Part shown: positions 1 to 59,917 of the stretch, piece by piece
How the letters are laid out: the number at the start of each line of letters is the position of its first letter
Numbering within the stretch: position 1 is the stretch's first letter
Origin: Occallatibacter sp.
GTDB taxonomy: Bacteria; Acidobacteriota; Terriglobia; Terriglobales; Acidobacteriaceae
DNA length: 59,917 bases
Direction of reading: 5' to 3'
NCBI GenBank assembly: GCA_031296165.1
Contig: JARLGF010000067.1
Span: 1-59,917 of the forward strand
Program-made: the position numbers and the translations under genes
The notes under the pieces: generated by a model
The model's input: only the letters and a program-made list of their open reading frames with translations
Databases searched by the model: none
Told to the model about the DNA's origin: nothing

Positions 1-40
1 GCGTTAGACTGGTCGCTATTCACAATCAGAGGATCGACTC

Positions 41-2047
41 ATGCGGAATCGTATGTTTTTGTGCGCCCTATTCCTGTTTCTCTTTGCAGCATCTCCGCTT
101 CAGCTCCATGCCCAGTTTCAGCAACCCTCCGCCGAAGAACTGAAGATGACCACCGACCCCAAGGCGCCCGGAGCGGCCGCTGTCTTCCTAGACTTCGAGG
201 AAACCACCGACGATCAGCTCCACTACTACAGCTTTTACGAGCGCATCAAAGTGCTTCAGGAGAAGGGCAAGGAACTGGCCACGGTCAGTCTTCCTTACTT
301 GCAAGGCAACTCCAAGATTGGTGAAATCAAGGGCCGCACCATCCATTCCGATGGAACCGTGATTCCCCTCACGGTGAAGCCTGAAGACCTGCTGACGTTA
401 AAAGAGGGCGACAAACAATACGCCCGCAAGGTGTTTACCTTGCCCGGCGCGGAAGTAGGCAGCATCCTGGAAATTCGCTACCAGATCCAATACGATGAGC
501 ACCTCTTTTCCTCACCCACTTGGGAGGTTCAGCGCCCGTATTTCGTCCACAAGGCGCACTATGCCTTTACGCCTTTCAAGGGATTCCTGCCCGGCATCCA
601 GAATATGACCAGCAGTTATTTACAGGATTCCAAGGGACACACAGACAACAAACTCGTCTGGTGGATGAACCTGCCCAAGGATGCGAACTTCGTGCACGAC
701 GCGGTCGGGCATTTCACTCTTGATATGACTGACATCCCACAAGCTCCAGATGAAGAGTGGATGCCGCCTATCCGTAGTGTTCTTTATAAAGTGGCATTCT
801 ATTATACGTTCTCATCCAAAGCAGAACAATTCTGGCAGGAGGAATCGAAGCGGTGGTCCAAGGATGTCGATCACTTTGCCGAGGTTTCCAAGCCCATTAA
901 GGAGGCAGTTTCCGGCCTCATCGCCCCCGGCGACAGCGATCTGGTCAAGGCAAAGAAGCTCTATGCGGCAGTCGAGGCCCTGGACAATACCGACTATTCC
1001 CGCAAGAAGACGCAATCAGAACTCAAGCAACTGAAGCTGAAGGTGGCCAAGCGCGCTGAAGACACTTGGGCGCAGAAGAGCGGTTCCAGCGAAGACATTG
1101 CTCAGTTGTATCTGGCCATGGCGCGCGCCGCGGGTCTCACAGCCTATGCCATGAAGGTGGTCGATCGCAGCCAGGGCATCTTCGATGCCACCTACTTCAA
1201 CGTTGACCAACTCGACACCACCCTTGTTCTCCTCAGCATCGGCGGTCAAACAATTCCGGTCGATCCAGGCGAAAAAATGTGCCCGTTCCAGACTCTGAAC
1301 TGGAGGCACTCGAATGCCTACGGCCTTCGCCAGGATGCGAAAAGCCAGGACCTCTCCAATACGCCGCTCCAGGACTACAAAACCAACTTGATCCAGCGCA
1401 ACGGGGACATCGCGCTCGACGCACACGGCGCGATGACTGGCCGGCTGCAATTTATCCTGACTGGCCAGGAAGCGCTCCGCTGGCGGCAGAAAGCCCTGGA
1501 GTACGATCTGGATGAAGTGAAAAAGCAGTTCGACCGCGAATTGGAATCCACTGTTCCCGAGGGCGTCGAGGCGCACATCGACCACTTCCTCGGTCTCGAC
1601 GATCCCGACGTGAACCTGATGGCTGTCATCAAAGTGCAAGGAACGCTGGGAGCCGCTACATCGAAACGCCTGCTGCTTCCCGGTTTCTTCTTCCAGAGCC
1701 GCGGTCACCAGCCATTTGTCGCTCAGGAAAAACGGTTGGAGCCGGTGGACATGCAATACGGCGAACAAACAACCGACGAAATCGTCTATCATCTGCCCGC
1801 CGGCCTGACCGTGGAAGGCGTACCGCAGGATGCAACCAATCTTTGGGCGGGACACGCCGTCTGCATCACCAAAACAGTGTCCGCACCCGGGCAGATTACC
1901 GTTGTCCGCAAGCTCGCCCGCGCATTCACCGAAGCTAAGGCCGCGGAATACCAGGATCTTCGCGGCTTCTACCAGAAAGTAGCTGCCGCCGATCAGCAGC
2001 AGATCGTCCTCACCTCCGCCGCAACTGCGACCGTGAAAGGCAACTGA
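41..2047 (+). CDS. DUF3857 protein with degenerate transglutaminase-like domain
   Basis: A 668-residue exported protein: residues 1-24 form a signal peptide ending near LHAQ, then a DUF3857-type beta-sandwich (about 50-240), then a transglutaminase-like region (about 300-420) and a C-terminal beta-rich part. The transglutaminase triad is not intact. Where the downstream paralogue has GDC-KDK, this one has GSS-ED with Ser350, and Thr393 stands in place of His; Asp408 (VDPGEK) is kept. The role is unknown; a binding or scaffold function is more likely than cysteine-dependent catalysis. The stop overlaps the next start (TGATG), so the two genes are translationally coupled. AGAGGATCG lies just upstream of the ATG. 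The family call is good; the function is not known. Confidence 0.85.
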   Translation: MRNRMFLCALFLFLFAASPLQLHAQFQQPSAEELKMTTDPKAPGAAAVFLDFEETTDDQLHYYSFYERIKVLQEKGKELATVSLPYLQGNSKIGEIKGRTIHSDGTVIPLTVKPEDLLTLKEGDKQYARKVFTLPGAEVGSILEIRYQIQYDEHLFSSPTWEVQRPYFVHKAHYAFTPFKGFLPGIQNMTSSYLQDSKGHTDNKLVWWMNLPKDANFVHDAVGHFTLDMTDIPQAPDEEWMPPIRSVLYKVAFYYTFSSKAEQFWQEESKRWSKDVDHFAEVSKPIKEAVSGLIAPGDSDLVKAKKLYAAVEALDNTDYSRKKTQSELKQLKLKVAKRAEDTWAQKSGSSEDIAQLYLAMARAAGLTAYAMKVVDRSQGIFDATYFNVDQLDTTLVLLSIGGQTIPVDPGEKMCPFQTLNWRHSNAYGLRQDAKSQDLSNTPLQDYKTNLIQRNGDIALDAHGAMTGRLQFILTGQEALRWRQKALEYDLDEVKKQFDRELESTVPEGVEAHIDHFLGLDDPDVNLMAVIKVQGTLGAATSKRLLLPGFFFQSRGHQPFVAQEKRLEPVDMQYGEQTTDEIVYHLPAGLTVEGVPQDATNLWAGHAVCITKTVSAPGQITVVRKLARAFTEAKAAEYQDLRGFYQKVAAADQQQIVLTSAATATVKGN

Positions 2048-4044
2048 TGAAACCGCGCCTTCACGGTCCAGCGCTTGTCGCCGTAACTGTTGGAGCGGTG
2101 GCAATGCTCGGCTCGCTCCCCGCCATCGCCTGGGAAAGGTCCGAGCCGGCTCCGCAATGGGCCGTGGACGCGGCGAAGACGCCAACGCCCGCCACGGCCA
2201 GCAAGGCCGCCGCCGTAGTTCTCTTCCACGAGTACCGGATTATCGTCGATGAGCGGAACCATGCCATCGAGCGGGAACTCTACGCCGTGCGCATTCTGAA
2301 GCCGCAGGGGCGTAACCACGCGCATTGCGAAGCTTCCTACGACATCGACTCAAAGTTGAACTACTTTCGCGCCTGGACATTTACCGCGGACGGAAAAGTG
2401 CTCCCGGCCAAGGTTGCGGATTTCACCGATCAAGGGGAGGCGGAAGCAGATATTCTGCAGTTCACCGCGCGTGTCCGCATATTGGCTCCGCCGGGAGGAG
2501 ATCCCGGCGCAGTTGTTGCCTGCGAGACCGAAACCCAGCTCCGGCCATACATGAGCGAGGAACTCTGGCCGATTCAGGATTCCATACCCGTCCTGAACGA
2601 AGCACTGGATTTGTCCCTACCTGCCGGGATGCATTTTGCGGCTTCCTGGCACAATTCGCCCCTGATTAAGCCCTCGGAAACCGCCGAGAACCATTTGCGC
2701 TGGGAAATCAAGGAGATGCCCGCCCTTGATCTTGAAAATATTCACAACACGCCTGCCTGGAACGCATTGGCCGCGCGTGCTTCCATTCAATGGGGCGATA
2801 CGGCCGTGCAGGGGAATAACAACCTGTGGCACGCCATCGGGCTCTGGGCGGGAAACCTTGAGCAGGGCCGCCACGACCCGACCCCGGAGATAACGGCCAA
2901 GGCGCAGGAACTGACCGCAGGGGCGCCCGACCTCTACACCAAACTCAGCCGCATCACCGACTATATACAGAAGAACATCCGTTACTTCATCGTCGTGCGC
3001 GGCATTGGAGGTTGGCAACCGCATTATGCCGGAGACATCTATCGCAACAAGTACGGCGACTGTAAAGATAAAACGACTCTGCTGATCTCCATGCTTCAGG
3101 CAGTCGGTGTTCCCGCCCACTCTCTTTCAGTGGACGACCGGCGCGGCTTCATCGATCCAACCGCCCCCTCCCGCTTTGGCGATCACATGATCACCGCCAT
3201 CGAGTTGCCCGAGCGAGACAACGATCCCCGCCTGGCGGCGCGCGTGAAAGCAGCGAACGGCAAAACGCTGCTGATTTTTGACCCTACCGATGAAGTGACC
3301 CCCGTGGGGCTCATTCGCGGCGATTTGCAGGGGGCGTGGGGCTACATCGCCAACGGGCCGGACAGCCAGGTTCTGCAGATGCCGGTTCTCTCTCCTGAGA
3401 CTGCCGGCCTCAGCCGCAAGGGCTCTTTTACGCTCACCGCCGACGGCGTCCTCACCGGCGATATTGCCGAGGACTTTACCGGGGACGACGCTACAAGCGA
3501 GCGCTGGTTCATCAAAGACAACGACACGAAAGAAGTACATGAAAAGCTTGAAAGCGGCCTCGGCTCCGATCTTCCTGGCCTGACTCTCAAAGGGTATGAG
3601 TTCCGCCAGACAGCCGATTTGAACAAGCCGCTTGGCCTCGATATTCATATCAGCACAACCAGCTACGCCCATACCGCCGGCCCGCTGCTCCTGTTTCGTC
3701 CCCGTGTTCTCGGCAGCCATGTCCGTAAGGTTGCCGATGTGATGGACGGCAAGCCGCGTGCCTACTCCATCGAACTCGGCCATCCCGGACATTGGCGCGA
3801 CAGCTTCGACATCGCTCTCCCCGCCGGTTATGTCGTAGATGAAATACCCGACCCTGTCGCCGTCGACCTTGATTTTGCAAGCTATCATTCCTCGGTTACG
3901 GCCAAGGGCAATCTTCTCCATTACGAACGCGATTACGTCGTCCGCAAGGTGGAAATTCCACCCGCCAAAGCCGCCGCATTCCGCCAGTTTGAGAGCGCAA
4001 TCGTTTCCGATGAAAAAGGTACCGCCGTCCTGAGGAAGCAGTAG
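2047..4044 (+). CDS. DUF3857 protein with intact transglutaminase-like triad
   Basis: A 665-residue exported paralogue of the preceding gene. It has an N-terminal signal peptide (hydrophobic to about residue 27), DUF3857 (about 60-240) and a transglutaminase-like core (about 285-420). The triad is complete: Cys339 in YGDCKDK, His380 in GDHM and Asp412 in FDPTDE. The family fold supports thiol-dependent acyl transfer or proteolysis, but substrates are not established for bacterial DUF3857 proteins. The ATG overlaps the upstream stop by one base, giving a two-gene unit in which one partner keeps the triad and the other has lost it. That suggests a functional pair in the periplasm; this pairing is inference. 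Confidence 0.87.
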
Positions 4045-4134
4045 AAACCTTCGGGACACACCGAGGATCGACGCTATCGAAACAAGCGGTGTTGAGGTTT
4101 GCATCCCTTTGTGCGCAAAATCATCCATTTGTTT

Positions 4135-5247
<1,113 letters not shown>

Positions 5248-5253
5248 ACAGCG

Positions 5254-5281
5254 CAGGCCGGGACAGATTCCGGCCTGTTTT
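5254..5281 (+). terminator. Rho-independent terminator after the OYE gene
   Basis: CAGGCCGG (from 5254) pairs with CCGGCCTG (5270-5277), separated by a short loop and followed at once by TTTT. It sits 7 bases after the stop codon, which is the expected place for an intrinsic terminator. Confidence 0.75.
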
Positions 5282-5324
5282 GCTTGCTTGGCTCACCAAA
5301 TTGGCGCCCACTCTTCAATTTTGC

Positions 5325-5355
5325 TTCACAAAGAGTGCAAATCGTGGCCTATACT
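5325..5355 (+). promoter_or_regulatory. possible sigma-70-type promoter of the MerR gene
   Basis: TTCACA (5325-5330) and TATACT (5350-5355) each match the -35 and -10 consensus at 5 of 6 positions, with a 19-bp spacer. The inferred transcript starts about 45 bases before the MerR ATG. The spacer is long for sigma-70 but common where MerR proteins act. This is pattern matching only. Confidence 0.35.
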
Positions 5356-5408
5356 GCGATTAGAGTGAGGATTCAGCCAGATTCGCGGCGTCCTCGTGGT
5401 TTTCCCCT

Positions 5409-5894
5409 ATGGCCTCGCAACTTGCCCAGAAGCGCGCCTTCGACTCACCCACGATCCCCGATCGTCTCTATTTCAAAATTGGAGATGTCGCGCGGATTTG
5501 TGAGCTGGAGACGTATGTCCTGCGCTTTTGGGAGACCCAGTTTCCCCAGCTCAAGCCCAACAAGAGCGGAACCGGGCAGCGGCTTTACCGCCGCCGCGAT
5601 GTGGAACTGGCTCTGGAAATCAAGCGCCTGGTCCACGGTGAGGGCTACACGCTCTCCGGCGCCCGCCAGGCTCTTGAGCAGGTACGCCACCGCCGCAATC
5701 CCCAGCCCGATCTTCCCCTGGTTGGCGACGACTCCGGCCAACGTCTGGATGCTGCGGCAGCGGCCATCGGCCGCGCCCGCGCCGAACTGCGCGAGATTGC
5801 CGGTTTGCTGGCCTCGCCTGAACCCCGGACGCCGCGCCGCCGCTCCCGCTTGGCTACAGTTCCGTCCCCATCGGGCTCCCTCTTCCCCTCCTAG
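5409..5894 (+). CDS. MerR family transcriptional regulator
   Basis: A 161-residue DNA-binding protein. Residues about 20-95 form a MerR winged helix: YFKIGDVARICELETYVLRFWE, the QLKPNKSGTGQRLYRRRDVE wing, and an LVHGEGYTLSGARQALEQ helix. The C-terminal part holds a short helix (AAAAIGRARAELREIAGLL) that may dimerise, with no obvious metal or effector Cys cluster. This resembles the short MerR proteins common in acidobacteria and myxobacteria that are not tied to metal resistance. It stands alone between the OYE gene and the convergent AsmA-like gene, only 7 bp from the latter's stop. The target is unknown. Confidence 0.85.
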   Translation: MASQLAQKRAFDSPTIPDRLYFKIGDVARICELETYVLRFWETQFPQLKPNKSGTGQRLYRRRDVELALEIKRLVHGEGYTLSGARQALEQVRHRRNPQPDLPLVGDDSGQRLDAAAAAIGRARAELREIAGLLASPEPRTPRRRSRLATVPSPSGSLFPS

Positions 5895-5901
5895 CGCCGC
5901 C

Positions 5902-7710
5902 TTACCGATGCTCCGCCGAACTCCCTTTCAAGCGATCGAAATCGATTCCGAACCTGGGATCCTCGCGTGTTCCTTCAATGTGGATTGGAACCTCCGTCCC
6001 CGCCCCGTCTTTCTTGAAGTAGCGGTCCACCGGCTTGAGCAGCATTCCCTTCCATCCGCCCACCATCTGGGAGACGGTGGCCTGCAGTTTCGCGGCTCCC
6101 GTAAAGTTCAGCGCGCCACCCTCCACCCCATACGTGCCCTTCAGGTCAATCTCCGCCCCCGGCACCGTGTACTTCAGGTTGGGGAGCGTAATCACCCCTG
6201 CCGCCATCTGAAAATCTCCCTGCATGGTGGACTCGATAGTCGTCGAATCGGTGGTCTTCGAGTCCTTGAGCCGTCCCTGTCCGCGCATGCTCAACTGCGC
6301 AATGCGGTCCTGAATCTTCGTGTTGCTGAATCGCGCGTCGTCCAGCTTGAAGCTCCCGTTCAGAATCAGCCGCTCGTGCACCGGCGGGGTCCCTGGAGGA
6401 ATGTGCAGCTTGGTCTTCACCGCAACCACACCGGTCAGCAGCGGCGTGTCTGAGTGGCTGGCCAGGCGCAGGAAATCCTCAATCCGCCCCCGGTCCACGT
6501 TCACCGCGAGATCGATATCGTGTCCGATGCTATGAGGCGGTTCGCCGGCTTCCGCTGCTATTACGCGCACAATCTGTCCCTTCGCGGTAAAGCGCGAGTG
6601 CCCCAGTGTTGCCTCCACCGGCTCGAGCCATGTATCGCCGTTGGTGCCGTCGACTTTGGCATGAAAGTTGGTGTGTAGAGGCAGCGCATTGCCAAAGTGG
6701 GTCAGCCGGAAATCCGGCGTATCGGTCTCTCCATCCACCACTAGATCGCGCAGCGTGCCCTGGTAATGGCCGGTCGACGAGAGAATTCCCGCGATCCCCT
6801 TGAATCCGCCGAGATCTGCGTGATCGAACCGGTAGTTGCCGGCAACCGGGCTTTCGCCTGGATCCCCAAGGACTGGTCCTTGTCCCTGGGATGATTCATT
6901 GGGATTTGATACCGGCAGCGGCCCAAAGCTGCCCGTCGTGTGGATTATTCCCACCGGACGTGGATTGGTCAGGTCGGCTTCAAAGCTCATGGGACCGTTG
7001 CTGCTGACGTGGGTCAGCTTGAGATGCGCAATTGCGAAGTTCAGCGGCAACTTTCCCGGCTTGCTCGTCTCCAGCACCAGGTTCGCTCCACTGCAGTCAA
7101 TATTGCCAATTTCAAAGCCCACGAGTGGCGAGCCGCTTTTAGGCTTTGACGTGTCTCCAGAAGCTGCTTGTGCAAAATAGGAGCGAGGGGGTAGATGGAT
7201 ATCCAGCCCCTTCAGTTGAACCAGCGAAATGTGAAACGGTTTTCCTGGCCGGTAGTACAACGGCGCATGAAACCGAAAGTCCGCCAGGCTTATCATCGGC
7301 ACATCCGGAACTGGAACCGATGCTCCGTCAACCTGACTTGCGGTTCCAGGGGCCAGATCGGGCCGGCGGGCCGGTGGCCAGATCCGTAGCCCTTTCCCCT
7401 CGGCCCACAGCCCGTCGGCCAGCGACATATGAAAGCTGTCCAGTTCCACGCGTGCGTGGAAGCGAACCTGCAACTCCTCCACGATGCGGGCGCGCACAAA
7501 CGGCTCCGCCCGGTGCAGCACCATCGAAACGATTGCGGCAAGCACTGCAACCGCAACCAGCAGTCCGCCTCCAACCCACTTGATCCACCCGTTCCTTTGC
7601 CAGAAAGATGCCGACGTCTGTGCCAATTTCGCCTCCCGGCCGGCTTCCATTGTTGCATGGTTGCAAGGCCGCAATTCCTTCGTGTCCGCTCGCTGTTGTC
7701 GATCGGCCAT
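5902..7710 (-). CDS. AsmA-like inner-membrane-anchored protein
   Basis: About 602 residues from ATG 7710 (MADRQQ), or 582 from ATG 7650 (MEAGRE); neither has a clear Shine-Dalgarno, so the start is open. A single membrane segment ([20 protein letters not shown]) near residues 42-61 is followed by a long periplasmic beta-rich region. The order [23 protein letters not shown]... with [11 protein letters not shown] is typical of AsmA/DUF748 proteins, which bridge the envelope and are linked to lipid transport or outer-membrane homeostasis. The first ATG lies only about 40 bp from the divergent zinc-ribbon gene, so promoters of the two must overlap coding sequence or each other. Confidence 0.75.
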
Positions 7711-7751
7711 TTTCTTATTGGATGCCAAATGCCGTAGACTTCTTGGCACGG

Positions 7752-8540
7752 ATGCAAGCACAAATAGAAAATCTCGTAAAGCTGCAAGCAGTGGATTTGG
7801 AGCGCGGCCGCCTCAACTTGGCCGTTCGCGCCCTGCCGGCCGAGATCGTCCAGGCAAAAACCGCGCTGGCCGACACTGAACGCCTATCCGCCGAGGCCTC
7901 CGATGCGCTCAGCCGGGAGGAATCTCTGCGCACGCGCCTGGAGCGCGAAATTACCGGACATCGCCAGAAGGCTGCGCGCTTCAAAGTCCAGCTCGACTCC
8001 GTCACCACCCCCGCCCAGGCTGAAGCCATTGAGCACGAAATCCGCTTTGAATCTTCTGAAGCAGATCGTCTTGAAAACGAAGAGCTTGCAAGCATGGAAC
8101 GCTCTGAGGCCCAGGAGGCAGCACTCGCTGCAGCCCGCGCCCAGGTTGAAACTTTAGCCTCAGCCCTCGACAAGACCCGCGCCCGAGTGGCCCTCCGCCA
8201 GCAGGAATACAACGCCGAACTGGCCGTCCTGAACAGTGAGCGCGATGCTCTCCGGCCGCTCATCGAGCCCGAAAACCTGGTCCGCTACGACCGCCTCTCC
8301 GGCTCCCGCGGAACCGGCCTTGCCCGGGTTGAAAACCAGCAGTGCACTGGCTGCCGCATGGGCGTACGCCCGCAGACGTGGAACCAGCTCCGCGAGGGCG
8401 AACTGGTCACCTGCGACAGTTGCGGAAGACTGCTCTATTGGGATCCGGCAATCGCTCCGGCAGACCCTGCTCCCAAATCCCCGCAGCCAGAGCCAAGCGC
8501 CGGACGCGCCATCCGTAAAACCCATCAAGCCGGAGACTGA
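7752..8540 (+). CDS. coiled-coil zinc-ribbon protein (C4-type, DUF164-like)
   Basis: A 262-residue cytoplasmic protein. A long coiled coil (residues about 1-190, rich in Ala, Glu, Arg and Leu) leads into a C-terminal zinc ribbon: CTGCRMGV, then 22 residues later [10 protein letters not shown], giving four zinc ligands. This architecture matches the widespread C4-type zinc-ribbon family (CdsZ/DUF164). Its molecular role is poorly known and nucleic-acid or RNA-related functions have been suggested. I took ATG 7752 ([12 protein letters not shown]) as start; ATG 7722 in frame would add ten residues. It is followed two bases after its stop by the nucleotidase gene, so they are probably co-transcribed. 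Confidence 0.82.
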
Positions 8541-8542
8541 TT

Positions 8543-9082
8543 GTGCAGCGTATCTGTGTGGACATGGACGAGGTCATGGCAGATACGCTCGCCGAACATC
8601 TGCGCCGGTACAACCAGACCTTCGACGAGGACGTCGCGCCGCAGGACCTGGCCGGAAAATCCCTCTGGGAAATCACGCCGCTCGATCGCCAGCAGCAGCT
8701 TCGCGACTTCCTTGACGCTGAAGATTTCTTTGAAGACCTGGCCCTCATGCCCGATGCGCAACCGGTGCTCAAAGACCTCTGTACCCGCTTTGAAGTCTTT
8801 ATTGCCACTCAGGCCATGACCGTGCCCAACTCCCTCGGGCCCAAGTACCGCTGGCTGCAGCGCCACTTCCCTTTCATTCCGCCCACGCACTACGTTTTCT
8901 GCGGCAACAAGTCCATTCTCCGCGCCGACTATCTCATCGACGACCTGCCTAAAAACCTGCAACGCTTTGAAGGCCAGGGCATTCTTTACACCGCTCCGCA
9001 CAACGTCGCAGCCACCGGCTTTGTACGCGTCGATAATTGGAAGCAGGTTGCGGAGTACTTCGCCGGAATTCCGAACGCATGA
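8543..9082 (+). CDS. 5'(3')-deoxyribonucleotidase-like HAD phosphatase
   Basis: A 179-residue HAD-superfamily phosphatase. The N-terminal VDMDEVMADT carries the nucleophile and acid/base aspartates (DxDxV) of the NT5C/5'-nucleotidase class. FIATQAM corresponds to motif II, and FCGNKSILRADYLIDDLPKN to motifs III/IV with the metal-binding acidic pair. The likely reaction is dephosphorylation of deoxynucleoside monophosphates in the cytoplasm, regulating dNTP pools. It begins with GTG at 8543, two bases after the upstream zinc-ribbon stop. Confident on family, moderate on exact substrate. Confidence 0.85.
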   Translation: MQRICVDMDEVMADTLAEHLRRYNQTFDEDVAPQDLAGKSLWEITPLDRQQQLRDFLDAEDFFEDLALMPDAQPVLKDLCTRFEVFIATQAMTVPNSLGPKYRWLQRHFPFIPPTHYVFCGNKSILRADYLIDDLPKNLQRFEGQGILYTAPHNVAATGFVRVDNWKQVAEYFAGIPNA

Positions 9083-9133
9083 CCTGCGCACTTGCCATGA
9101 TGTATAAAACGAAGAAAGCCTATTCACATTCAC

Positions 9134-10384
9134 ATGCAAAAAAACTATAAATGGTACGTCATCGCAATGTTGTGGTTTGTCTGCTTTCTCAACTACGCAG
9201 ACCGCCAGGCAATCTTCGTTCTCTTTCCCCTGCTGCGCGTTCAGTTTCATATTTCGGATATGCAGTTGGCCCTGCTCGGCTCTTCCTTCATGTGGATGTA
9301 TGCCGTATCCGGCCCCATTGCAGGCTGGCTGGGCGATCGCTTCTCCCGGCGGGGATTGATCCTCAGCGGGCTTATCTTCTGGCTGTGCGTGACCGCTGCC
9401 ACCATCGTCTCGCGTAGCTACTGGCAACTGACCATTTTGCGCGCCTTCAGCGGCATCGCGGAGGCCCTGTATTTTCCGGCTGCCATGTCGCTGATCAGCG
9501 GCTATCACGGGCCCGATACACGTTCCCGCGCCATGTCCCTCCACCAGTCCGCGGTTTACGCGGGAACCGTGGGCGGTGGCGTAATCTCCTCCGTGATTGC
9601 CGAACACTTCGGATGGCGCGCCAACTTTATCCTGCTGGGCTGCATCGGCATGACCATGCTCTTCGTTTTGCTGTTGTTCCTGAAGGAGCCGCCGCGCAGC
9701 TTCTGGACCACTCAGGAAACCCCCGGTACAAAACAGCCTGCGCACATGCCCCTGCGCGCCATGCTCGGTGACATCTTCGGCTCGGTCCTCGTGCTACGCC
9801 TGATTTTTGTCTTCATCGGTGCGAACTTCGTGGCCATGATCTTCCTGGTATGGCTGCCCTCGTTCCTCTACGGCAAGTTCCACATGAGCCTCTCCATGTC
9901 CGGCATCAGCGCAACCGTTTATCTGCAGGTGGCTTCAATCGCTGGCGTGCTGTGCGGCGGCGTTCTGGCCGACCGGATGGCGCACGGCGGACGCGGCGGC
10001 AGAATGCGCGTTCAGGCCCTCGGGTTGATTGCCGGAGCTCCCTTCCTCTTCCTTACCGGCTGGACGCTCTCGATTCCCATCCTCGTCATCGCCATGATCG
10101 GCTTCGGCTATTTCAAGGGAATCTACGACTCCAACATCTGGGCATCCCTGCATGACGTCGTGCGTCCCGAGTGCCGCGCCACCGCCGTAGGCATCATGAA
10201 CTCCCTGGGATGGCTCGGTGGCGGCATCGCGCCGCTGGCCATCGCCGCCGCTTCGCACCACTTCGGCATGGGCGTCTGTCTCAGCGCCACCTCGCTGGTT
10301 TATCTGTTGGTTGCCGGCGTCCTGCTTTGGAATGCACGGGTCGCCTCACGCATGCGCGAGGCGCACACGGTTGTTCTGCCTTGA
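9134..10384 (+). CDS. MFS transporter (organic anion/sugar-acid type)
   Basis: A 416-residue integral membrane protein with about 12 hydrophobic segments. It starts with NYADRQAIFVLFPLL, the loop typical of the anion:cation symporter (hexuronate/phthalate) branch. GWLGDRFSRRG is the motif-A loop between TM2 and TM3, and the central loop with the acidic-basic KEPP segment splits the two six-helix halves. It probably imports a carboxylated solute with protons. Its own gene is separated by 51 bp from the nucleotidase. An alpha-mannosidase gene follows after 240 bp, so a link to glycan use is possible but unproven. Confidence 0.88.
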   Translation: MQKNYKWYVIAMLWFVCFLNYADRQAIFVLFPLLRVQFHISDMQLALLGSSFMWMYAVSGPIAGWLGDRFSRRGLILSGLIFWLCVTAATIVSRSYWQLTILRAFSGIAEALYFPAAMSLISGYHGPDTRSRAMSLHQSAVYAGTVGGGVISSVIAEHFGWRANFILLGCIGMTMLFVLLLFLKEPPRSFWTTQETPGTKQPAHMPLRAMLGDIFGSVLVLRLIFVFIGANFVAMIFLVWLPSFLYGKFHMSLSMSGISATVYLQVASIAGVLCGGVLADRMAHGGRGGRMRVQALGLIAGAPFLFLTGWTLSIPILVIAMIGFGYFKGIYDSNIWASLHDVVRPECRATAVGIMNSLGWLGGGIAPLAIAAASHHFGMGVCLSATSLVYLLVAGVLLWNARVASRMREAHTVVLP

Positions 10385-10625
10385 AATTGCGCTGCTCGAC
10401 TCGGTGTAGCCTATCGGTGTGATGTTTCGCACCGTCTCACTGCGGGCGGGCCACGGACAATTCACTTAAGCGATTTAGTTCCGTACGATGGTGCTGCTGG
10501 AATTTTGTGCATGCGGCCTTCAGCGCTGGTTTCTATGCAAATTTTCAAGTTGCCTGATCGGTAAAAACCGGCAGAATTCGATCAAAAATTGTTTGAGAAC
10601 CGTGAGACAGAGGAAATAACAAAAG

Positions 10626-13600
10626 ATGAATGTAGGAACAGAAAAAATGATCCGGGAGCGGTGGTTCAGCCCGGCTATCGCTGCGCTGTTGTCCGCCGTT
10701 TGCATTTCTGCAGCGGCGTACGGGCAGAATCCATTGGCGTTGGTAGCGCCCGTGGTGCCTTTGTCCAATCCGGCGGCTCAGGCCGTGGTGGACCGGCTCA
10801 CAGCGCTCGGCAGTGGTTTGCCGGATGGCGCATGGCGCTACCATGCAGGCGATCTGGCCCATGGAGAAGACCCGGCGCTGGACGACAGCGCGTGGCAGGT
10901 TGGCCAGGGAACCTATGACACACCAGACGGCAGCGTCTGGTTCCGGCGGACACTCGTCATTCCCAAAACCTTTCAGGGTTATCCGCTGGACGGCGTCCGT
11001 CTCTTCTTTCAGTTCCATGCCAAGGCGCATGGAGCCACGCCGGAGATTCTCTATGTCAACGGACGCCGTCTGGCGCTGGGCGAGGATCTCGAGCCGGAGG
11101 AACTGTCCATCACGCCGGGAGAGACCCTCCACATCGCCGTAAAGGTGCTGCAGACCGCGGGCGACAAGCACATTACGCCCGCCAGCTATATTCTGCGCTT
11201 CTCGGATACGCGGCCCAATCCAGCCGACCTTGGCGATGACCTGCGCAGCGCTTCCGCGTTACTGCCGGCGCTGACCTCGGATGCGGCAACGCTGGCTTCA
11301 GAGCAGAAGCTCTTGATTGACGCCGCTTTGGCCGTCGATCTGCATGCTCTTGACGCCAGCAACTCTACCGCCTTCGATGCGTCGCTCCTCCGCGCCAAGG
11401 CGATACTGGACCCGCTGCGGCCGCTGATCCGCAAGAATACCATTCTGCAAACCGGCAACTCGCACATCGACACCGCATGGCTGTGGCCCCAGACTGAAAC
11501 CGTGGACGTGGTGCGCCGCACCTTCTCCACTGCGCTGCAACTGTTGCCGGAGTATCCCCACTACACGTTTTCGCAATCGGTAGCTCTGTATGGCTCCTGG
11601 ATGCAGGACAAGTATCCTGAAATGTTTGCGCAGATGAAGAAGCGCACGCAGGAGGGACGCTGGGAACCGGTCGGCGGCATGTGGGTTGAGCCGGACCTGA
11701 ATATGCCGGACGGCGAATCGCTGGTGCGCCAGTTGCTCATCGGCAAGGCCTTTTTCCGCACGCAGATGGGCGTCGATGTCCACATCGGCTGGAACCCCGA
11801 CTCCTTTGGATACAACTGGCAACTGCCGCAGATTTACAAGCGCTCCGGCGTCGATTACTTCGTCACCCAGAAGATGGGATGGAACGACACCAACCATCTG
11901 CCGCTGAAGCTGTTCTGGTGGCAATCGCCCGACGGCAGCCGCGTGCTGACTTACTTCCCAAATGCCTACCACGAGAGTACCAATCCCGTGGATGAATCGC
12001 AGGAGATGGCGAAGGCGGCGATGCAGGTGCCGGGCGAGAACACGATCATGCGGCTCTACGGCGTGGGCGACCACGGCGGCGGCCCGACGCGCGTGATGCT
12101 CGACGACATTGAACATTCCATCCGGCCCGATGCGCTCCTGCCCAAAGTTAGTTTCTCTACTGCGGCAAACTTCTTCTCTTCTGTTCAGTCCAATCTAGCC
12201 AATCCGGCAACTGCGCCGGTGTGGACCTACAAGACTGTGGCCGCGGACCAGGCCAAACTGCCGGCTTATCAGGGCGGGCCGCTCAATATTCCCGTATGGA
12301 ACGATGAGTTGTATCTGGAATTCCATCGCGGCGTTTTCACCAGCCAGGCCGCGCACAAGCGCTATATGCGCGTCTCGGAAGAGAACACGCTCGACGCGGA
12401 AAAGTGGGCATCTCTGGCCTGGCTCGGCGGCCAGACATATCCTGCTGAGCCGTTGCAGGACGCATGGAAGAAAGTGCTGGTGGGCCAGTTTCACGATTCG
12501 GCTGCCGGCTCGGGCATCGCCGTCATCTATGCGGACCACGCGCGCGATTACGAGTCCGTGCTCCAGACAGACAGAGAAATCACCGCGCACTCGCTGGATG
12601 AAATCGCCGCTCATGCCGACACGCGGACTCCGGCAGGATCGGTTCCAGTGCTGATCTTCAATCCGCTGGCCTGGCAACGCACCGACCTGGTTGAGGCCGA
12701 GGTTCAACTGCCCGCCCCAGCCGCCGGCGGCATTGCGGTCCATACTCCCGAGGGCAAAACGGTCGTCGCGCAGGTGCTTCACGAAGACAAAGCAACGTCG
12801 CGCTATCGCCTGTTGCTGCGCGCGGACGATGTGCCGTCGCTGGGCTTCCAGATCCTGCAGGTTGGCGCGGGAAAGAGTGTTACCGCTACTGACCTCCATG
12901 CCAGCGGAACAACGCTGGAGAATGCGCTGCTGCGCGTCGAGGTCGATCCCGTGACCGGCTGCATCACGCACTTGATCGATAAGAAGACCGGCTTCGATTC
13001 GATTGCGGCCGGAGGTTGCGGCAACGATCTGCAGACGTTTGTCGATCTGCCGCAGCGCTACGACGCGTGGAACATCGACGCCGACGCCCTGAACAAGATG
13101 ACGCCGATTCGCACCGTGGACTCCGTGAATCTGGTGGAGCAGGGACCGCTGCGCGCCATCCTGCGCATTCAGCGCCACTGGAGCCATTCCACCTTTACGC
13201 AGGACATTACGCTCTATGACGGCATCGGCCGCGTAGATGTGCGCAACGAGATCGACTGGCATGAAAAGCATGTGCTGCTGAAAGCTGCATTCCCGCTGGC
13301 TGCCTCCTCTACCGAGGCGACCTACGAGATTCCCTACGGCGCCATTCAGCGGCCAACCACGCGCAACAACCTCATTGAGCAGGCGAAGTTTGAAGTGCCC
13401 GCCCTGCGCTGGGCCGACCTGGGCGACAGTCAGCACGGCTTCAGCCTGCTGAACGACTCCAAGTATGGCTACGACGCGGTAGGCAATCTGCTGCGCCTCT
13501 CGCTGCTGCGCTCGCCCACCTATCCCGATCCCAATGCAGACCAGGGCACGCAGCGCTTTACCTACGCGCTCTACCCTCATGCGGGATCGTGGCAGCAGGC

Positions 13601-13982
13601 CATGACCATGCGCAAAGGCTACGAGTTCAACTATGGCCTGACCGCGATGCAAACCACAGTGCACACGGGCGCGTTGAAGACTGCACAATCCTTTGTGAGC
13701 GTGGACGGCGGCAATGTTGTGCTCACGGCCATGAAGAAGGCCGAAGAGAGCAACGATCTTATCCTGCGGCTATTTGAATGGCAGGGCAAGGCAGCCACAG
13801 TGCGCATTACAGCGCCGGGTAAGCCGGTCAGCGCAGAGGAGGTTGGCATGATGGAACAGGAAAGCCTTGGCGCGCTGCCTTTGAGCGACGGCAAGATCGT
13901 CCTGGACATCAAGCCCTACCAGATCCGCACCATTCGCGTGCATTACGCGGATGCGGCGCAGGTATGGACGGCAGCAAAATAG
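10626..13982 (+). CDS. secreted alpha-mannosidase, glycoside hydrolase family 38
   Basis: An 1118-residue exported enzyme. A signal peptide (AALLSAVCISAAAYGQ) precedes a beta-sandwich (about 60-200), then the GH38 catalytic barrel. TGNSHIDTAWLWP (about residue 275) supplies the zinc-binding His-x-Asp, and WNPDSFGYNWQLPQ contains the catalytic nucleophile Asp392. GVGDHGGGPT follows, then the helical mid domain and the large C-terminal beta domains. It should cleave alpha-mannosides in the periplasm or outside. Length and order match bacterial GH38. ATG 10626 was kept; ATG 10647 (MIRERW) is an equally plausible start with AGGA upstream. A strong terminator follows. Confidence 0.93.
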   Translation: MNVGTEKMIRERWFSPAIAALLSAVCISAAAYGQNPLALVAPVVPLSNPAAQAVVDRLTALGSGLPDGAWRYHAGDLAHGEDPALDDSAWQVGQGTYDTPDGSVWFRRTLVIPKTFQGYPLDGVRLFFQFHAKAHGATPEILYVNGRRLALGEDLEPEELSITPGETLHIAVKVLQTAGDKHITPASYILRFSDTRPNPADLGDDLRSASALLPALTSDAATLASEQKLLIDAALAVDLHALDASNSTAFDASLLRAKAILDPLRPLIRKNTILQTGNSHIDTAWLWPQTETVDVVRRTFSTALQLLPEYPHYTFSQSVALYGSWMQDKYPEMFAQMKKRTQEGRWEPVGGMWVEPDLNMPDGESLVRQLLIGKAFFRTQMGVDVHIGWNPDSFGYNWQLPQIYKRSGVDYFVTQKMGWNDTNHLPLKLFWWQSPDGSRVLTYFPNAYHESTNPVDESQEMAKAAMQVPGENTIMRLYGVGDHGGGPTRVMLDDIEHSIRPDALLPKVSFSTAANFFSSVQSNLANPATAPVWTYKTVAADQAKLPAYQGGPLNIPVWNDELYLEFHRGVFTSQAAHKRYMRVSEENTLDAEKWASLAWLGGQTYPAEPLQDAWKKVLVGQFHDSAAGSGIAVIYADHARDYESVLQTDREITAHSLDEIAAHADTRTPAGSVPVLIFNPLAWQRTDLVEAEVQLPAPAAGGIAVHTPEGKTVVAQVLHEDKATSRYRLLLRADDVPSLGFQILQVGAGKSVTATDLHASGTTLENALLRVEVDPVTGCITHLIDKKTGFDSIAAGGCGNDLQTFVDLPQRYDAWNIDADALNKMTPIRTVDSVNLVEQGPLRAILRIQRHWSHSTFTQDITLYDGIGRVDVRNEIDWHEKHVLLKAAFPLAASSTEATYEIPYGAIQRPTTRNNLIEQAKFEVPALRWADLGDSQHGFSLLNDSKYGYDAVGNLLRLSLLRSPTYPDPNADQGTQRFTYALYPHAGSWQQAMTMRKGYEFNYGLTAMQTTVHTGALKTAQSFVSVDGGNVVLTAMKKAEESNDLILRLFEWQGKAATVRITAPGKPVSAEEVGMMEQESLGALPLSDGKIVLDIKPYQIRTIRVHYADAAQVWTAAK

Positions 13983-14001
13983 CAGCCTGGAGCATTTCTG
14001 C

Positions 14002-14043
14002 CAACGAAGCCGGCGTTCTCATCGACGCCGGCTTCGTTGTCTT
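14002..14043 (+). terminator. Rho-independent terminator after the alpha-mannosidase
   Basis: A perfect 15-bp stem (14002-14016 with 14025-14039) encloses an 8-base loop and is followed by TCTTT. It begins 20 bases after the mannosidase stop. It lies between two convergent genes and may also serve the opposite strand. Confidence 0.85.
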
Positions 14044-14131
14044 TGGATCAGGCTGAGGGAGCAGTATTACTCGGGCGCAGGTACCATCCCGGAAGATTCT
14101 TCTCGCGACGAAGGCCGCGCGTCCATCCGCT

Positions 14132-14902
14132 TCAGTTTCTGCTGCGCATCTTGGAAAGAAGCCGCAGCATCTCCAGATAGAGCCAGACCAGCGTGACCAT
14201 GATGCCGAAGGCGCCATACCATTCCATGTATTTGGGAGCCCCGTACTGCACGCCCTGCTCGATGAAGTCGAAATCGAGCACCAGGTTCATGGCTGCGACT
14301 CCCACGACGATCAGGCTGAAGCCGATCCCGATGGGCCCGGAACCGTTGATGGATATAAAGTGGAAACCAAAGAATCCCAGCAGCATTTGCAGCAGGTAAA
14401 AGACCATGATGCCGCCGGTAGCCGCGACGACTCCCAGGCGAAATTTCTGCGTCACATGGATCAGTCCCGAGCGATAAGCCAACAGCAGCACGAAGAGCGT
14501 GCCAAAGGTCAGGCTCACAGCCTGAATGGCAATGCCCGGATAACGCAGGTCCAGGAGCGCCGAAACGCCGCCGAGCACCAGGCCTTCCAGCAGCGCGTAG
14601 ATGGGCGCCGTCACCGGAGACCACTCCTTCTTGAAGACGGTGATCAGGGCGCAGATAAATCCGCCGAACACCCCGAGGAGCATCAGCGTCGACACGTCCG
14701 AAAAATCGCGCGACTCAGTGAAAAGATGCCAGGTCCAGGCTGCGGTCGCAATGGCGCACACCAGCAGAATGCCGGTCTTGTTCACGGTACCGTTCAGCGA
14801 CATCCGGCTGGTCGCGTCAATCAAACCGCCATACTGGCTGTCGGAAAGGTTGTGAAACGTGTTCTGGCTTAGTGCCGGATTGGATGTCTTCATCAGTGCC
14901 AT
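14132..14902 (-). CDS. Bax inhibitor-1/YccA family membrane protein
   Basis: A 256-residue protein with about seven transmembrane helices, typical of the bacterial BI-1 (YbhL/YccA) family. The N-terminal cytosolic segment (NPALSQNTF) and MSLNGTVNKTGILLVCAIATAAWTW start the first helix. VYHVT-like RSGLIHVTQKFRLGVVAATGG and DFDFIEQGVQYGAPKYMEWY hold the conserved acidic residues of the last helices that in characterised members form the pH-sensing calcium-leak site. It acts in the inner membrane; the physiological role in this organism is unknown. GGGAGAG precedes the ATG; a second ATG at 14893 is possible. It is convergent with the mannosidase. Confidence 0.88.
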   Translation of the reverse strand: MALMKTSNPALSQNTFHNLSDSQYGGLIDATSRMSLNGTVNKTGILLVCAIATAAWTWHLFTESRDFSDVSTLMLLGVFGGFICALITVFKKEWSPVTAPIYALLEGLVLGGVSALLDLRYPGIAIQAVSLTFGTLFVLLLAYRSGLIHVTQKFRLGVVAATGGIMVFYLLQMLLGFFGFHFISINGSGPIGIGFSLIVVGVAAMNLVLDFDFIEQGVQYGAPKYMEWYGAFGIMVTLVWLYLEMLRLLSKMRSRN

Positions 14903-15226
14903 TTATGCTCTCTCCCTGTTGTAAAGCCGGGCTGTGTCTCGCCGGCGCTTGTCGCGTGAAAACTCAATCTATGCTTCAATTTTAGACTGTTGCGGCGTGA
15001 AATCGTCAGATGCCCCGATCGCAGTGACTCGAACGCCTCAACTGCATAAGCGATTTCTCGGACGGTCCAGAGCGGAGCAGAAATTGCGACGAATGAAGCT
15101 TGGTCGCAATCTAGTAGGAAGGGGCAGCGCGATGATTTCTTCATTGACAACTAGCCCATCTGTGTAGAAACTACAGACCAACCGGAAGGGAACGTGCGCG
15201 ATGACAGGACGTGCAAATAATTGTCT
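14903..15226. other. divergent intergenic region without gene
   Basis: It separates the BI-1 gene (minus) from a small exported protein (plus). I see no hairpin or repeat. TTGACA at 15144-15149 has only a poor -10 (TAGAAA) 15 bases later. Promoters for both flanking genes are expected here but not convincingly visible. Confidence 0.5.
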
Positions 15227-15676
15227 ATGAGAACAAATAGCGCATTATTGGTTTTGACGCTCTGTCTCACTTGCATTGTGGTGCGAGCGGAGGACAAGAA
15301 CCCCGAAAGCAAATGCCCTGTCGTCATCGACCACGTTGAACTAAGCTATAGCCATCAGGGCGAGCCGTCCAAGCCTCAGCTCCGGGTTGGGTTTAGGAAC
15401 AACGCAGGCAAGCAGATCTCGGCGGTCACGTTCGGTTTATCGATACTTGATTCCGGCGGCTATCCTCGTTCCTACCCGGACAGCCTGACGTATGGCGAAG
15501 GCTTGGAGGCCGGCCAGAAAAAGCTGTTCGTGTGGGATCTGGCATCCGAATCGGTCGACATTCATCGTGCAGGTGAGACGGTCGTTGTGCAAAAAATTGA
15601 GTATGCCGATGCTACAGGCTGGACAGACGACGGCTCGGAGTCCTGCATGCTCAAGATCGATTTTCACGCCCGATGA
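15227..15676 (+). CDS. small exported protein of unknown function
   Basis: A 149-residue protein with a clear signal peptide (ALLVLTLCLTCIVVRAED; cleavage near VRA-ED). The mature part is about 125 residues and beta-rich (VIDHVELSYSHQGEPSKPQLRVGFRNNAGKQIS-type strands, in pieces), resembling an immunoglobulin-like or FxLYD-type domain, with two Cys (near KCPVV and SCMLK) that could form a disulfide. The pattern suggests a secreted binding domain; no enzyme motif is visible. ATG 15227 is taken; an in-frame TTG at 15221 is less likely. The next exported protein lies about 125 bp downstream. Confidence 0.65.
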   Translation: MRTNSALLVLTLCLTCIVVRAEDKNPESKCPVVIDHVELSYSHQGEPSKPQLRVGFRNNAGKQISAVTFGLSILDSGGYPRSYPDSLTYGEGLEAGQKKLFVWDLASESVDIHRAGETVVVQKIEYADATGWTDDGSESCMLKIDFHAR

Positions 15677-15791
15677 CGCACGCACCGGGTATTCTCTGCG
15701 CTGGCGCAACCGGACTGCTGGCATTATGTTGCCAGTGGAAAATGCGCATCCAGGGCAATGTCTTCTCCCTATTAACATCTGGGGTTGTATC

Positions 15792-15796
15792 GGAGG
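15792..15796 (+). promoter_or_regulatory. ribosome binding site GGAGG fixing the start at 15803
   Basis: GGAGG stands 6 bases before ATG 15803. This decides for the ATG over the in-frame TTG at 15785 of the same reading frame. Confidence 0.75.
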
Positions 15797-15802
15797 TACC
15801 GT

Positions 15803-16579
15803 ATGACGCATCGTTCAGTTCTTTGCTTTGTTCTGTCGATAGGCATGGTTTCAGGCCTTAAGGCGCAGGCGGGCGCCACTCCAGTTGCGAATGGCGGACT
15901 GAAGACGTACACCGTTCCTGCTGGGACCAGGCTTCTGCTTTCACTCAAGCATGAAATCAGCACGCGCGTCGCAAGACCGGGCGACCAGGTATATCTCGTG
16001 TCCGATTTTCCGGTGGTCGAAGACGGCGCGGTGGTGATTCCTGCTGGCATGTACGCAAAGGGAACCATTGACAGTGTGCAGCGCCCAGGCAAGGTGAAGG
16101 GACGCGCGCAGCTTCAAATGCACCTTACATCGATGATCTTTCCAAATGGCGTAGAAATTGCTATTCCCGGTTCGCTCGACAATGTCCCCGGCTCAACGGG
16201 GGCAAATGTCAAAAACGCCGAAGGAACTGTCGAGCAAGCGGGGACCAAGGGACGCGATGCCCAAAGGGTCGCCAGCAACACGGGAGAAGGGGCAGCGTTG
16301 GGTGGCCTTGTGGGAATGGGAACTGGGAGTGTGGGCCAGGGCGCAGGAATCGGCGCTGGCACAGGAGCTGCAATAGGCGTTCTGACTACTCTTTTCACGC
16401 GAGGGAATGATGTTGTGTTTCCCCAGGGCACAACGTTGGAAATGGTCCTCAGCCGGCCGCTCGTCGTGCGACAGGAGCAACTGGCTGGAATGCCCGCCTA
16501 CACCGGAATCGCAACATCCGCGCCGGCGCCTGCCGGTTCGCAGCAATCGCCCGCGGTCACGCCCAAGCCGAATAACTAG
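15803..16579 (+). CDS. exported glycine-zipper protein, unknown function
   Basis: A 258-residue exported protein: signal peptide (SVLCFVLSIGMVSGLKAQA), a beta-barrel-like domain (about 30-130, YTVPAGTRLLLSLKHEIST...VVIPAGMYAKG) and a Gly-rich zipper (about 150-200: GAALGGLVGMG, GAGIGAGTGAA). It then returns to a strand pair (VVFPQGTTLEMVLSRPLVV). The first and last segments recall the TrbI/VirB10-like barrel seen in many acidobacterial exported proteins, but no secretion system is nearby. The zipper suggests membrane insertion or oligomerisation. The mature C-terminus is rich in Pro/Ala/Gln. Function not known. Confidence 0.7.
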   Translation: MTHRSVLCFVLSIGMVSGLKAQAGATPVANGGLKTYTVPAGTRLLLSLKHEISTRVARPGDQVYLVSDFPVVEDGAVVIPAGMYAKGTIDSVQRPGKVKGRAQLQMHLTSMIFPNGVEIAIPGSLDNVPGSTGANVKNAEGTVEQAGTKGRDAQRVASNTGEGAALGGLVGMGTGSVGQGAGIGAGTGAAIGVLTTLFTRGNDVVFPQGTTLEMVLSRPLVVRQEQLAGMPAYTGIATSAPAPAGSQQSPAVTPKPNN

Positions 16580-16707
16580 GACGAACCGTTGCAGGCCGTG
16601 CGTCTACCTGTTTGTCTCGCCGGCCGGCGATGGAATACGTCGCTGCCTTCCGCAGCCGCCCAGCGAATTCATGGTGAACCTGCGCGGCCCACATGGGAGA
16701 AGTAGCC

Positions 16708-17220
16708 ATGATCTCTCTGGCAGGGTGGATGACACCCACGCGAAGTGTGGGGATGGCTGCCTACCTGTTTGCCGCGGCTTCATGCAGTATCGCGTGGGCC
16801 AAAAGCCGCGGAACTCCGCCCCGGCGGCGACTCGCTGCGATTCTTGCTGCCCTGGAAATTAGTCTCTTTCTTGACATGGCGTTCAATGGCCGCTGGCTGC
16901 TGCACGATCTGCTGGAAAACAAAGCCATGGCGGAGAACCTCTACGCCCAGCGCGTTGCTCCGCAGCTTGTGGCGCTGAGCATTTTAGCTGTGGCCGCGGC
17001 AGTTGGAATGGGGTTGACCCTGCACGCTCTTCGCGGCAGGGCCGGTGCATCCGTGGCCATTTGCGGCGCGATTCTCTCCTTGAGTTGCTGGTGTGCAGAG
17101 GTCATTTCCTTGCACGCCGTCGACGCAATATTCCACGCGGCCGTTGGCGGAATCATGCTCGTGAGCCTGATCTGGGTAGCGGGCTCCCTGATGACCGGCC
17201 TGGGCATTCTGTGGGACTGA
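16708..17220 (+). CDS. four-helix membrane protein of unknown function
   Basis: A 170-residue protein with about four transmembrane helices (VGMAAYLFAAASCSIAW; ILAALEISLFLDMAFNG; LVALSILAVAAAVGMGLTL; IMLVSLIWVAGSLMTGLGI). One loop reads RWLLHDLLENKAMAENLY. No family motif is recognised; similar arrangements occur in unassigned acidobacterial membrane proteins. GGGAGAAG 12 bases upstream favours ATG 16708 over ATG 16693. It ends 54 bp before the convergent S9-like gene. Confidence 0.65.
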   Translation: MISLAGWMTPTRSVGMAAYLFAAASCSIAWAKSRGTPPRRRLAAILAALEISLFLDMAFNGRWLLHDLLENKAMAENLYAQRVAPQLVALSILAVAAAVGMGLTLHALRGRAGASVAICGAILSLSCWCAEVISLHAVDAIFHAAVGGIMLVSLIWVAGSLMTGLGILWD

Positions 17221-17273
17221 CCATGCCGCCATTCACTCAGGCGCCAGTTGTGGTGAGACGCCGCAATCTTCCC

Positions 17274-19511
17274 TCACAGATTCTTGACAAAGAAATCGGT
17301 GAGCCGCTGAAAAAGGATAAGTCGCGCTCCGTAATCCTCGAACAGATTCCGGCGATCGGGAAATAGCAGCAGGTCGGCATATTTTCCATTATCTAAAAGC
17401 TCGTCAAGCAGCATCAGGGAGTTTTCCTGATGCACCGTCTCGTCCAGTGTCGCCTGTGCCAGCATGAGGGGAGCGTTGAGGTTCTTGGCATTCTCCAAAG
17501 GAGAAGATGCTAGCCACCCGTCCTGGTTGCGTTCTGGATCTTCTAAATATCTCTCGGCGAAAACCGCGTCGTACAGATGCCAATCCGTGATTGGAGAACC
17601 GGCAAACCCGGCTTTGAAAAGCAGCGGGCGGTCGAGCATGCCGTGCAGTGTCAGGAAGCCTCCGTACCCCCATCCGCATATACCGATGCGTGTCTTGTCG
17701 ATCCAGGGTAGAGAGTGCAAATACTGGACTCCGTCCCGAAGGTCGGCCATCTCTGCCCCTGAAAATCGCAAATGCACCGGTTCCTCAAACAGATGACCGC
17801 GCCCTGCGGAGCCACGGTTATCTACAGCAAATACGATATAGCCCTTCTGCGTCATCAGTGAAAACCACTGAGAGATATCGCCGCCCCACGCGTCGCGTAC
17901 AATTTGCTCGCCGGGCCCGCCGGCAACGTAGAAGATCACCGGGTATTGCCGCGCGGGGTTAAAGTTCGAAGGCTTCATCATCCAGGCATTCAACTCCAGG
18001 CCCAGGTGTGTCTTCACGGTTAGGTACTCAATTGGGCTAACCAGGTTTATAGCCGCGTCGTCGGGCGCCTTGTCGCTGAGGCTGGCAATCCGGCTTCCAT
18101 CGGTTCGAAGCAACTCCTGTCGTGGGCGTGTCGCGTGGTTGGACCAGGTATCCACAAAAGCATCGCCAGCGGGTGAAAAAAGCAGATCGTGAGTTCCTTT
18201 CTCCGGCGTGATGCGCGTCAAGCCGGAACCGTCCTCATTCACGCGATACAACTGGCGCTCCAAAGGACTTTCTTTCGTAGCGGTAAAGTAGACAGCACCC
18301 GCGGTTTCATCGCTTCCAACCAGCGAAGTCACTTCCCAGTCGCCCTGTGTAAGCTGGGCAAGTTCGCGCCCGGAAATGTCATAGAGATACAGATGGCGAT
18401 GGCCTGAGCGCTCACTGGACCAGAGAAAACGGCGCGCGTCTTTGAGGAAATGCAGGTCGCGGCTCAGGTTAATCCAGTAGGCATCCTTCTCGGTCAGGAT
18501 CGTGCGCACCTTCCCCGTGGCTGCGTCCGCCAGTAGAAGATCGAGTGTTTTCTGGCTGCGGCTGAGGCGCTCGATAGCAAGGTGTTTACCATCCGGCAAC
18601 CACTGCACCATGGGAATATACGCGTTCGCCGTACTGCCGAGGTCGATCTGAAGTGCCTTGCGGCCAGAGACTGCTTGCACGAAAAGATGAACTGTGGGAA
18701 TGGCCCCGCCGGGTTTCGGATAGGCTATCGAGCGTTCATCGCCATCGGTGCTGCGCAGAGAGTATTTGTCGACGGCGCTATCGTCGGTCTCCATCCAGGC
18801 GATGGCGGATGAGTCTGGCGACCACCAATACGCCGAATGCAATCCCAATTCATGAAGATAGACCCAGTCCGGTTCTCCCTCTCTCAAAGCGTTTTTCCCA
18901 GCTGGTGTAAAGGCGTGAGCCACGCCGGTTGTGGCATCTGCCAACCAGAGAGTGTGCTCCATGAGAAAGCTGACAAAACGGCCGTCAGGGCTGAACTGTG
19001 GATTGCTCAGGTCTTTCTTGTCGGTCACAAGCGGCCGCGAAGAATGGGCATCCAGATCGTACCTTGCGAGCGATGTGCCGCTGCCAAGCAACAGAGCATG
19101 GCCATTGGGAGCCCAGGCATAGTTCTGTAACTGTCGCGCACCATCGTCTTCTTCCGCGCCTGGCGCTGTATGCAGGCGCGCGCCGCCCAGGGCTGAAGTT
19201 ATCTGGGCAGCGGAGACAAGAAGCTTTTGGTGGCCAGTAGCGGTATCGATACTCCATATCTCGGCGCCTGGAGAACTTTGTTGAGATATGCCCGGCCTGG
19301 TATCCGTTCGAATAAAGCTGAGACTCTTGCCGGAGGGGTTCCAGGCCAGATTTCTCGGCAGTGACTTGCTCTGCTCACGCTCTTCCGCGATGCGGACAAT
19401 AGGAGACTTGGTTGGCGGTACGTACTGCGCCGCCAGCCTTCCCGCTCCCCCCGCCAACGGTATCCAGAACAATGCGAGAATCAACTGCCACGAAGACTTG
19501 CCGATTGCCAT
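17274..19511 (-). CDS. S9 (DPP-IV-like) peptidase homologue lacking the catalytic Ser and His
   Basis: About 745 residues: signal peptide (LILALFWIPLAGGAGRLAAQ), an N-terminal DPP-IV-type beta-propeller (about 60-480) and an alpha/beta-hydrolase domain (about 490-745). The nucleophile elbow reads GWGYGG, so Gly615 replaces the Ser of GWSYGG. Asp690 (LDETVH) is kept. At exactly 32 residues further, the spacing of Asp and His in DPP-IV, there is Asn722 (PDRRNLF). The propeller Glu pair that binds the substrate amino terminus is also altered (DWVYLHEL). A binding or regulatory pseudo-peptidase is the best guess. ATG 19511 is preferred (GGAGG 12 bases upstream); ATG 19523 is possible. Confidence 0.85.
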   Translation of the reverse strand: MAIGKSSWQLILALFWIPLAGGAGRLAAQYVPPTKSPIVRIAEEREQSKSLPRNLAWNPSGKSLSFIRTDTRPGISQQSSPGAEIWSIDTATGHQKLLVSAAQITSALGGARLHTAPGAEEDDGARQLQNYAWAPNGHALLLGSGTSLARYDLDAHSSRPLVTDKKDLSNPQFSPDGRFVSFLMEHTLWLADATTGVAHAFTPAGKNALREGEPDWVYLHELGLHSAYWWSPDSSAIAWMETDDSAVDKYSLRSTDGDERSIAYPKPGGAIPTVHLFVQAVSGRKALQIDLGSTANAYIPMVQWLPDGKHLAIERLSRSQKTLDLLLADAATGKVRTILTEKDAYWINLSRDLHFLKDARRFLWSSERSGHRHLYLYDISGRELAQLTQGDWEVTSLVGSDETAGAVYFTATKESPLERQLYRVNEDGSGLTRITPEKGTHDLLFSPAGDAFVDTWSNHATRPRQELLRTDGSRIASLSDKAPDDAAINLVSPIEYLTVKTHLGLELNAWMMKPSNFNPARQYPVIFYVAGGPGEQIVRDAWGGDISQWFSLMTQKGYIVFAVDNRGSAGRGHLFEEPVHLRFSGAEMADLRDGVQYLHSLPWIDKTRIGICGWGYGGFLTLHGMLDRPLLFKAGFAGSPITDWHLYDAVFAERYLEDPERNQDGWLASSPLENAKNLNAPLMLAQATLDETVHQENSLMLLDELLDNGKYADLLLFPDRRNLFEDYGARLILFQRLTDFFVKNL

Positions 19512-20125
19512 GCCGATCCACATCCTCCACGACGAGCGTGCATCCTTGCGGAGATTGTAGCAGCCGCATAGTTCTCGCGCGGTCCGTCGAAACAGGTTGC
19601 GCCTTACCGGCACATTGAACAAAAGACGAGTTGGAGGCAGGTGCAAAAGAGGTATAACTCGACAATAAATTGCCAAATTACATTGTGACTGTTATGTGTT
19701 ACCAAAAATTTGTATATAACATTGTTTAACTGCTTTACAATCTTCTTGTCTGCATTCCCCAAAACTGCAGACAACTTTTTCCCAATTCGCTTGCTGCATC
19801 AGTGAACAACATAACAATAGAGGCTGTCCCAAACGAGTCCAGCTCATAAACCGAGCGAATTTCTTGCGCTCCGGCTCGACGACGAAGGGATAGGTTGGAT
19901 CCGGTGAGATGGAGATTTTCTTCCCCATCCCTGGCGCCATCAAGTCCCTCTAACACTCAACTCTATCGCTCGCCCTTACGGATGAGCGGACGGCGGAGCT
20001 GTCGGCATAGTAAGGTTTGCCGGCAATCAGGGATCTCAAGACCAGCGTGCCGGCGAAAAGCAACGAGAGTGTATGCCCTGGCTCTCGCTCAAATATCGAA
20101 ATGGACCAGTAAGGATGGAATCCGT
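19512..20125. other. divergent intergenic region, AT-rich patch
   Basis: This 614-bp gap lies between the divergent S9-like and lectin-propeller genes. Around 19665-19750 the DNA is clearly AT-rich (runs such as TTGTATATAAC), the likely promoter zone of both genes. A short minus-strand open frame at 19692-19943 has no recognisable domain and no good start signal, so I do not call it. No repeat or hairpin was found. Confidence 0.5.
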
Positions 20126-23100
20126 ATGTCAAGCTTGCATGAATCGCGCGGAACGGTAATGGGACTGAGCACGGGCCTGCGGGCACTGTTTGCAACCGGG
20201 CTACTTCTGGCGGCCGGCAGTTTATCCACTCACGCCCAGGTCAGTGTGACCACCTGGCGCAACGATATCGAGCGGACAGGACAGAACCTCAGCGAGACCA
20301 TCCTCAATACCTCCGATGTAAACACCACGCAGTTTGGCAAGCTCTTCTCGCAGGCTGTGGACGGATCAGTCTACGCACAGCCGCTCTATCTTCCAAACGT
20401 GTCAATCGGCGGGCAATCGCACAATGTTGTGTTCATTGCTACCGAGCATGACAGCGTATATGCCTTCGATGCGGATAATAACGGCGGTGGCAATGCGAGC
20501 CCTTTGTGGTTTGCCTCGATGCTAAGTACTGCGCACGGAGCCGCGTCGGGCGCCACCACGGTTTCATCGAATACAGTGGGCACCGATATCGTCCCCGAGA
20601 TAGGAATTACAGGAACCCCGGTCATCGATCCAACGAGCGGCACTCTGTATGTGGTGAGTAAAACCCAGGAAGGCAGCAGCTTTGTTATGCGCCTGCACGC
20701 CCTTGATGTAACCTCGGGAGCTGAGAAACTGGGGGGGCCGGTAGCCATTACAGCAACGGTTTCCGGGACCGGAAATGGCAGCTCCGGCGGCACCCTTTCC
20801 CTGGACTCCGAATGGGAAAACCAGAGGCCTGGTCTGCTCCTGCTCAACGGCATTGTCTATATAGGTTTCGCTTCTCACGGCGACAACGGACCGTGGCATG
20901 GCTGGATTCTCGGATACAACGCAGCGACTCTGCAGCAGACAGGCGTATTCTGCACGTCTCCGAATGGCGTCGGTTCTGGAATATGGATGGGTGGCGCCGG
21001 TCTGTCGGCCGAAGTGCCTGATCCCGTCAATCACCCGTATGGCCGGATGTTTATAGCTACAGGAAACGGCGACTACACAGCCACCACGCCGTATGCCTTC
21101 GGCATGGACTATGGAGACAGCGTTCTGAACCTGGATCTGACCAAGGGCGTGCCGACCATCCAGGATGAGTTCACGCCTGCGAATCAGGCCCAGTTGGATG
21201 CATACGATGGAGATCTGGGAGCAGGTGGAGTCTTGATTGTTCCCAACCAGACCTCCGGCAGTTACCCGCATCTTTTGGTCCAGGCTGGAAAATCGGGCGA
21301 AGTTTACCTGCTCAATCGCGAGAATCTTGGGGGATACAACACCGCCGGCGATAAAGCAGTCCAGGGGATTACGTATGCGGTCGGGAACGTGGGCTCCTGG
21401 GTAATGCCTGCATATTGGAACGGAACAGTTTATTACTGGGGAACAAAAGACACTCTCAAGGCATTTCCACTGGTAAACGGACTGCTGACCGGTCCCACCG
21501 CCACATCCGCCGAGACGTACGGCTATCCCGGGGCGAACCCTGTCATATCGGCCAACGGGAATACGCAGGGAATTGTCTGGACCATTGATTCCGATGCCTA
21601 TGTGACTTCTGGCTCCGCCATTTTACAGGCTCACAACGCCAGTAGTATTTCCACCACGCTTTATTCAAGCAGTACAAACTCGTCGCGCGATAACCCTGGT
21701 CCCGCGGTCAAGTACACCGTGCCGACCGTGGCCAACGGCAAAGTATATGTCGGTGCGCTCGGGCAAGTAAGCGTGTATGGATTGCTGAATGGGCAGCAAC
21801 TTGCCTCGAATCCCGTGTTGAGTCCGGGAGCAGAGAGCTTTAGTAGCAGTCTTTCCGTGAGCATAACGGACGCGACACCGGGCGCAACAATCTACTACAC
21901 CCTCGATGGCACCGCGCCTTCCGTGTCCTCTCCCGTATACACAACTCCCATTATCATCACGGCAACAACGACGATACAGGCCATGGCGAGTGCTCCCGGC
22001 TACCTTCAGAGCGCGGTAACTTCTGGAACGTATGTCGACTCCACGCAGGCCAGTACGCCAGTCTTCGATCAGGGCAGCGGCACCTTCGCGCAACCTCTTT
22101 CCGTAACCATCAGCGATTCCACTGCCGGAGCTTCGATCTACTACACGACCGACGGAACGACACCAACCACCTCCTCGACTCTGTACACCGGAGCGATAAC
22201 AGTAAGCACCACGGAAACCCTGAACGCAATCGCTGTAGCCCCGGGCTTTGCCAACAGCAGTATGGCAAGCGCAACCTACACCTTGAATATTGGACAAACG
22301 GGGATTAACTTCCCGGTTGGCTTTGCGGGATCCCAGGATATCTTGATCTTGAATGGAAGCAGCGTCCTGGACGACTCCCGTCTGCAAATGACTAATGGCT
22401 CGACAGGGCAAGCCGGAACAGCATGGTACTATGCGCCTGTAAATGTTCAGGCGTTCACCACTGACTTCAGTTTCCAGTTATCCAACCCGGCAGCCGACGG
22501 AATTACATTCGCTATCCAGGGAAATTACAACTATTCTTTGGGTTACTCTGGATCGGGACTCGGGTATCAGGGCATCCCAAACAGCCTTGCAATCAAATTC
22601 GATTTCTATAACAATGCGGGTGAAGGTCCGGATTCAACCGGCCTGTACACCAACGGCGTCAGCCCGACCATTCCCGCCATTGACCTGAGCGCAACGGGCA
22701 TCGATCTGCACAGCGACGATACCATGGACGTTCATCTGGCCTATAACGGAACCATTCTGTCCATGACAATCACGGATATGGTAACCGGAGCGGCTTATTC
22801 CAAAAGCTGGACGGTAAACATCCCTTCGATAGTAGGCGGAAACACTGCCTATGTCGGATTTACAGGCGGAACAGGTGGACTAAGTTCCAGCCAGAAGATT
22901 CTGACGTGGACTTACACGCTCGGATCGAACGCTTCACCGGTTTCGACTTCGCCGGCCTTTACTCCGCCCGGTGGATCGTACGCCACGGCGCAGTCGGTGA
23001 GCATTGCCAGCGACTCCACAGGCGCAACCATCTATTACACCACCAACGGAACAACTCCAACAAAGTCGTCGCCGGTCTATAGCGCTCCCCTTACCATAAG

Positions 23101-24313
23101 TTCCGCCGAGACTTTGAAAGCAATCGCAGTAGCTTCCGGATATGGTTCCAGCGCCATGGCCACCGCAACTTATAGTATTGCGCCCATTCCAGCAGCTCCG
23201 GTTTTATCTCCGGCCCCCGGCACTTATACGGCTGCGCAAACAGTAAGCATGACTGAGGCTACTGCGGGGACCACCATCTACTACACAATCGACGGAACCA
23301 CGCCTACTACCTCGTCTGCCGTCTATAGCGCTCCAATCACCGTAAGCGCCAGTGAGACGGTGCAAGCCATAGCTGCGGGAACCGGCTATAACAACAGTCC
23401 GGTCGCGGGAGGAACCTATACCATTGCAGCCCTGCTGCCAGCGCCGACGTTTTCTCCCTCGGGCGGAGTGTATGCTGCAGCACAGACGGTTACAATCAGC
23501 GACGCGACCGCTGGCACGATCATCTACTACACCGTCAATGGAACCACGCCTACTACCTCGTCTACCGTGTACAGCGGCCCAATCACAGTAAGTGCGACAG
23601 AAACCTTCGAAGCCATCGCGGTGGAGACGGGCTACACCAACAGTCCCGTCGCCACCGCCTCCTACACCATTGGCTCAGGAACCACAACTTTCATCAGCTA
23701 TCCCAGCAACGGATTCACGGCGACCAACCTGTCTCTGAACTATGGCGCGTCCGTAACCGGCGGATTGCTGCAGTTGACCGACGGGGGAACAGGGGAAAAT
23801 CGCACCGCATGGTTCTCCACGCCCGTGCCGGTGCAGAGTTTCATTACCGACTTCACCTTCCAACAGTTGAATGCCACTGCGGACGGCATGACGTTTGCAA
23901 TTCAGGGCAGCAACATCTGGGCGTTAGGTTACTCCGGAGGTGGACTCGGGTATCAGGGAATTCCAAACAGTGTCGCGGTCAAATTCGATCTATATGACAA
24001 TGCCGGAGAGGGGTCGGATTCGACGGGACTGTATTCCGGTGGAGTGGCGCCCACGCTGCCTTCGGTCAATCTGAGTTCTACCGGAATCAACCTGCACAGC
24101 GGAGACGTGATGCATGCGCACATGGTCTATGACGGGACCAACCTTACCATGGCGCTGACCGATACTGTGACCAACGCCACGGTGACGGAAGTGTTCCCGG
24201 TGAATATCCCTGGCCTGGTGGGAGGCAATACGGCCTACGTTGGGTTCACCGGCGGTACAGGGGGCATGAGCGCAACACAGAAAGTGTTGTCTTGGACATA
24301 CACAGCGCCCTAG
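20126..24313 (+). CDS. secreted quinoprotein-type propeller / chitobiase-like repeat / lectin mosaic
   Basis: A 1395-residue exported protein. After the signal peptide (ALFATGLLLAAGSLSTHAQ) comes a PQQ-like beta-propeller, about 40-557 (VFIATEHDSVYAFDA, HLLVQAGKSGEVYLLNRENL). Two chitobiase C-terminal-type repeats follow (558-637, 641-720; core ATIYYTLDGTAP), then a legume-lectin-like domain (721-933), three more repeats (937-1017, 1021-1100, 1102-1181) and a second lectin-like domain (1186-1395). The lectin copies share GLGYQGIPNS and NTAYVGFTGGTGG. It likely binds polysaccharide on or outside the cell; no catalytic residues are evident. ATG 20126 has AAGGATGG upstream; ATG 20159 is an alternative start. 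It is divergent from the S9-like gene. Confidence 0.85.
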   Translation: MSSLHESRGTVMGLSTGLRALFATGLLLAAGSLSTHAQVSVTTWRNDIERTGQNLSETILNTSDVNTTQFGKLFSQAVDGSVYAQPLYLPNVSIGGQSHNVVFIATEHDSVYAFDADNNGGGNASPLWFASMLSTAHGAASGATTVSSNTVGTDIVPEIGITGTPVIDPTSGTLYVVSKTQEGSSFVMRLHALDVTSGAEKLGGPVAITATVSGTGNGSSGGTLSLDSEWENQRPGLLLLNGIVYIGFASHGDNGPWHGWILGYNAATLQQTGVFCTSPNGVGSGIWMGGAGLSAEVPDPVNHPYGRMFIATGNGDYTATTPYAFGMDYGDSVLNLDLTKGVPTIQDEFTPANQAQLDAYDGDLGAGGVLIVPNQTSGSYPHLLVQAGKSGEVYLLNRENLGGYNTAGDKAVQGITYAVGNVGSWVMPAYWNGTVYYWGTKDTLKAFPLVNGLLTGPTATSAETYGYPGANPVISANGNTQGIVWTIDSDAYVTSGSAILQAHNASSISTTLYSSSTNSSRDNPGPAVKYTVPTVANGKVYVGALGQVSVYGLLNGQQLASNPVLSPGAESFSSSLSVSITDATPGATIYYTLDGTAPSVSSPVYTTPIIITATTTIQAMASAPGYLQSAVTSGTYVDSTQASTPVFDQGSGTFAQPLSVTISDSTAGASIYYTTDGTTPTTSSTLYTGAITVSTTETLNAIAVAPGFANSSMASATYTLNIGQTGINFPVGFAGSQDILILNGSSVLDDSRLQMTNGSTGQAGTAWYYAPVNVQAFTTDFSFQLSNPAADGITFAIQGNYNYSLGYSGSGLGYQGIPNSLAIKFDFYNNAGEGPDSTGLYTNGVSPTIPAIDLSATGIDLHSDDTMDVHLAYNGTILSMTITDMVTGAAYSKSWTVNIPSIVGGNTAYVGFTGGTGGLSSSQKILTWTYTLGSNASPVSTSPAFTPPGGSYATAQSVSIASDSTGATIYYTTNGTTPTKSSPVYSAPLTISSAETLKAIAVASGYGSSAMATATYSIAPIPAAPVLSPAPGTYTAAQTVSMTEATAGTTIYYTIDGTTPTTSSAVYSAPITVSASETVQAIAAGTGYNNSPVAGGTYTIAALLPAPTFSPSGGVYAAAQTVTISDATAGTIIYYTVNGTTPTTSSTVYSGPITVSATETFEAIAVETGYTNSPVATASYTIGSGTTTFISYPSNGFTATNLSLNYGASVTGGLLQLTDGGTGENRTAWFSTPVPVQSFITDFTFQQLNATADGMTFAIQGSNIWALGYSGGGLGYQGIPNSVAVKFDLYDNAGEGSDSTGLYSGGVAPTLPSVNLSSTGINLHSGDVMHAHMVYDGTNLTMALTDTVTNATVTEVFPVNIPGLVGGNTAYVGFTGGTGGMSATQKVLSWTYTAP

Positions 24314-24450
24314 TACTACAGTTGTTGATCGGAAATTCCGGAGGGAGCAGGGGGGCCCTGAAACAGCTCCGTCGGCGCGGCCATCGGGGAGTGGCATCCC
24401 CTGCAACGCCTATGACAACTCTCCTTAATTTCTGAACCCGCTCCAGGCAT

Positions 24451-24502
24451 CTGCAAAAGGGAACAGGGAAGTATCGGGAATATTCCCTGTTTCCTTTTGC
24501 AG
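24451..24502. repeat. 20-bp inverted repeat (hairpin) beside dispersed repeat copy 1
   Basis: 24451-24470 and 24483-24502 are inverted copies, 19 of 20 positions matching, around a 12-base loop. There is no T-run on either side, so it is not a standard terminator. Its right arm ends in TTTGCAG, the left border of the dispersed repeat. The remaining 24314-24450 stretch shows nothing. Confidence 0.7.
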
Positions 24503-24872
24503 AGAATTACCCTCTCTTGGCGCACAATCTTTTCAGGGTGATTTTGTTTGAAGCCGTTGATCGAATTCCGCAGGGAGCAGGCGGCGTCAACCCCAGGTCT
24601 TTGCCGCTTTTTCTTGGCCCAAAGGAACTACAACTGGAGACCTTTTCAACTCGGAATAAAAGGGCTAAATATCGGAATGCGGTACAAAATATCAAAAAAG
24701 TGCCAGAAATCGACCGTAACCCCTTTATTATCTAATTTTTGGCATATAACCCCTTTAGAATCTAATTTTTGCGGCGATGGCCCCTCGCATCTCGTTGAAA
24801 CTGGAGAACTTGACTAAATACATAGGGGGAGGGGGGGAGGGGTAATCAGATAATCAACAGATCGCTTCCCTT
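24497..24872 (+). repeat. dispersed intergenic repeat, copy 1
   Basis: It shares with 50101-50484 and the complement of 57507-57849 an ordered set of landmarks: GCAGA(T/G)AATTACC, GGCGCACAAT (24519), TTTTCAAC (24643), GCGGTACA, AACCCCTTTAGAATCTAAT, CGTTGAAACTGGAGAAC, TACATAGGGGG (24819) and a G-run. From TTTTCAAC to TACATAG it is 176 bp here, against 179 and 178 in the others. An internal 30-bp unit (AACCCCTTTA..ATCTAATTTTT) is present twice. After the G-run, TAATCAGATAATCAACAG is shared with copy 3. No open frame is conserved between copies. Confidence 0.85.
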
Positions 24873-25115
24873 GCAGCCCAAATAACCCCTCATGGCCATT
24901 CCAGAATTGGTAGAAAGCGAAGCCCGCGCGGCCATCGAGTAGCAGCGGCCCTGCAAAACGTCCCTAGAGCTAAAAGGAACAGACTCGCTCCATCCTTGGT
25001 GCGACGCTGTCATGGTGTGCGCTCATAGTGCGCTGCGGAAAGGCATGTAAACCTGCCTCTGCGGAGCGGATGAGGCTTATCGGCAACAGGGCCGCATGCA
25101 CCGGGAGGCCACTCG
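24873..25115. other. intergenic stretch before the Crp/Fnr gene
   Basis: Nothing recognisable apart from GGGAGG 8 bases before the Crp-family ATG. No Crp/Fnr-type palindrome is evident. Confidence 0.5.
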
Positions 25116-25859
25116 ATGGAAGTCGCAACCACCAAGCCCTTTAATACCGAGACGTTTCTCGCAACCGAAGGTCCGGGAAGAAGCATTAGCCGTCACGCAG
25201 CCAGGCAGTCTTTCTTTACTCAGGGAGACCCCGCCGACGCTGTGTTTTATCTCCAGAATGGCCGGGCAAAGCTCACCGTCATCTCCAACCGAGGCAAGGA
25301 GGCGACGGTTACTCTGCTTACCACAGGGGACTTTTTTGGCGAGGAGTCCATGGCGGAACCCGGGGAGTTGCGCACGTCCACAGCCTCGGCACTTTCCGTC
25401 TGCATGGTGCTCCGCATCGAGAGGGAGCGGATGCTCCACACGCTGCATGAGCAACATGCATTCTCTGACTTCTTCATGAAGTTCATCCTGATGCGTGGCA
25501 TCCGGACCCAGGCTGATCTCGTCGATCAGCTTTTTAATTCCAGCGAACGGCGACTGGCGCGGATACTGCTGCTAATGGCCGATTTTGGCAAGCCGGGTGA
25601 GCCGGAGCCGCTGATTCCGCACGTAACCCAGGAGACCCTTGCAGAGATGATCGGCACCACCCGTTCCCGCGTCAGCTTCTTCATGAATCGCTTCAGAAAG
25701 CTCGGCTACATCACCTACAACGGCCGCATCCGCGTGAACTTGTCGCTGCTCAACATGGTCCTGCAGGATTCGCTGCCGGAGCAGAATGCAAAGCGGCCTG
25801 TACTGCTCGATCCTCCGCCCAGGCCCGTGCAAATCCACACGCGAGCCAGACTGGTTTGA
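25116..25859 (+). CDS. Crp/Fnr family transcriptional regulator
   Basis: A 247-residue regulator: cyclic-nucleotide-binding-type beta roll (about 25-140; FFTQGDPADAVFYLQNGRAKLTV, in part, and GDFFGEESM), a long dimerisation helix, and a winged helix (about 168-225) with TQETLAEMIGTTRSRVSFFMNRFRKLGYI, in part, as recognition region. There is no N-terminal Cys cluster, so it is not an Fe-S FNR. The cNMP-contact residues (GEES rather than GE-x6-R) suggest an effector other than classical cAMP, or none. GGGAGG supports the start. A tiny membrane protein follows. Targets unknown. Confidence 0.88.
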   Translation: MEVATTKPFNTETFLATEGPGRSISRHAARQSFFTQGDPADAVFYLQNGRAKLTVISNRGKEATVTLLTTGDFFGEESMAEPGELRTSTASALSVCMVLRIERERMLHTLHEQHAFSDFFMKFILMRGIRTQADLVDQLFNSSERRLARILLLMADFGKPGEPEPLIPHVTQETLAEMIGTTRSRVSFFMNRFRKLGYITYNGRIRVNLSLLNMVLQDSLPEQNAKRPVLLDPPPRPVQIHTRARLV

Positions 25860-25932
25860 GCTGCTGCTGGCTCTGGAATTTCGTCCAACAAGTCTGAAGC
25901 AAACCTGAACCATCATGCACCATGGAGATCTC

Positions 25933-26106
25933 ATGTCATTCGGAATTTATGCTGCCGGGTTCGTCATCCTGATCGGCGGGCTGGTATACGCTGCGCACCT
26001 GGTGCGCATGCCTGCACACTGGATTATCGCTGGCGTGGTGGTCATGACCGGCATAGGAATTCTATCGACTGTAAAAGCAACGCGGCAGAAAGACTCTGCC
26101 AACTAA
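25933..26106 (+). CDS. 57-residue two-helix membrane protein
   Basis: Two hydrophobic helices (IYAAGFVILIGGLVYAAHLV; WIIAGVVVMTGIGILSTV) separated by RMPAH, ending in a short basic tail (KATRQKDSAN). GGAG 5 bases before ATG 25933 fixes that start rather than ATG 25915. It sits 73 bp after the Crp-family gene and 10 bp before the convergent MerR-TPR gene. Short membrane proteins of this form are frequent in acidobacteria; function unknown. Confidence 0.6.
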   Translation: MSFGIYAAGFVILIGGLVYAAHLVRMPAHWIIAGVVVMTGIGILSTVKATRQKDSAN

Positions 26107-26116
26107 GGATTGCTGC

Positions 26117-27067
26117 CTAAATCAGTTCCAGCGCAGCCAGCCCTTTGCGGGGCGGAATGAAGCTCTCGGCACGCCAGACAATGGCGAGTTTTTCACGGCT
26201 TAGCAGCTTGCGGATCTGGCTGCGTGCGTGGTCGGCCCAGGGCCCCTGATTGTCCAGCCGTGCATACGCCTGCCAGTGGCGCAGGGCAGAGCGGTGATGC
26301 CCCTTGCGCTCGTAGGCCAGCGCCAGGTTGTAGTGGGCGTCGGCGTAGCGGGGTGCCAGCACAACGGCTTTTTGGTAGGCGGCGATGGACTCATCAAATC
26401 GCTCCAACTCGTCCAGTACGTTGCCCAGATCGAAAAAAGCCAGCACATAACCGGGGTCGGCCTCGGTTGCCCGGCGGTAAAGCCCCTCGGCGCGGTCGTA
26501 TTGGCGCAGATGAAAATGAATGGTCCCCAGGTTGATATACGCCGCTGCGTACTCCGGATCGATCTCCAGGATCTCCTCGTAAAGGGTAATCGCGCGCTGC
26601 TTTTCTCCTGACTCCTCGGCCTGCACCGCGGCCAGAAAGCGGTCCTGAATCCCGCGCAAACCGGTGGCGCCGGGACGGCGCAACGGAGACACATCCGAGG
26701 CCGCCGATGGCCGGTCCATCCGATCCATCCGGTCAAGACGCTCGAAGTCGAAGAGCAACTGGCGGCTGATAGGATCGACCATGGCCCCGTGGTGGCGGAA
26801 GGCCAGCCGCGTTCCGGTGCGCACCAGGCAGGCCTCCAGCAGCGGGTTGGCCATGCCCGCCACCGCCTTCATGGCTACAATCGAGTGCCGGATCGACGCC
26901 GCGGACACATCTTCCTCGCGCAGAACGCGCAGTGTCCGCAACTGCCCGAGATCCTGAAAGGTGTAGGTCTGCTGCTGGGGAAATATTCCGGCTCGCTCCC
27001 ACCCCTGCAACTGGCGGGAGCTGATCTGCAAGATGCGCAACACGTCCTGACGGCTATAGCTGGTCAC
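26117..27067 (-). CDS. MerR-type DNA-binding domain fused to TPR repeats
   Basis: A 316-residue protein. Residues 1-70 are a MerR-like winged helix (YSRQDVLRILQISSRQLQGW, then the wing and TFQDLGQLRTLRVLREEDVS). After a linker with repeated RMDRMDRP and an RRPGATGLRG segment, residues about 150-280 form about four TPR repeats (for example EIDPEYAAAYINLGTIHFHL, DPGYVLAFFDLGNVLDELE, APRYADAHYNLALAYERKG). It probably binds DNA through the N-terminus and a protein through the TPRs. Start is GTG at 27067 with GGGAG upstream. It ends 10 bp from the convergent membrane protein gene. Confidence 0.82.
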   Translation of the reverse strand: MTSYSRQDVLRILQISSRQLQGWERAGIFPQQQTYTFQDLGQLRTLRVLREEDVSAASIRHSIVAMKAVAGMANPLLEACLVRTGTRLAFRHHGAMVDPISRQLLFDFERLDRMDRMDRPSAASDVSPLRRPGATGLRGIQDRFLAAVQAEESGEKQRAITLYEEILEIDPEYAAAYINLGTIHFHLRQYDRAEGLYRRATEADPGYVLAFFDLGNVLDELERFDESIAAYQKAVVLAPRYADAHYNLALAYERKGHHRSALRHWQAYARLDNQGPWADHARSQIRKLLSREKLAIVWRAESFIPPRKGLAALELI

Positions 27068-27415
27068 TCTTCAATGCTCCCGTGAATTGCCCGGCTCGGT
27101 CGCAGATCTGGAATTCCTGTGGTACTCCCGGATTCTGGACTCCCCGGACTCGGCTCTTGGAACAGTTACTGAGAAACCGCTCTTGCTGCGATTATGCCAA
27201 GAGTATGAGTGGATAAGCAGACCGCAACTACCTCCAAATCAAAAATACTCGTGGAAAAAAGGGTGTCTGATTTGGTTCACGCAGGGTTCGGATGTCTGCA
27301 TGCCTGTGGAAATCTAAGCAGTAAATCGATAAAACTCTTCTAAATCCCCAGTGAAACCGGCGATAAAGGCAGCAAACCAGTGTTCTTGCAAGGGATTGGC
27401 AGGAACACAAAAGCA
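27068..27415. other. intergenic region between MerR-TPR gene and RND terminators
   Basis: No gene or repeat was seen between the GTG start at 27067 and the hairpins at 27416-27520. The upstream half should contain the MerR-TPR promoter. Confidence 0.5.
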
Positions 27416-27455
27416 CATCCGGCGCCTTACGATGGCCATCGAAAGGCGCCGGATG
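27416..27455 (-). terminator. long hairpin ending the RND operon
   Basis: A near-perfect 40-bp palindrome: 13-bp arms (27416-27428 with 27443-27455) enclose CGATGGCCATCG, itself palindromic. Read on the minus strand it is followed by TGCTTTTG, a plausible intrinsic terminator about 70 bp after the last RND gene. Confidence 0.7.
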
Positions 27456-27475
27456 TTTGCAGTTGGAGCCAGCGC

Positions 27476-27520
27476 CTGTTCACACTACTGGCGTGGCCAC
27501 CGCGTCAGTAGTGTGAACAG
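27476..27520. terminator. second hairpin directly after the RND outer-membrane gene
   Basis: Perfect 15-bp arms (27476-27490 with 27506-27520) around a 15-base loop, starting 8 bases after the stop of the last RND gene. It has no T-run, so it may protect the 3' end of the mRNA rather than terminate alone. Confidence 0.6.
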
Positions 27521-27527
27521 ACCCTAG

Positions 27528-28943
27528 CTATTGCCAGCCGCCGCCAAGCGCGTTGTAGATTTGGACCAGGGCGAGCACCTCACTGTAGCGTGCCTGCGAC
27601 AGGCTCAATTCGGCGGTGTAATAGTTCGTTTCATTGGTCAGTACCTCCAGATAGGAGGTGGCGCCCGCTTCGTAGCGTACATGCGAGAGCCGGGCCGCAT
27701 CCTGTGCCGCCGCGGTCAGAAGCTCTTGCTGCTCGCGCGTTTCCCGCGATTTTTGATAGGCAACAAGAGCATCGGAAACATCGCGGAAAGCGCCTTGCGT
27801 TGTCTGCTGATAAGCAAGCAATGCCTGACGCTGCTGCGATTCGGTAACCAGCACGTTGTTGCGAATCCTGCCGCCCTCGAAGATGGGCTGCGACAGGGAT
27901 GGGCCGACACTCCATAGTCCGGCAGGTCCGCTGAACATGCTGGTAAGCGCTGTGCTTTGGTAGCCTGCCGTGCCGGTCAGAGAGATAGACGGGAAGTAGG
28001 CGGCCTTCGCCACACCGATTCTCGCGTTGGCCGCGATCAGTGTTTCTTCCGCCTGACGAATGTCGGGCCGCCGTTCGATCAACTCGGACGGAAGCCCGGC
28101 AGGTATCGTGGGAAGAAGCGCCTGCTCGGCCAGCTTCTTTCCTCGAGCGATGGGACCAGGATTCTGCCCCAGCAAAATGGAGATGTAGTTTTCCTGCTGC
28201 TCGATTTGCTTTTCGAGCGTAGGAATTTGTGTGGAGGCGGAGTAGACGAGCTGCTCGGCTTGCCGCACATCCATCAGCGGCGCCGAACCGCCGTCGGCAA
28301 GTGTCTTGGTCAGGCGCAGGGATTCCTGCCGGGATTTCAGCGTTTGTTGCGTGATTTCCAGTTCCAGATCCAGTGTCCGCAGTTGGAAGTAGGCGCTCGC
28401 CACATTGGAAACAAGCGTGCGGATGACAGCCTTTTGTCCCCATTCGGTTGCCGCCAGATCGGCGCGCGCCGCCTCGGTTGCCCTCCGGTATTTTCCCCAG
28501 AAGTCCAGTTCCCATGAGGCGCTCAAAGCCAGTTGGCCGGACTCTGCGCGATAGACCGGAGAGAGAGAGGTCTTTTCGCTACGCACCGAAGTGAACGCGC
28601 TGGAGGCCCCCAGCGAAGGCAATTGATCGGCATGGGTAATGCCGAGCTGAGCCCGCGCCGCAACCACGCGTTCGGCCGCGATGCGCGCATCGTAGTTGTT
28701 GGCCAGCGCGGTGCGAATCAGCGACTGGAGCTGTTCGTCCTGGAAAATCGTCCACCATTTTTCATCGCCCAGGCTTTTCTGAGCATTGCTCTTCTGTGCA
28801 TTGCTGGATGCCTCCAGTTCGGGGGCCTGTCCCCGGAAGCCTCCGGGGGCATTGACGGCCGGCCGCGCGTAGTTTGGTCCCAGCCTGCATCCGGCAAGCA
28901 CCAGCATGAGCGAAAGACTGAGTGAAATGCTTAGTGTTCTCAT
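27528..28943 (-). CDS. RND efflux outer-membrane lipoprotein (OprM/NodT family)
   Basis: A 471-residue TolC-like channel. The signal ends with lipobox LAGC (Cys19), so it is an outer-membrane lipoprotein, followed by RLGPNYARP as in the NodT family. Two outer-membrane efflux repeats (about 60-260 and 275-460) contain the long helices, e.g. NNYDARIAAERVVAARAQLG (in part) and SLSQARYSEVLALVQIYNALGGG (in part) near the end. It forms the exit duct of the pump encoded just upstream; its ATG overlaps the pump stop by four bases (ATGA). Two hairpins follow. Confidence 0.92.
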   Translation of the reverse strand: MRTLSISLSLSLMLVLAGCRLGPNYARPAVNAPGGFRGQAPELEASSNAQKSNAQKSLGDEKWWTIFQDEQLQSLIRTALANNYDARIAAERVVAARAQLGITHADQLPSLGASSAFTSVRSEKTSLSPVYRAESGQLALSASWELDFWGKYRRATEAARADLAATEWGQKAVIRTLVSNVASAYFQLRTLDLELEITQQTLKSRQESLRLTKTLADGGSAPLMDVRQAEQLVYSASTQIPTLEKQIEQQENYISILLGQNPGPIARGKKLAEQALLPTIPAGLPSELIERRPDIRQAEETLIAANARIGVAKAAYFPSISLTGTAGYQSTALTSMFSGPAGLWSVGPSLSQPIFEGGRIRNNVLVTESQQRQALLAYQQTTQGAFRDVSDALVAYQKSRETREQQELLTAAAQDAARLSHVRYEAGATSYLEVLTNETNYYTAELSLSQARYSEVLALVQIYNALGGGWQ

Positions 28944-31900
28944 TCGGCCTCCTCTGTTTTTTCTTGCAAAGCAATTTCCTCAGTGTGCTTCCAGCCAAAA
29001 TGTAGCGAGAGCCGCTCGAAAAGAGTGAACGTGACAGGGATCAGGAAGATGGCGATGCAGGTTGCGGCCAGCATTCCTCCAATGACCGTGGTGCCCAGCA
29101 GTCGGCGGCCCTGAGCGCCCGCGCCCTTGGCAACCCAGAGCGGAACGCACGCCAGAAGGAAAGCGAAGGATGTCATGATGATGGGCCTCAAGCGCAGCCG
29201 GGCGCCGGCCAGCGCGGCGTCCACAACGCTCTTTCCGCGGTCATGTTCCAGCTTGGCGTACTCGACAATCAGAATGGCGTTCTTGGCTGCCAGTCCAATC
29301 AGCATGACTATGCCTATCTGCGCATAGACATTGTTTTCCATGCTGCGGCAGGTAAGCGCAAGATAGCCGCCAAACATGGCGACCGGTGTGCTTAGCAGAA
29401 CGCTGAAAGGCAGACTCCAGCTTTCATAGAGCGCGGTAAGAATCAGGAAGACGAACAACAGCGAGATGCCGAAAATCTGGCTAGCGCTGATGCCCTTCGC
29501 GGCTTTCTGCTCCTGATAGCTCATCCCCATGTAGTCGTACCCCATCTCCGAAGGCTGCGTCTGGGCAAATACTTCTTCCAGAGCCTTCATGGCCTGGCCG
29601 GAACTGTATCCGGGAGCCGCCGCCGCCGTAATCTGGGCTGCCGGGTATTCGTTGAAGTGCATGGTGAACTCTGGACCCGTTATCGGTTTGACACTCGATA
29701 CGGCATCCAGCGGCACCATATTCCCGCTCTCATTGGTTACGTAGAATTGCTTGATGTTGTTGGGGTCGGTTCGCGATTTTCCCTCAGCCTCTACATAGAC
29801 CTGCCACTGGCGGCCAAAGCGGTTGAAGTAGTTCACCATGTAACCGCCCATGAAGGTCTGCATGGTCGTATACACATCGTTGAGGCTGACATGCTGCCGC
29901 AGAACCTTATCCTTGTCGACATCCGCGAAGAGTTGCGGGACATGCGGAATCATAGTTGTGAATATCGAGGCGATTTCCGGACGCCTGCGCGCCGCGGCGA
30001 GGAACGCATCCGTGTTGTCGGAGAGGTAGTCCCCACCCTTTCCGGAGCGGTCTTCCAGGACGAAGGACACGCCACCGGAGGAACCGATTCCCGGAATAGC
30101 GGGCGGGGCAATGGCAATGGCTTGACCGTCCGGTATCGCGGAGAGCCTCTGATTCAACTGGAGCTGAATGGCCGGAGCCAGCAAGTTCGCGGCATGGCGT
30201 TTGTCCCAGTTATCCAGGCTGACGAAGAAGAAGGATGTGTAGGTGTTTTGCGTGCCGCTTATCAAGTCCAATCCACTGATGCCAGTGGCCGCAATCACGC
30301 CCGGCGTGTGACGAATAATATCCTCGGCTTTCTTGGTGGCCGCCAGCGTGCGTTCCAGTGAGGCAGCCTGCGGTAGTTGCAAGCGGACGTACAGACTTCC
30401 CTGGTCTTCCTCCGGCACAAAAGAGGTTGGGAGCCTGCCGACGAGGAAGAACGCAGCCCCCGCCATCAAAGCAAGGAAGACCATGCTGAACGCGCTCTTG
30501 CGGATCATCCAGCCGGAGTACTTGACGTAGCCGTTCTGCGCATGGGAAAAGGTTCTGTTGAACCACCCAAAGAAAGGTGCGAATGGCCCATGGACCTTGC
30601 CGGGCTTCAACAGAAGAACGCACAGTGCCGGGCTCAACGTAAGAGCGTTGAAGGCGGAGAAGACCACGGAGACAGCAATGGTCACCGCAAACTGCTGATA
30701 CAACCTGCCCGTGATGCCGGGGACAAAGGCTGTCGGAATGAATACGGCTGCAAGAATCAAGGCAATGGCAATGACCGGACCGGAGACTTCCTCCATGGCT
30801 TTCACCGTAGCGTCGTTTGGCGACAAGCCCTCTTCCATGTGGTGTTCCACCGCTTCCACCACGACGATGGCGTCATCGACCACCAGGCCGATGGCGAGAA
30901 TCAGGCCAAACAGCGACAGCGTATTGATGGAGAAACCAAGAAGCGGGAAAAGAATGAAAGTGCCAATCAATGAAACAGGCACAGCCGCCAGCGGAATCAG
31001 GGCTGGCCGCCATCCCTGGAGGAAGATGTACACCACCAGGACGACAAGAAAAAGAGACTCAAACAGCGTCAGAACAATCTCGTGCATGCTGGCGGTAACC
31101 GCCAGGGTGGAGTCATAGGGGACAACGTACTGCATATCCTTCGGGAATCGCTGGGAAAGCTCCGCCATTCTGGCGCGTACTCTCGCAGCCGTTTCCACGG
31201 CGTTCGATCCCGGCAATTGATAAACCGTCATGCCGCCGGCGGGAGCGCCATTGTAGTCGGCGCTGACGTTGTATGTCTGCGCACCCAGCTCAACATGCGC
31301 CATATCCTTCAGGTGCAGAATAGACCCATCCGGATTGGCGCGAATTACGATATTGCCGAAATCTTCCGGCGATGCAAGCCTGCCCTGCGCACGAACCGTG
31401 TAAGTGAATTCCTGGCCTTTCGGCACGGGTTCTCCGCCGATCTGTCCGGAAGGATTGACCTTGTTCTGCGCCTGGATTGCTGCAACGATCTGGGGAACTG
31501 TCACCGACAGATTGGCCAGTTTCTCCGGCTCCACCCAGACGCGCATCGAATATTCGCCACCCAATGCCTCAACCCGGCCTACACCGGGAACACGCGCAAT
31601 TTCGTCTTTCAGGTTGATAATGCCGTAATTGATAAGGAAGTTCCGGTCATACGTGCCCTGCGGCGATATAAGGGTGAACAGCATCAGGGGCGTAGACATG
31701 GACTTCATGACCTGCACGCCCTGCATGGAAACCTCGGTCGGCATTTGAGACGCGGCTTGGTTGACGCGAAGCTGCGTGAGAATCTGATCGATATTCGGAT
31801 TTGTCGTTACATCGAAATCCGTATACAGCGTTGTCCAGCCATTGCTCGCGTTGGTGGAATACATATAACTCATGTTGTCCACACCGCTCATCTGGCTTTC

Positions 31901-32098
31901 GATCGGGGTCGCAACAGATTGCTCCGCTGTCTTGGCGTCGGCTCCCGGATAAATGCCGCGCGTCATAATTTCAGGTGGCACAATCTCTGGATACTCTGCC
32001 ACAGACAGAGTGAGCATCGAGATGGTGCCAACGAGAACCATCACGATGGAAATCACAATTGCGATGATGGGGTGCTTGATAAAGAATTTTGAGATCAT
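28940..32098 (-). CDS. RND multidrug efflux transporter, AcrB/HAE1 type
   Basis: A 1052-residue inner-membrane pump of standard HAE1 length. The N-terminus FFIKHPIIAIVISIVMVLVG is TM1; AEYPEIVPPEI is the first conserved periplasmic motif. GLILAIGLVVDDAIVVVEAVE in TM4 holds the proton-relay Asp pair, and the second half repeats the layout with TM10 (AQIGIVMLIGLAAKNAILIVEYA, in part) carrying the relay Lys. The periplasmic porter loops are complete. It exports hydrophobic or amphiphilic compounds using the proton gradient. It overlaps both neighbours by ATGA and belongs to the four-gene efflux unit. Confidence 0.95.
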   Translation of the reverse strand: MISKFFIKHPIIAIVISIVMVLVGTISMLTLSVAEYPEIVPPEIMTRGIYPGADAKTAEQSVATPIESQMSGVDNMSYMYSTNASNGWTTLYTDFDVTTNPNIDQILTQLRVNQAASQMPTEVSMQGVQVMKSMSTPLMLFTLISPQGTYDRNFLINYGIINLKDEIARVPGVGRVEALGGEYSMRVWVEPEKLANLSVTVPQIVAAIQAQNKVNPSGQIGGEPVPKGQEFTYTVRAQGRLASPEDFGNIVIRANPDGSILHLKDMAHVELGAQTYNVSADYNGAPAGGMTVYQLPGSNAVETAARVRARMAELSQRFPKDMQYVVPYDSTLAVTASMHEIVLTLFESLFLVVLVVYIFLQGWRPALIPLAAVPVSLIGTFILFPLLGFSINTLSLFGLILAIGLVVDDAIVVVEAVEHHMEEGLSPNDATVKAMEEVSGPVIAIALILAAVFIPTAFVPGITGRLYQQFAVTIAVSVVFSAFNALTLSPALCVLLLKPGKVHGPFAPFFGWFNRTFSHAQNGYVKYSGWMIRKSAFSMVFLALMAGAAFFLVGRLPTSFVPEEDQGSLYVRLQLPQAASLERTLAATKKAEDIIRHTPGVIAATGISGLDLISGTQNTYTSFFFVSLDNWDKRHAANLLAPAIQLQLNQRLSAIPDGQAIAIAPPAIPGIGSSGGVSFVLEDRSGKGGDYLSDNTDAFLAAARRRPEIASIFTTMIPHVPQLFADVDKDKVLRQHVSLNDVYTTMQTFMGGYMVNYFNRFGRQWQVYVEAEGKSRTDPNNIKQFYVTNESGNMVPLDAVSSVKPITGPEFTMHFNEYPAAQITAAAAPGYSSGQAMKALEEVFAQTQPSEMGYDYMGMSYQEQKAAKGISASQIFGISLLFVFLILTALYESWSLPFSVLLSTPVAMFGGYLALTCRSMENNVYAQIGIVMLIGLAAKNAILIVEYAKLEHDRGKSVVDAALAGARLRLRPIIMTSFAFLLACVPLWVAKGAGAQGRRLLGTTVIGGMLAATCIAIFLIPVTFTLFERLSLHFGWKHTEEIALQEKTEEAE

Positions 32099-33336
32099 TC
32101 GTTCCCTTCCATCTTCGCAAGGGTCGGATTGACGATCATACCGTCGCGTACCTTGGCGTTACCTTCTGAAATGACCTGTTCGCCCGCGTTCAGGCCGGAC
32201 TCGATGATCCACTGGGAACCAACGCGCTGACCCAGCTTCACGTTGCGCACGGTAACCTTGTTGCCCGCGCCAACCACGGCAACCTGATAGGTTCCCTGCA
32301 ACTCCGTAACGCAGCGCTGCGGAACCAGAACGGCGGAGCGGTTCACGGCCGTGGCCGCGTGAACCCGCCCAAACTGTCCGGGACGAAGGATATTTCCCGG
32401 GTTCGCGAATGCGGCAACCAGCTTGATGGTGCCTGTCTGCGGGTCGATCTGGCGGTCCGTAAAAATGACCTTGCCCTTATGCGGATATAGCGTGCCGTCG
32501 GCGAGTTCCAGTTGCAGTTCCAGATCCTTGCTGCGTTTCTGCTCGCTGATTTTCGTGGCCACTTGCGGCCCGCTAGCGAAGCGCATGTACTCCTGTTCGC
32601 TGATGGCGAAATAAACCTTGATGGGGTCCACCTTGGAAACCGCGGTCAGCGCGGTGCCCGGTGCAACCAGGTTTCCCATCTGCGTGGTGGCAATGCCGGC
32701 AATGCCATCGGTCAGCGAACGGACATGGGTGAAATTCAAATTGATCTGAGCTTGTCTCACCGTGGCTTCCGACGCCTGTACCGTGGCCGCGGTCTGCCGC
32801 TGTTCCGCGACTTCCGAGTCAAGCTGGCTCTGCGCAATGGCGTGTTGCTGCGCCAGGGGCGTATCGCGCTTTACATTGATCTCGGTCAGCGCCAGCTTTG
32901 CCTCCGCCTGCGCCAACTGCGCTTTGGCTAGATCCAGATTGGCCTGAAATGTCTGCGGGTCGATCTGAAACAATACCTGATCCTTGCGGACATAAGAGCC
33001 CTCGCTGTAGAGCTGCTTGATCAGATACCCCGTCACTTGCGGCTGAATCTGCGCATTCACGTAGCCGTCCAGCGTGGCAATCCAATCCCCGTTGACTGGA
33101 ACATCCCGCATGGTTGCCTGCACCATCTGCACCTGCAAGGGGGGCTGCGCCGCGTTTTGCGGCTTGCTCTTGCACCCGCACAATATGGCGGCAGCTCCAA
33201 GTAACACGGCGAAGCACAACCATGTTATGCGGCGGCCTGTATGTCTTCCTTCGCTTTCCGCCGCTGCTGCGTGGGTCTTTCGCGGAAGAGATGAAGGCTG
33301 ATCGTCTTTTAAACGTGATTCATCGCGCCAGTTCAT
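32095..33336 (-). CDS. RND efflux periplasmic adaptor (membrane fusion protein)
   Basis: A 413-residue adaptor. An unusually long polar N-terminus (about 38 residues) precedes a hydrophobic segment ending LCGC, a probable lipobox. Next come the barrel-sandwich (GDWIATLDGYVNAQIQPQV, GYLIKQLYSEGSYVRKDQVL), an alpha-helical hairpin (NLDLAKAQLAQAEAKLALTE and QLDSEVAEQRQTAATVQASE), then beta-barrel and membrane-proximal domains (LVPQRCVTELQGTYQVAVV). It links the pump to the outer-membrane channel. The stop overlaps the pump's ATG. The STAS-like gene lies 135 bp upstream on the same strand. Confidence 0.92.
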   Translation of the reverse strand: MNWRDESRLKDDQPSSLPRKTHAAAAESEGRHTGRRITWLCFAVLLGAAAILCGCKSKPQNAAQPPLQVQMVQATMRDVPVNGDWIATLDGYVNAQIQPQVTGYLIKQLYSEGSYVRKDQVLFQIDPQTFQANLDLAKAQLAQAEAKLALTEINVKRDTPLAQQHAIAQSQLDSEVAEQRQTAATVQASEATVRQAQINLNFTHVRSLTDGIAGIATTQMGNLVAPGTALTAVSKVDPIKVYFAISEQEYMRFASGPQVATKISEQKRSKDLELQLELADGTLYPHKGKVIFTDRQIDPQTGTIKLVAAFANPGNILRPGQFGRVHAATAVNRSAVLVPQRCVTELQGTYQVAVVGAGNKVTVRNVKLGQRVGSQWIIESGLNAGEQVISEGNAKVRDGMIVNPTLAKMEGNE

Positions 33337-33471
33337 TAGGAGTACCTTTCGTTGTTATTCACTCGTTGTCTTCCAGGATGGCCGTGCTCCCCGGAAATCT
33401 GTTCGGCGGCAGCAGTTTGCCGTTACCGGGAATCTGCTGGTGTTGCCTGGCTGGTTTTTCTTTCGCATGCA

Positions 33472-33828
33472 TCATGCATGGGGCAAGGGCGGAGACGCAT
33501 CGTGCGGGGGCTTTGCACTGCTCCGCGCGGCTGCAGAGTTTGCGCCGCGTTTCATTGCCGCCCGCCGCAGGTGGAGTCGCTGGCAAAGATCCTTGCCATA
33601 GGCGTTTTGCGTTATGAATGTTGAGCCAAGCTGGTTTAGCCATAGCAGCGCTTCTTCGCCAGGCAAATCCACGTAGAAGACATGCTCGATATTGAAAACG
33701 CATTTTTTCCCGGGACGAATTTTCTGAATGACGCGCATGAGTTCTTCAACCCATTGATCGCCAGCCAGGCGTCCCTCCAGCACGAACAGGCATTCGTCGT
33801 CGCTGGCGGGCATTGTGATTCTAAGCAT
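33472..33828 (-). CDS. STAS-like small protein upstream of the RND genes
   Basis: A 118-residue protein. Residues 1-95 follow the beta-alpha pattern of STAS/SpoIIAA folds: MLRITMPASDDECLFVLEGRL, then WVEELMRVIQKIRPGKKCVF, NIEHVFYVDLPGEEALLWL and GSTFITQNAYGKDL. The usual phosphorylated Ser is replaced in the YVDLPGEE loop, so classic anti-anti-sigma switching is not supported. The C-terminal 25 residues are low complexity and Pro/Ala rich. Lying first in the RND unit, downstream of the sigma-54 activator and palindrome, it may tune pump expression; this is inference. Confidence 0.65.
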   Translation of the reverse strand: MLRITMPASDDECLFVLEGRLAGDQWVEELMRVIQKIRPGKKCVFNIEHVFYVDLPGEEALLWLNQLGSTFITQNAYGKDLCQRLHLRRAAMKRGANSAAARSSAKPPHDASPPLPHA

Positions 33829-33923
33829 GACCGCTTATATGCACGTTCGTAGCCATTGGCTCACAGACCCGCTTCGTGCTGAGTTGTAAAGAGATAGTGC
33901 GGACTATGCGATGAAGCAGAAGC

Positions 33924-33975
33924 AGAGGTGACTGCCGGTATATCGGTAATTGCCGATATACCGGCAGTCACCTCT
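33924..33975. promoter_or_regulatory. 52-bp near-perfect palindrome between sigma-54 activator and STAS/RND unit
   Basis: Arms 33924-33949 and 33950-33975 are inverted copies with 25 of 26 matches and no spacer, centred on TAA/TTG. It lies 96 bp downstream of the activator stop and 95 bp upstream of the STAS start on the same strand. It has no T-run on either strand. It could be an operator or activator site for the efflux unit, or an RNA hairpin ending the activator transcript. Confidence 0.65.
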
Positions 33976-34071
33976 CGGCAGCATGGAAAGCCGCCTAACG
34001 GCTATTTGTGGAGTTCGCAGCGAATCGGTACACGGTGCTCTGTCCAAACTCCGCAAGGAACAGGCCCTGGC

Positions 34072-36156
34072 TCATCCGGCGTATTCCGGCTTCTGAATCC
34101 CGAGTCTCTCCATCTTGCTTTGCAGTGTGGTTCGTTTCAGCCCCAGCCGTTCCGCGGCCCCGCCTGGCCCGGCGATTCTTCCCTGCGTAGCGCGCAGCAC
34201 CTGTACGATTGCCTCGCGCTCGGTTGCGTGCAACGTCCTCCCTGACAGGCTCTTGGGAAGCACGCGGCGGTCCAGCTCGGAGATGGGAGCGGCCAGCGTT
34301 TCCCCGCGCGTAAGAATCACGGAACGCTCGATAAAATTCTGAAGTTCGCGCACATTCCCCGGCCACGGCCAGTTCTTCATGGCCTCCATGGCCTCGTGCG
34401 GAATCACGCGAATGGACTTCCGCATTGCCCGCGAAAAGGACGAAACAAAGTACTGAACCAGCAGAGGAATATCGTCTCCCCGGTCGCGCAGCGGCGGAAT
34501 ATGAATGGGAAATATGTTGAGCCGGTAATACAGGTCCTCGCGGAACTCCCCCTTGCGCACCATGCCGAGCAGATCGCGGTGGGTGGCCGCAATCAGCCGC
34601 ATATCCACTTTGATGGTTCGGTTGCCGCCCAGCCTTTCAAATTCTCTCTCCTGCAGCACCCGTAGAAGTTTAGGCTGCAATTCGGGATCGATGTCTCCGA
34701 CCTCATCCAGAAAGAGGCTGCCTTCATTGGCTAGCTCAACCCGCCCCCGCTTTTGCGCGAGCGCACCCGTGAATGCGCCCTTCTCATGGCCGAACAACTC
34801 GCTCTCCATCAAGCCTGAGGGAATCGCCGCGCAGTTCAAGCGCACAAAGGTCCGGCTCTTCCGCGAACTGAGATTATGAATCGCGCGCGCAATCAGTTCT
34901 TTTCCGGTGCCGGTCTCTCCCACAATCAGAACCGTGGAATCGGTGGGCGCAACAATCGAAACCTGTTCAAGCACCTTGCGCAGCGAGGGGCTCTTCCCCA
35001 CAATGTCTTCAAAGTTGTATTCCGACTGGATCTCCGACTCCAGATAGATCCGTTCGTCTTCCAGCCTGTTGCGCGTCAGGCTCAGGTTCCCATAAGCGAG
35101 GGCATTCTCCAGAGCCAGTGCAATCTGGTTGCCCACTTGAGCCAGAAGATCCAGATCGGACGTGCTGAAAGCATTCTCCTGCCGGCTGCCCAGCGAGATA
35201 ATGCCCAAAGGCTTCTTTGACCCTAGAAGGGGAACGCTGCCGATACTCACAATCGATTCGGAACGCAAATGCTGAGATCTAAATTCCGGCCAGGATGCGA
35301 TTTCTTCTTTGCCAAACACCATGGGCGCCCTGGTTTGTATGCGCTGGAGATCGTCCTCTGTCAGGTTGGGAGTCGAAATATCTTCCAGGAATCCTTGTGT
35401 TCCCGGAAAATCGAACAAAACACATTGCAGTTGCTTGCAGCTTTCATCGAATAGCCAGAATCCCGCAAATGCATTCTGAAAGTATTCGCGAATGGATATC
35501 GATGCCGCGCGAAACAGATCGTTCACGTCGAGGTGCGTGACGATGTGATTATTGATCTCCAGCAGCAACTTCAGCCTGTCGCGTTCCCGTTCCAGTTCCT
35601 GGTGATACTTTTCGGCGGACTCAAGGGCAAGTGCGCTTTCCAGCGCAATCGAAACGTGCGCCGCCACTGACCCCATCAGTTCGACATCCGCACTGCTGTA
35701 TTGCTCGCGGCCGCTCACACCAAAGATCAGCACACCGAGCTTTCGCCGCGAACTGGAGATCGGAAGGATATAAGCACTGAGAGCTTCCGGGCTTGCCGAC
35801 CGCACGGCTTCAGCAAACTTCGGAATCTTCGTCCACTCCTGGCGAATATCCGGAACAAACACTGGCTGCTGCTGCTCCAATGCCATGGCGACGGCTGTAC
35901 TTTTAAACGGCAACTCGGTTCCAATCTCGATGCCGGGATCGTATGTGCCCGCCTCCAGGGCATACAGAAGCGTTGTCTCGGTCTGCTGGTTCAAAAGCAG
36001 CAAAGCTATTGAATCGAACGAAAGAACTTTCGAGAGCAGAGCCGATATGCTATGCAGAACTTCCTGTATATTCGGCTCTGACGCAATAGCCGTCGATACG
36101 CCCAGCAGAGCCCTGTATCTGCTTCTGTCTGCCAAATTCGAATCGTCTCTGCCCAT
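34072..36156 (-). CDS. sigma-54-dependent regulator with two GAF domains
   Basis: A 694-residue enhancer-binding protein. GAF1 covers about 15-180 (RYRALLGVSTAIASEPNIQE) and GAF2 about 205-365. The AAA+ domain (about 385-610) has Walker A GETGTGKE, the sigma-54 contact loop GAFTGA within GHEKGAFTGAL, Walker B-like GSLFLDEVGDI and an arginine finger region. A Fis-type helix-turn-helix sits at about 645-690 (ATQGRIAGPGGAAERLGLKR). The layout equals FhlA-type regulators, sensing a small molecule through the GAF domains. It lies just upstream of the STAS/RND genes on the same strand, so local control of efflux is likely. AGGTGA precedes the ATG. Confidence 0.93.
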   Translation of the reverse strand: MGRDDSNLADRSRYRALLGVSTAIASEPNIQEVLHSISALLSKVLSFDSIALLLLNQQTETTLLYALEAGTYDPGIEIGTELPFKSTAVAMALEQQQPVFVPDIRQEWTKIPKFAEAVRSASPEALSAYILPISSSRRKLGVLIFGVSGREQYSSADVELMGSVAAHVSIALESALALESAEKYHQELERERDRLKLLLEINNHIVTHLDVNDLFRAASISIREYFQNAFAGFWLFDESCKQLQCVLFDFPGTQGFLEDISTPNLTEDDLQRIQTRAPMVFGKEEIASWPEFRSQHLRSESIVSIGSVPLLGSKKPLGIISLGSRQENAFSTSDLDLLAQVGNQIALALENALAYGNLSLTRNRLEDERIYLESEIQSEYNFEDIVGKSPSLRKVLEQVSIVAPTDSTVLIVGETGTGKELIARAIHNLSSRKSRTFVRLNCAAIPSGLMESELFGHEKGAFTGALAQKRGRVELANEGSLFLDEVGDIDPELQPKLLRVLQEREFERLGGNRTIKVDMRLIAATHRDLLGMVRKGEFREDLYYRLNIFPIHIPPLRDRGDDIPLLVQYFVSSFSRAMRKSIRVIPHEAMEAMKNWPWPGNVRELQNFIERSVILTRGETLAAPISELDRRVLPKSLSGRTLHATEREAIVQVLRATQGRIAGPGGAAERLGLKRTTLQSKMERLGIQKPEYAG

Positions 36157-36548
36157 CGTCTTTCACCTGTAGCGGAGCGAACGCACCTGCTTATGCCATC
36201 TACACAATCTCCATTCTAGCGGTCAAAGCCAGTGCGCCTTGCCCGCAGAAATCCGCATCGGCTTACCGCGTGCCATACCCCACCGCCTGTGTCCGCCCCT
36301 GAAAAAATCAACAAGGGTTCACCGCGGTCCTCCAACAGATCGAGCCTTGCCGGGATCATGGAAGATGGCGTTTCCTTGAGGAAAAATCTACTTGGCAGCA
36401 AGGCGCTGTTGCACGGCGATTGGAGAACCGCTATAGTCGGCCTCGCGCTGTGCACGAGGGCAACCTGAGAACTTCCAGGAAATCTGCCGATACCGTGTAG
36501 ACACAAACCCGGCCGTATTTGCGGATTATCTATAAGCTATTGGTTCTA
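36157..36548. other. intergenic region between sigma-54 activator and tRNA
   Basis: No supported gene, repeat or hairpin. The half adjoining 36156 should hold the promoter of the activator gene. Confidence 0.5.
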
Positions 36549-36624
36549 TGGAGCCGACGGTCAGAGTCGAACTGACGACCTGCTGATTACGAATCAGCTG
36601 CTCTACCAACTGAGCTACGTCGGC
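36549..36624 (-). tRNA. tRNA-Thr (anticodon CGT)
   Basis: A 76-nt cloverleaf on the minus strand. The acceptor GCCGACG (36618-36624) pairs with CGTCGGC (36553-36559), followed by T and an encoded CCA. The D-arm contains AGCTCAGTTGGTAGAGC. The anticodon stem GCTGA/TCAGC encloses TTCGTAA, giving anticodon CGT for codon ACG. The T-loop is TTCGACT. All canonical positions are intact. Confidence 0.97.
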
Positions 36625-37272
36625 TTACTGCTCATCAGATTGTATCGTTGCGCCGGGGGAAGGTAAAGCGGCACGCAGCGCGCAGGGCTATGCTGCTCCC
36701 CATGTGCTCCCCATGCAGAGCAACCAGTTCATGGAATGGCGGTGATTTACCCAGATCTACCGCGGGAAAAACGGCGGCGAGCCGCTCAACCTGGCTGCCG
36801 GTTCTGCCGATCTGACTGAAGTCGCGCGCCGGTCCGGTGCTGGAAGGCGTCCATCCATCCAATCGGTGGCGCTGTGAAGCCTGTAGGCAGCGGTGAACTG
36901 AACGTGTGGGCAGCTCTGAACTGAAGCGGAAGCAGAGCTGAACGGCATTTCGGCACACCCCGGCCAGGAAGTCCGCTAAAAACGGAAAGAGCCGCCCGGC
37001 AACAGGGCAGCTCTTTCCTCAGGGAGAATAGTTCCAACGGAGGCAAAACCATCAGAACTTTCTGGCTGCATAGTAGGAGCGAGGGAAGGGAGTGTCAAGG
37101 AGAAATCGAAGACGAAATAAACCTTTCCAATTCAATGACTTGCAAACCATTTTCCAAAGAAGGCACAAGACGCCTTTTCGGCGTATCTTCGCCTTTTTGT
37201 ACCCCCTGAATCCCGTCTTTTCTCAGGGTTTTATTGGGTTTACGCCCTGTTTTCCACAGGTTTACGCTGCCA
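36625..37272. other. 648-bp intergenic region with a minus-strand terminator
   Basis: No convincing gene. It contains the hairpin at 36978-37018 and, near 37165-37200, a weaker stem (ACGCC/GGCGT around GAAAA on the minus strand) followed by pyrimidines that may end the DUF6599-like transcript. The 250 bp between the two could be transcribed as a 3' UTR or a small RNA; nothing decides this. Confidence 0.45.
36978..37018 (-). terminator. Rho-independent terminator, minus strand
   Basis: On the minus strand GGAAAGAGC and GCTCTTTCC flank GCCC/GGGC in one long stem with a small internal mismatch, then GTTTTTAG. It is 255 bp beyond the DUF6599-like stop, far for that gene. Confidence 0.7.
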
Positions 37273-38484
37273 TTAACCCTTCGGATGCGGCTTGTCAACC
37301 GTCTCGTCCAATCTCTCCCTGTCGTCCCGCAAATCGATACGAATAAACTCCTCGTCGTAGACTGAAGAAATAGGCCGTCCTCTCGCAATGCGGTACAGTG
37401 CCCTGAAGCCCCCCAGGAAAAATCCCAGCAGTACCGCGGCGCTGGCTCCGATAATCACCAGCGAGGCGATGCCCATCAGCAGCCTTCCCGTCTTTGCGGT
37501 CTCTGACTCCATTGGCTGCGGGATCGACATGATGTTGGCTTCGTAGTTCACCGATTCCAGCAATTTGTGGCTTTCGTCGGGAATCGCGTCGCCCGAGACC
37601 AGAATCACCAGCGGCCCGCTGCGGCGCACCTCCAGCGAAGCCTGGTCGGAGTCTTGCAGCGGCTTGGGCCAGGCCGGCTGGGCCTTGCTGCCGGCCTGGA
37701 TGTAGGCGCGAATCTTTGTCTCCTGCGCGGCCGCCATCTGCGGTGTGGGGTAGTCGATGATGGTCAGCGTGGCCGGACCGGACGTCAGCGTGTAGTTTGC
37801 CGTTGCGGTCTCCGCTCCGCGATCGAAGCCCACCACCTCCGGCGGCAGCACGCCGCCCGCGCCTGCATAGCTCGCCGGTCCAACCGCATAGTGTGTGGTC
37901 TGTCCGTCCAGTGAAGCTGTTGGCAGGTTGCCCAGAATGGGAGGCGCAACCGACTTGATGCCGCCGGGTACAGGCAACTGGCTGGCCAGTTCGCGCAGTT
38001 GTGAGCCGCACATGGGGCCGATCCGCGAGAATTGTGCATCCACCAGCGTGTTGCCCTTCCAGAAGATCACCCGGTTGTGGCTTGAAGCCGCTCCCGTGCC
38101 GATTTCCTCTTTCGGCCAGCCGTTCTGCCGGTAGAAGGTATAGGCGCCGTAAGCGCCGCTGGCGTCCTGAAAGCGCAGCGCGCGCAGGCTCAGCGTTTCG
38201 CCCTCGTGCTTATAGCTGGCCAGCGCTCCAGCGGTAAAGTCGAACTCCTTGAGAGCTGCCGCATTGGCCGGGTCAGCCTGAGCCGGGTCGGTTACTGTCT
38301 TGGGCTTGTCCGCTGCAACCCATCCTGCAAAGGCGTCCGGCAGCAGTGCCTTGGGCACGGGGGGAATCACCAGGGGCATGGCGGACTGAGACGAAGAGGC
38401 TTTTGCCGGCGCGGACTGCGCTTCGGCTGAAGCTGTGCTCCCCATGAGAGCCACCGAACAAACCAGAATTACAGACAAACGCAT
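37273..38484 (-). CDS. DUF6599-like exported membrane-anchored protein
   Basis: A 403-residue protein: signal peptide (LSVILVCSVALMGSTASAEAQ), a large periplasmic alpha/beta domain (about 45-320; AGALASYKHEGETLSLRALRF, FQDASGAYGAYTFYRQNGWP) and a C-terminal membrane helix (LLMGIASLVIIGASAAVLLGFFLG, in part) with a short basic/acidic tail. The domain order matches the DUF6599 family frequent in acidobacteria; function unknown. ATG 38484 is chosen because the signal peptide starts there; upstream in-frame codons add 20 unlike residues. It follows TrmFO on the same strand after a 228-bp gap. Confidence 0.72.
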   Translation of the reverse strand: MRLSVILVCSVALMGSTASAEAQSAPAKASSSQSAMPLVIPPVPKALLPDAFAGWVAADKPKTVTDPAQADPANAAALKEFDFTAGALASYKHEGETLSLRALRFQDASGAYGAYTFYRQNGWPKEEIGTGAASSHNRVIFWKGNTLVDAQFSRIGPMCGSQLRELASQLPVPGGIKSVAPPILGNLPTASLDGQTTHYAVGPASYAGAGGVLPPEVVGFDRGAETATANYTLTSGPATLTIIDYPTPQMAAAQETKIRAYIQAGSKAQPAWPKPLQDSDQASLEVRRSGPLVILVSGDAIPDESHKLLESVNYEANIMSIPQPMESETAKTGRLLMGIASLVIIGASAAVLLGFFLGGFRALYRIARGRPISSVYDEEFIRIDLRDDRERLDETVDKPHPKG

Positions 38485-38712
38485 CAAGAAAACACTCCAG
38501 ACTTCAGGGTACACGGTCCCCTTGCCGCCTGTTGCTGGCGGCAATCCCTCTCTACTTGGACACTGGCGGTCCCGGAAAGGTTCCTGCGGCCGGCTTTTGT
38601 CATCCCGATTGGGGCTACGCGTCGGTGCTCTGACTTCACCTGCACGACTGCCAGCGTATTGGCAGGCACGTGCGCTGGTCAGGCATGTTCATCGCCGCAA
38701 CCCGCCACAGAA

Positions 38713-40086
38713 TCATCCCACACAATTCTGCGCGGCGCTCACCCCCGCCCACCACGCATCGAAGGCTGCCAGCGATCGCTCGCACACCATCCGGTGCCGC
38801 TCCTTCTTGTCGCGCACCTTTTTGCGCAACTCTTCTTCAAGCGGCTCCAGCAGGTCGAAGGTAATGTTGGCGGGTTGAAAATCCTTCACATCGGCGTGCG
38901 TGATGTAGTGAACCAGCGAGCCAAGCCCGCTGGCGCGAGGAACGGCCGCGGGGTCCTCGCCGCGTGCCAGCGCCGCCGCATAGATCCCCGCCAGCAGCCC
39001 GGTGGCGATCGATTCCGTGTAGCCCTCCACGCCGGAAAGCTGTCCGGCAAACATCAGCCACGGGGCTTTCCTCAGCCGCAGGGTTTCGTCCAGCAACAGC
39101 GGCGCCTGGATGTAAGTGTTGCGATGGATCTGCCCGTAGCGCAGGAAGCGCGCGTTTTCCAGGCCCGGAATCAGCCGCAGCACACGAGCCTGATCGCCAA
39201 ACTTCAAATGGTTTTGAAAGCCCACCAGGTTGTAGCTGTCGGCGCGCAGGTTCTCCTTGCGCAGTTGCACCACGGCCCAGGGCGTCTTGCCGGTGCGCGG
39301 GTCGCGCAGACCCACCGGCTTCATGGGGCCAAAGCGCAACGTGTCGCGCCCGCGCCGGGCAAGTATTTCAATGGGCAGGCAGCCTTCAAAGTACTCCAGC
39401 TTCTCCCACTCTTTGGTTTCGGCGGCCTCTGCAGTCAGCAGCGCATCCAGAAAGCGATCGAACTCCTCGCGGTCCATGGGGCAGTTGATATAGTCGGCCG
39501 TCCCTTTGTCCCACCGCGCCGCCATGTACACCCGCTCCATGTCGATCGACTCGGCATCGACGATAGGCGAGATCGAATCGTAAAAAGCCAGGCGGCCTGA
39601 GCCGGTAATGCGCTCAATCTCCCCGCTCAGCGCGTCGGAGGTCAACGGTCCGGTAGCCAGAATCGTCAACCCATAACCCGCCGCATCCGGTCCTGGCGCT
39701 TCCAGTTGCGTCACTTCTTCGCGGATCACGCGAATCGCAGGCTCCGCGGCGATTGCTTCCGAAATGCGCCGTGAAAACTCGACGCGGTCCACGGCCAGCG
39801 CATGTCCGGCGGGTACGGCTGTCTCATCGGCAATGCGCAGCAGCGCAGAGCCGGCCTTCCGCATCTCCTGTTTCAGAAGCCATGGCGCGGTGTTGGGCGA
39901 TTCGCTCTTCAGGGAATTGGAACAGACCAGTTCGCCAAAGTCCGTCGTCTGGTGGGCCGGCGTCAGCCGCGGCTGGCCGTCCACCATGGCCCGCATCTCG
40001 TAAAGGTCCACCTGGCAGCCCAGGCGCGCGGCGGTCAGTGCTGCTTCAGGACCGGCTAGTCCGCCGCCAATCACGCGTATTTTCAC
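38713..40086 (-). CDS. trmFO: TrmFO, folate/FAD-dependent tRNA (uracil-54-C5)-methyltransferase
   Basis: A 457-residue flavoprotein that makes ribothymidine at position 54 of tRNA using methylenetetrahydrofolate and FADH2. The N-terminus KIRVIGGGLAGPEAALTAAR is the FAD-binding Rossmann motif. ELVCSNSLKS holds the conserved Cys of the insertion domain, and GPMKPVGLRDPRTGKTPWAVVQLR (in part) plus FAGQLSGVEGYTESIATGLLAG are family signatures. The start is GTG 40086, overlapping the upstream GNAT stop as GTGA; a longer upstream frame exists but reads as non-homologous sequence. Cytoplasmic. Confidence 0.95.
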   Translation of the reverse strand: MKIRVIGGGLAGPEAALTAARLGCQVDLYEMRAMVDGQPRLTPAHQTTDFGELVCSNSLKSESPNTAPWLLKQEMRKAGSALLRIADETAVPAGHALAVDRVEFSRRISEAIAAEPAIRVIREEVTQLEAPGPDAAGYGLTILATGPLTSDALSGEIERITGSGRLAFYDSISPIVDAESIDMERVYMAARWDKGTADYINCPMDREEFDRFLDALLTAEAAETKEWEKLEYFEGCLPIEILARRGRDTLRFGPMKPVGLRDPRTGKTPWAVVQLRKENLRADSYNLVGFQNHLKFGDQARVLRLIPGLENARFLRYGQIHRNTYIQAPLLLDETLRLRKAPWLMFAGQLSGVEGYTESIATGLLAGIYAAALARGEDPAAVPRASGLGSLVHYITHADVKDFQPANITFDLLEPLEEELRKKVRDKKERHRMVCERSLAAFDAWWAGVSAAQNCVG

Positions 40087-40604
40087 TGTGCGGCCTCGAT
40101 CGCCTGTCTCGCGCCAACCGGCTCGGTATTCCCCGCCAGCCGCTCCAGAGCCTCGCCGCTGAGGCGCACATTGCGCCACTCGTCCAGAAATTCTGCCCCC
40201 ATCGCGCGATAGAACTCGATTGCCGGGGTATTCCAGTCCAGGACCTCCCACTGCAGTCGCCGGCAATTTTTTTCAATCGCGACGGCGGCCACCTGCTTCA
40301 GCAGCGCTTTGCCGATGCCCAGGCCGCGAAACTCCGGCTCGACAAAAATGTCCTCCAGGTAGATTCCCGGTCGGCCCATCCATGTGGAGTAGTTGAAAAA
40401 GTAGAGAGCAAAACCGGCTGGCCGGCCTTCATGCTCCGCCATCAGGCAAAAATAGAAGGGGTTGGGTCCAAAACCATCCCGCAGCAAGCCTGCTTCGGTT
40501 GCCGTCACCGCGTCCGGTTCGCGCTCGTAGGCGGCCAGGGCGCGAATGAAAACCAGAATCTGGGGTATATCCGCGGGCGTCGCGGAACGAATCGTCATTG
40601 CCAT
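40083..40604 (-). CDS. GNAT acetyltransferase (diamine/spermidine N-acetyltransferase-like)
   Basis: A 173-residue GNAT protein. Acetyl-CoA pyrophosphate loop RGLGIGKAL (motif A) follows GIYLEDIFVEPEFRGLG. Motif B is LDWNTPAIEFYRAMGAEF. The pattern MTIRSATPADIPQIL, with STWMGRPGIYLEDIFVEP, is close to SSAT-type diamine acetyltransferases, which acetylate polyamines or related amines with acetyl-CoA. Two N-terminal Mets (40604 and 40598) are possible starts. Translationally coupled to trmFO by a GTGA overlap. Confidence 0.87.
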   Translation of the reverse strand: MAMTIRSATPADIPQILVFIRALAAYEREPDAVTATEAGLLRDGFGPNPFYFCLMAEHEGRPAGFALYFFNYSTWMGRPGIYLEDIFVEPEFRGLGIGKALLKQVAAVAIEKNCRRLQWEVLDWNTPAIEFYRAMGAEFLDEWRNVRLSGEALERLAGNTEPVGARQAIEAAQ

Positions 40605-41079
40605 ATCTTCATTTTAGAGTGTGATACAGGCCACACCAAACCGTACTCTCCAGGCACTAACATGAGATTGTGAGCGCGCCCGGCGAAATCCGGCGCGGAA
40701 TCCCATCGTCGGGAGATGCAACCTGCGGTCGGGGTTATTCGTCAACTCTGAACAGCAATAGTGCAGCTCATGGTGCCAGGTTCTTCGCAAATCATGCGAT
40801 GTCCCCTTGTGCCGGGGACTTGATAGGATTTAACTTGGGTTCTGCTACTGGATGCATTTTTGCGAGATGGCTTCTGCGCCACGGAGATTGTCCGGTCGCC
40901 GATGCATCCGGCCGACGGAGTCATTGAATTTATGCGGTAGTTGTCTGCCAAGGGGCATTTTCCTGCAAGGGCACGCAAGCTTAAGTATGGCTATAGGCGT
41001 TCACCCATGCGTGTTGGTCAATTTTGACTTATTTGAGCTTGCGCGCCGTTTCGCTCGCGCCGCTCCCAAGGAGAAGAAC
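40605..41079. other. long upstream region of the TPR protein gene
   Basis: A 475-bp gap between divergent genes. A small stem GTCCCC/GGGGAC occurs around 40801-40819. AAGGAGAAG at 41068-41076 is the ribosome binding site of the next gene. No riboswitch fold could be assigned. Confidence 0.5.
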
Positions 41080-42258
41080 ATGAAACGCACCATTTCACTT
41101 TGGCTTGGCTTGCTGGCATTTGCTCTCATGCCTGCGCTTGCGCAACCAAACATGGGTAAGATTCACGGCCATGTGGTCAATCCGACCGAGGCGCCCCAGG
41201 GCAGCGGCACGGTGAGCCTTTCCACCGACGGCGGCAACACCTTGAAGTTCTACTTCCCGGTCAGCGCCAACGGCGAATATGCAGGCTCAGCGCCCGCGGG
41301 CAACTACATGGTGGTTTACCGCGACGCCGATACGCCTCCCGGAAAAATCGTCGACTCCTTCAAGGGAGTCAAGATCGTTGCTGGCGAAGACACGCTGCAG
41401 GACATCGACATGTCTCGCAAGGAATTCCTCGACAAGATGACGCCTGATCAGAGGAAGCAGTTGGAAGAACTCAAGAAGAACAACGCAGCTGCAACCAAGG
41501 CCAACCAGGTTGTCAATAACCTCAACGCCGATCTGCGGACTTCAAATCAGGACATCCACGATGCCGGGGCCGCGCGTGCAACGGCCATTCAGACTCTGGG
41601 CGCAACCGCTTCCAGAGCCGATATCGATGCCAAGGAAGCAGAGATCAAGACGGCCAAGTACACCGACGTTGAAACCCTGATGCTGAAAGACACCCAGCTC
41701 AGGCCGAACGAGGCCCTGATGTGGACCACTCTGGGGCGCGCGCAAATCGGTCTGAAGAAGTATGACGATGCGATCGCGACCTACAAAAAGGCGATTGAAC
41801 TGGAATCTGCAAACAAGAAGCAGCGGCCTGACGTTCTCGGGACCAGCAATGCCGGCTTGGGTGAAATTTACGCGCGCCAGGGCAAAGTGCCTGATGCGAA
41901 TCAGGCTTATGACGCCGCCGCTGCTGCCGATCCTACGCGGGCGCCTTTCTACCTGCTCAACGAAGCGGTGATTTTCTTCCAGCAAAATAATACCGCCGCC
42001 CAGGTGGCCGCGGCCGATAAGGCCATCAAGGCCGATCCCAACCAGGCTCTCCTCTACTACATCAAGGGGCAGGGTCTTATCCAGAACGCAACCATCGATC
42101 CCAAGACGCAGCGCATCGTGCTGCCTGACGACTGCACTGCGGCTTACCAGAAGTATCTGGATCTTGCTCCCACCGGGCCTTATGCCAATGAGGTTGCGGG
42201 CATTCTCAGCCAGGCGGGACAGAAAATCACATCCGCCTACAAGGCTCCCAAGAAGTAA
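41080..42258 (+). CDS. exported carboxypeptidase-regulatory-like plus TPR protein
   Basis: A 392-residue exported protein. The signal peptide (ISLWLGLLAFALMPALAQ) is followed by a carboxypeptidase-regulatory-like beta-sandwich (about 22-110; GKIHGHVVNPTEAPQGSGTV, YAGSAPAGNYMVVYRD). A coiled segment (about 115-200, KKNNAAATKANQVVNNLNAD) comes next, then TPRs (about 225-390; EALMWTTLGRAQIGLKKYDD, LLNEAVIFFQQNN). Such proteins probably bind partners in the periplasm or at the outer membrane; no enzyme motif. AAGGAGAAG supports ATG 41080. A strong terminator follows. Confidence 0.78.
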   Translation: MKRTISLWLGLLAFALMPALAQPNMGKIHGHVVNPTEAPQGSGTVSLSTDGGNTLKFYFPVSANGEYAGSAPAGNYMVVYRDADTPPGKIVDSFKGVKIVAGEDTLQDIDMSRKEFLDKMTPDQRKQLEELKKNNAAATKANQVVNNLNADLRTSNQDIHDAGAARATAIQTLGATASRADIDAKEAEIKTAKYTDVETLMLKDTQLRPNEALMWTTLGRAQIGLKKYDDAIATYKKAIELESANKKQRPDVLGTSNAGLGEIYARQGKVPDANQAYDAAAAADPTRAPFYLLNEAVIFFQQNNTAAQVAAADKAIKADPNQALLYYIKGQGLIQNATIDPKTQRIVLPDDCTAAYQKYLDLAPTGPYANEVAGILSQAGQKITSAYKAPKK

Positions 42259-42281
42259 TCTGACGGCCTGTACCCCCTCGC

Positions 42282-42316
42282 AAGGGCGTCCGCCATCGCG
42301 GACGCCCTTCGTTTTT
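42282..42316 (+). terminator. Rho-independent terminator after the TPR gene
   Basis: Perfect 12-bp stem (42282-42293 with 42298-42309) with a CATC tetraloop, then CGTTTTT. It starts 23 bases after the stop. Confidence 0.9.
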
Positions 42317-42373
42317 CCGCGCTTCTGCGCCCTCTCTGCGCGCTGTTCAACGCAACCTTCTACAATCCAGTTA

Positions 42374-43663
42374 ATGAGCTCTGCTCTGCCCAGTTACGAG
42401 GAAGCCGCGGCGCTGGTTGCCGCTTATGCAGTCCAACTGGCCGCTTTCCGGCCCGCCGTGGAACGCGTAGATGCGGGCCGGGCCCCCGGCCGTGTGCTCG
42501 CCCGCCCTCTCTCTGCGGATCGCGACCAGCCTCCCTTTACCCGCTCCACCCGCGACGGTTTTGCTTGCCGCGCGTTGGAGGCCTCCGCGCATATGCGTCT
42601 CAACCTGGTCGGTGCCACCCGCGCTGGCGGAGTTCCCGCAGGGCCGCTGCCGCCAGGCTCTGCCTGGGAGGTCATGACCGGCGCGCCGGTGCCCCCAGGC
42701 GCCGATGCCGTGGTCATGCTCGAGCATGTCGAAGTGGCAAATGCCCAGGTCCGGCTGCTGCCCTCGCGAACCATCGCCGAGGGAGAAAACATCGTGGCCA
42801 AGGGCGCCCAGGCGCGCAAAGGCGATGAGATGCTTTCCGCCGGAACTGTAATCCAGTCCGCGCAACTCGCTCTCGCGGCGGCCTGCGGCCACGCTGCCCT
42901 TGAAGTCTTTGCACGGCCCCGCGTCGCCATTCTCACCACCGGCGACGAATTGGTGCCGGTGAAGTGCGCGCCCGCTCCCGGGCAAATCCGCAACTCCAAC
43001 GGCCCCATGCTGGCCGCGATGGTGGCGGCGGCGGGCGGTGAGCCCTGGGTTCTACCCACCGCAGCTGACAATGCCAAGGCCCTCGACACCGCGCTTGCCC
43101 AGGCCGCCGATGCTGACTTTCTGCTCATTACCGGCGGCGTCTCGGCGGGAAAATTCGATCTTGTCGAGCCGGCCCTGGCCCGCGCTGGCGCCAGCTTCCA
43201 CTTCACAGGCGTCCGCATCCAGCCCGGCAAGCCCACGGTCTTCGGTGAAATGCCCCACAACGCCAATTCGGCCGGCAGCGCCGCCACCAAGGCCCGTGGC
43301 GCGGAACGCCCCCTGCCCTTCTTCGGGCTTCCCGGCAATCCGGTTTCTTCTGCCGTCACCTTTCTGCTCTTTGCCGCGCCGGTACTCGCTGCGCTTGCCG
43401 GTAGCCGCGAGCCTGGTCCGCGCTTTGCCCTGGCGCGCCTCGCTCCCTCTGCAAACCGGCATGGCAAGCCGGGTCTTACCCGCTTTCTGCCGGCTTTCTG
43501 CAACTTCAGTTCGCCCGCCGGCCAGCCGCCGGAGGTAGCTCTGGTTCCCTGGCACGGTTCCGGAGACATCGTCGCCCTGGCTCGCTCCAACTGCTTCCTG
43601 GTCGTACCCGATGCGGCTCATTCGCTTAAGCCCGGTGCAATCGTCCGCATTCTGCTTCCCTGA
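42374..43663 (+). CDS. moeA: molybdopterin molybdenumtransferase MoeA
   Basis: A 429-residue enzyme that inserts molybdate into adenylated molybdopterin. Domains I-IV of MoeA are present: the substrate loop (PFTRSTRDGFACR), GAPVPPGADAVVMLEHVE, then the MPT-binding MoaB-like domain with TTGDELVP, SNGPMLAAMV, ITGGVSAGKFDLV and GLPGNPVSS, and a C-terminal beta-barrel. ATG 42374 is used because family homology starts there; the upstream in-frame extension overlaps the TPR gene and terminator. MoaA of the same pathway is 9 kb away on the other strand. Cytoplasmic. Confidence 0.93.
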   Translation: MSSALPSYEEAAALVAAYAVQLAAFRPAVERVDAGRAPGRVLARPLSADRDQPPFTRSTRDGFACRALEASAHMRLNLVGATRAGGVPAGPLPPGSAWEVMTGAPVPPGADAVVMLEHVEVANAQVRLLPSRTIAEGENIVAKGAQARKGDEMLSAGTVIQSAQLALAAACGHAALEVFARPRVAILTTGDELVPVKCAPAPGQIRNSNGPMLAAMVAAAGGEPWVLPTAADNAKALDTALAQAADADFLLITGGVSAGKFDLVEPALARAGASFHFTGVRIQPGKPTVFGEMPHNANSAGSAATKARGAERPLPFFGLPGNPVSSAVTFLLFAAPVLAALAGSREPGPRFALARLAPSANRHGKPGLTRFLPAFCNFSSPAGQPPEVALVPWHGSGDIVALARSNCFLVVPDAAHSLKPGAIVRILLP

Positions 43664-43821
43664 TTTTTGCGCTCCCTCAAGCCGGACAGGTCTCCGTGCT
43701 GAATGCCGGTGGCAAGAGCGGCTATTTTCTCGCGGCATGAAAACCGGCCATGATCCACGTCACCAGCCCTTTCCCCGCCTCGGAAATAAAATAGTCTCTA
43801 CCTTCCGTATGGAGGAGGCTC

Positions 43822-45297
43822 ATGCACCGCTGCACAATTTTTACTGCCTTACTTGCCTTGTTCGCTCTTTCTGCCGCCGGAGCCCGTGCTCAATCCGTCT
43901 CCGTGTACCAGACCACTTCGGACCTCGTGGATGCCCTTTCGCCGCAACCGCCTCTGCATTTCTCCGCCAAGGCCGGCCCGGCCGCAACCGCTCCGCTCAT
44001 CACCGTGGACGATGCTCAGAGCTTCCAGAAAATCGACGGCTTCGGTGCCTCGCTCACTGACTCCGCGGCCTGGCTCTTTACCTCCAGGCTCTCCCCGTTA
44101 AAGACCGACGCTGCCTTCAAAACCCTGTTCAGCCGCAAATACGGCATCGCCCTGAGTTTTCTCCGCCAGCCCATCGGCTCCTCTGACCTGGCTGTAACCT
44201 TCTACTCCCTCGACGACCTCTGTCAGCAAACAGCGCAGGCTTGCACCTCGCCTGCCCGCGCCGACGATTTCGGCCTTGCCCACTACACGCTCCAGCACGA
44301 CCAGCAAGCCATTCTGCCGCTGCTCAAAAAAGCGCTTGCCCTCAACCCTTCCCTCCGCATCATGCTCACCCCGTGGAGCCCGCCCGGTTGGATGAAAGAC
44401 TCCGGCTCCATGCTGGGCGTGAATCCGGCGACCAAAAAGCCGTCAACCCTCCGCCCGGAGGCTGCCACCGCTTTTGCTCTTTACCTGGTAAAGACCATTG
44501 AGGGCTACCAGGCGGTAGGTGTGCCGGTCTACGCCCTCAGCGTGCAGAACGAGCCGCTCTACGCCCCGCCCACGTACAGCGGCATGAGGATGACCGCCTC
44601 CGCCCAGGCCAGCTTCCTGGCGGACACGCTGGGGCCGTCCCTGGCCGATATGCGCCTCGGCACAAAAGTCATGGTCTACGACCACAACTGGGACCACCCG
44701 GAATACCCGGAGACAGTTCTCAAATACGACAAGGCGCGTGCCATGGCTGCCGGAACCGCCTGGCACCACTACGCCGGCGATCCGGCCGTCATGTCAAAAA
44801 TCCACGATGAGTTTCCGCAAAAGGATCAGTGGGTGACTGAAGCCAGCGGCGGAACCTGGCAGAAGGGCAATGTTTTTGTGCAGGAGGCGGCGGAGTTGAT
44901 CGCCGTCACCCGCAACTGGTCCCGCAGCTACGTGCTCTGGGCGCTCGCCACCGACCAAAACCACGGCCCGCATGTCGGCGGCTGTGACAACTGCCGCGGA
45001 CTGCTGACCATCGACCTCACCAATCCGGATAATCCCACCGTAAAGCCCGAATTGGACTATTACGTCCTCGGCCAGGCCAGCAAGTTCCTCTTGCCCGAAG
45101 CGGTGCGTATCGCCTCGGATGAGCCTTCCGGTACCCAGTTGAAAGACGTGGCCTTCCGCAACCCCGACGGCTCCATCGTGCTCTACACATTGAACGCCGG
45201 CGCCGCCAGCCAGGAACTGCGCATCGGCTTTCACCAGAAGACCGTAGCCACCACCCTGCCGGCGGGAGCAGTGGCCACGTTTGTCTGGAAGCCCTGA
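43822..45297 (+). CDS. glycoside hydrolase family 30 (glucosylceramidase-type)
   Basis: A 491-residue secreted hydrolase. Signal peptide (LLALFALSAAGARAQ), then a (beta/alpha)8 barrel (about 60-390) and a beta side domain. IDGFGASLTDSAAWL is a strong GH30 marker. Acid/base Glu244 sits in SVQNEPLYAPPTY and the nucleophile Glu340 in WVTEASGG. A GH30 beta-glycosidase acts on beta-linked glucosides, xylosides or similar; exact substrate not readable from sequence. GGAGGAGG precedes the ATG. Convergent with the cytochrome gene 30 bp away. Confidence 0.92.
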   Translation: MHRCTIFTALLALFALSAAGARAQSVSVYQTTSDLVDALSPQPPLHFSAKAGPAATAPLITVDDAQSFQKIDGFGASLTDSAAWLFTSRLSPLKTDAAFKTLFSRKYGIALSFLRQPIGSSDLAVTFYSLDDLCQQTAQACTSPARADDFGLAHYTLQHDQQAILPLLKKALALNPSLRIMLTPWSPPGWMKDSGSMLGVNPATKKPSTLRPEAATAFALYLVKTIEGYQAVGVPVYALSVQNEPLYAPPTYSGMRMTASAQASFLADTLGPSLADMRLGTKVMVYDHNWDHPEYPETVLKYDKARAMAAGTAWHHYAGDPAVMSKIHDEFPQKDQWVTEASGGTWQKGNVFVQEAAELIAVTRNWSRSYVLWALATDQNHGPHVGGCDNCRGLLTIDLTNPDNPTVKPELDYYVLGQASKFLLPEAVRIASDEPSGTQLKDVAFRNPDGSIVLYTLNAGAASQELRIGFHQKTVATTLPAGAVATFVWKP

Positions 45298-45326
45298 GCC
45301 GAAAATCCTGCCCGGGACTCAGTCTT

Positions 45327-45857
45327 CTACTTCTGCGGTGCCGGCGGCGCACCTTGCGGTGGACGCATCCCTTCCTCGTGTGGAATCACGAACGCCTCCG
45401 GGTCCAGGTGGCCGCGGTGGCAGGTGCCGCAGGTGACCGGCGCGGCGGGCGAGTCCATCTTATCCATCTCCGCCACCTTGGCCACGTAATTCGTCTTGAT
45501 GTCCTCGGTCATCTTGTACATGATCCGGGCCATCTCCTTCTCCGGCTTGCTGTCGTCCTCAAACTTCAGCCGCGGGCGGCCGTTGGGGCCCACGTTATTG
45601 GGGTCTGCCTGGTGGCAGGTGTCGCAATGCACGCCCAGCGAGCCGGCCCATCCCTCCATCAGTTCGTGAACCTGCTGGCCGGTCATGGTCTTGGGCAGCA
45701 CTTTCAGGTTGGTGGGTGCTGGATAAGTGCGCGGCGGCCGCCCGCCGCCTCCCGGTGGCGGACCTTGCGGAGCCTGGGCAACCGTGGCGACAGCGAAAAC
45801 TGCGGCGGTCAGTACGGCAACCGCGATTGTGGGCGGGAACAGGGAAGTAGATTTCAA
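45327..45857 (-). CDS. di-haem c-type cytochrome (reaction-centre cytochrome subunit-like)
   Basis: A 176-residue exported protein with a signal peptide (TIAVAVLTAAVFAVATVAQA) and two haem-binding CxxCH motifs: CDTCH (about 78-82) and CGTCH (about 143-147). A Pro/Gly-rich N-terminus and helix-rich core (LMEGWAGSLGVHCDTCHQA; DKMDSPAAPVTCGTCHRGH) resemble the cytochrome family related to photosynthetic reaction-centre cytochrome c, widespread in non-phototrophic acidobacteria. Electron partner unknown. Start is TTG at 45857, supported by GAGGAA upstream. Confidence 0.85.
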   Translation of the reverse strand: MKSTSLFPPTIAVAVLTAAVFAVATVAQAPQGPPPGGGGRPPRTYPAPTNLKVLPKTMTGQQVHELMEGWAGSLGVHCDTCHQADPNNVGPNGRPRLKFEDDSKPEKEMARIMYKMTEDIKTNYVAKVAEMDKMDSPAAPVTCGTCHRGHLDPEAFVIPHEEGMRPPQGAPPAPQK

Positions 45858-45864
45858 GCGGGGA

Positions 45865-45870
45865 TTCCTC
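45865..45870 (-). promoter_or_regulatory. ribosome binding site GAGGAA deciding a TTG start
   Basis: On the minus strand GAGGAA stands 7 bases before TTG 45857 of the cytochrome gene. No in-frame ATG exists before the signal peptide. Confidence 0.6.
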
Positions 45871-45908
45871 GCGGATTGAAATGATGTTACTTACCGATGG
45901 ACGAGATT

Positions 45909-46607
45909 TTACCTAACAAAGATGCGCTTGCCGATTAAATTCTTCGGCCCGGAGACGCAGCCGTGCCCCGCCAGCGCAAAACGCAGCGGCCAGTCCACGG
46001 CGTGCTTGATGCCAATGCGCCCCGTCACCACCACTTCGCTTGTCCTGTAGCCGTCGTCGCGCACCTGCAGCGGCGAGGCCGCATCCAGCAGGTCCAGGCC
46101 ATTGTGACCCAGCCGTGTCAGCGCCAGCGCCTGGCAGAGCCGGCTGGGACCGGAGGTTAGCTGCCTGGCTGCGGCGTCCGGTCCCAGCCCCCGGTTCCGC
46201 GCCATCTGTTCTGCTCCCTCCACCGGCTCCAGCGCGCGCAGCAGCACGCATCCCGCCCGGCCCTCCGGCTCGCAATTGATGTTCATGCAGAAGTACCGGC
46301 CGTAGATGGCATACACATACGCGTGGCCTGCGGGACCAAAAAGAACGGCGTTCCGCGGCGTGGGTCCGCGATACGAGTGCGCCGCCGGGTCGGGCGGATC
46401 GTTGTGCGGGCCCAGGTAGGCCTCCACCTCCACGATTCTTCCCGCCAGCACTCCCGCGCCTGTCCCGTGCACCAGCACTTTACCCAGCAGCCAGGGAGCC
46501 ACCTGCTCCGGCGGCGCCTCAAAGCAGGCACGCGCCGGCAACCGGCCCCCAGGAGAGGGTCGCTCTTCCGCGCCCTGCCCACGCCTTACTTGTGCGACTT
46601 TTGCCAT
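45909..46607 (-). CDS. DNA-3-methyladenine glycosylase (AAG/MPG family)
   Basis: A 232-residue base-excision-repair glycosylase removing alkylated purines. Signature parts: LLGKVLVHGTG, VEVEAYLGPHNDPPDPAAHSY (in part; catalytic Glu in VEAY), RNAVLFGPAGHAYVYAIYG with the intercalating Tyr loop, and LTSGPSRLCQALALT. It overlaps the 3' end of the upstream peroxiredoxin gene by 22 bases (start at 46607, peroxiredoxin stop at 46586), so the two are probably one transcript. A shorter start would remove the low-complexity N-terminus of about 20 residues. Confidence 0.92.
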   Translation of the reverse strand: MAKVAQVRRGQGAEERPSPGGRLPARACFEAPPEQVAPWLLGKVLVHGTGAGVLAGRIVEVEAYLGPHNDPPDPAAHSYRGPTPRNAVLFGPAGHAYVYAIYGRYFCMNINCEPEGRAGCVLLRALEPVEGAEQMARNRGLGPDAAARQLTSGPSRLCQALALTRLGHNGLDLLDAASPLQVRDDGYRTSEVVVTGRIGIKHAVDWPLRFALAGHGCVSGPKNLIGKRIFVR

Positions 46608-47059
46608 TCCTTCATCAGCGCCAGCACCTCTTCCGCGTGGCCTTCCGGCTTCACCTTGGGAAAAATGTGCAGCAGCGTCTGGTCCGGGCCAATCACAAAG
46701 GTGGTCCGCTCAATGCCCCACACTTTCTTCCCGTACATATTCTTTTCCTTCATCACGCCAAACTGTTTGCATACTTTCTCGTCTACATCGGCAAGGAGCG
46801 TGTAGGGCAGGTCGTATTTCGCGCGGAATTTGGCCTGGGCCTTGGGCGTATCGCGGGAAATGCCCAGCACCACCGCGCCGGCTGCCTGGAGTTTCTTGAA
46901 GGTGTCGCGGAAGCCGCAGGCCTCAATCGTGCAGCCAGGAGTATTCGCTCTGGGGTAAAAGAAGAGTACAACCGGCTGGCCGGCATAGTCTGAAAGGCTG
47001 GCGGTCTTGTCCTCGTCGGTCTGTAAAGTAAAATCGTCCACTTTCTTGTTGAGTTCCAT
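46586..47059 (-). CDS. bcp: thioredoxin-dependent thiol peroxidase (Bcp-type peroxiredoxin)
   Basis: A 157-residue peroxiredoxin reducing H2O2 and organic peroxides. Peroxidatic Cys43 lies in NTPGCTIEACGF, and the resolving Cys48 is five residues later, the atypical 2-Cys Bcp pattern. FRAKYDLPYTLLADVDEKV and ERTTFVIGP match the family. It is followed by the 3-methyladenine glycosylase with a 22-base overlap. Both genes protect against oxidative or alkylation damage. Cytoplasmic. Confidence 0.93.
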   Translation of the reverse strand: MELNKKVDDFTLQTDEDKTASLSDYAGQPVVLFFYPRANTPGCTIEACGFRDTFKKLQAAGAVVLGISRDTPKAQAKFRAKYDLPYTLLADVDEKVCKQFGVMKEKNMYGKKVWGIERTTFVIGPDQTLLHIFPKVKPEGHAEEVLALMKEWQKSHK

Positions 47060-47104
47060 GGGGAATTATCCTCGCAGGTTAGTAGATTGAATGAAGGGCC
47101 AGCA

Positions 47105-48637
47105 ATGGCCGTCAGGTTCGATTATTCCCGAGGTGGGTGGCACGTGTCATTGCGCAGGATAAATTTGACAGGGCCAACGCTGCTGGCCGTGCTCTTGGCC
47201 GCGGCGCACGCGTGGGCGCAATATCCCGGCCAGGTCGCCAAGTCGGACAAGGACACGCCGGAAATGCGCGCCATCGCCGTTGTGGAGTGGACCGGCGACG
47301 CGGACAAGCCCAAAAACTCGCGCATCGTTCCCGTCACCGTGCTGGACCAGGGCGAACTGCAGGACGGCGGCATCTACCTTGCCCGGCCTGAGCCGCTGGC
47401 ATTAGCCAGCGAGGTCGAGTACGAACTGGAGCAGAACGGCAAGCCAACAGGCCTGTTTGTCGTGCAGCACGCCGGCCAGGAGCAGGGTTCGTGGGTGGGC
47501 TACGGGTCGTGGAAGGCGCTGCCCAAGCCACGGACCGGCCCGTCGCAAGAGGATCTGGCCCGGCTCCATATCGACGACGACGTGCAGAGCGATCTGCCGG
47601 TTCTGCACCGCAAGCACCACGCCGACGATGCGCCGGCTTCCGGGACAGGAAAAGGCGGCGGTTCCGGCAGCGGCGGCACAGCTTCATCCGGCCAGGCTCC
47701 CGCCACCGACCCCGACCGCCCCACCTTGCACAAGAAATCTCCGAGCGACAGCGGCAGCGATACCGGTACAACCAGTTCCAGTCCCGCCGCCGATCCAGAC
47801 CGTCCCACCCTGCACAAGAAAACCACAAGCGACGACTCGGCCAGCGCCCCTGCCTCCGATCCCGACCGGCCGGTACTGAAAAAGAAAAAAGCTCAGCCGG
47901 CCAGCGACAACGACATCGGCCACGTGGACTCGCTGCCCGGCGTCACCGATCCTGACCGTCCGCGGCTCAAGCGCGGCAAATCCAGCGGCAACAATCTCGA
48001 GGTGCTTCCCCGCCTGCTGGGCCTGCCTCCGGACATGCACCAGGTTGTGGCCGTTTCCGACGCCAAATCCACCCCGGTGCATCCCTGGACCTATTCCTGG
48101 GCCAACCCGGACGATGAGAACCGGATGAAGTCGGCCCTGGAGGACATCGCCCGCGATGCTTTGGGCCTGAATCCGCCCGCGCCAGCGCCTGCGCCGGCAC
48201 CCACTCCCACGCCGAAAAAGACCGCAATCCACAGGAATGCCAAGCCCGCGCCGCCTCCGCCTCCGCCTCCGCCCGCTCCTCTGCTCGACGAGAAGTTTCG
48301 GGTCTTCGAGCTGGCCTACGGTTCCGGCGCTACCCTCGTGCTTTCCGCGCATACCGGCGGTCAGGAAGCCCCGGAAAAGTTTGTCACCCTCGTAGCCCAG
48401 CCGGACCTCTACGGCAACGTGCTGGTGCTCCTGAAAAGCGTTACCGATGCCGCCCACCTCGACGAAAAGCCGCGCATGAGCCTGGTCGACGCCGTGGACG
48501 CCATGGCCGACAATCGCGGCGAGCTGCTCTTTGAGCTGCGCGGCGCCACCCAGCGCCAGTTCGCCCTCTATCGTGTCCTCCGCGGCCAGGCGGAAAAACT
48601 GTTTGTCAGCGGCGGTGGAGACTTCGGGGCAGAGTAG
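47105..48637 (+). CDS. exported protein with DPDRP repeats, unknown function
   Basis: A 510-residue protein. An N-terminal hydrophobic segment (LTGPTLLAVLLAAAHAWAQYP) is a signal peptide; residues about 45-150 form a small domain (MRAIAVVEWTGDADKPKNSR). A low-complexity linker then carries four DPDRP-type repeats (DPDRPTLHKK twice, DPDRPVLKKK, DPDRPRLKRG) in Ser/Gly/Asp-rich spacers. The C-terminal half has a Pro-rich stretch (APAPAPTPTPKKT, PPPPPPPPAPLL) and a globular end. The basic repeats may bind polyanions or the cell wall. ATG 47105 was chosen over TTG 47087. Not recognised as a known family. Confidence 0.7.
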   Translation: MAVRFDYSRGGWHVSLRRINLTGPTLLAVLLAAAHAWAQYPGQVAKSDKDTPEMRAIAVVEWTGDADKPKNSRIVPVTVLDQGELQDGGIYLARPEPLALASEVEYELEQNGKPTGLFVVQHAGQEQGSWVGYGSWKALPKPRTGPSQEDLARLHIDDDVQSDLPVLHRKHHADDAPASGTGKGGGSGSGGTASSGQAPATDPDRPTLHKKSPSDSGSDTGTTSSSPAADPDRPTLHKKTTSDDSASAPASDPDRPVLKKKKAQPASDNDIGHVDSLPGVTDPDRPRLKRGKSSGNNLEVLPRLLGLPPDMHQVVAVSDAKSTPVHPWTYSWANPDDENRMKSALEDIARDALGLNPPAPAPAPAPTPTPKKTAIHRNAKPAPPPPPPPPAPLLDEKFRVFELAYGSGATLVLSAHTGGQEAPEKFVTLVAQPDLYGNVLVLLKSVTDAAHLDEKPRMSLVDAVDAMADNRGELLFELRGATQRQFALYRVLRGQAEKLFVSGGGDFGAE

Positions 48638-48789
48638 GAAACGGGCAACAGGCAAGTCCGTGCCCCCGGCCCTTTCGCCACTCACCAAATCGTCTTTCTG
48701 TGCGATTTTCCCCGTATTTGAGCGATACTGCTCACTTATAGCGCTATTTTCCAATCTATATCACAGACAAAGCGCCGCCTCGTGTGGTT

Positions 48790-48812
48790 ATTGTATTGCT
48801 TCCCTATACAAT
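48790..48812. promoter_or_regulatory. inverted repeat ATTGTAT-9-ATACAAT upstream of the desaturase
   Basis: Seven-base arms (48790-48796 and 48806-48812) separated by 9 bases, 48 bp before ATG 48861. It overlaps a -10-like TACAAT. The size and position suit a repressor operator, as is common for fatty-acid desaturase genes, but the protein is unknown. Confidence 0.4.
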
Positions 48813-48860
48813 GGGCATAAGGGTGGGCGCGTCGCCACTCCTCAAGGATCTTCCCCGAAT

Positions 48861-49850
48861 ATGGCATCCGTTGTAACCGTTTCTTCCCCTGAAACCGTCG
48901 TTGCACCCCCCTCTCTCCCCGTTTCGGAGTCGCCCGCTTCCGCGCCGGTTCGCGCTGTGCCGGCGCGGCAGGAGATTCGCATGGGCCGCGCCGCCTCCAT
49001 CGGCGCAGGCATCAACTGGCTGACTCTGGGGGTCATTGTCGCCTTCCATCTGGGCGCGGTGGCGGCGCTGTTCTTCTTCAGTTGGCCCCGTCTGGTGGTC
49101 ATGCTCGTGCTCTATGTGGTGGCCATCAATGTCGGCATCGGCATGTGCTATCACCGCCTGCTCACTCATCGCGGCTACCAGGTTCCCAGGTGGCTTGAGC
49201 ATCTCATGGCCGTCTGCGCCACCCTCGCGCTTGAAGGCGGTCCCATCTTCTGGGTCGCCACGCATCGCGTGCATCACCAGCTCAGCGACCAGGAAGGCGA
49301 CCCGCACTCTCCCCGCGAGGGCGGATTCTGGGCTCATACAGGTTGGCTGCTCTGGGGCAACGCCCTGCACGCGCAAACTGAGGTTCTGGCCCGCTATGTC
49401 CCCGACCTCAGCCGCGACCGCTTTCTCGTCTTGCTCAGCAAGTACCACTGGATTCCCCTCGTCGTCAGCGGCGTGCTGCTCTTCGGCATCGGCTGGCTCA
49501 CGGGCGGATGGGTCAACGCTGTCGGCATGTTGCTCTGGGGTGCTTTCCTGCGCGTAACCCTCGGCCTGCACGCCACCTGGTTTGTGAACTCCGCAACCCA
49601 CCTCTGGGGCACGCGCCGTTTTCAAACCCGCGACGGCTCCCGCAACAACTGGTGGGTGGCCCTGTTCAGCGGCGGCGAGGGCTGGCACAACAACCACCAT
49701 GCCCACCCCGTCTCCGCGCGCCACGGCCTTGCCTGGTATGAGATCGATCCCAACTACTGGGGCATCTGGCTGCTCTCCAAACTCGGCTTGGCCCGCAAAA
49801 TTCACGTAGCCAAGTTCGACCGCGCCAACCCCAAACCGGCAGGGAACTGA
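48861..49850 (+). CDS. fatty acyl-CoA/lipid desaturase
   Basis: A 329-residue di-iron membrane desaturase. Three His boxes: HRLLTH (98-103), HRVHH (135-139) and HNNHH (276-280). Two pairs of hydrophobic helices (LTLGVIVAFHLGAVAALFFF; LVVMLVLYVVAINVGIGM) and GEGWHNNHHAHP are typical of delta-9 stearoyl-CoA desaturases. It introduces a cis double bond into fatty acyl chains, affecting membrane fluidity. A polar N-terminus of about 40 residues precedes the first helix. ATG 48861 is the likely start; the longer in-frame extension overlaps the upstream gene. Confidence 0.93.
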   Translation: MASVVTVSSPETVVAPPSLPVSESPASAPVRAVPARQEIRMGRAASIGAGINWLTLGVIVAFHLGAVAALFFFSWPRLVVMLVLYVVAINVGIGMCYHRLLTHRGYQVPRWLEHLMAVCATLALEGGPIFWVATHRVHHQLSDQEGDPHSPREGGFWAHTGWLLWGNALHAQTEVLARYVPDLSRDRFLVLLSKYHWIPLVVSGVLLFGIGWLTGGWVNAVGMLLWGAFLRVTLGLHATWFVNSATHLWGTRRFQTRDGSRNNWWVALFSGGEGWHNNHHAHPVSARHGLAWYEIDPNYWGIWLLSKLGLARKIHVAKFDRANPKPAGN

Positions 49851-50100
49851 AGCGTCTACAGCATTTTGGGTATTGCCCGCGAAATTCGTTTTTTAGTCCC
49901 GGAGCGGACGATTGAAGATAGCCCCGGGTGATACCCGGGAAACTGAGCCCCCCGAAAACAACCCGTGCCCCGGGGTGCGGCGATAATTCAGCCAGTTTTT
50001 ACGGGCAAAATACGCCAAAAACTGCCAATCCATCCGAAATGACGCGCTGGCGAGCAGGTTTCACTGCCTCTGCAGCGCCGCATTTCGCAGATTTTCGCTG
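49851..50100. other. intergenic stretch downstream of the desaturase
   Basis: CCCGGG-TGATA-CCCGGG (49923-49939) forms a short hairpin without a T-run. The rest is unassigned. The dispersed repeat copy 2 starts after it. Confidence 0.5.
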
Positions 50101-50484
50101 TTTGCAGATAATTACCCCACCCAGGCGCACAATTGTTCCATAGTGTCTTTTTTGAGCCAGGCAGTTGGCCTGATCATCGATCCATCCACCTGTCCATCCC
50201 AAAAAGGCGAAGCCGTGCAATCATTCATCGCGGCTTTATCGCGATGAGTGGGCCGCCGGGCCGCAAAGGGATGCCATCAAAGGAGTTTTCAACCCGATGC
50301 AGAAACGTCCAAATCTCGCATTACGGTACATGAACCTCCAAAACCACCCAAAAACCGCCTATAAGTCCTTTGTTATCTAATTTTTGATATATAACCCCTT
50401 TAGAATCGAATATTTACGGCGACACCCCCTACGTAACTCGTTGAAACTGGAGAACATGACTAAATACATAGGGGGGGGGGGGGG
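50101..50484 (+). repeat. dispersed intergenic repeat, copy 2
   Basis: The landmarks are in the same order as copy 1: TTTGCAGATAATTACCCC, GGCGCACAAT (50124), TTTTCAAC (50286), ACGGTACA, TATCTAATTTTTGATATATAA, CGTTGAAACTGGAGAAC, TACATAG (50465) and a run of 14 G. The spacer between GGCGCACAAT and TTTTCAAC is the longest of the family (162 bp) and holds a hairpin TCATCGCG-7-CGCGATGA (50225-50247). After the G-run it diverges from copies 1 and 3. No gene is supported in 50485-50681. Confidence 0.87.
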
Positions 50485-50681
50485 CAAATAGTACCGATAT
50501 ATGGTACGAGCCGCGCGCGTCTCTAACGGCTACAGCATGATAGATTCAGCTCTTTACAGAATCCTTCCACGATCTCCAAACCTCAGCAAGTGAATCGAAA
50601 ATGCTCTGCGCCGGTTTCCTGACCCGCACAGGCCAGCGCTGCAAAGGAACATCTTCAAGCGGTCTCGGTTCTCTGGAAGGT

Positions 50682-50990
50682 TCAGGAATGGTTGGCCTGG
50701 CGCAGCCTGGCCCGTACCCACAACGTGCCAAACACCGGCAGCGCCACAAGCAGCACCAGTACTCCGGCCGGAAAACCCGCGTACAGGTAGCTGTCCGCGT
50801 AGTTGATCGCATGGTGGCCCACCAGGTTCCAGCCCAGCAGCGCAAAGATGGCGATGAAGGTGGTTGCGAAGAATGTGAAGAAAGCCGCCGCAAACGACAG
50901 CAGCAGGCTGGTGAACAGCCCAAAGCCCTCCAGCGGGAAGCCCAAAAACGTCCCGCCGCCGGTGCGTGCGGTTTGCGTGGTACGTGTCAT
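50682..50990 (-). CDS. 102-residue membrane protein, unknown function
   Basis: Hydrophobic segments LFTSLLLSFAAAFFTFFATTFIAIFALLG (read in parts, two helices) and AGFPAGVLVLLVALPVFGTLW give about three transmembrane helices; the N-terminus is polar (TRTTQTARTGGG). The loop GHHAINYADSYLYAGFP is conserved-looking. AAGGAGG directly upstream makes the start certain. It is divergent from 51022 with only 31 bp between start codons. No function known. Confidence 0.68.
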   Translation of the reverse strand: MTRTTQTARTGGGTFLGFPLEGFGLFTSLLLSFAAAFFTFFATTFIAIFALLGWNLVGHHAINYADSYLYAGFPAGVLVLLVALPVFGTLWVRARLRQANHS

Positions 50991-50995
50991 CGTGG

Positions 50996-51002
50996 CCTCC
51001 TT
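50996..51002 (-). promoter_or_regulatory. ribosome binding site AAGGAGG of the small membrane protein
   Basis: A full anti-16S match 5 bases before ATG 50990 on the minus strand, in a 31-bp divergent gap. It fixes that start. Confidence 0.85.
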
Positions 51003-51021
51003 CGTCTAGAATACAGTTTCA

Positions 51022-51771
51022 ATGTCCAGCTCTGTACAAATCGATCTTTGGCCCGCGGAAAAGGTCGCCACGCAGGTTACCGTGGCCCAGGCTCCTAACG
51101 GAATTCACTTCGCCGCATGGGGCGAAACCCGCATCTCTGAGACAGACCTGGAGCGGCTGGTCAACTCCGTCCCCGCCACCCTCTCGGCCGCTCTTGCCAA
51201 CCGCGCCTATTACTTTGTTCCCTTAGCCATCGCCGACGCCGATGAAACCATGGTCGCCCCCTCCTACAGCGTCGATCTGGGCGACCGCGCCGTTTGTCAC
51301 CGCAACGCAGTCTTCGGTTCCACTGAAGCGGTTTTTCTTTCCACCCGCCTGGTTGAGGACCGTTTCGGACTGGCCTTTGAATTCTTCATCAACGTGGCCC
51401 ACAACTTTGTTGAGGCCGCCGGCGTTCCTGAGAGTTTTTCCACTCTTGCCTGGTCGCAGGCCGAGGCCCAGGTCCGCGGTGAAACCAGCCAGGACGCATG
51501 GGAGACCCGTCGCCGCGCGCAGGACAGCCGCACCAGCGCCAAGGGCATCGACGAGCGCTCCCGCAGTACTTACTTCGAGTCGGCCTTCTCTGACGCCCTG
51601 GCCGTCTACATGCTGTCCCTGGCCGTGGACTTCGACTACCACGACCTGCGCGAGCGCGAGTACCCGCTGCTGGCCGCTCCGGCTCTTGCCGAGCGTCTCC
51701 GCCATGTATCCAGCCTCTTCCCCGCCAACCCCGGCTACGAGTTTCAGATTCTCTACCGTCGCAAGGGGTAA
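51022..51771 (+). CDS. conserved hypothetical protein, 249 residues
   Basis: A soluble protein without signal peptide or membrane helix. The sequence alternates strands and helices (QIDLWPAEKVATQVTV; FFINVAHNFVEAAGVPESF; STYFESAFSDALAVYMLSLA) and carries a charged central segment (ETSQDAWETRRRAQDSRTS). I do not recognise the family. No Shine-Dalgarno precedes the ATG; a TAGAAT at 51006-51011 would place transcription within a few bases of it, so a nearly leaderless mRNA is possible. Divergent from the membrane protein at 50990. Confidence 0.7.
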   Translation: MSSSVQIDLWPAEKVATQVTVAQAPNGIHFAAWGETRISETDLERLVNSVPATLSAALANRAYYFVPLAIADADETMVAPSYSVDLGDRAVCHRNAVFGSTEAVFLSTRLVEDRFGLAFEFFINVAHNFVEAAGVPESFSTLAWSQAEAQVRGETSQDAWETRRRAQDSRTSAKGIDERSRSTYFESAFSDALAVYMLSLAVDFDYHDLREREYPLLAAPALAERLRHVSSLFPANPGYEFQILYRRKG

Positions 51772-51832
51772 TCGCGTCCAGTTACCCGCATTGATCATGT
51801 TTAGGTGTGCTGGATCCATAGCATCAAATGCT

Positions 51833-52870
51833 TTAGGCTCCGCGGACTTGGCCGCGGCCACTGGCTTTGACTGCGTACATGCGCGTGTCTGCCTTGCCGA
51901 TGATGGCATGCATGGCGGTGCCGTCCGCTGGCGCGGTGGCTACGCCTACGCTGGCGCTCACGGTCAAGGCCAGTCCATTCTTCATCTGGAACTTTGTGTC
52001 CATCAGCGCCCGGAGCAACGCTCTGAACTGTTCCAGCGCGGCCTCGGCGCTGGTCTCCGGCATCAGAATCACGAACTCGTCGCCGCCGTAGCGGAAACAC
52101 CAGTCCTGTTTGCGGCTCAGCTCCTGGAGCCGGCGGCCGGTCTGCGCCAGCAGCTCGCTGCCGATCAGGTGGCCGTGAGTGTCGTTCACCAGCTTGAAGT
52201 GGTCGAGGTCAAGAAACGCCAGGCTCACGGGCAGCCCCAGCGGGATACAGCAGCCCAGTTCCCGGCTGAGCACTTCGTAGAGATAGCGGACGTTGTAGAG
52301 GCCGGTGGTGTCGTCGGTGATGGTCAACTGCTGGATGCGGGCCACGTCGTGCGCGTTTTCAATGGCGATGGCGGCGTGGTCGGCCAGGATATGCAAAAAG
52401 GCGATAGTGTAATCGGTCATCTGGCCGGTACGCGGGTTGAAGATCTCAATGACGCCGTGCGTTCCCTTGCGCCCGCGCAAAGGAATGGCGATGACCGAGC
52501 GCACGCTTCGCGGCTGGACTCCGTGCTCGCGGTTCATACGCGGATCGTGCGTGGCCTCGGGAACGATGAGCGTCTCGCCGTGTTCGGCCACCCAGCCGGC
52601 GACACCTTCGCCCACCTTGACGCGGAGACCGCTGAGCGCCTCCTGCCCACCGCCGGCGGCGATGGCGTAGTAGAGCTCCTGGGTGGCCTCATCCAGCATG
52701 AGCAGAGTCCACAGCTCCGCCTCGACAATGCGCTCCATGTGCTCCAGGATGGTGCGCAGAATCGTATCCAGGTCGAAGCTCGAGGTAAGCGAGCGCGTCA
52801 ACTGATGGAAGACAAGAAGATCAGCGAGCGGGATGCGGTTTTCCGTCTCGTTCGTCACATGCGAACCCAT
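51833..52870 (-). CDS. GAF-GGDEF diguanylate cyclase
   Basis: A 345-residue signalling protein. GAF domain about 15-180 (LTSSFDLDTILRTILEHMER; GEGVAGWVAEHGETLIV). The GGDEF domain (about 190-345) contains the active-site GGDEF at 262-266 and an intact inhibitory RxxD site (RKQD, 253-256) five residues before it. It should make cyclic di-GMP from GTP with product feedback, under control of a GAF-bound ligand. ATG 52870 (MGSHVTNE) is preferred over a frame start 15 codons earlier. Confidence 0.92.
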   Translation of the reverse strand: MGSHVTNETENRIPLADLLVFHQLTRSLTSSFDLDTILRTILEHMERIVEAELWTLLMLDEATQELYYAIAAGGGQEALSGLRVKVGEGVAGWVAEHGETLIVPEATHDPRMNREHGVQPRSVRSVIAIPLRGRKGTHGVIEIFNPRTGQMTDYTIAFLHILADHAAIAIENAHDVARIQQLTITDDTTGLYNVRYLYEVLSRELGCCIPLGLPVSLAFLDLDHFKLVNDTHGHLIGSELLAQTGRRLQELSRKQDWCFRYGGDEFVILMPETSAEAALEQFRALLRALMDTKFQMKNGLALTVSASVGVATAPADGTAMHAIIGKADTRMYAVKASGRGQVRGA

Positions 52871-52987
52871 TGGGGGAGTCAGTAAACATTCTGTCACACC
52901 GGACTGAATGCACACGGTGCAATATCATGTGCATGTCCTATTTCTTGTAACACGGATTCCGGCCTGTGCGCAGGGCGGGCACGCGCA

Positions 52988-54025
52988 TCAGCCGCCGATA
53001 TGCACCATGGAGCGCGAGGGCTTGAGGAAACCCGGCTCCCCCATGTGATGGCGGGCTTCCTTCTCCTGCACGGTACGAAGTATATAGGTACGCAGCTCCG
53101 CGTTGGTTTCACCGGAGCGCAATCGTCCGTAGAGATCGTGCTCCACCTGGGAGAAAAGGCAGGTGCGAATTTTGCCGTCGCTGGTGAGACGCACGCGGCT
53201 GCACGCTCCGCAGAAGGCCTGGGAGACGGGAGCGATGATGCCGATTTCGCCCACGCCATCCTTGAAGGTGTAGCGCTGGGCCGTCTCGCTGGCTTCGCGC
53301 GGAGGGAGCTTGACGAGCGGCAGAAGGCGGCCAATGCGCGCGACAATTTCAGCGAGCGGGACGACGATTTCCGGCGTCCACAGGCGGCCTTCTTCGAGGG
53401 GCATGAACTCGATGAAGCGCACCACCACATTTTCTTCGCGGGCAAAGCGGGCGAAGCCTTCAATCTGGCTGTCGTTGAAACCGCGGAGCAGGACGCAGTT
53501 GATTTTGAGAGGCGTGAGTCCGGCGGCGCGCGCGGCGCGAATGCCGGCGAGCACGGTCTGAAAGCTGCCGGGGACATGGGTGATGCGCTCGAAGGTGGGC
53601 GCGTCCACAGCGTCCATGCTGACCGTGACGCGGTTGAGGCCTGCGGCCTTGAGCGGTGCGGCCAGTTCATCGAGCAAATGGCCGTTGGTAGTCAGCGCCA
53701 GGTCCAGCGGCCCGCCGGTAAGGGTAGGCAGGGCGGACAACTGCCGCACTAAATCGACAAGGCCGCGGCGGAGCAGCGGTTCGCCGCCGGTGAGCCGCAC
53801 CTTGGAGATGCCGAGCGAGACGAAGAGCTTGATCAGGCGCAGGTATTCGTCGATGCCCAGTTCGGGGTACTGCGCGCCCATCTCGCCGGTGCGGCAGTAG
53901 ACGCACTTGTAGTTGCAGCGGTCGGTGATGGAGACGCGAAGATCGTGAATGATCCGGCCATGGCTGTCAGTGAGCCGTGGATGGGGAGTCAGGATGGAGG
54001 AAATTTCTGGGGAAGAAACGGCCAT
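52988..54025 (-). CDS. moaA: GTP 3',8-cyclase MoaA
   Basis: A 345-residue radical SAM enzyme for the first step of molybdenum cofactor synthesis (GTP to 3',8-cH2GTP). The N-terminal SAM cluster CNYKCVYC follows DLRVSITDR. RLTGGEPLLRRGL is the SAM-binding GGE. The C-terminal second Fe-S cluster has CGACSRVRLTSDGKIRTC (C-x2-C-x13-C), and the chain ends in the catalytically needed GG (HIGG). ATG 54025 is chosen since homology begins near residue 15 thereafter. MoeA of the same pathway is at 42.4 kb. Confidence 0.95.
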   Translation of the reverse strand: MAVSSPEISSILTPHPRLTDSHGRIIHDLRVSITDRCNYKCVYCRTGEMGAQYPELGIDEYLRLIKLFVSLGISKVRLTGGEPLLRRGLVDLVRQLSALPTLTGGPLDLALTTNGHLLDELAAPLKAAGLNRVTVSMDAVDAPTFERITHVPGSFQTVLAGIRAARAAGLTPLKINCVLLRGFNDSQIEGFARFAREENVVVRFIEFMPLEEGRLWTPEIVVPLAEIVARIGRLLPLVKLPPREASETAQRYTFKDGVGEIGIIAPVSQAFCGACSRVRLTSDGKIRTCLFSQVEHDLYGRLRSGETNAELRTYILRTVQEKEARHHMGEPGFLKPSRSMVHIGG

Positions 54026-54110
54026 CGGCACCTTCAAAACTATACCGTTTGAGGCGGTGGTGCGTTGCGATCCGTTGCCTGGAGCAGACTGTGGCGGAGC
54101 GGAAGCCGGC

Positions 54111-54389
54111 TTAGTCCAACCGCGGCGTACCCTTGCGCAGCACCATGCCGGCAATGCCCATCACCACGATGATGGCCACGGCGATAAAGAAGTAATAGGC
54201 CATGGGATGCGCCCATCCGGGCGAGTAGGAAAGATCCTGGCCCACCCAGAGCAGCAGGATGGCGGCGATGACGGCGAACTGCCCGGCGATGACCAGGAAG
54301 GTGTGGCCGAGTTCGCGGCGTTTGTCCAGCGCCTCAACCTGGTCGGGAGTCAGGTGGCGCTCTTCGGGGGGAAGCAGGGAATTTGACAT
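54111..54389 (-). CDS. 92-residue two-helix membrane protein
   Basis: A polar N-terminus (LLPPEERHLTPDQVEALDKR) precedes two hydrophobic helices (GHTFLVIAGQFAVIAAILLL and YYFFIAVAIIVVMGIAGMVL). GGAGAG 5 bases before the ATG. It lies 85 bp upstream of moaA on the same strand and may share a transcript. No known family. Confidence 0.65.
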   Translation of the reverse strand: MSNSLLPPEERHLTPDQVEALDKRRELGHTFLVIAGQFAVIAAILLLWVGQDLSYSPGWAHPMAYYFFIAVAIIVVMGIAGMVLRKGTPRLD

Positions 54390-54678
54390 AGAGTCTCTCC
54401 GAGCGGGCCGTAATTTGAATGGCCTCCTGGCCGACCGCTCCTATATTCGATTCAATCACATGCGGATGCGTCCGCGCCAGTGCAACGGCGTAACCAAACT
54501 ACGTTCTTCTTCCGCATGGCCGCTAATCCGGTAAATCAGCAGCAGCCGTACTTCTGGCGGCGCTTTCCTGCACAGGTTCACAATTTATAATGAGTTCTTC
54601 CAATACTCGTAGCCCTGGCAACGAAAGGTCCTCGTTTACCGGCCTTCAAAGTGAACGAGTACTGAGGTCGGTTCCTGC

Positions 54679-55785
54679 ATGAACAACGAAGAATTTATCT
54701 TTGTCACCGGCGCCACCGGCTTTCTCGGCGTGCAACTGGTCCGCGAACTTCTGGCACGTCAGCCGAACGCCCGGCTGGCGTTGCTCATCCGCGACCGCGC
54801 AGGCAAACCGGGTCGGCAGCGCGCCGATGCGATTGTTCCAGCCGCCGACCGATCCCGTGTCGAGGTCTACCCCGGCGATGTGAGCCAGGATAAATTAGGT
54901 TTGGACAGCGCCGCATACCTGCGCCTGACCGCGGAGACCACCCGGGTAATACACTGCGCCGCCACGGTGCGTTTCGACCACACGCTGGAAGAGGCGCGCC
55001 AGATCAACGTCGAGGGTACGCGGCGGATTCTGGATTTTGCCGCCGGCATGAGAAAGCTTGAGAACCTTGCCTATGTGGGCACGGCGTACGTGGCTGGAGA
55101 GCGCACCGGCCTGGTGCTTGAGAGCGAGCTGGCAGTGGGCCAGGGCTACCGCAACACCTACGAACAGACCAAAGCCGAGGCGGAGGCGCTGGTGCGCTCG
55201 CGTCTTGGTTCGTTGCCCGGCGTCATTCTGCGCCCCAGCATTATCGTGGGCGATTCGCGCACGGGGGTGACTTCCAGCTTCAAGATGATGTATTGGCCGT
55301 TGAAAATTTATGCGCGGGGATTGTGGCGCACCGTGCCAGGCTTTCCCGATGCCGTTCTGGACATTGTGCCGGTGGATTATGTGGCTGCCTCGGTTGCGCA
55401 GTTGGTCTTTGACGAGGCCGCCCAGGGCGGCACTGTCCACCTCTGCGCCGGCCCCCGCGGCAGCGCGACTATCGACCAAGTGGCGCGGCGGGCCATGGAG
55501 TATTTCCATGCGCCGGAGCCGCGTTACGTGGATCCGAAGTTCTTTTTTGCGGCGGTGCGGCCGCTGCTTTTCATGGCGCTGTGGGGACGCAAACGCCGCG
55601 TGCTGAGCGACGGCCGCGCCTATCGCGACTACTTCACCATGCGCATGCAGTTTGACACGGCCAATGCCGAGCGGCTGCTGGCTCCCGCCGGGGTGTGCCC
55701 GCCGCCAGTGCTGGATTACCTTGACCGCCTCTTTCACTACTGCGTCGCCAGCGACTGGGGACGCAATCCGGTTTCCGCGCAATGA
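54679..55785 (+). CDS. NAD(P)-dependent thioester-reductase-like SDR protein
   Basis: A 368-residue extended short-chain dehydrogenase of the NAD_binding_4/male-sterility/thioester-reductase type. FVTGATGFLGVQLVREL is the nucleotide-binding loop (residues 8-24), the catalytic pair is Tyr161/Lys165 (YEQTKAE), and RPSIIVGDSRTG matches the thioester-reductase family. It probably reduces an acyl thioester or ketone with NAD(P)H. The stop overlaps the ligase start (ATGA), suggesting the ligase delivers its substrate. It could alternatively be a sterol or OleD-like reductase. Confidence 0.82.
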   Translation: MNNEEFIFVTGATGFLGVQLVRELLARQPNARLALLIRDRAGKPGRQRADAIVPAADRSRVEVYPGDVSQDKLGLDSAAYLRLTAETTRVIHCAATVRFDHTLEEARQINVEGTRRILDFAAGMRKLENLAYVGTAYVAGERTGLVLESELAVGQGYRNTYEQTKAEAEALVRSRLGSLPGVILRPSIIVGDSRTGVTSSFKMMYWPLKIYARGLWRTVPGFPDAVLDIVPVDYVAASVAQLVFDEAAQGGTVHLCAGPRGSATIDQVARRAMEYFHAPEPRYVDPKFFFAAVRPLLFMALWGRKRRVLSDGRAYRDYFTMRMQFDTANAERLLAPAGVCPPPVLDYLDRLFHYCVASDWGRNPVSAQ

Positions 55786-57410
55786 ACATCTTCCGCCGCT
55801 ATCAACTCGCATGCGACCGCACAGTCACAGTGGCGAATCTTGTGGATGAATTGGTTCGCCGCAAAGGGGACTGCGAAGTCTCGGCCGGCGACGACGGCCA
55901 TTTTCTTCTTTCCGAGTTGCACGCCGACATCTGTGGTATCGATAGCTTTCTGCGGCGCACCATCGCGCTCCGTTCCGGCCAGCCAGTGGCCATTTACCGC
56001 ACCAACAACCGGCGCTGTTTCCATTGGTTTCTGGCGGTTATCCGCGCCGGCGGCATCGCGGTTCCGCTGAACCCGCAACTGTCTCTCTCTGAAGTGAGCC
56101 GCATCTTGGCCGAGAGCGGGACCGAGATTCTGGTGACGGACAAGGCGGTCTTTGAACGCGCCATCCAGGACCGCAAGGCGCTGCCCGTGGTGCGCACCTG
56201 GATTCAAGCCGACGACGAGCTGGAGACGCTGGATGGATTTGTGCGCCGCTGCAACACCGGGGCATCCCTTTCGCCGGTGGCCATCGATCCTGCTGCCACG
56301 GTGGCGGTGTTTCATACTTCCGGCACCAGCGGATTTCCTAAGGGGGCGGCTCTTTCAAGCAATGCGCTACTGGGGGCACGGGCCTCGACGGTGTTGGCCG
56401 GCGTGTTTCTGGGGCCGCGCGACCTGGCGCTTATTGCGCTGCCGTGGTCGCACATCATGGCCGTGAGCATTGCGCTCTACGGCTTGATGGCGGGCATTCG
56501 CGGTTGCTTTATGGATCGCTTTGTGGCTGAGGATGCGCTGCAGCAGATCGAGCGCCATGGCGTCACGTCGGTGGTCGGCGTGCCTGCGATGTTTGCACGG
56601 CTGGTCAACAGCACGCCCAATCCTGCGCGGCTGAGAAGCGTGCGCCTGTGGCTCTCAGCCAGCGATCACCTGCCAGACGAAGTTCGTCACAAGTTGCGGC
56701 AGTACGGCGCATTGCTGCGGCTGCCGGCGGGACAGCGCATTGAGCCCGTGCTTTTGAACGGCTACGGCATGGTGGAACTCGGCGGCCTGGCGATGATGGG
56801 CGTGGACTTGCCGCTGCTGCCCTTTGGCGGAGACCTTTACTTTGCCGTGCCGCCGTTTCGCATCCGCGTGGTGGACGAAAACGGCCGGACAGTCCCAGCC
56901 GGCGTGACCGGCGAGTGTCAGGTGCGCCGCCGCGGCCTTGCGCCGCACTACTGGAAAGACAAGGGCGATGCCGAGGGCTTGCTCACCAGCGACGGTTGGA
57001 TGCGCACCGGCGACCTGGCCACGCACAATCGCCTGGGCCTGATCCGGCTGGTGGGGCGGATGAAGGATGTGATCAAGTCGGGGGGCTACTCGGTGTATGC
57101 CCGCGAACTGGAAGCGGCGCTGCTGAGTCATCCGTCTGTGGCTCATGCTGTTGCTTTCGGCATTCCTCACCCGGAAAAGGGCGAAATTCCCGTGGCTGCG
57201 GTCGAGTTGCACGCAGGTTCCGAGGCTGGCGAAGCCGAGTTGCTGGAGTGGTGCAGACAGAAACTGGCGCCATACAAAGCGCCGCGCCGCATCTGGATTG
57301 TGGAGCCCGGCGGTCTGCCGCTGAATCACAACGGCAAGGTGCTGCGGCGGGAATTGCGCGAGCGGTTTGCCGAAAGTTACCTTTCCGCGGCACCTAAACA
57401 AGTCCAATAA
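55782..57410 (+). CDS. AMP-forming acyl ligase (acyl-CoA synthetase superfamily)
   Basis: A 542-residue adenylate-forming enzyme. P-loop TSGTSGFPKGAAL (about residue 180), then NGYGMVELGGLAMMG, the hinge MRTGDLATHNRLGLIRLVGR, SGGYSVYARELEAAL and catalytic Lys in NHNGKVLRREL. It activates a carboxylate with ATP to an acyl adenylate and then a thioester. The N-terminal 30 residues are unlike common acyl-CoA ligases. It is translationally coupled to the reductase (ATGA). Substrate unknown; the pair could form a two-protein carboxylic acid reduction system. Confidence 0.88.
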   Translation: MNIFRRYQLACDRTVTVANLVDELVRRKGDCEVSAGDDGHFLLSELHADICGIDSFLRRTIALRSGQPVAIYRTNNRRCFHWFLAVIRAGGIAVPLNPQLSLSEVSRILAESGTEILVTDKAVFERAIQDRKALPVVRTWIQADDELETLDGFVRRCNTGASLSPVAIDPAATVAVFHTSGTSGFPKGAALSSNALLGARASTVLAGVFLGPRDLALIALPWSHIMAVSIALYGLMAGIRGCFMDRFVAEDALQQIERHGVTSVVGVPAMFARLVNSTPNPARLRSVRLWLSASDHLPDEVRHKLRQYGALLRLPAGQRIEPVLLNGYGMVELGGLAMMGVDLPLLPFGGDLYFAVPPFRIRVVDENGRTVPAGVTGECQVRRRGLAPHYWKDKGDAEGLLTSDGWMRTGDLATHNRLGLIRLVGRMKDVIKSGGYSVYARELEAALLSHPSVAHAVAFGIPHPEKGEIPVAAVELHAGSEAGEAELLEWCRQKLAPYKAPRRIWIVEPGGLPLNHNGKVLRRELRERFAESYLSAAPKQVQ

Positions 57411-57506
57411 TTGCGTTTTAGCGCCGCCAAGGAGTTGCAGGGCCGCCGCTTTCTGGCTTCGCTCTCCGTCTATTCTGCAACGGCCAGAACGGGTGATTCA
57501 GGCTGC

Positions 57507-57849
57507 GCGGGAAGCGGTCTGTTGATTTTCTGATTACCTCCCCCCTCCCCCCCCCTATGTATTTATTCAAGTTCTCCAGTTTCAACGAGATACGAAGGGT
57601 GTGTCGCTGTAAAAATTAGATTCTAAAGGGGTTATATATCAAAAATTAGATAAAAAAGGACTTACGGGTGTTTTTGGGGGTCTTTTTGAGGTTTTAGTAC
57701 CGTAATATGGGATTTTGATCCTTTGCATCGGGTTGAAAACTCCTTTGACGGTGTTTCTCCGGGGGGTAAGGCCGGGGCTTCTCCGTTCATGTGAAGAAAG
57801 ACACCATGGATCGATTGTGCGCCTGGGGAGGGTAATTATCTGCAAATTG
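57507..57849 (-). repeat. dispersed intergenic repeat, copy 3 (inverted)
   Basis: Complementary orientation to copies 1 and 2. On the minus strand: TTTGCAGATAATTACCC, GGCGCACAAT (57814-57823), TTTTCAAC (57732-57739), ACGGTACT, ATCTAATTTTTGATATATAA, CGTTGAAACTGGAGAAC and TACATAGGGGGG. TTTTCAAC to TACATAG is 178 bp; GGCGCACAAT to TTTTCAAC is only 84 bp. Beyond the G-run it again matches copy 1 (TAATCAGA.AATCAACAG). A 90-codon minus-strand frame across it is not conserved in the other copies. Confidence 0.87.
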
Positions 57850-57893
57850 GCCGGGAGCAGGGAATAAAAGAACGCGCGGGGTGGGGCGTCGAT

Positions 57894-57979
57894 CCCAGGT
57901 CTCCTAAGCAACTTCCCGTAAGTTGTTTGGAATCATCCACCGGCCAAAGCCGGTCTACTGCTCAGAATCGAGACCTGGG
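57894..57979. other. three-way-junction-like folded element
   Basis: Outer stem CCCAGGTCTC (57894-57903) with GAGACCTGGG (57970-57979) encloses two hairpins: a 9-bp stem (57906-57928, one G-T pair) with loop CCCGT, and ACCGGC-CAAA-GCCGGT (57939-57954). It is not a tRNA (no anticodon arm or T-loop pattern). Confidence 0.6.
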
Positions 57980-58043
57980 GCACCCCATATCAATTTGTGA
58001 CTGTCAGATCTTGGCCACCCGCCTTTGAAAATCACTCTATAAA

Positions 58044-58079
58044 GATTGTGCGCCTTGTCGGGGTAATTATCGGCAAACG
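58044..58079 (-). repeat. partial copy of the dispersed repeat left end
   Basis: Minus strand: TTTGCCGATAATTACCCCGA followed by CAAGGCGCACAATC, matching the left landmarks of copies 1-3 (GCAGATAATTACCC..GGCGCACAAT). The rest of the repeat is absent. Confidence 0.7.
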
Positions 58080-58125
58080 GCAGGGAAGAAGGAAAGGAAA
58101 GACTCGCGGGTGGGGTTCGTGGTAT

Positions 58126-58162
58126 CCCACCCATTTCACGATGGAGCTGTGAAATGGATGGG
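58126..58162. repeat. 14-bp hairpin
   Basis: CCCACCCATTTCAC (58126-58139) pairs with GTGAAATGGATGGG (58149-58162) with one G-T pair and a 9-base loop. No T-run follows. Confidence 0.6.
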
Positions 58163-58209
58163 GCACAGATTCGCCTTTCTGGGATGGAGGATCAGGGAGT
58201 GGGCCACCT

Positions 58210-58295
58210 GGCGTTACCACCCAGCGAATGAAGACCTATTCGCGGGGACCCCGGCGTTACTACCCAGCGGATGAAGACCTATCCGCGGGGGCCCT
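58210..58295. repeat. two 43-bp tandem repeats overlapping a gene end
   Basis: Units 58210-58252 and 58253-58295 share GGCGTTAC.ACCCAGCG.AT with GAAGACCTAT.CGCGGGG, differing at about 5 positions. A third partial unit (GGCGTTTACG) starts at 58296. The second unit supplies the stop codon of the next minus-strand gene. Confidence 0.8.
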
Positions 58296-58542
58296 GGCGT
58301 TTACGCCTTGCTGCCAGCCGGGCTTCTTCGTTGCGCCGGTCCACCTGCTCAAACAGGTGGCTCATGACGCCGAAGAACGCCGAAATCAGCCCGAACAGCA
58401 ACAGGAACAGCGCCACCGTGCGCCACAGCGAGGCGTTGGCGGGCAGGCCGGGCTGGAAGCCGGATGGCACCAGCGACATGCCCGCTGAAAGCAGAGCGAA
58501 GAACACCAAAGTGGCGGCCAGGATGTAGAAGTTGCGGGACAT
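58279..58542 (-). CDS. 87-residue membrane protein
   Basis: Two hydrophobic helices (FYILAATLVFFALLSAGMSL and LWRTVALFLLLFGLISAFFG), a charged C-terminal tail (EQVDRRNEEARLAARRKRQG). The stop lies inside the 43-bp tandem repeat, so the last four residues (GPRG with the stop) derive from it. No clear ribosome binding site. Unknown function. Confidence 0.6.
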   Translation of the reverse strand: MSRNFYILAATLVFFALLSAGMSLVPSGFQPGLPANASLWRTVALFLLLFGLISAFFGVMSHLFEQVDRRNEEARLAARRKRQGPRG

Positions 58543-58613
58543 AGATGCGGAGGCGGAGACGATCCGCCGAACCTGTTGCGATTCTACTTTGCGGCGACAG
58601 GCCTGGGCGTGAT

Positions 58614-58928
58614 TTATCCGAGATCGTGCGCAGTAAACTTTTGTCTTGCTCCGTGGCGAATGTGAAGCACGTCAACCTGCTGACGAGTTTCAAGTACGCG
58701 GTAGAGCACACGATAGATATGAGGCTTCTTGCCGTAGAGCAGGTGTCTGATCTGGTCCTTCTCACGCGTCACCGGGCAGCGGTAAGGCAGCTTTTCAAGA
58801 CGGAGAATGGCCTGTTTGAGCCCCTTGTACCACTTCAAGGCCGCAGCGAAATTCCCGGCGTCAATTTCCTCGTACAGACTGGCAATGTCGCGTTCCGCGC
58901 GGGCCGTAAAGTTAACGAGGTATGCCAT
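58614..58928 (-). CDS. RelE/ParE-family toxin
   Basis: A 104-residue toxin: YLVNFTARAERDIASLYEEI, then KWYKGLKQAILRLEKLPYRC, HLLYGKKPHIYRVLYRVLET and VDVLHIRHGARQK. This strand-helix order with basic residues near the C-terminus matches RelE/ParE-type proteins, which block translation or gyrase. ATG 58928 is used. Its start overlaps the antitoxin end by 17 bases, as in coupled toxin-antitoxin operons. Confidence 0.87.
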   Translation of the reverse strand: MAYLVNFTARAERDIASLYEEIDAGNFAAALKWYKGLKQAILRLEKLPYRCPVTREKDQIRHLLYGKKPHIYRVLYRVLETRQQVDVLHIRHGARQKFTAHDLG

Positions 58929-59202
58929 GGGAGCTCTCAAACTCGGCGAAAAACTCCCTAGCAGGCCGGGTCTTTCCAGTTTTTGCGTCTTCCAGACCCT
59001 GACGAATGCCTTCCCCGGCATCGGCGCGGGCGGCAATATTGAGCAGGCGCTGATAGGCTCCGGCGTCCTGCAAGACGGCCGCGGCCTTCCCATTCACGGT
59101 GAGCACCATGGGGCGTTTGCTCTTTTTGAGATGCTTCATGAAGTCGCCCGAACTACGCCGGAAGGTGGTCAGCGATTGGATGTCGGTGGTGATGTTGAGC
59201 AA
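58912..59202 (-). CDS. Phd/YefM-family antitoxin
   Basis: A 96-residue antitoxin. LLNITTDIQSLTTFRRSSGD and FMKHLKKSKRPMVLTVNGKA with AAVLQDAGAYQRLL form the DNA-binding Phd domain; the disordered C-terminus (EDAKTGKTRPAREFFAEFES) should wrap the toxin. Start is TTG at 59202: AGGAGG stands 5 bases before it. Longer in-frame readings add 70 residues without homology. First gene of the operon, so it should repress its own promoter. Confidence 0.87.
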   Translation of the reverse strand: MLNITTDIQSLTTFRRSSGDFMKHLKKSKRPMVLTVNGKAAAVLQDAGAYQRLLNIAARADAGEGIRQGLEDAKTGKTRPAREFFAEFESSHGIPR

Positions 59203-59207
59203 ATACG

Positions 59208-59213
59208 CCTCCT
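59208..59213 (-). promoter_or_regulatory. ribosome binding site AGGAGG deciding a TTG start
   Basis: AGGAGG, 5 bases before TTG 59202 on the minus strand, fixes the antitoxin start that no in-frame ATG could explain. Confidence 0.85.
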
Positions 59214-59272
59214 GTTGGAGCACCTTATTAGGTGCTTTCAGGATAGCGTATCGCCTCAAAAATAAACAGGTC

Positions 59273-59899
59273 CTAGCGGAGAGCAGCGCTTTCGATGACG
59301 GTGACGCCGGTTTTGGCGAACTCTGCCTCGATGCGGGCAACGGAGCCGTCGAGATCGATGGCGCGGCAAGCGTCACGCAGAACGACGGCGGGCAGGCCCA
59401 GGCAGCGCGCATCGAGGGCGGAATAACCTACGCAGAAGTCATAGGCCAGGCCGGCCAGGAAGACGCGGGTCAGGTTGCGCTCGGCGAGATAACCGGCGAG
59501 GCCGGTGGGCGTAACGCGGTCGTTCTCAAAGAATGCGGAATAGGAGTCGATGTGCGGACGGAAGCCTTTGCGCAGGATCAGCTCAGCCTGCGGAAGGTGG
59601 AGCGAGGGGTGAAATTCCGCGCCTTTGCTGCCCTGCACGCAATGCGCGGGCCATAAGGTCTGGGTTCCGTAACTCGACTCGATCTGTTCAAAGGGCTGCT
59701 TGCCGGGATGGACTGCTGCGAATGAAGAGTGCGTGGGCGTGTGCCAGTCCTGAGTGAGAACGATGTGCGCAAAGCTGGGCGCGATGCGGTGAATCACGTC
59801 GATGACGGCATCGCCATCGGGGACGGCAAGTGCGCCACCGGAGCAGAAATCGTTTTGTACGTCGATGACAATGAGAACGTCTTGCGCGGCGATCTGCAT
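59273..59899 (-). CDS. pncA: nicotinamidase (cysteine hydrolase)
   Basis: A 208-residue enzyme converting nicotinamide to nicotinate in NAD salvage. The catalytic triad is visible: Asp13 in VIDVQNDF, Lys in ILRKGF and Cys in AYDFCVGYSA. Metal ligands lie in TQDWHTPTHSSF with HPSLHLP-type spacing, and WPAHCVQGSKGAEF is the conserved PncA segment. GGAGG precedes the ATG at 59899. It is 70 bp beyond the antitoxin start on the same strand. Confidence 0.94.
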   Translation of the reverse strand: MQIAAQDVLIVIDVQNDFCSGGALAVPDGDAVIDVIHRIAPSFAHIVLTQDWHTPTHSSFAAVHPGKQPFEQIESSYGTQTLWPAHCVQGSKGAEFHPSLHLPQAELILRKGFRPHIDSYSAFFENDRVTPTGLAGYLAERNLTRVFLAGLAYDFCVGYSALDARCLGLPAVVLRDACRAIDLDGSVARIEAEFAKTGVTVIESAALR

Positions 59900-59917
59900 T
59901 GAGCCTCCATCACGAAA

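Follow-up and report, generated by a model that had tools for sequence, protein, structure and literature searches.

Are the three similar stretches of intergenic DNA found in this part of an Occallatibacter genome copies of a miniature mobile element, of a structured RNA, or of something else? The window, i.e., the whole stretch of DNA analyzed here (59,917 nucleotides), does contain three copies of the repeat, the third on the minus strand, and the distances given in the original prediction are exact: measured from start to start, TTTTCAAC is separated from TACATAG by 176, 179, and 178 bp in copies 1–3, respectively, and GGCGCACAAT from TTTTCAAC by 124, 162, and 84 bp. The two 30-bp units attributed to each core are present, but variable (in copy 2, they read AAGTCCTTTGTTATCTAATTTTT and AACCCCTTTAGAATCGAATATTT). 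Directly before the G-run lies another such unit, the third, which is diverged and had been missed (TATCTCGTTGAAACTGGAGAACTTGA in copy 3). The supposed border pair, ATTACCC...GGGTAAT, is exact in copy 1 only, as GGGTAAT is absent at that place in copies 2 and 3. The repeated unit also extends past the limits originally assigned to it, with sequence common to at least two other loci of the same genome covering positions 24365–24959, 49972–50525, and 57419–57903 of the window.

The conserved part of the element consists of three direct iterons of approximately 26 bp, at fixed spacing, followed by a G-run. In the window, these parts and the modules around them are arranged as follows.

24496..24528, plus strand: copy 1, 5' box (TTTGCAGAGAATTACCC..GGCGCACAAT); the equivalent place in copy 2 is a sharp 5' boundary of the common sequence
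24529..24639, plus strand: copy 1, variable segment from the 5' box to the core, differing in length and content among copies
24640..24824, plus strand: copy 1, conserved core; 71–76 HSPs of >150 bp from host-genome loci per window copy
24717..24742, plus strand: copy 1, iteron 1
24747..24772, plus strand: copy 1, iteron 2, 30 bp past iteron 1
24788..24813, plus strand: copy 1, iteron 3, diverged, 41 bp past iteron 2
24825..24842, plus strand: copy 1, G-run, conserved in other genera
24843..24959, plus strand: copy 1, 3' tail type X (GGGTAATCAGATAATCAACAG...), with matches at 25 further loci of the host genome
49985..50096, plus strand: copy 2, outer 5' module (GATAATTCAGCC...), in core orientation in 36/36 match–core pairs (host-genome loci)
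50100..50133, plus strand: copy 2, 5' box; with copy 2 as the reference, 25 of the 76 long matches (HSPs) begin at 50097–50101 (TTTGCAG)
50134..50269, plus strand: copy 2, variable segment, containing hairpin cassette A, which is in core orientation in 26/27 match–core pairs
50270..50470, plus strand: copy 2, conserved core, with iteron starts at 50362, 50392, and 50434
50471..50484, plus strand: copy 2, G-run; HSP ends fall at 50481–50484 (52/76) and 50506–50514 (18/76)
57813..57847, minus strand: copy 3, 5' box
57556..57751, minus strand: copy 3, conserved core, with iteron starts at 57664, 57634, and 57592 (minus strand)
57537..57555, minus strand: copy 3, G-run
57419..57536, minus strand: copy 3, 3' tail type X
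36552..36624, minus strand: tRNA gene, from the Rfam scan of the window

A second 5' box at 58028–58087 (minus strand) lies upstream of that of copy 3, which indicates that these boxes can be doubled, and a few 5'-box matches in the host genome, among the matches listed, have no adjoining core match. The window contains other repeats as well. Four direct repeats of approximately 117 nt (22133–23635), three of them at 246-bp spacing, lie within the ORF at 20159–24313 and are probably repeated protein domains. A 26-bp inverted repeat with no spacer (33924–33975), 96% complementary, is similar to a 30-bp inverted pair at 27467–27529, and two tandem 43-bp units at 58207–58292 are 88% alike.

The three-copy observation is thus real, and the family is larger than had been stated. 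In the host genome, from which the window was taken (2.78 Mb in 161 contigs, 65.5% complete), BLAST recovered at least 46 matches to copy 1 (40 of the 95 candidates being scored). The pattern CCTTTAGAATCTAATTTTTGC, with up to three mismatches, was matched 95 times and its reversed control not once, so the repeat is not a product of chance, and nhmmer identified at least 78 distinct core copies. These are dispersed and intergenic, as originally described: none of the 78 overlaps a predicted gene (0 of 81 profile matches, three of which come from relatives), with the genes being called by the author's own simple hexamer caller. The gene that adjoins the G-run end of a copy is convergent in 51 cases, codirectional in 24, and missing in three (p = 0.0024), while some copies lie 11–100 bp ahead of a predicted gene start. 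The order and orientation of the modules are kept, with the 5' box in core orientation in 62 of 65 match–core pairs and the 3' tail X in all 25, while the segments between modules are variable and the 3' tail is of at least two kinds. Several copies are located at contig ends, and copies of the repeat may explain breaks in the assembly.

The search of acidobacterial genomes recovered the element in further genera, including two complete genomes, G234 and G264, with 68 and 64 sites, respectively (E ≤ 0.01, with reverse-strand doubles removed). Among 299 genomes of the class, a model based on sequence only, R1, located elements in 43, with up to ten places scored per genome. A second model, R2, applied to 396 genomes of the phylum, located them in 29, including 27 from the same family as the host; 22 of these 27 have at least eight places. 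The R2 search, with its strict filters, did not detect the element in many other relatives within this family. In the 33-sequence, cross-genus alignment, the mean column identity is 52%, the iterons follow a consensus of the type TAACYCCTTTnnnnTCAATATTTTGC, and the spacing, counted over all 33 rows, is 29 bp (25/33) or 30 bp (8/33) between iterons 1 and 2, and 42 bp (25/33), 41 bp (6/33), or 40 bp (2/33) between iterons 2 and 3. Spacing by the iteron PWM was taken only from elements with three iterons each scoring >4 (26 of 81 in the host-genome set and 24 of 76 in the relatives). The window copies have the three iterons at 29–31 and 40–42 bp and the G-run by which the element is defined. In the relatives, the G-run is often followed by TACCC, as judged by eye. 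The absence of a named family also held up, given that the Rfam scan of the window matched a tRNA alone, and the family was not found in the literature on acidobacterial intergenic repeats, searched without full texts. It appears to be an undescribed element family of the Acidobacteriaceae and some related families. Seven matches in non-acidobacterial records, to a pattern with a different spacer length, were supported by neither of the two element profiles, and the 16 pattern matches on viral contigs included no full element by profile, which gave two matches that were both partial and weak (E 0.02 and 0.07). A link to plasmids was looked for, and none was found.

Some variants of this anatomy were also observed. 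In L091, L102, L111, L121, and L224, the G-run forms an inverted repeat with a C-run, such as CATAGGTATGGGGG...CCCCCATACCTATG in L091. Genome G264 has two element subfamilies (L122, L123, L125, L129, L131, and L155), one of which carries TTTCCACA between iterons 2 and 3, a sequence that we take to be close to a DnaA box.

The history of individual copies can be followed through their flanking genes. Both genes that flank copy 2 are kept in relatives, and the element is absent from this site in all 17 of those examined, a chosen subset of 29 relatives. The matched ends of the two genes are 9–103 bp apart in nine of the 17, and are separated by 958–1943 bp of other sequence in eight; the gap that holds copy 2 measures about 830–860 bp. 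The absence of the element from all 17 relatives, together with the short gaps in nine, indicates that copy 2 is most likely a lineage-specific gain, as read from the sequences compared. Some other copies are demonstrably retained by vertical descent. In L100 and L179, the element is kept between flanks that are both 85–87% identical, the block TGTCAAGCCCC..TATACTG is almost unchanged, and the sequence just upstream is poorly alignable. Only the G-run-side flank is common to L090/L097/L099, L092/L130, and L102/L146.

The gap between the two convergent genes at the site of copy 2 (window 49850–50682) spans 9 bp to approximately 7 kb in relatives of the same genus, including the 3–7 kb gaps of G008, G012, and G022, which lie outside the subset of 17, and its long forms hold other inserted genes. 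Given this range, the site has the look of an insertion hot spot. Among the short gaps (L267–L272), L271 and L272 have a putative intrinsic terminator between the two convergent genes, and others contain little beyond the stop codons.

The copies also have a preferred direction. In G234, elements of the same orientation occur in long runs along the chromosome (19 changes vs. 33.9 expected), the first 16 all being on the minus strand; G264 has no such runs (31 changes vs. 30.9 expected). The minus-strand run of G234 sits where the plus strand is G-rich, and the third-codon GC skew of the flanking genes was therefore measured, corrected for gene strand and read along the element. The intercept of this skew is −0.085 ± 0.011 in the host genome (305 genes) and −0.227 ± 0.025 in the relatives (118 genes, with all 56 relatives' elements pooled), with coding bases nearly balanced between the strands. 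The skew along the element is negative in 58 of 77 copies of the host genome (p = 1e-5; all 78 copies given and 77 scored) and opposite in the other 19. It is also negative in 34 of 35 copies of the relatives (p = 2e-9), a count that leaves out the G264 loci, the orthologues L097 and L099, and L091, and in 32 of 33 once the second orthologues (L130 and L146) are removed as well. Among the copies linked to the protein family described below, 29 of 39 are negative. Locus L080 of the host genome is missing (77 of 78 given) from the skew intercept, from the skew counts for these linked copies and G264, and from the upstream-hairpin and TIR/TSD counts presented below.

In most of the genomes tested, then, the copies are oriented against the G-rich strand. 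There is no bias in G264, either by skew (9/15) or by replichore (36/64, with the terminus taken half-way), and one region of G234, at 5.23 Mb, runs against the pattern, with skew and elements in the "wrong" pairing. In G264, the strand leading away from dnaA, which is the author's reading of the ORF that opens the contig, is G-rich (+0.18 to +0.23, corrected with the slopes of other genomes), and the direction of the fork in these genomes may be marked by the skew. Should the leading strand be the G-rich one in the other genomes as well, the G-run would fall on the lagging side, which is the opposite of what drift in base composition would be expected to produce.

A possible protein partner was first suggested by a small gene located downstream of two copies of the element in relatives. 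This gene belongs to an unnamed family of small, Cys-rich proteins whose N-terminus resembles a CCCH zinc finger, referred to here as CRH. The element lies just upstream of 25 of the 28 CRH places found in eight of 13 genomes searched. A profile search found CRH in 75 of 299 genomes. Of the 51 distinct CRH genes, 41 are closely preceded by a same-strand element match at E < 0.05 (30/51 at E < 0.001), with 11 of the 41 matches being partial and weak (E 0.001–0.05). In the pooled set of 58 loci, which includes seven repeats of the same gene, 48 have a same-strand match (E < 0.05) that ends 7–123 bp before the CRH match. At some of the ten genes with no element match, a truncated iteron and a G-run can be seen by eye, and L152, also among the ten, is at a contig edge. 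CRH occurs in 37 of the 43 element-positive genomes vs. 38 of the 256 others, a co-occurrence that is partly shared ancestry. Of the seven CRH-linked elements of G264, L155 has 91% identity with the solo copy L131, while the other six have one another, rather than solo copies, as their closest matches. No CRH gene lies directly downstream of the window copies, and a single protein query and a single profile found none in the host genome, which is 65% complete. The profile also had no match in the element-bearing genomes G141, G153, G190, G266, and G289, and one protein query recovered no relative from the viral contigs.

A total of 135 CRH homologues were found, and among the 120 listed, those with a name are called "hypothetical protein", with six of the 120 names being Terracidiphilus records. 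Eight positions are invariant, including three Cys and two His. Two members scanned against Pfam and NCBIfam gave no match above the cut-offs, the PDB sequences gave none at E ≤ 1, and the domain scans found no replication initiator. Two weak Pfam matches recur among 18 members: the primase zinc finger, which is the most frequent sub-threshold match (8/18, best E 0.0015), and DUF5763 (7/18, best 0.001). The likeness to these domains, and to HGGxSTG, lies in the C..C..C..H pattern of the CRH N-terminus, in weak matches that fall below the curated cut-offs where these are given. The predicted structure (mean pLDDT 65.0, pTM 0.46) is confident only in two middle helices, residues 55–70 and 76–92, which correspond to the conserved LEDRxSIQ...LLLYGLQxASxN part, for which no named relative was found. 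The Cys-rich N-terminus is poorly predicted (pLDDT about 52–55), so that the putative zinc site is read from the sequence.

Both of the identities initially proposed for the repeat can be weighed against these findings. The idea of a structured RNA, or of a small-RNA gene family, appears very improbable, given a consensus fold of only −0.75 kcal/mol with five pairs. The 5' box does have a promoter-like look, part of the relatives have terminator hairpins, and, in the host-genome set, the spacer between iterons 2 and 3 contains a hairpin that is paired in 78% of alignment cells, vs. 20–55% in slid controls, with a few two-sided changes. No such spacer hairpin can be made out by eye in G264, while that of iteron 1 is no better than one slid control (0.84 vs. 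0.83). No element in the window or in ten loci of relatives has an Rfam match at gathering score (E up to 0.5); the three sub-gathering matches, all in the 5' part of the L094 element (sX12, E 0.03; BSnc120, E 0.11; ohsC, E 0.48), are read as chance. The miniature mobile element fared better in part, in that copy 2 is probably a lineage-specific gain and the family is spread and oriented relative to strand skew, as well as extragenic and high in copy number. Its size, its non-coding and dispersed nature, and the 5' and 3' ends common to many copies recall MITEs, but terminal inverted repeats and target duplications are not seen. In copies 1 and 2, the longest string common to one end and the reverse complement of the other is 5 nt, and in 59 copies, the longest common flank string averages 3.98, vs. 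4.04 in shuffled flanks, with the m5 and X/Y modules making the outer boundaries uncertain. Movement of a REP/REPIN by a Y1 (RAYT) transposase would agree with the reported action of Y1 enzymes on the lagging strand at forks (PMC6006769), and Y1 (PF01797) exceeds the cut-off in all six genomes tested (1–6 matches each, 18 in total). Two of the 18 matches lie 0.9–1.3 kb from an element (in G141 and G264). The numbers of Y1 and elements, however, do not track, with one weak match (E 1e-4) for the 68 sites of G234 and a single match with an internal stop in the host genome. The iterons of the core are direct, moreover, and do not form the inverted, palindromic REP doublet, and a known miniature transposon of either type is considered improbable.

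The main rival to the combined reading set out below is an ordinary cis-regulatory module, that is, a promoter, operator, or regulon site copied by normal duplication, in which selection acting on the G-run, or on transcription, would produce the bias in orientation. The position of the element before most CRH genes and of some copies 11–100 bp before a predicted gene start would fit such a module, as would a terminator-like hairpin upstream of iteron 1, detected in 17 of the 56 elements from relatives (vs. 1.0 expected after mononucleotide shuffling, and one in the downstream control), often behind a TATAAT-like box by eye. The host genome, however, has no enrichment of this hairpin (4/70, with 2.0 expected and three in the downstream control), copy 2 arose between two convergent genes that are 9–103 bp apart in nine of 17 relatives, and the G-run-side neighbor is convergent in 51 of 75 host-genome copies, which means that the majority of copies do not precede a gene. 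This explanation is thus regarded as unlikely, although still credible. A different function, with a distinctly smaller probability, is that of an oriented signal for replication or segregation, such as a fork barrier or a loading or polarity site, which, like other oriented motifs of chromosomes, would be selected for its direction. While the orientation to the skew in 34/35 copies of the relatives and 58/77 of the host genome is what this would predict, and the primase zinc finger recurs among the sub-threshold matches of CRH, a density of 64–78 copies per genome is sparse, G264 is unbiased, 19/77 host-genome copies are reversed, and the element is undetected in many relatives of the family under strict filters.

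The best reading, which is tentative and given somewhat less than an even chance, is that of a dispersed, replication-oriented, protein-binding DNA element, similar to REPIN/RAYT systems but lacking their palindromes, with a CRH protein and fork-linked copying as its presumed agents. An iteron spacing that stays fixed although sequence identity is low, the absence of a consensus RNA fold, and the use of the array as a leader of CRH genes point to a site bound by protein at the level of the DNA, and the bias in orientation to a spread, or a selection, coupled to replication. The functional core would be the array of iterons with its terminal G-run, one version of which forms the 5' region of most CRH genes, while most copies are solo in intergenic DNA. 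The CRH protein, or a partner, may recognize the iterons, and the repeat may spread through copying linked to replication forks, so that the majority of copies would be oriented against the fork. A bolder form of this idea, which is improbable, is that of a new replication-coupled genomic parasite, or a domesticated network, in which CRH proteins acting on single-stranded DNA at the fork would recognize the triple-iteron/G-run tag of their own leader and copy it into intergenic DNA, in a fork-dependent orientation, with no known transposase or recombinase.

Iteron arrays at plasmid origins are direct repeats of approximately 20–30 bp, at near-helical spacing, located beside the gene of a DNA-binding protein. 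The element resembles these arrays in its direct repeats of similar spacing beside a putative DNA-binding protein gene, but is chromosomal, with tens of copies, and no initiator match was seen in CRH. In PMC3116915 and PMC6006769, REP repeats are described as high-copy and extragenic, with some copies kept vertically and others gained by single lineages, and as associated with a protein family of few copies. The element shares all of these traits with REPIN/RAYT systems, and, in the same papers, the Y1 enzymes have a connection with the strands of replication. It differs in having three direct iterons and a G-run, over approximately 350–500 bp, in place of the palindromic doublet, in the lack of a clear tie to a Y1 transposase, and in its linked protein, which is Cys-rich and CCCH-like, with no recognized catalytic domain.

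Three genomes thus each contain 64–78 copies of a repeat that is associated both with strand skew and with a protein family that has no name. The element and CRH represent a putative protein–DNA pair that is concrete enough to be tested, and an oriented repeat of this type could report on the direction of the replication fork, or on a new way in which DNA spreads through the genome.
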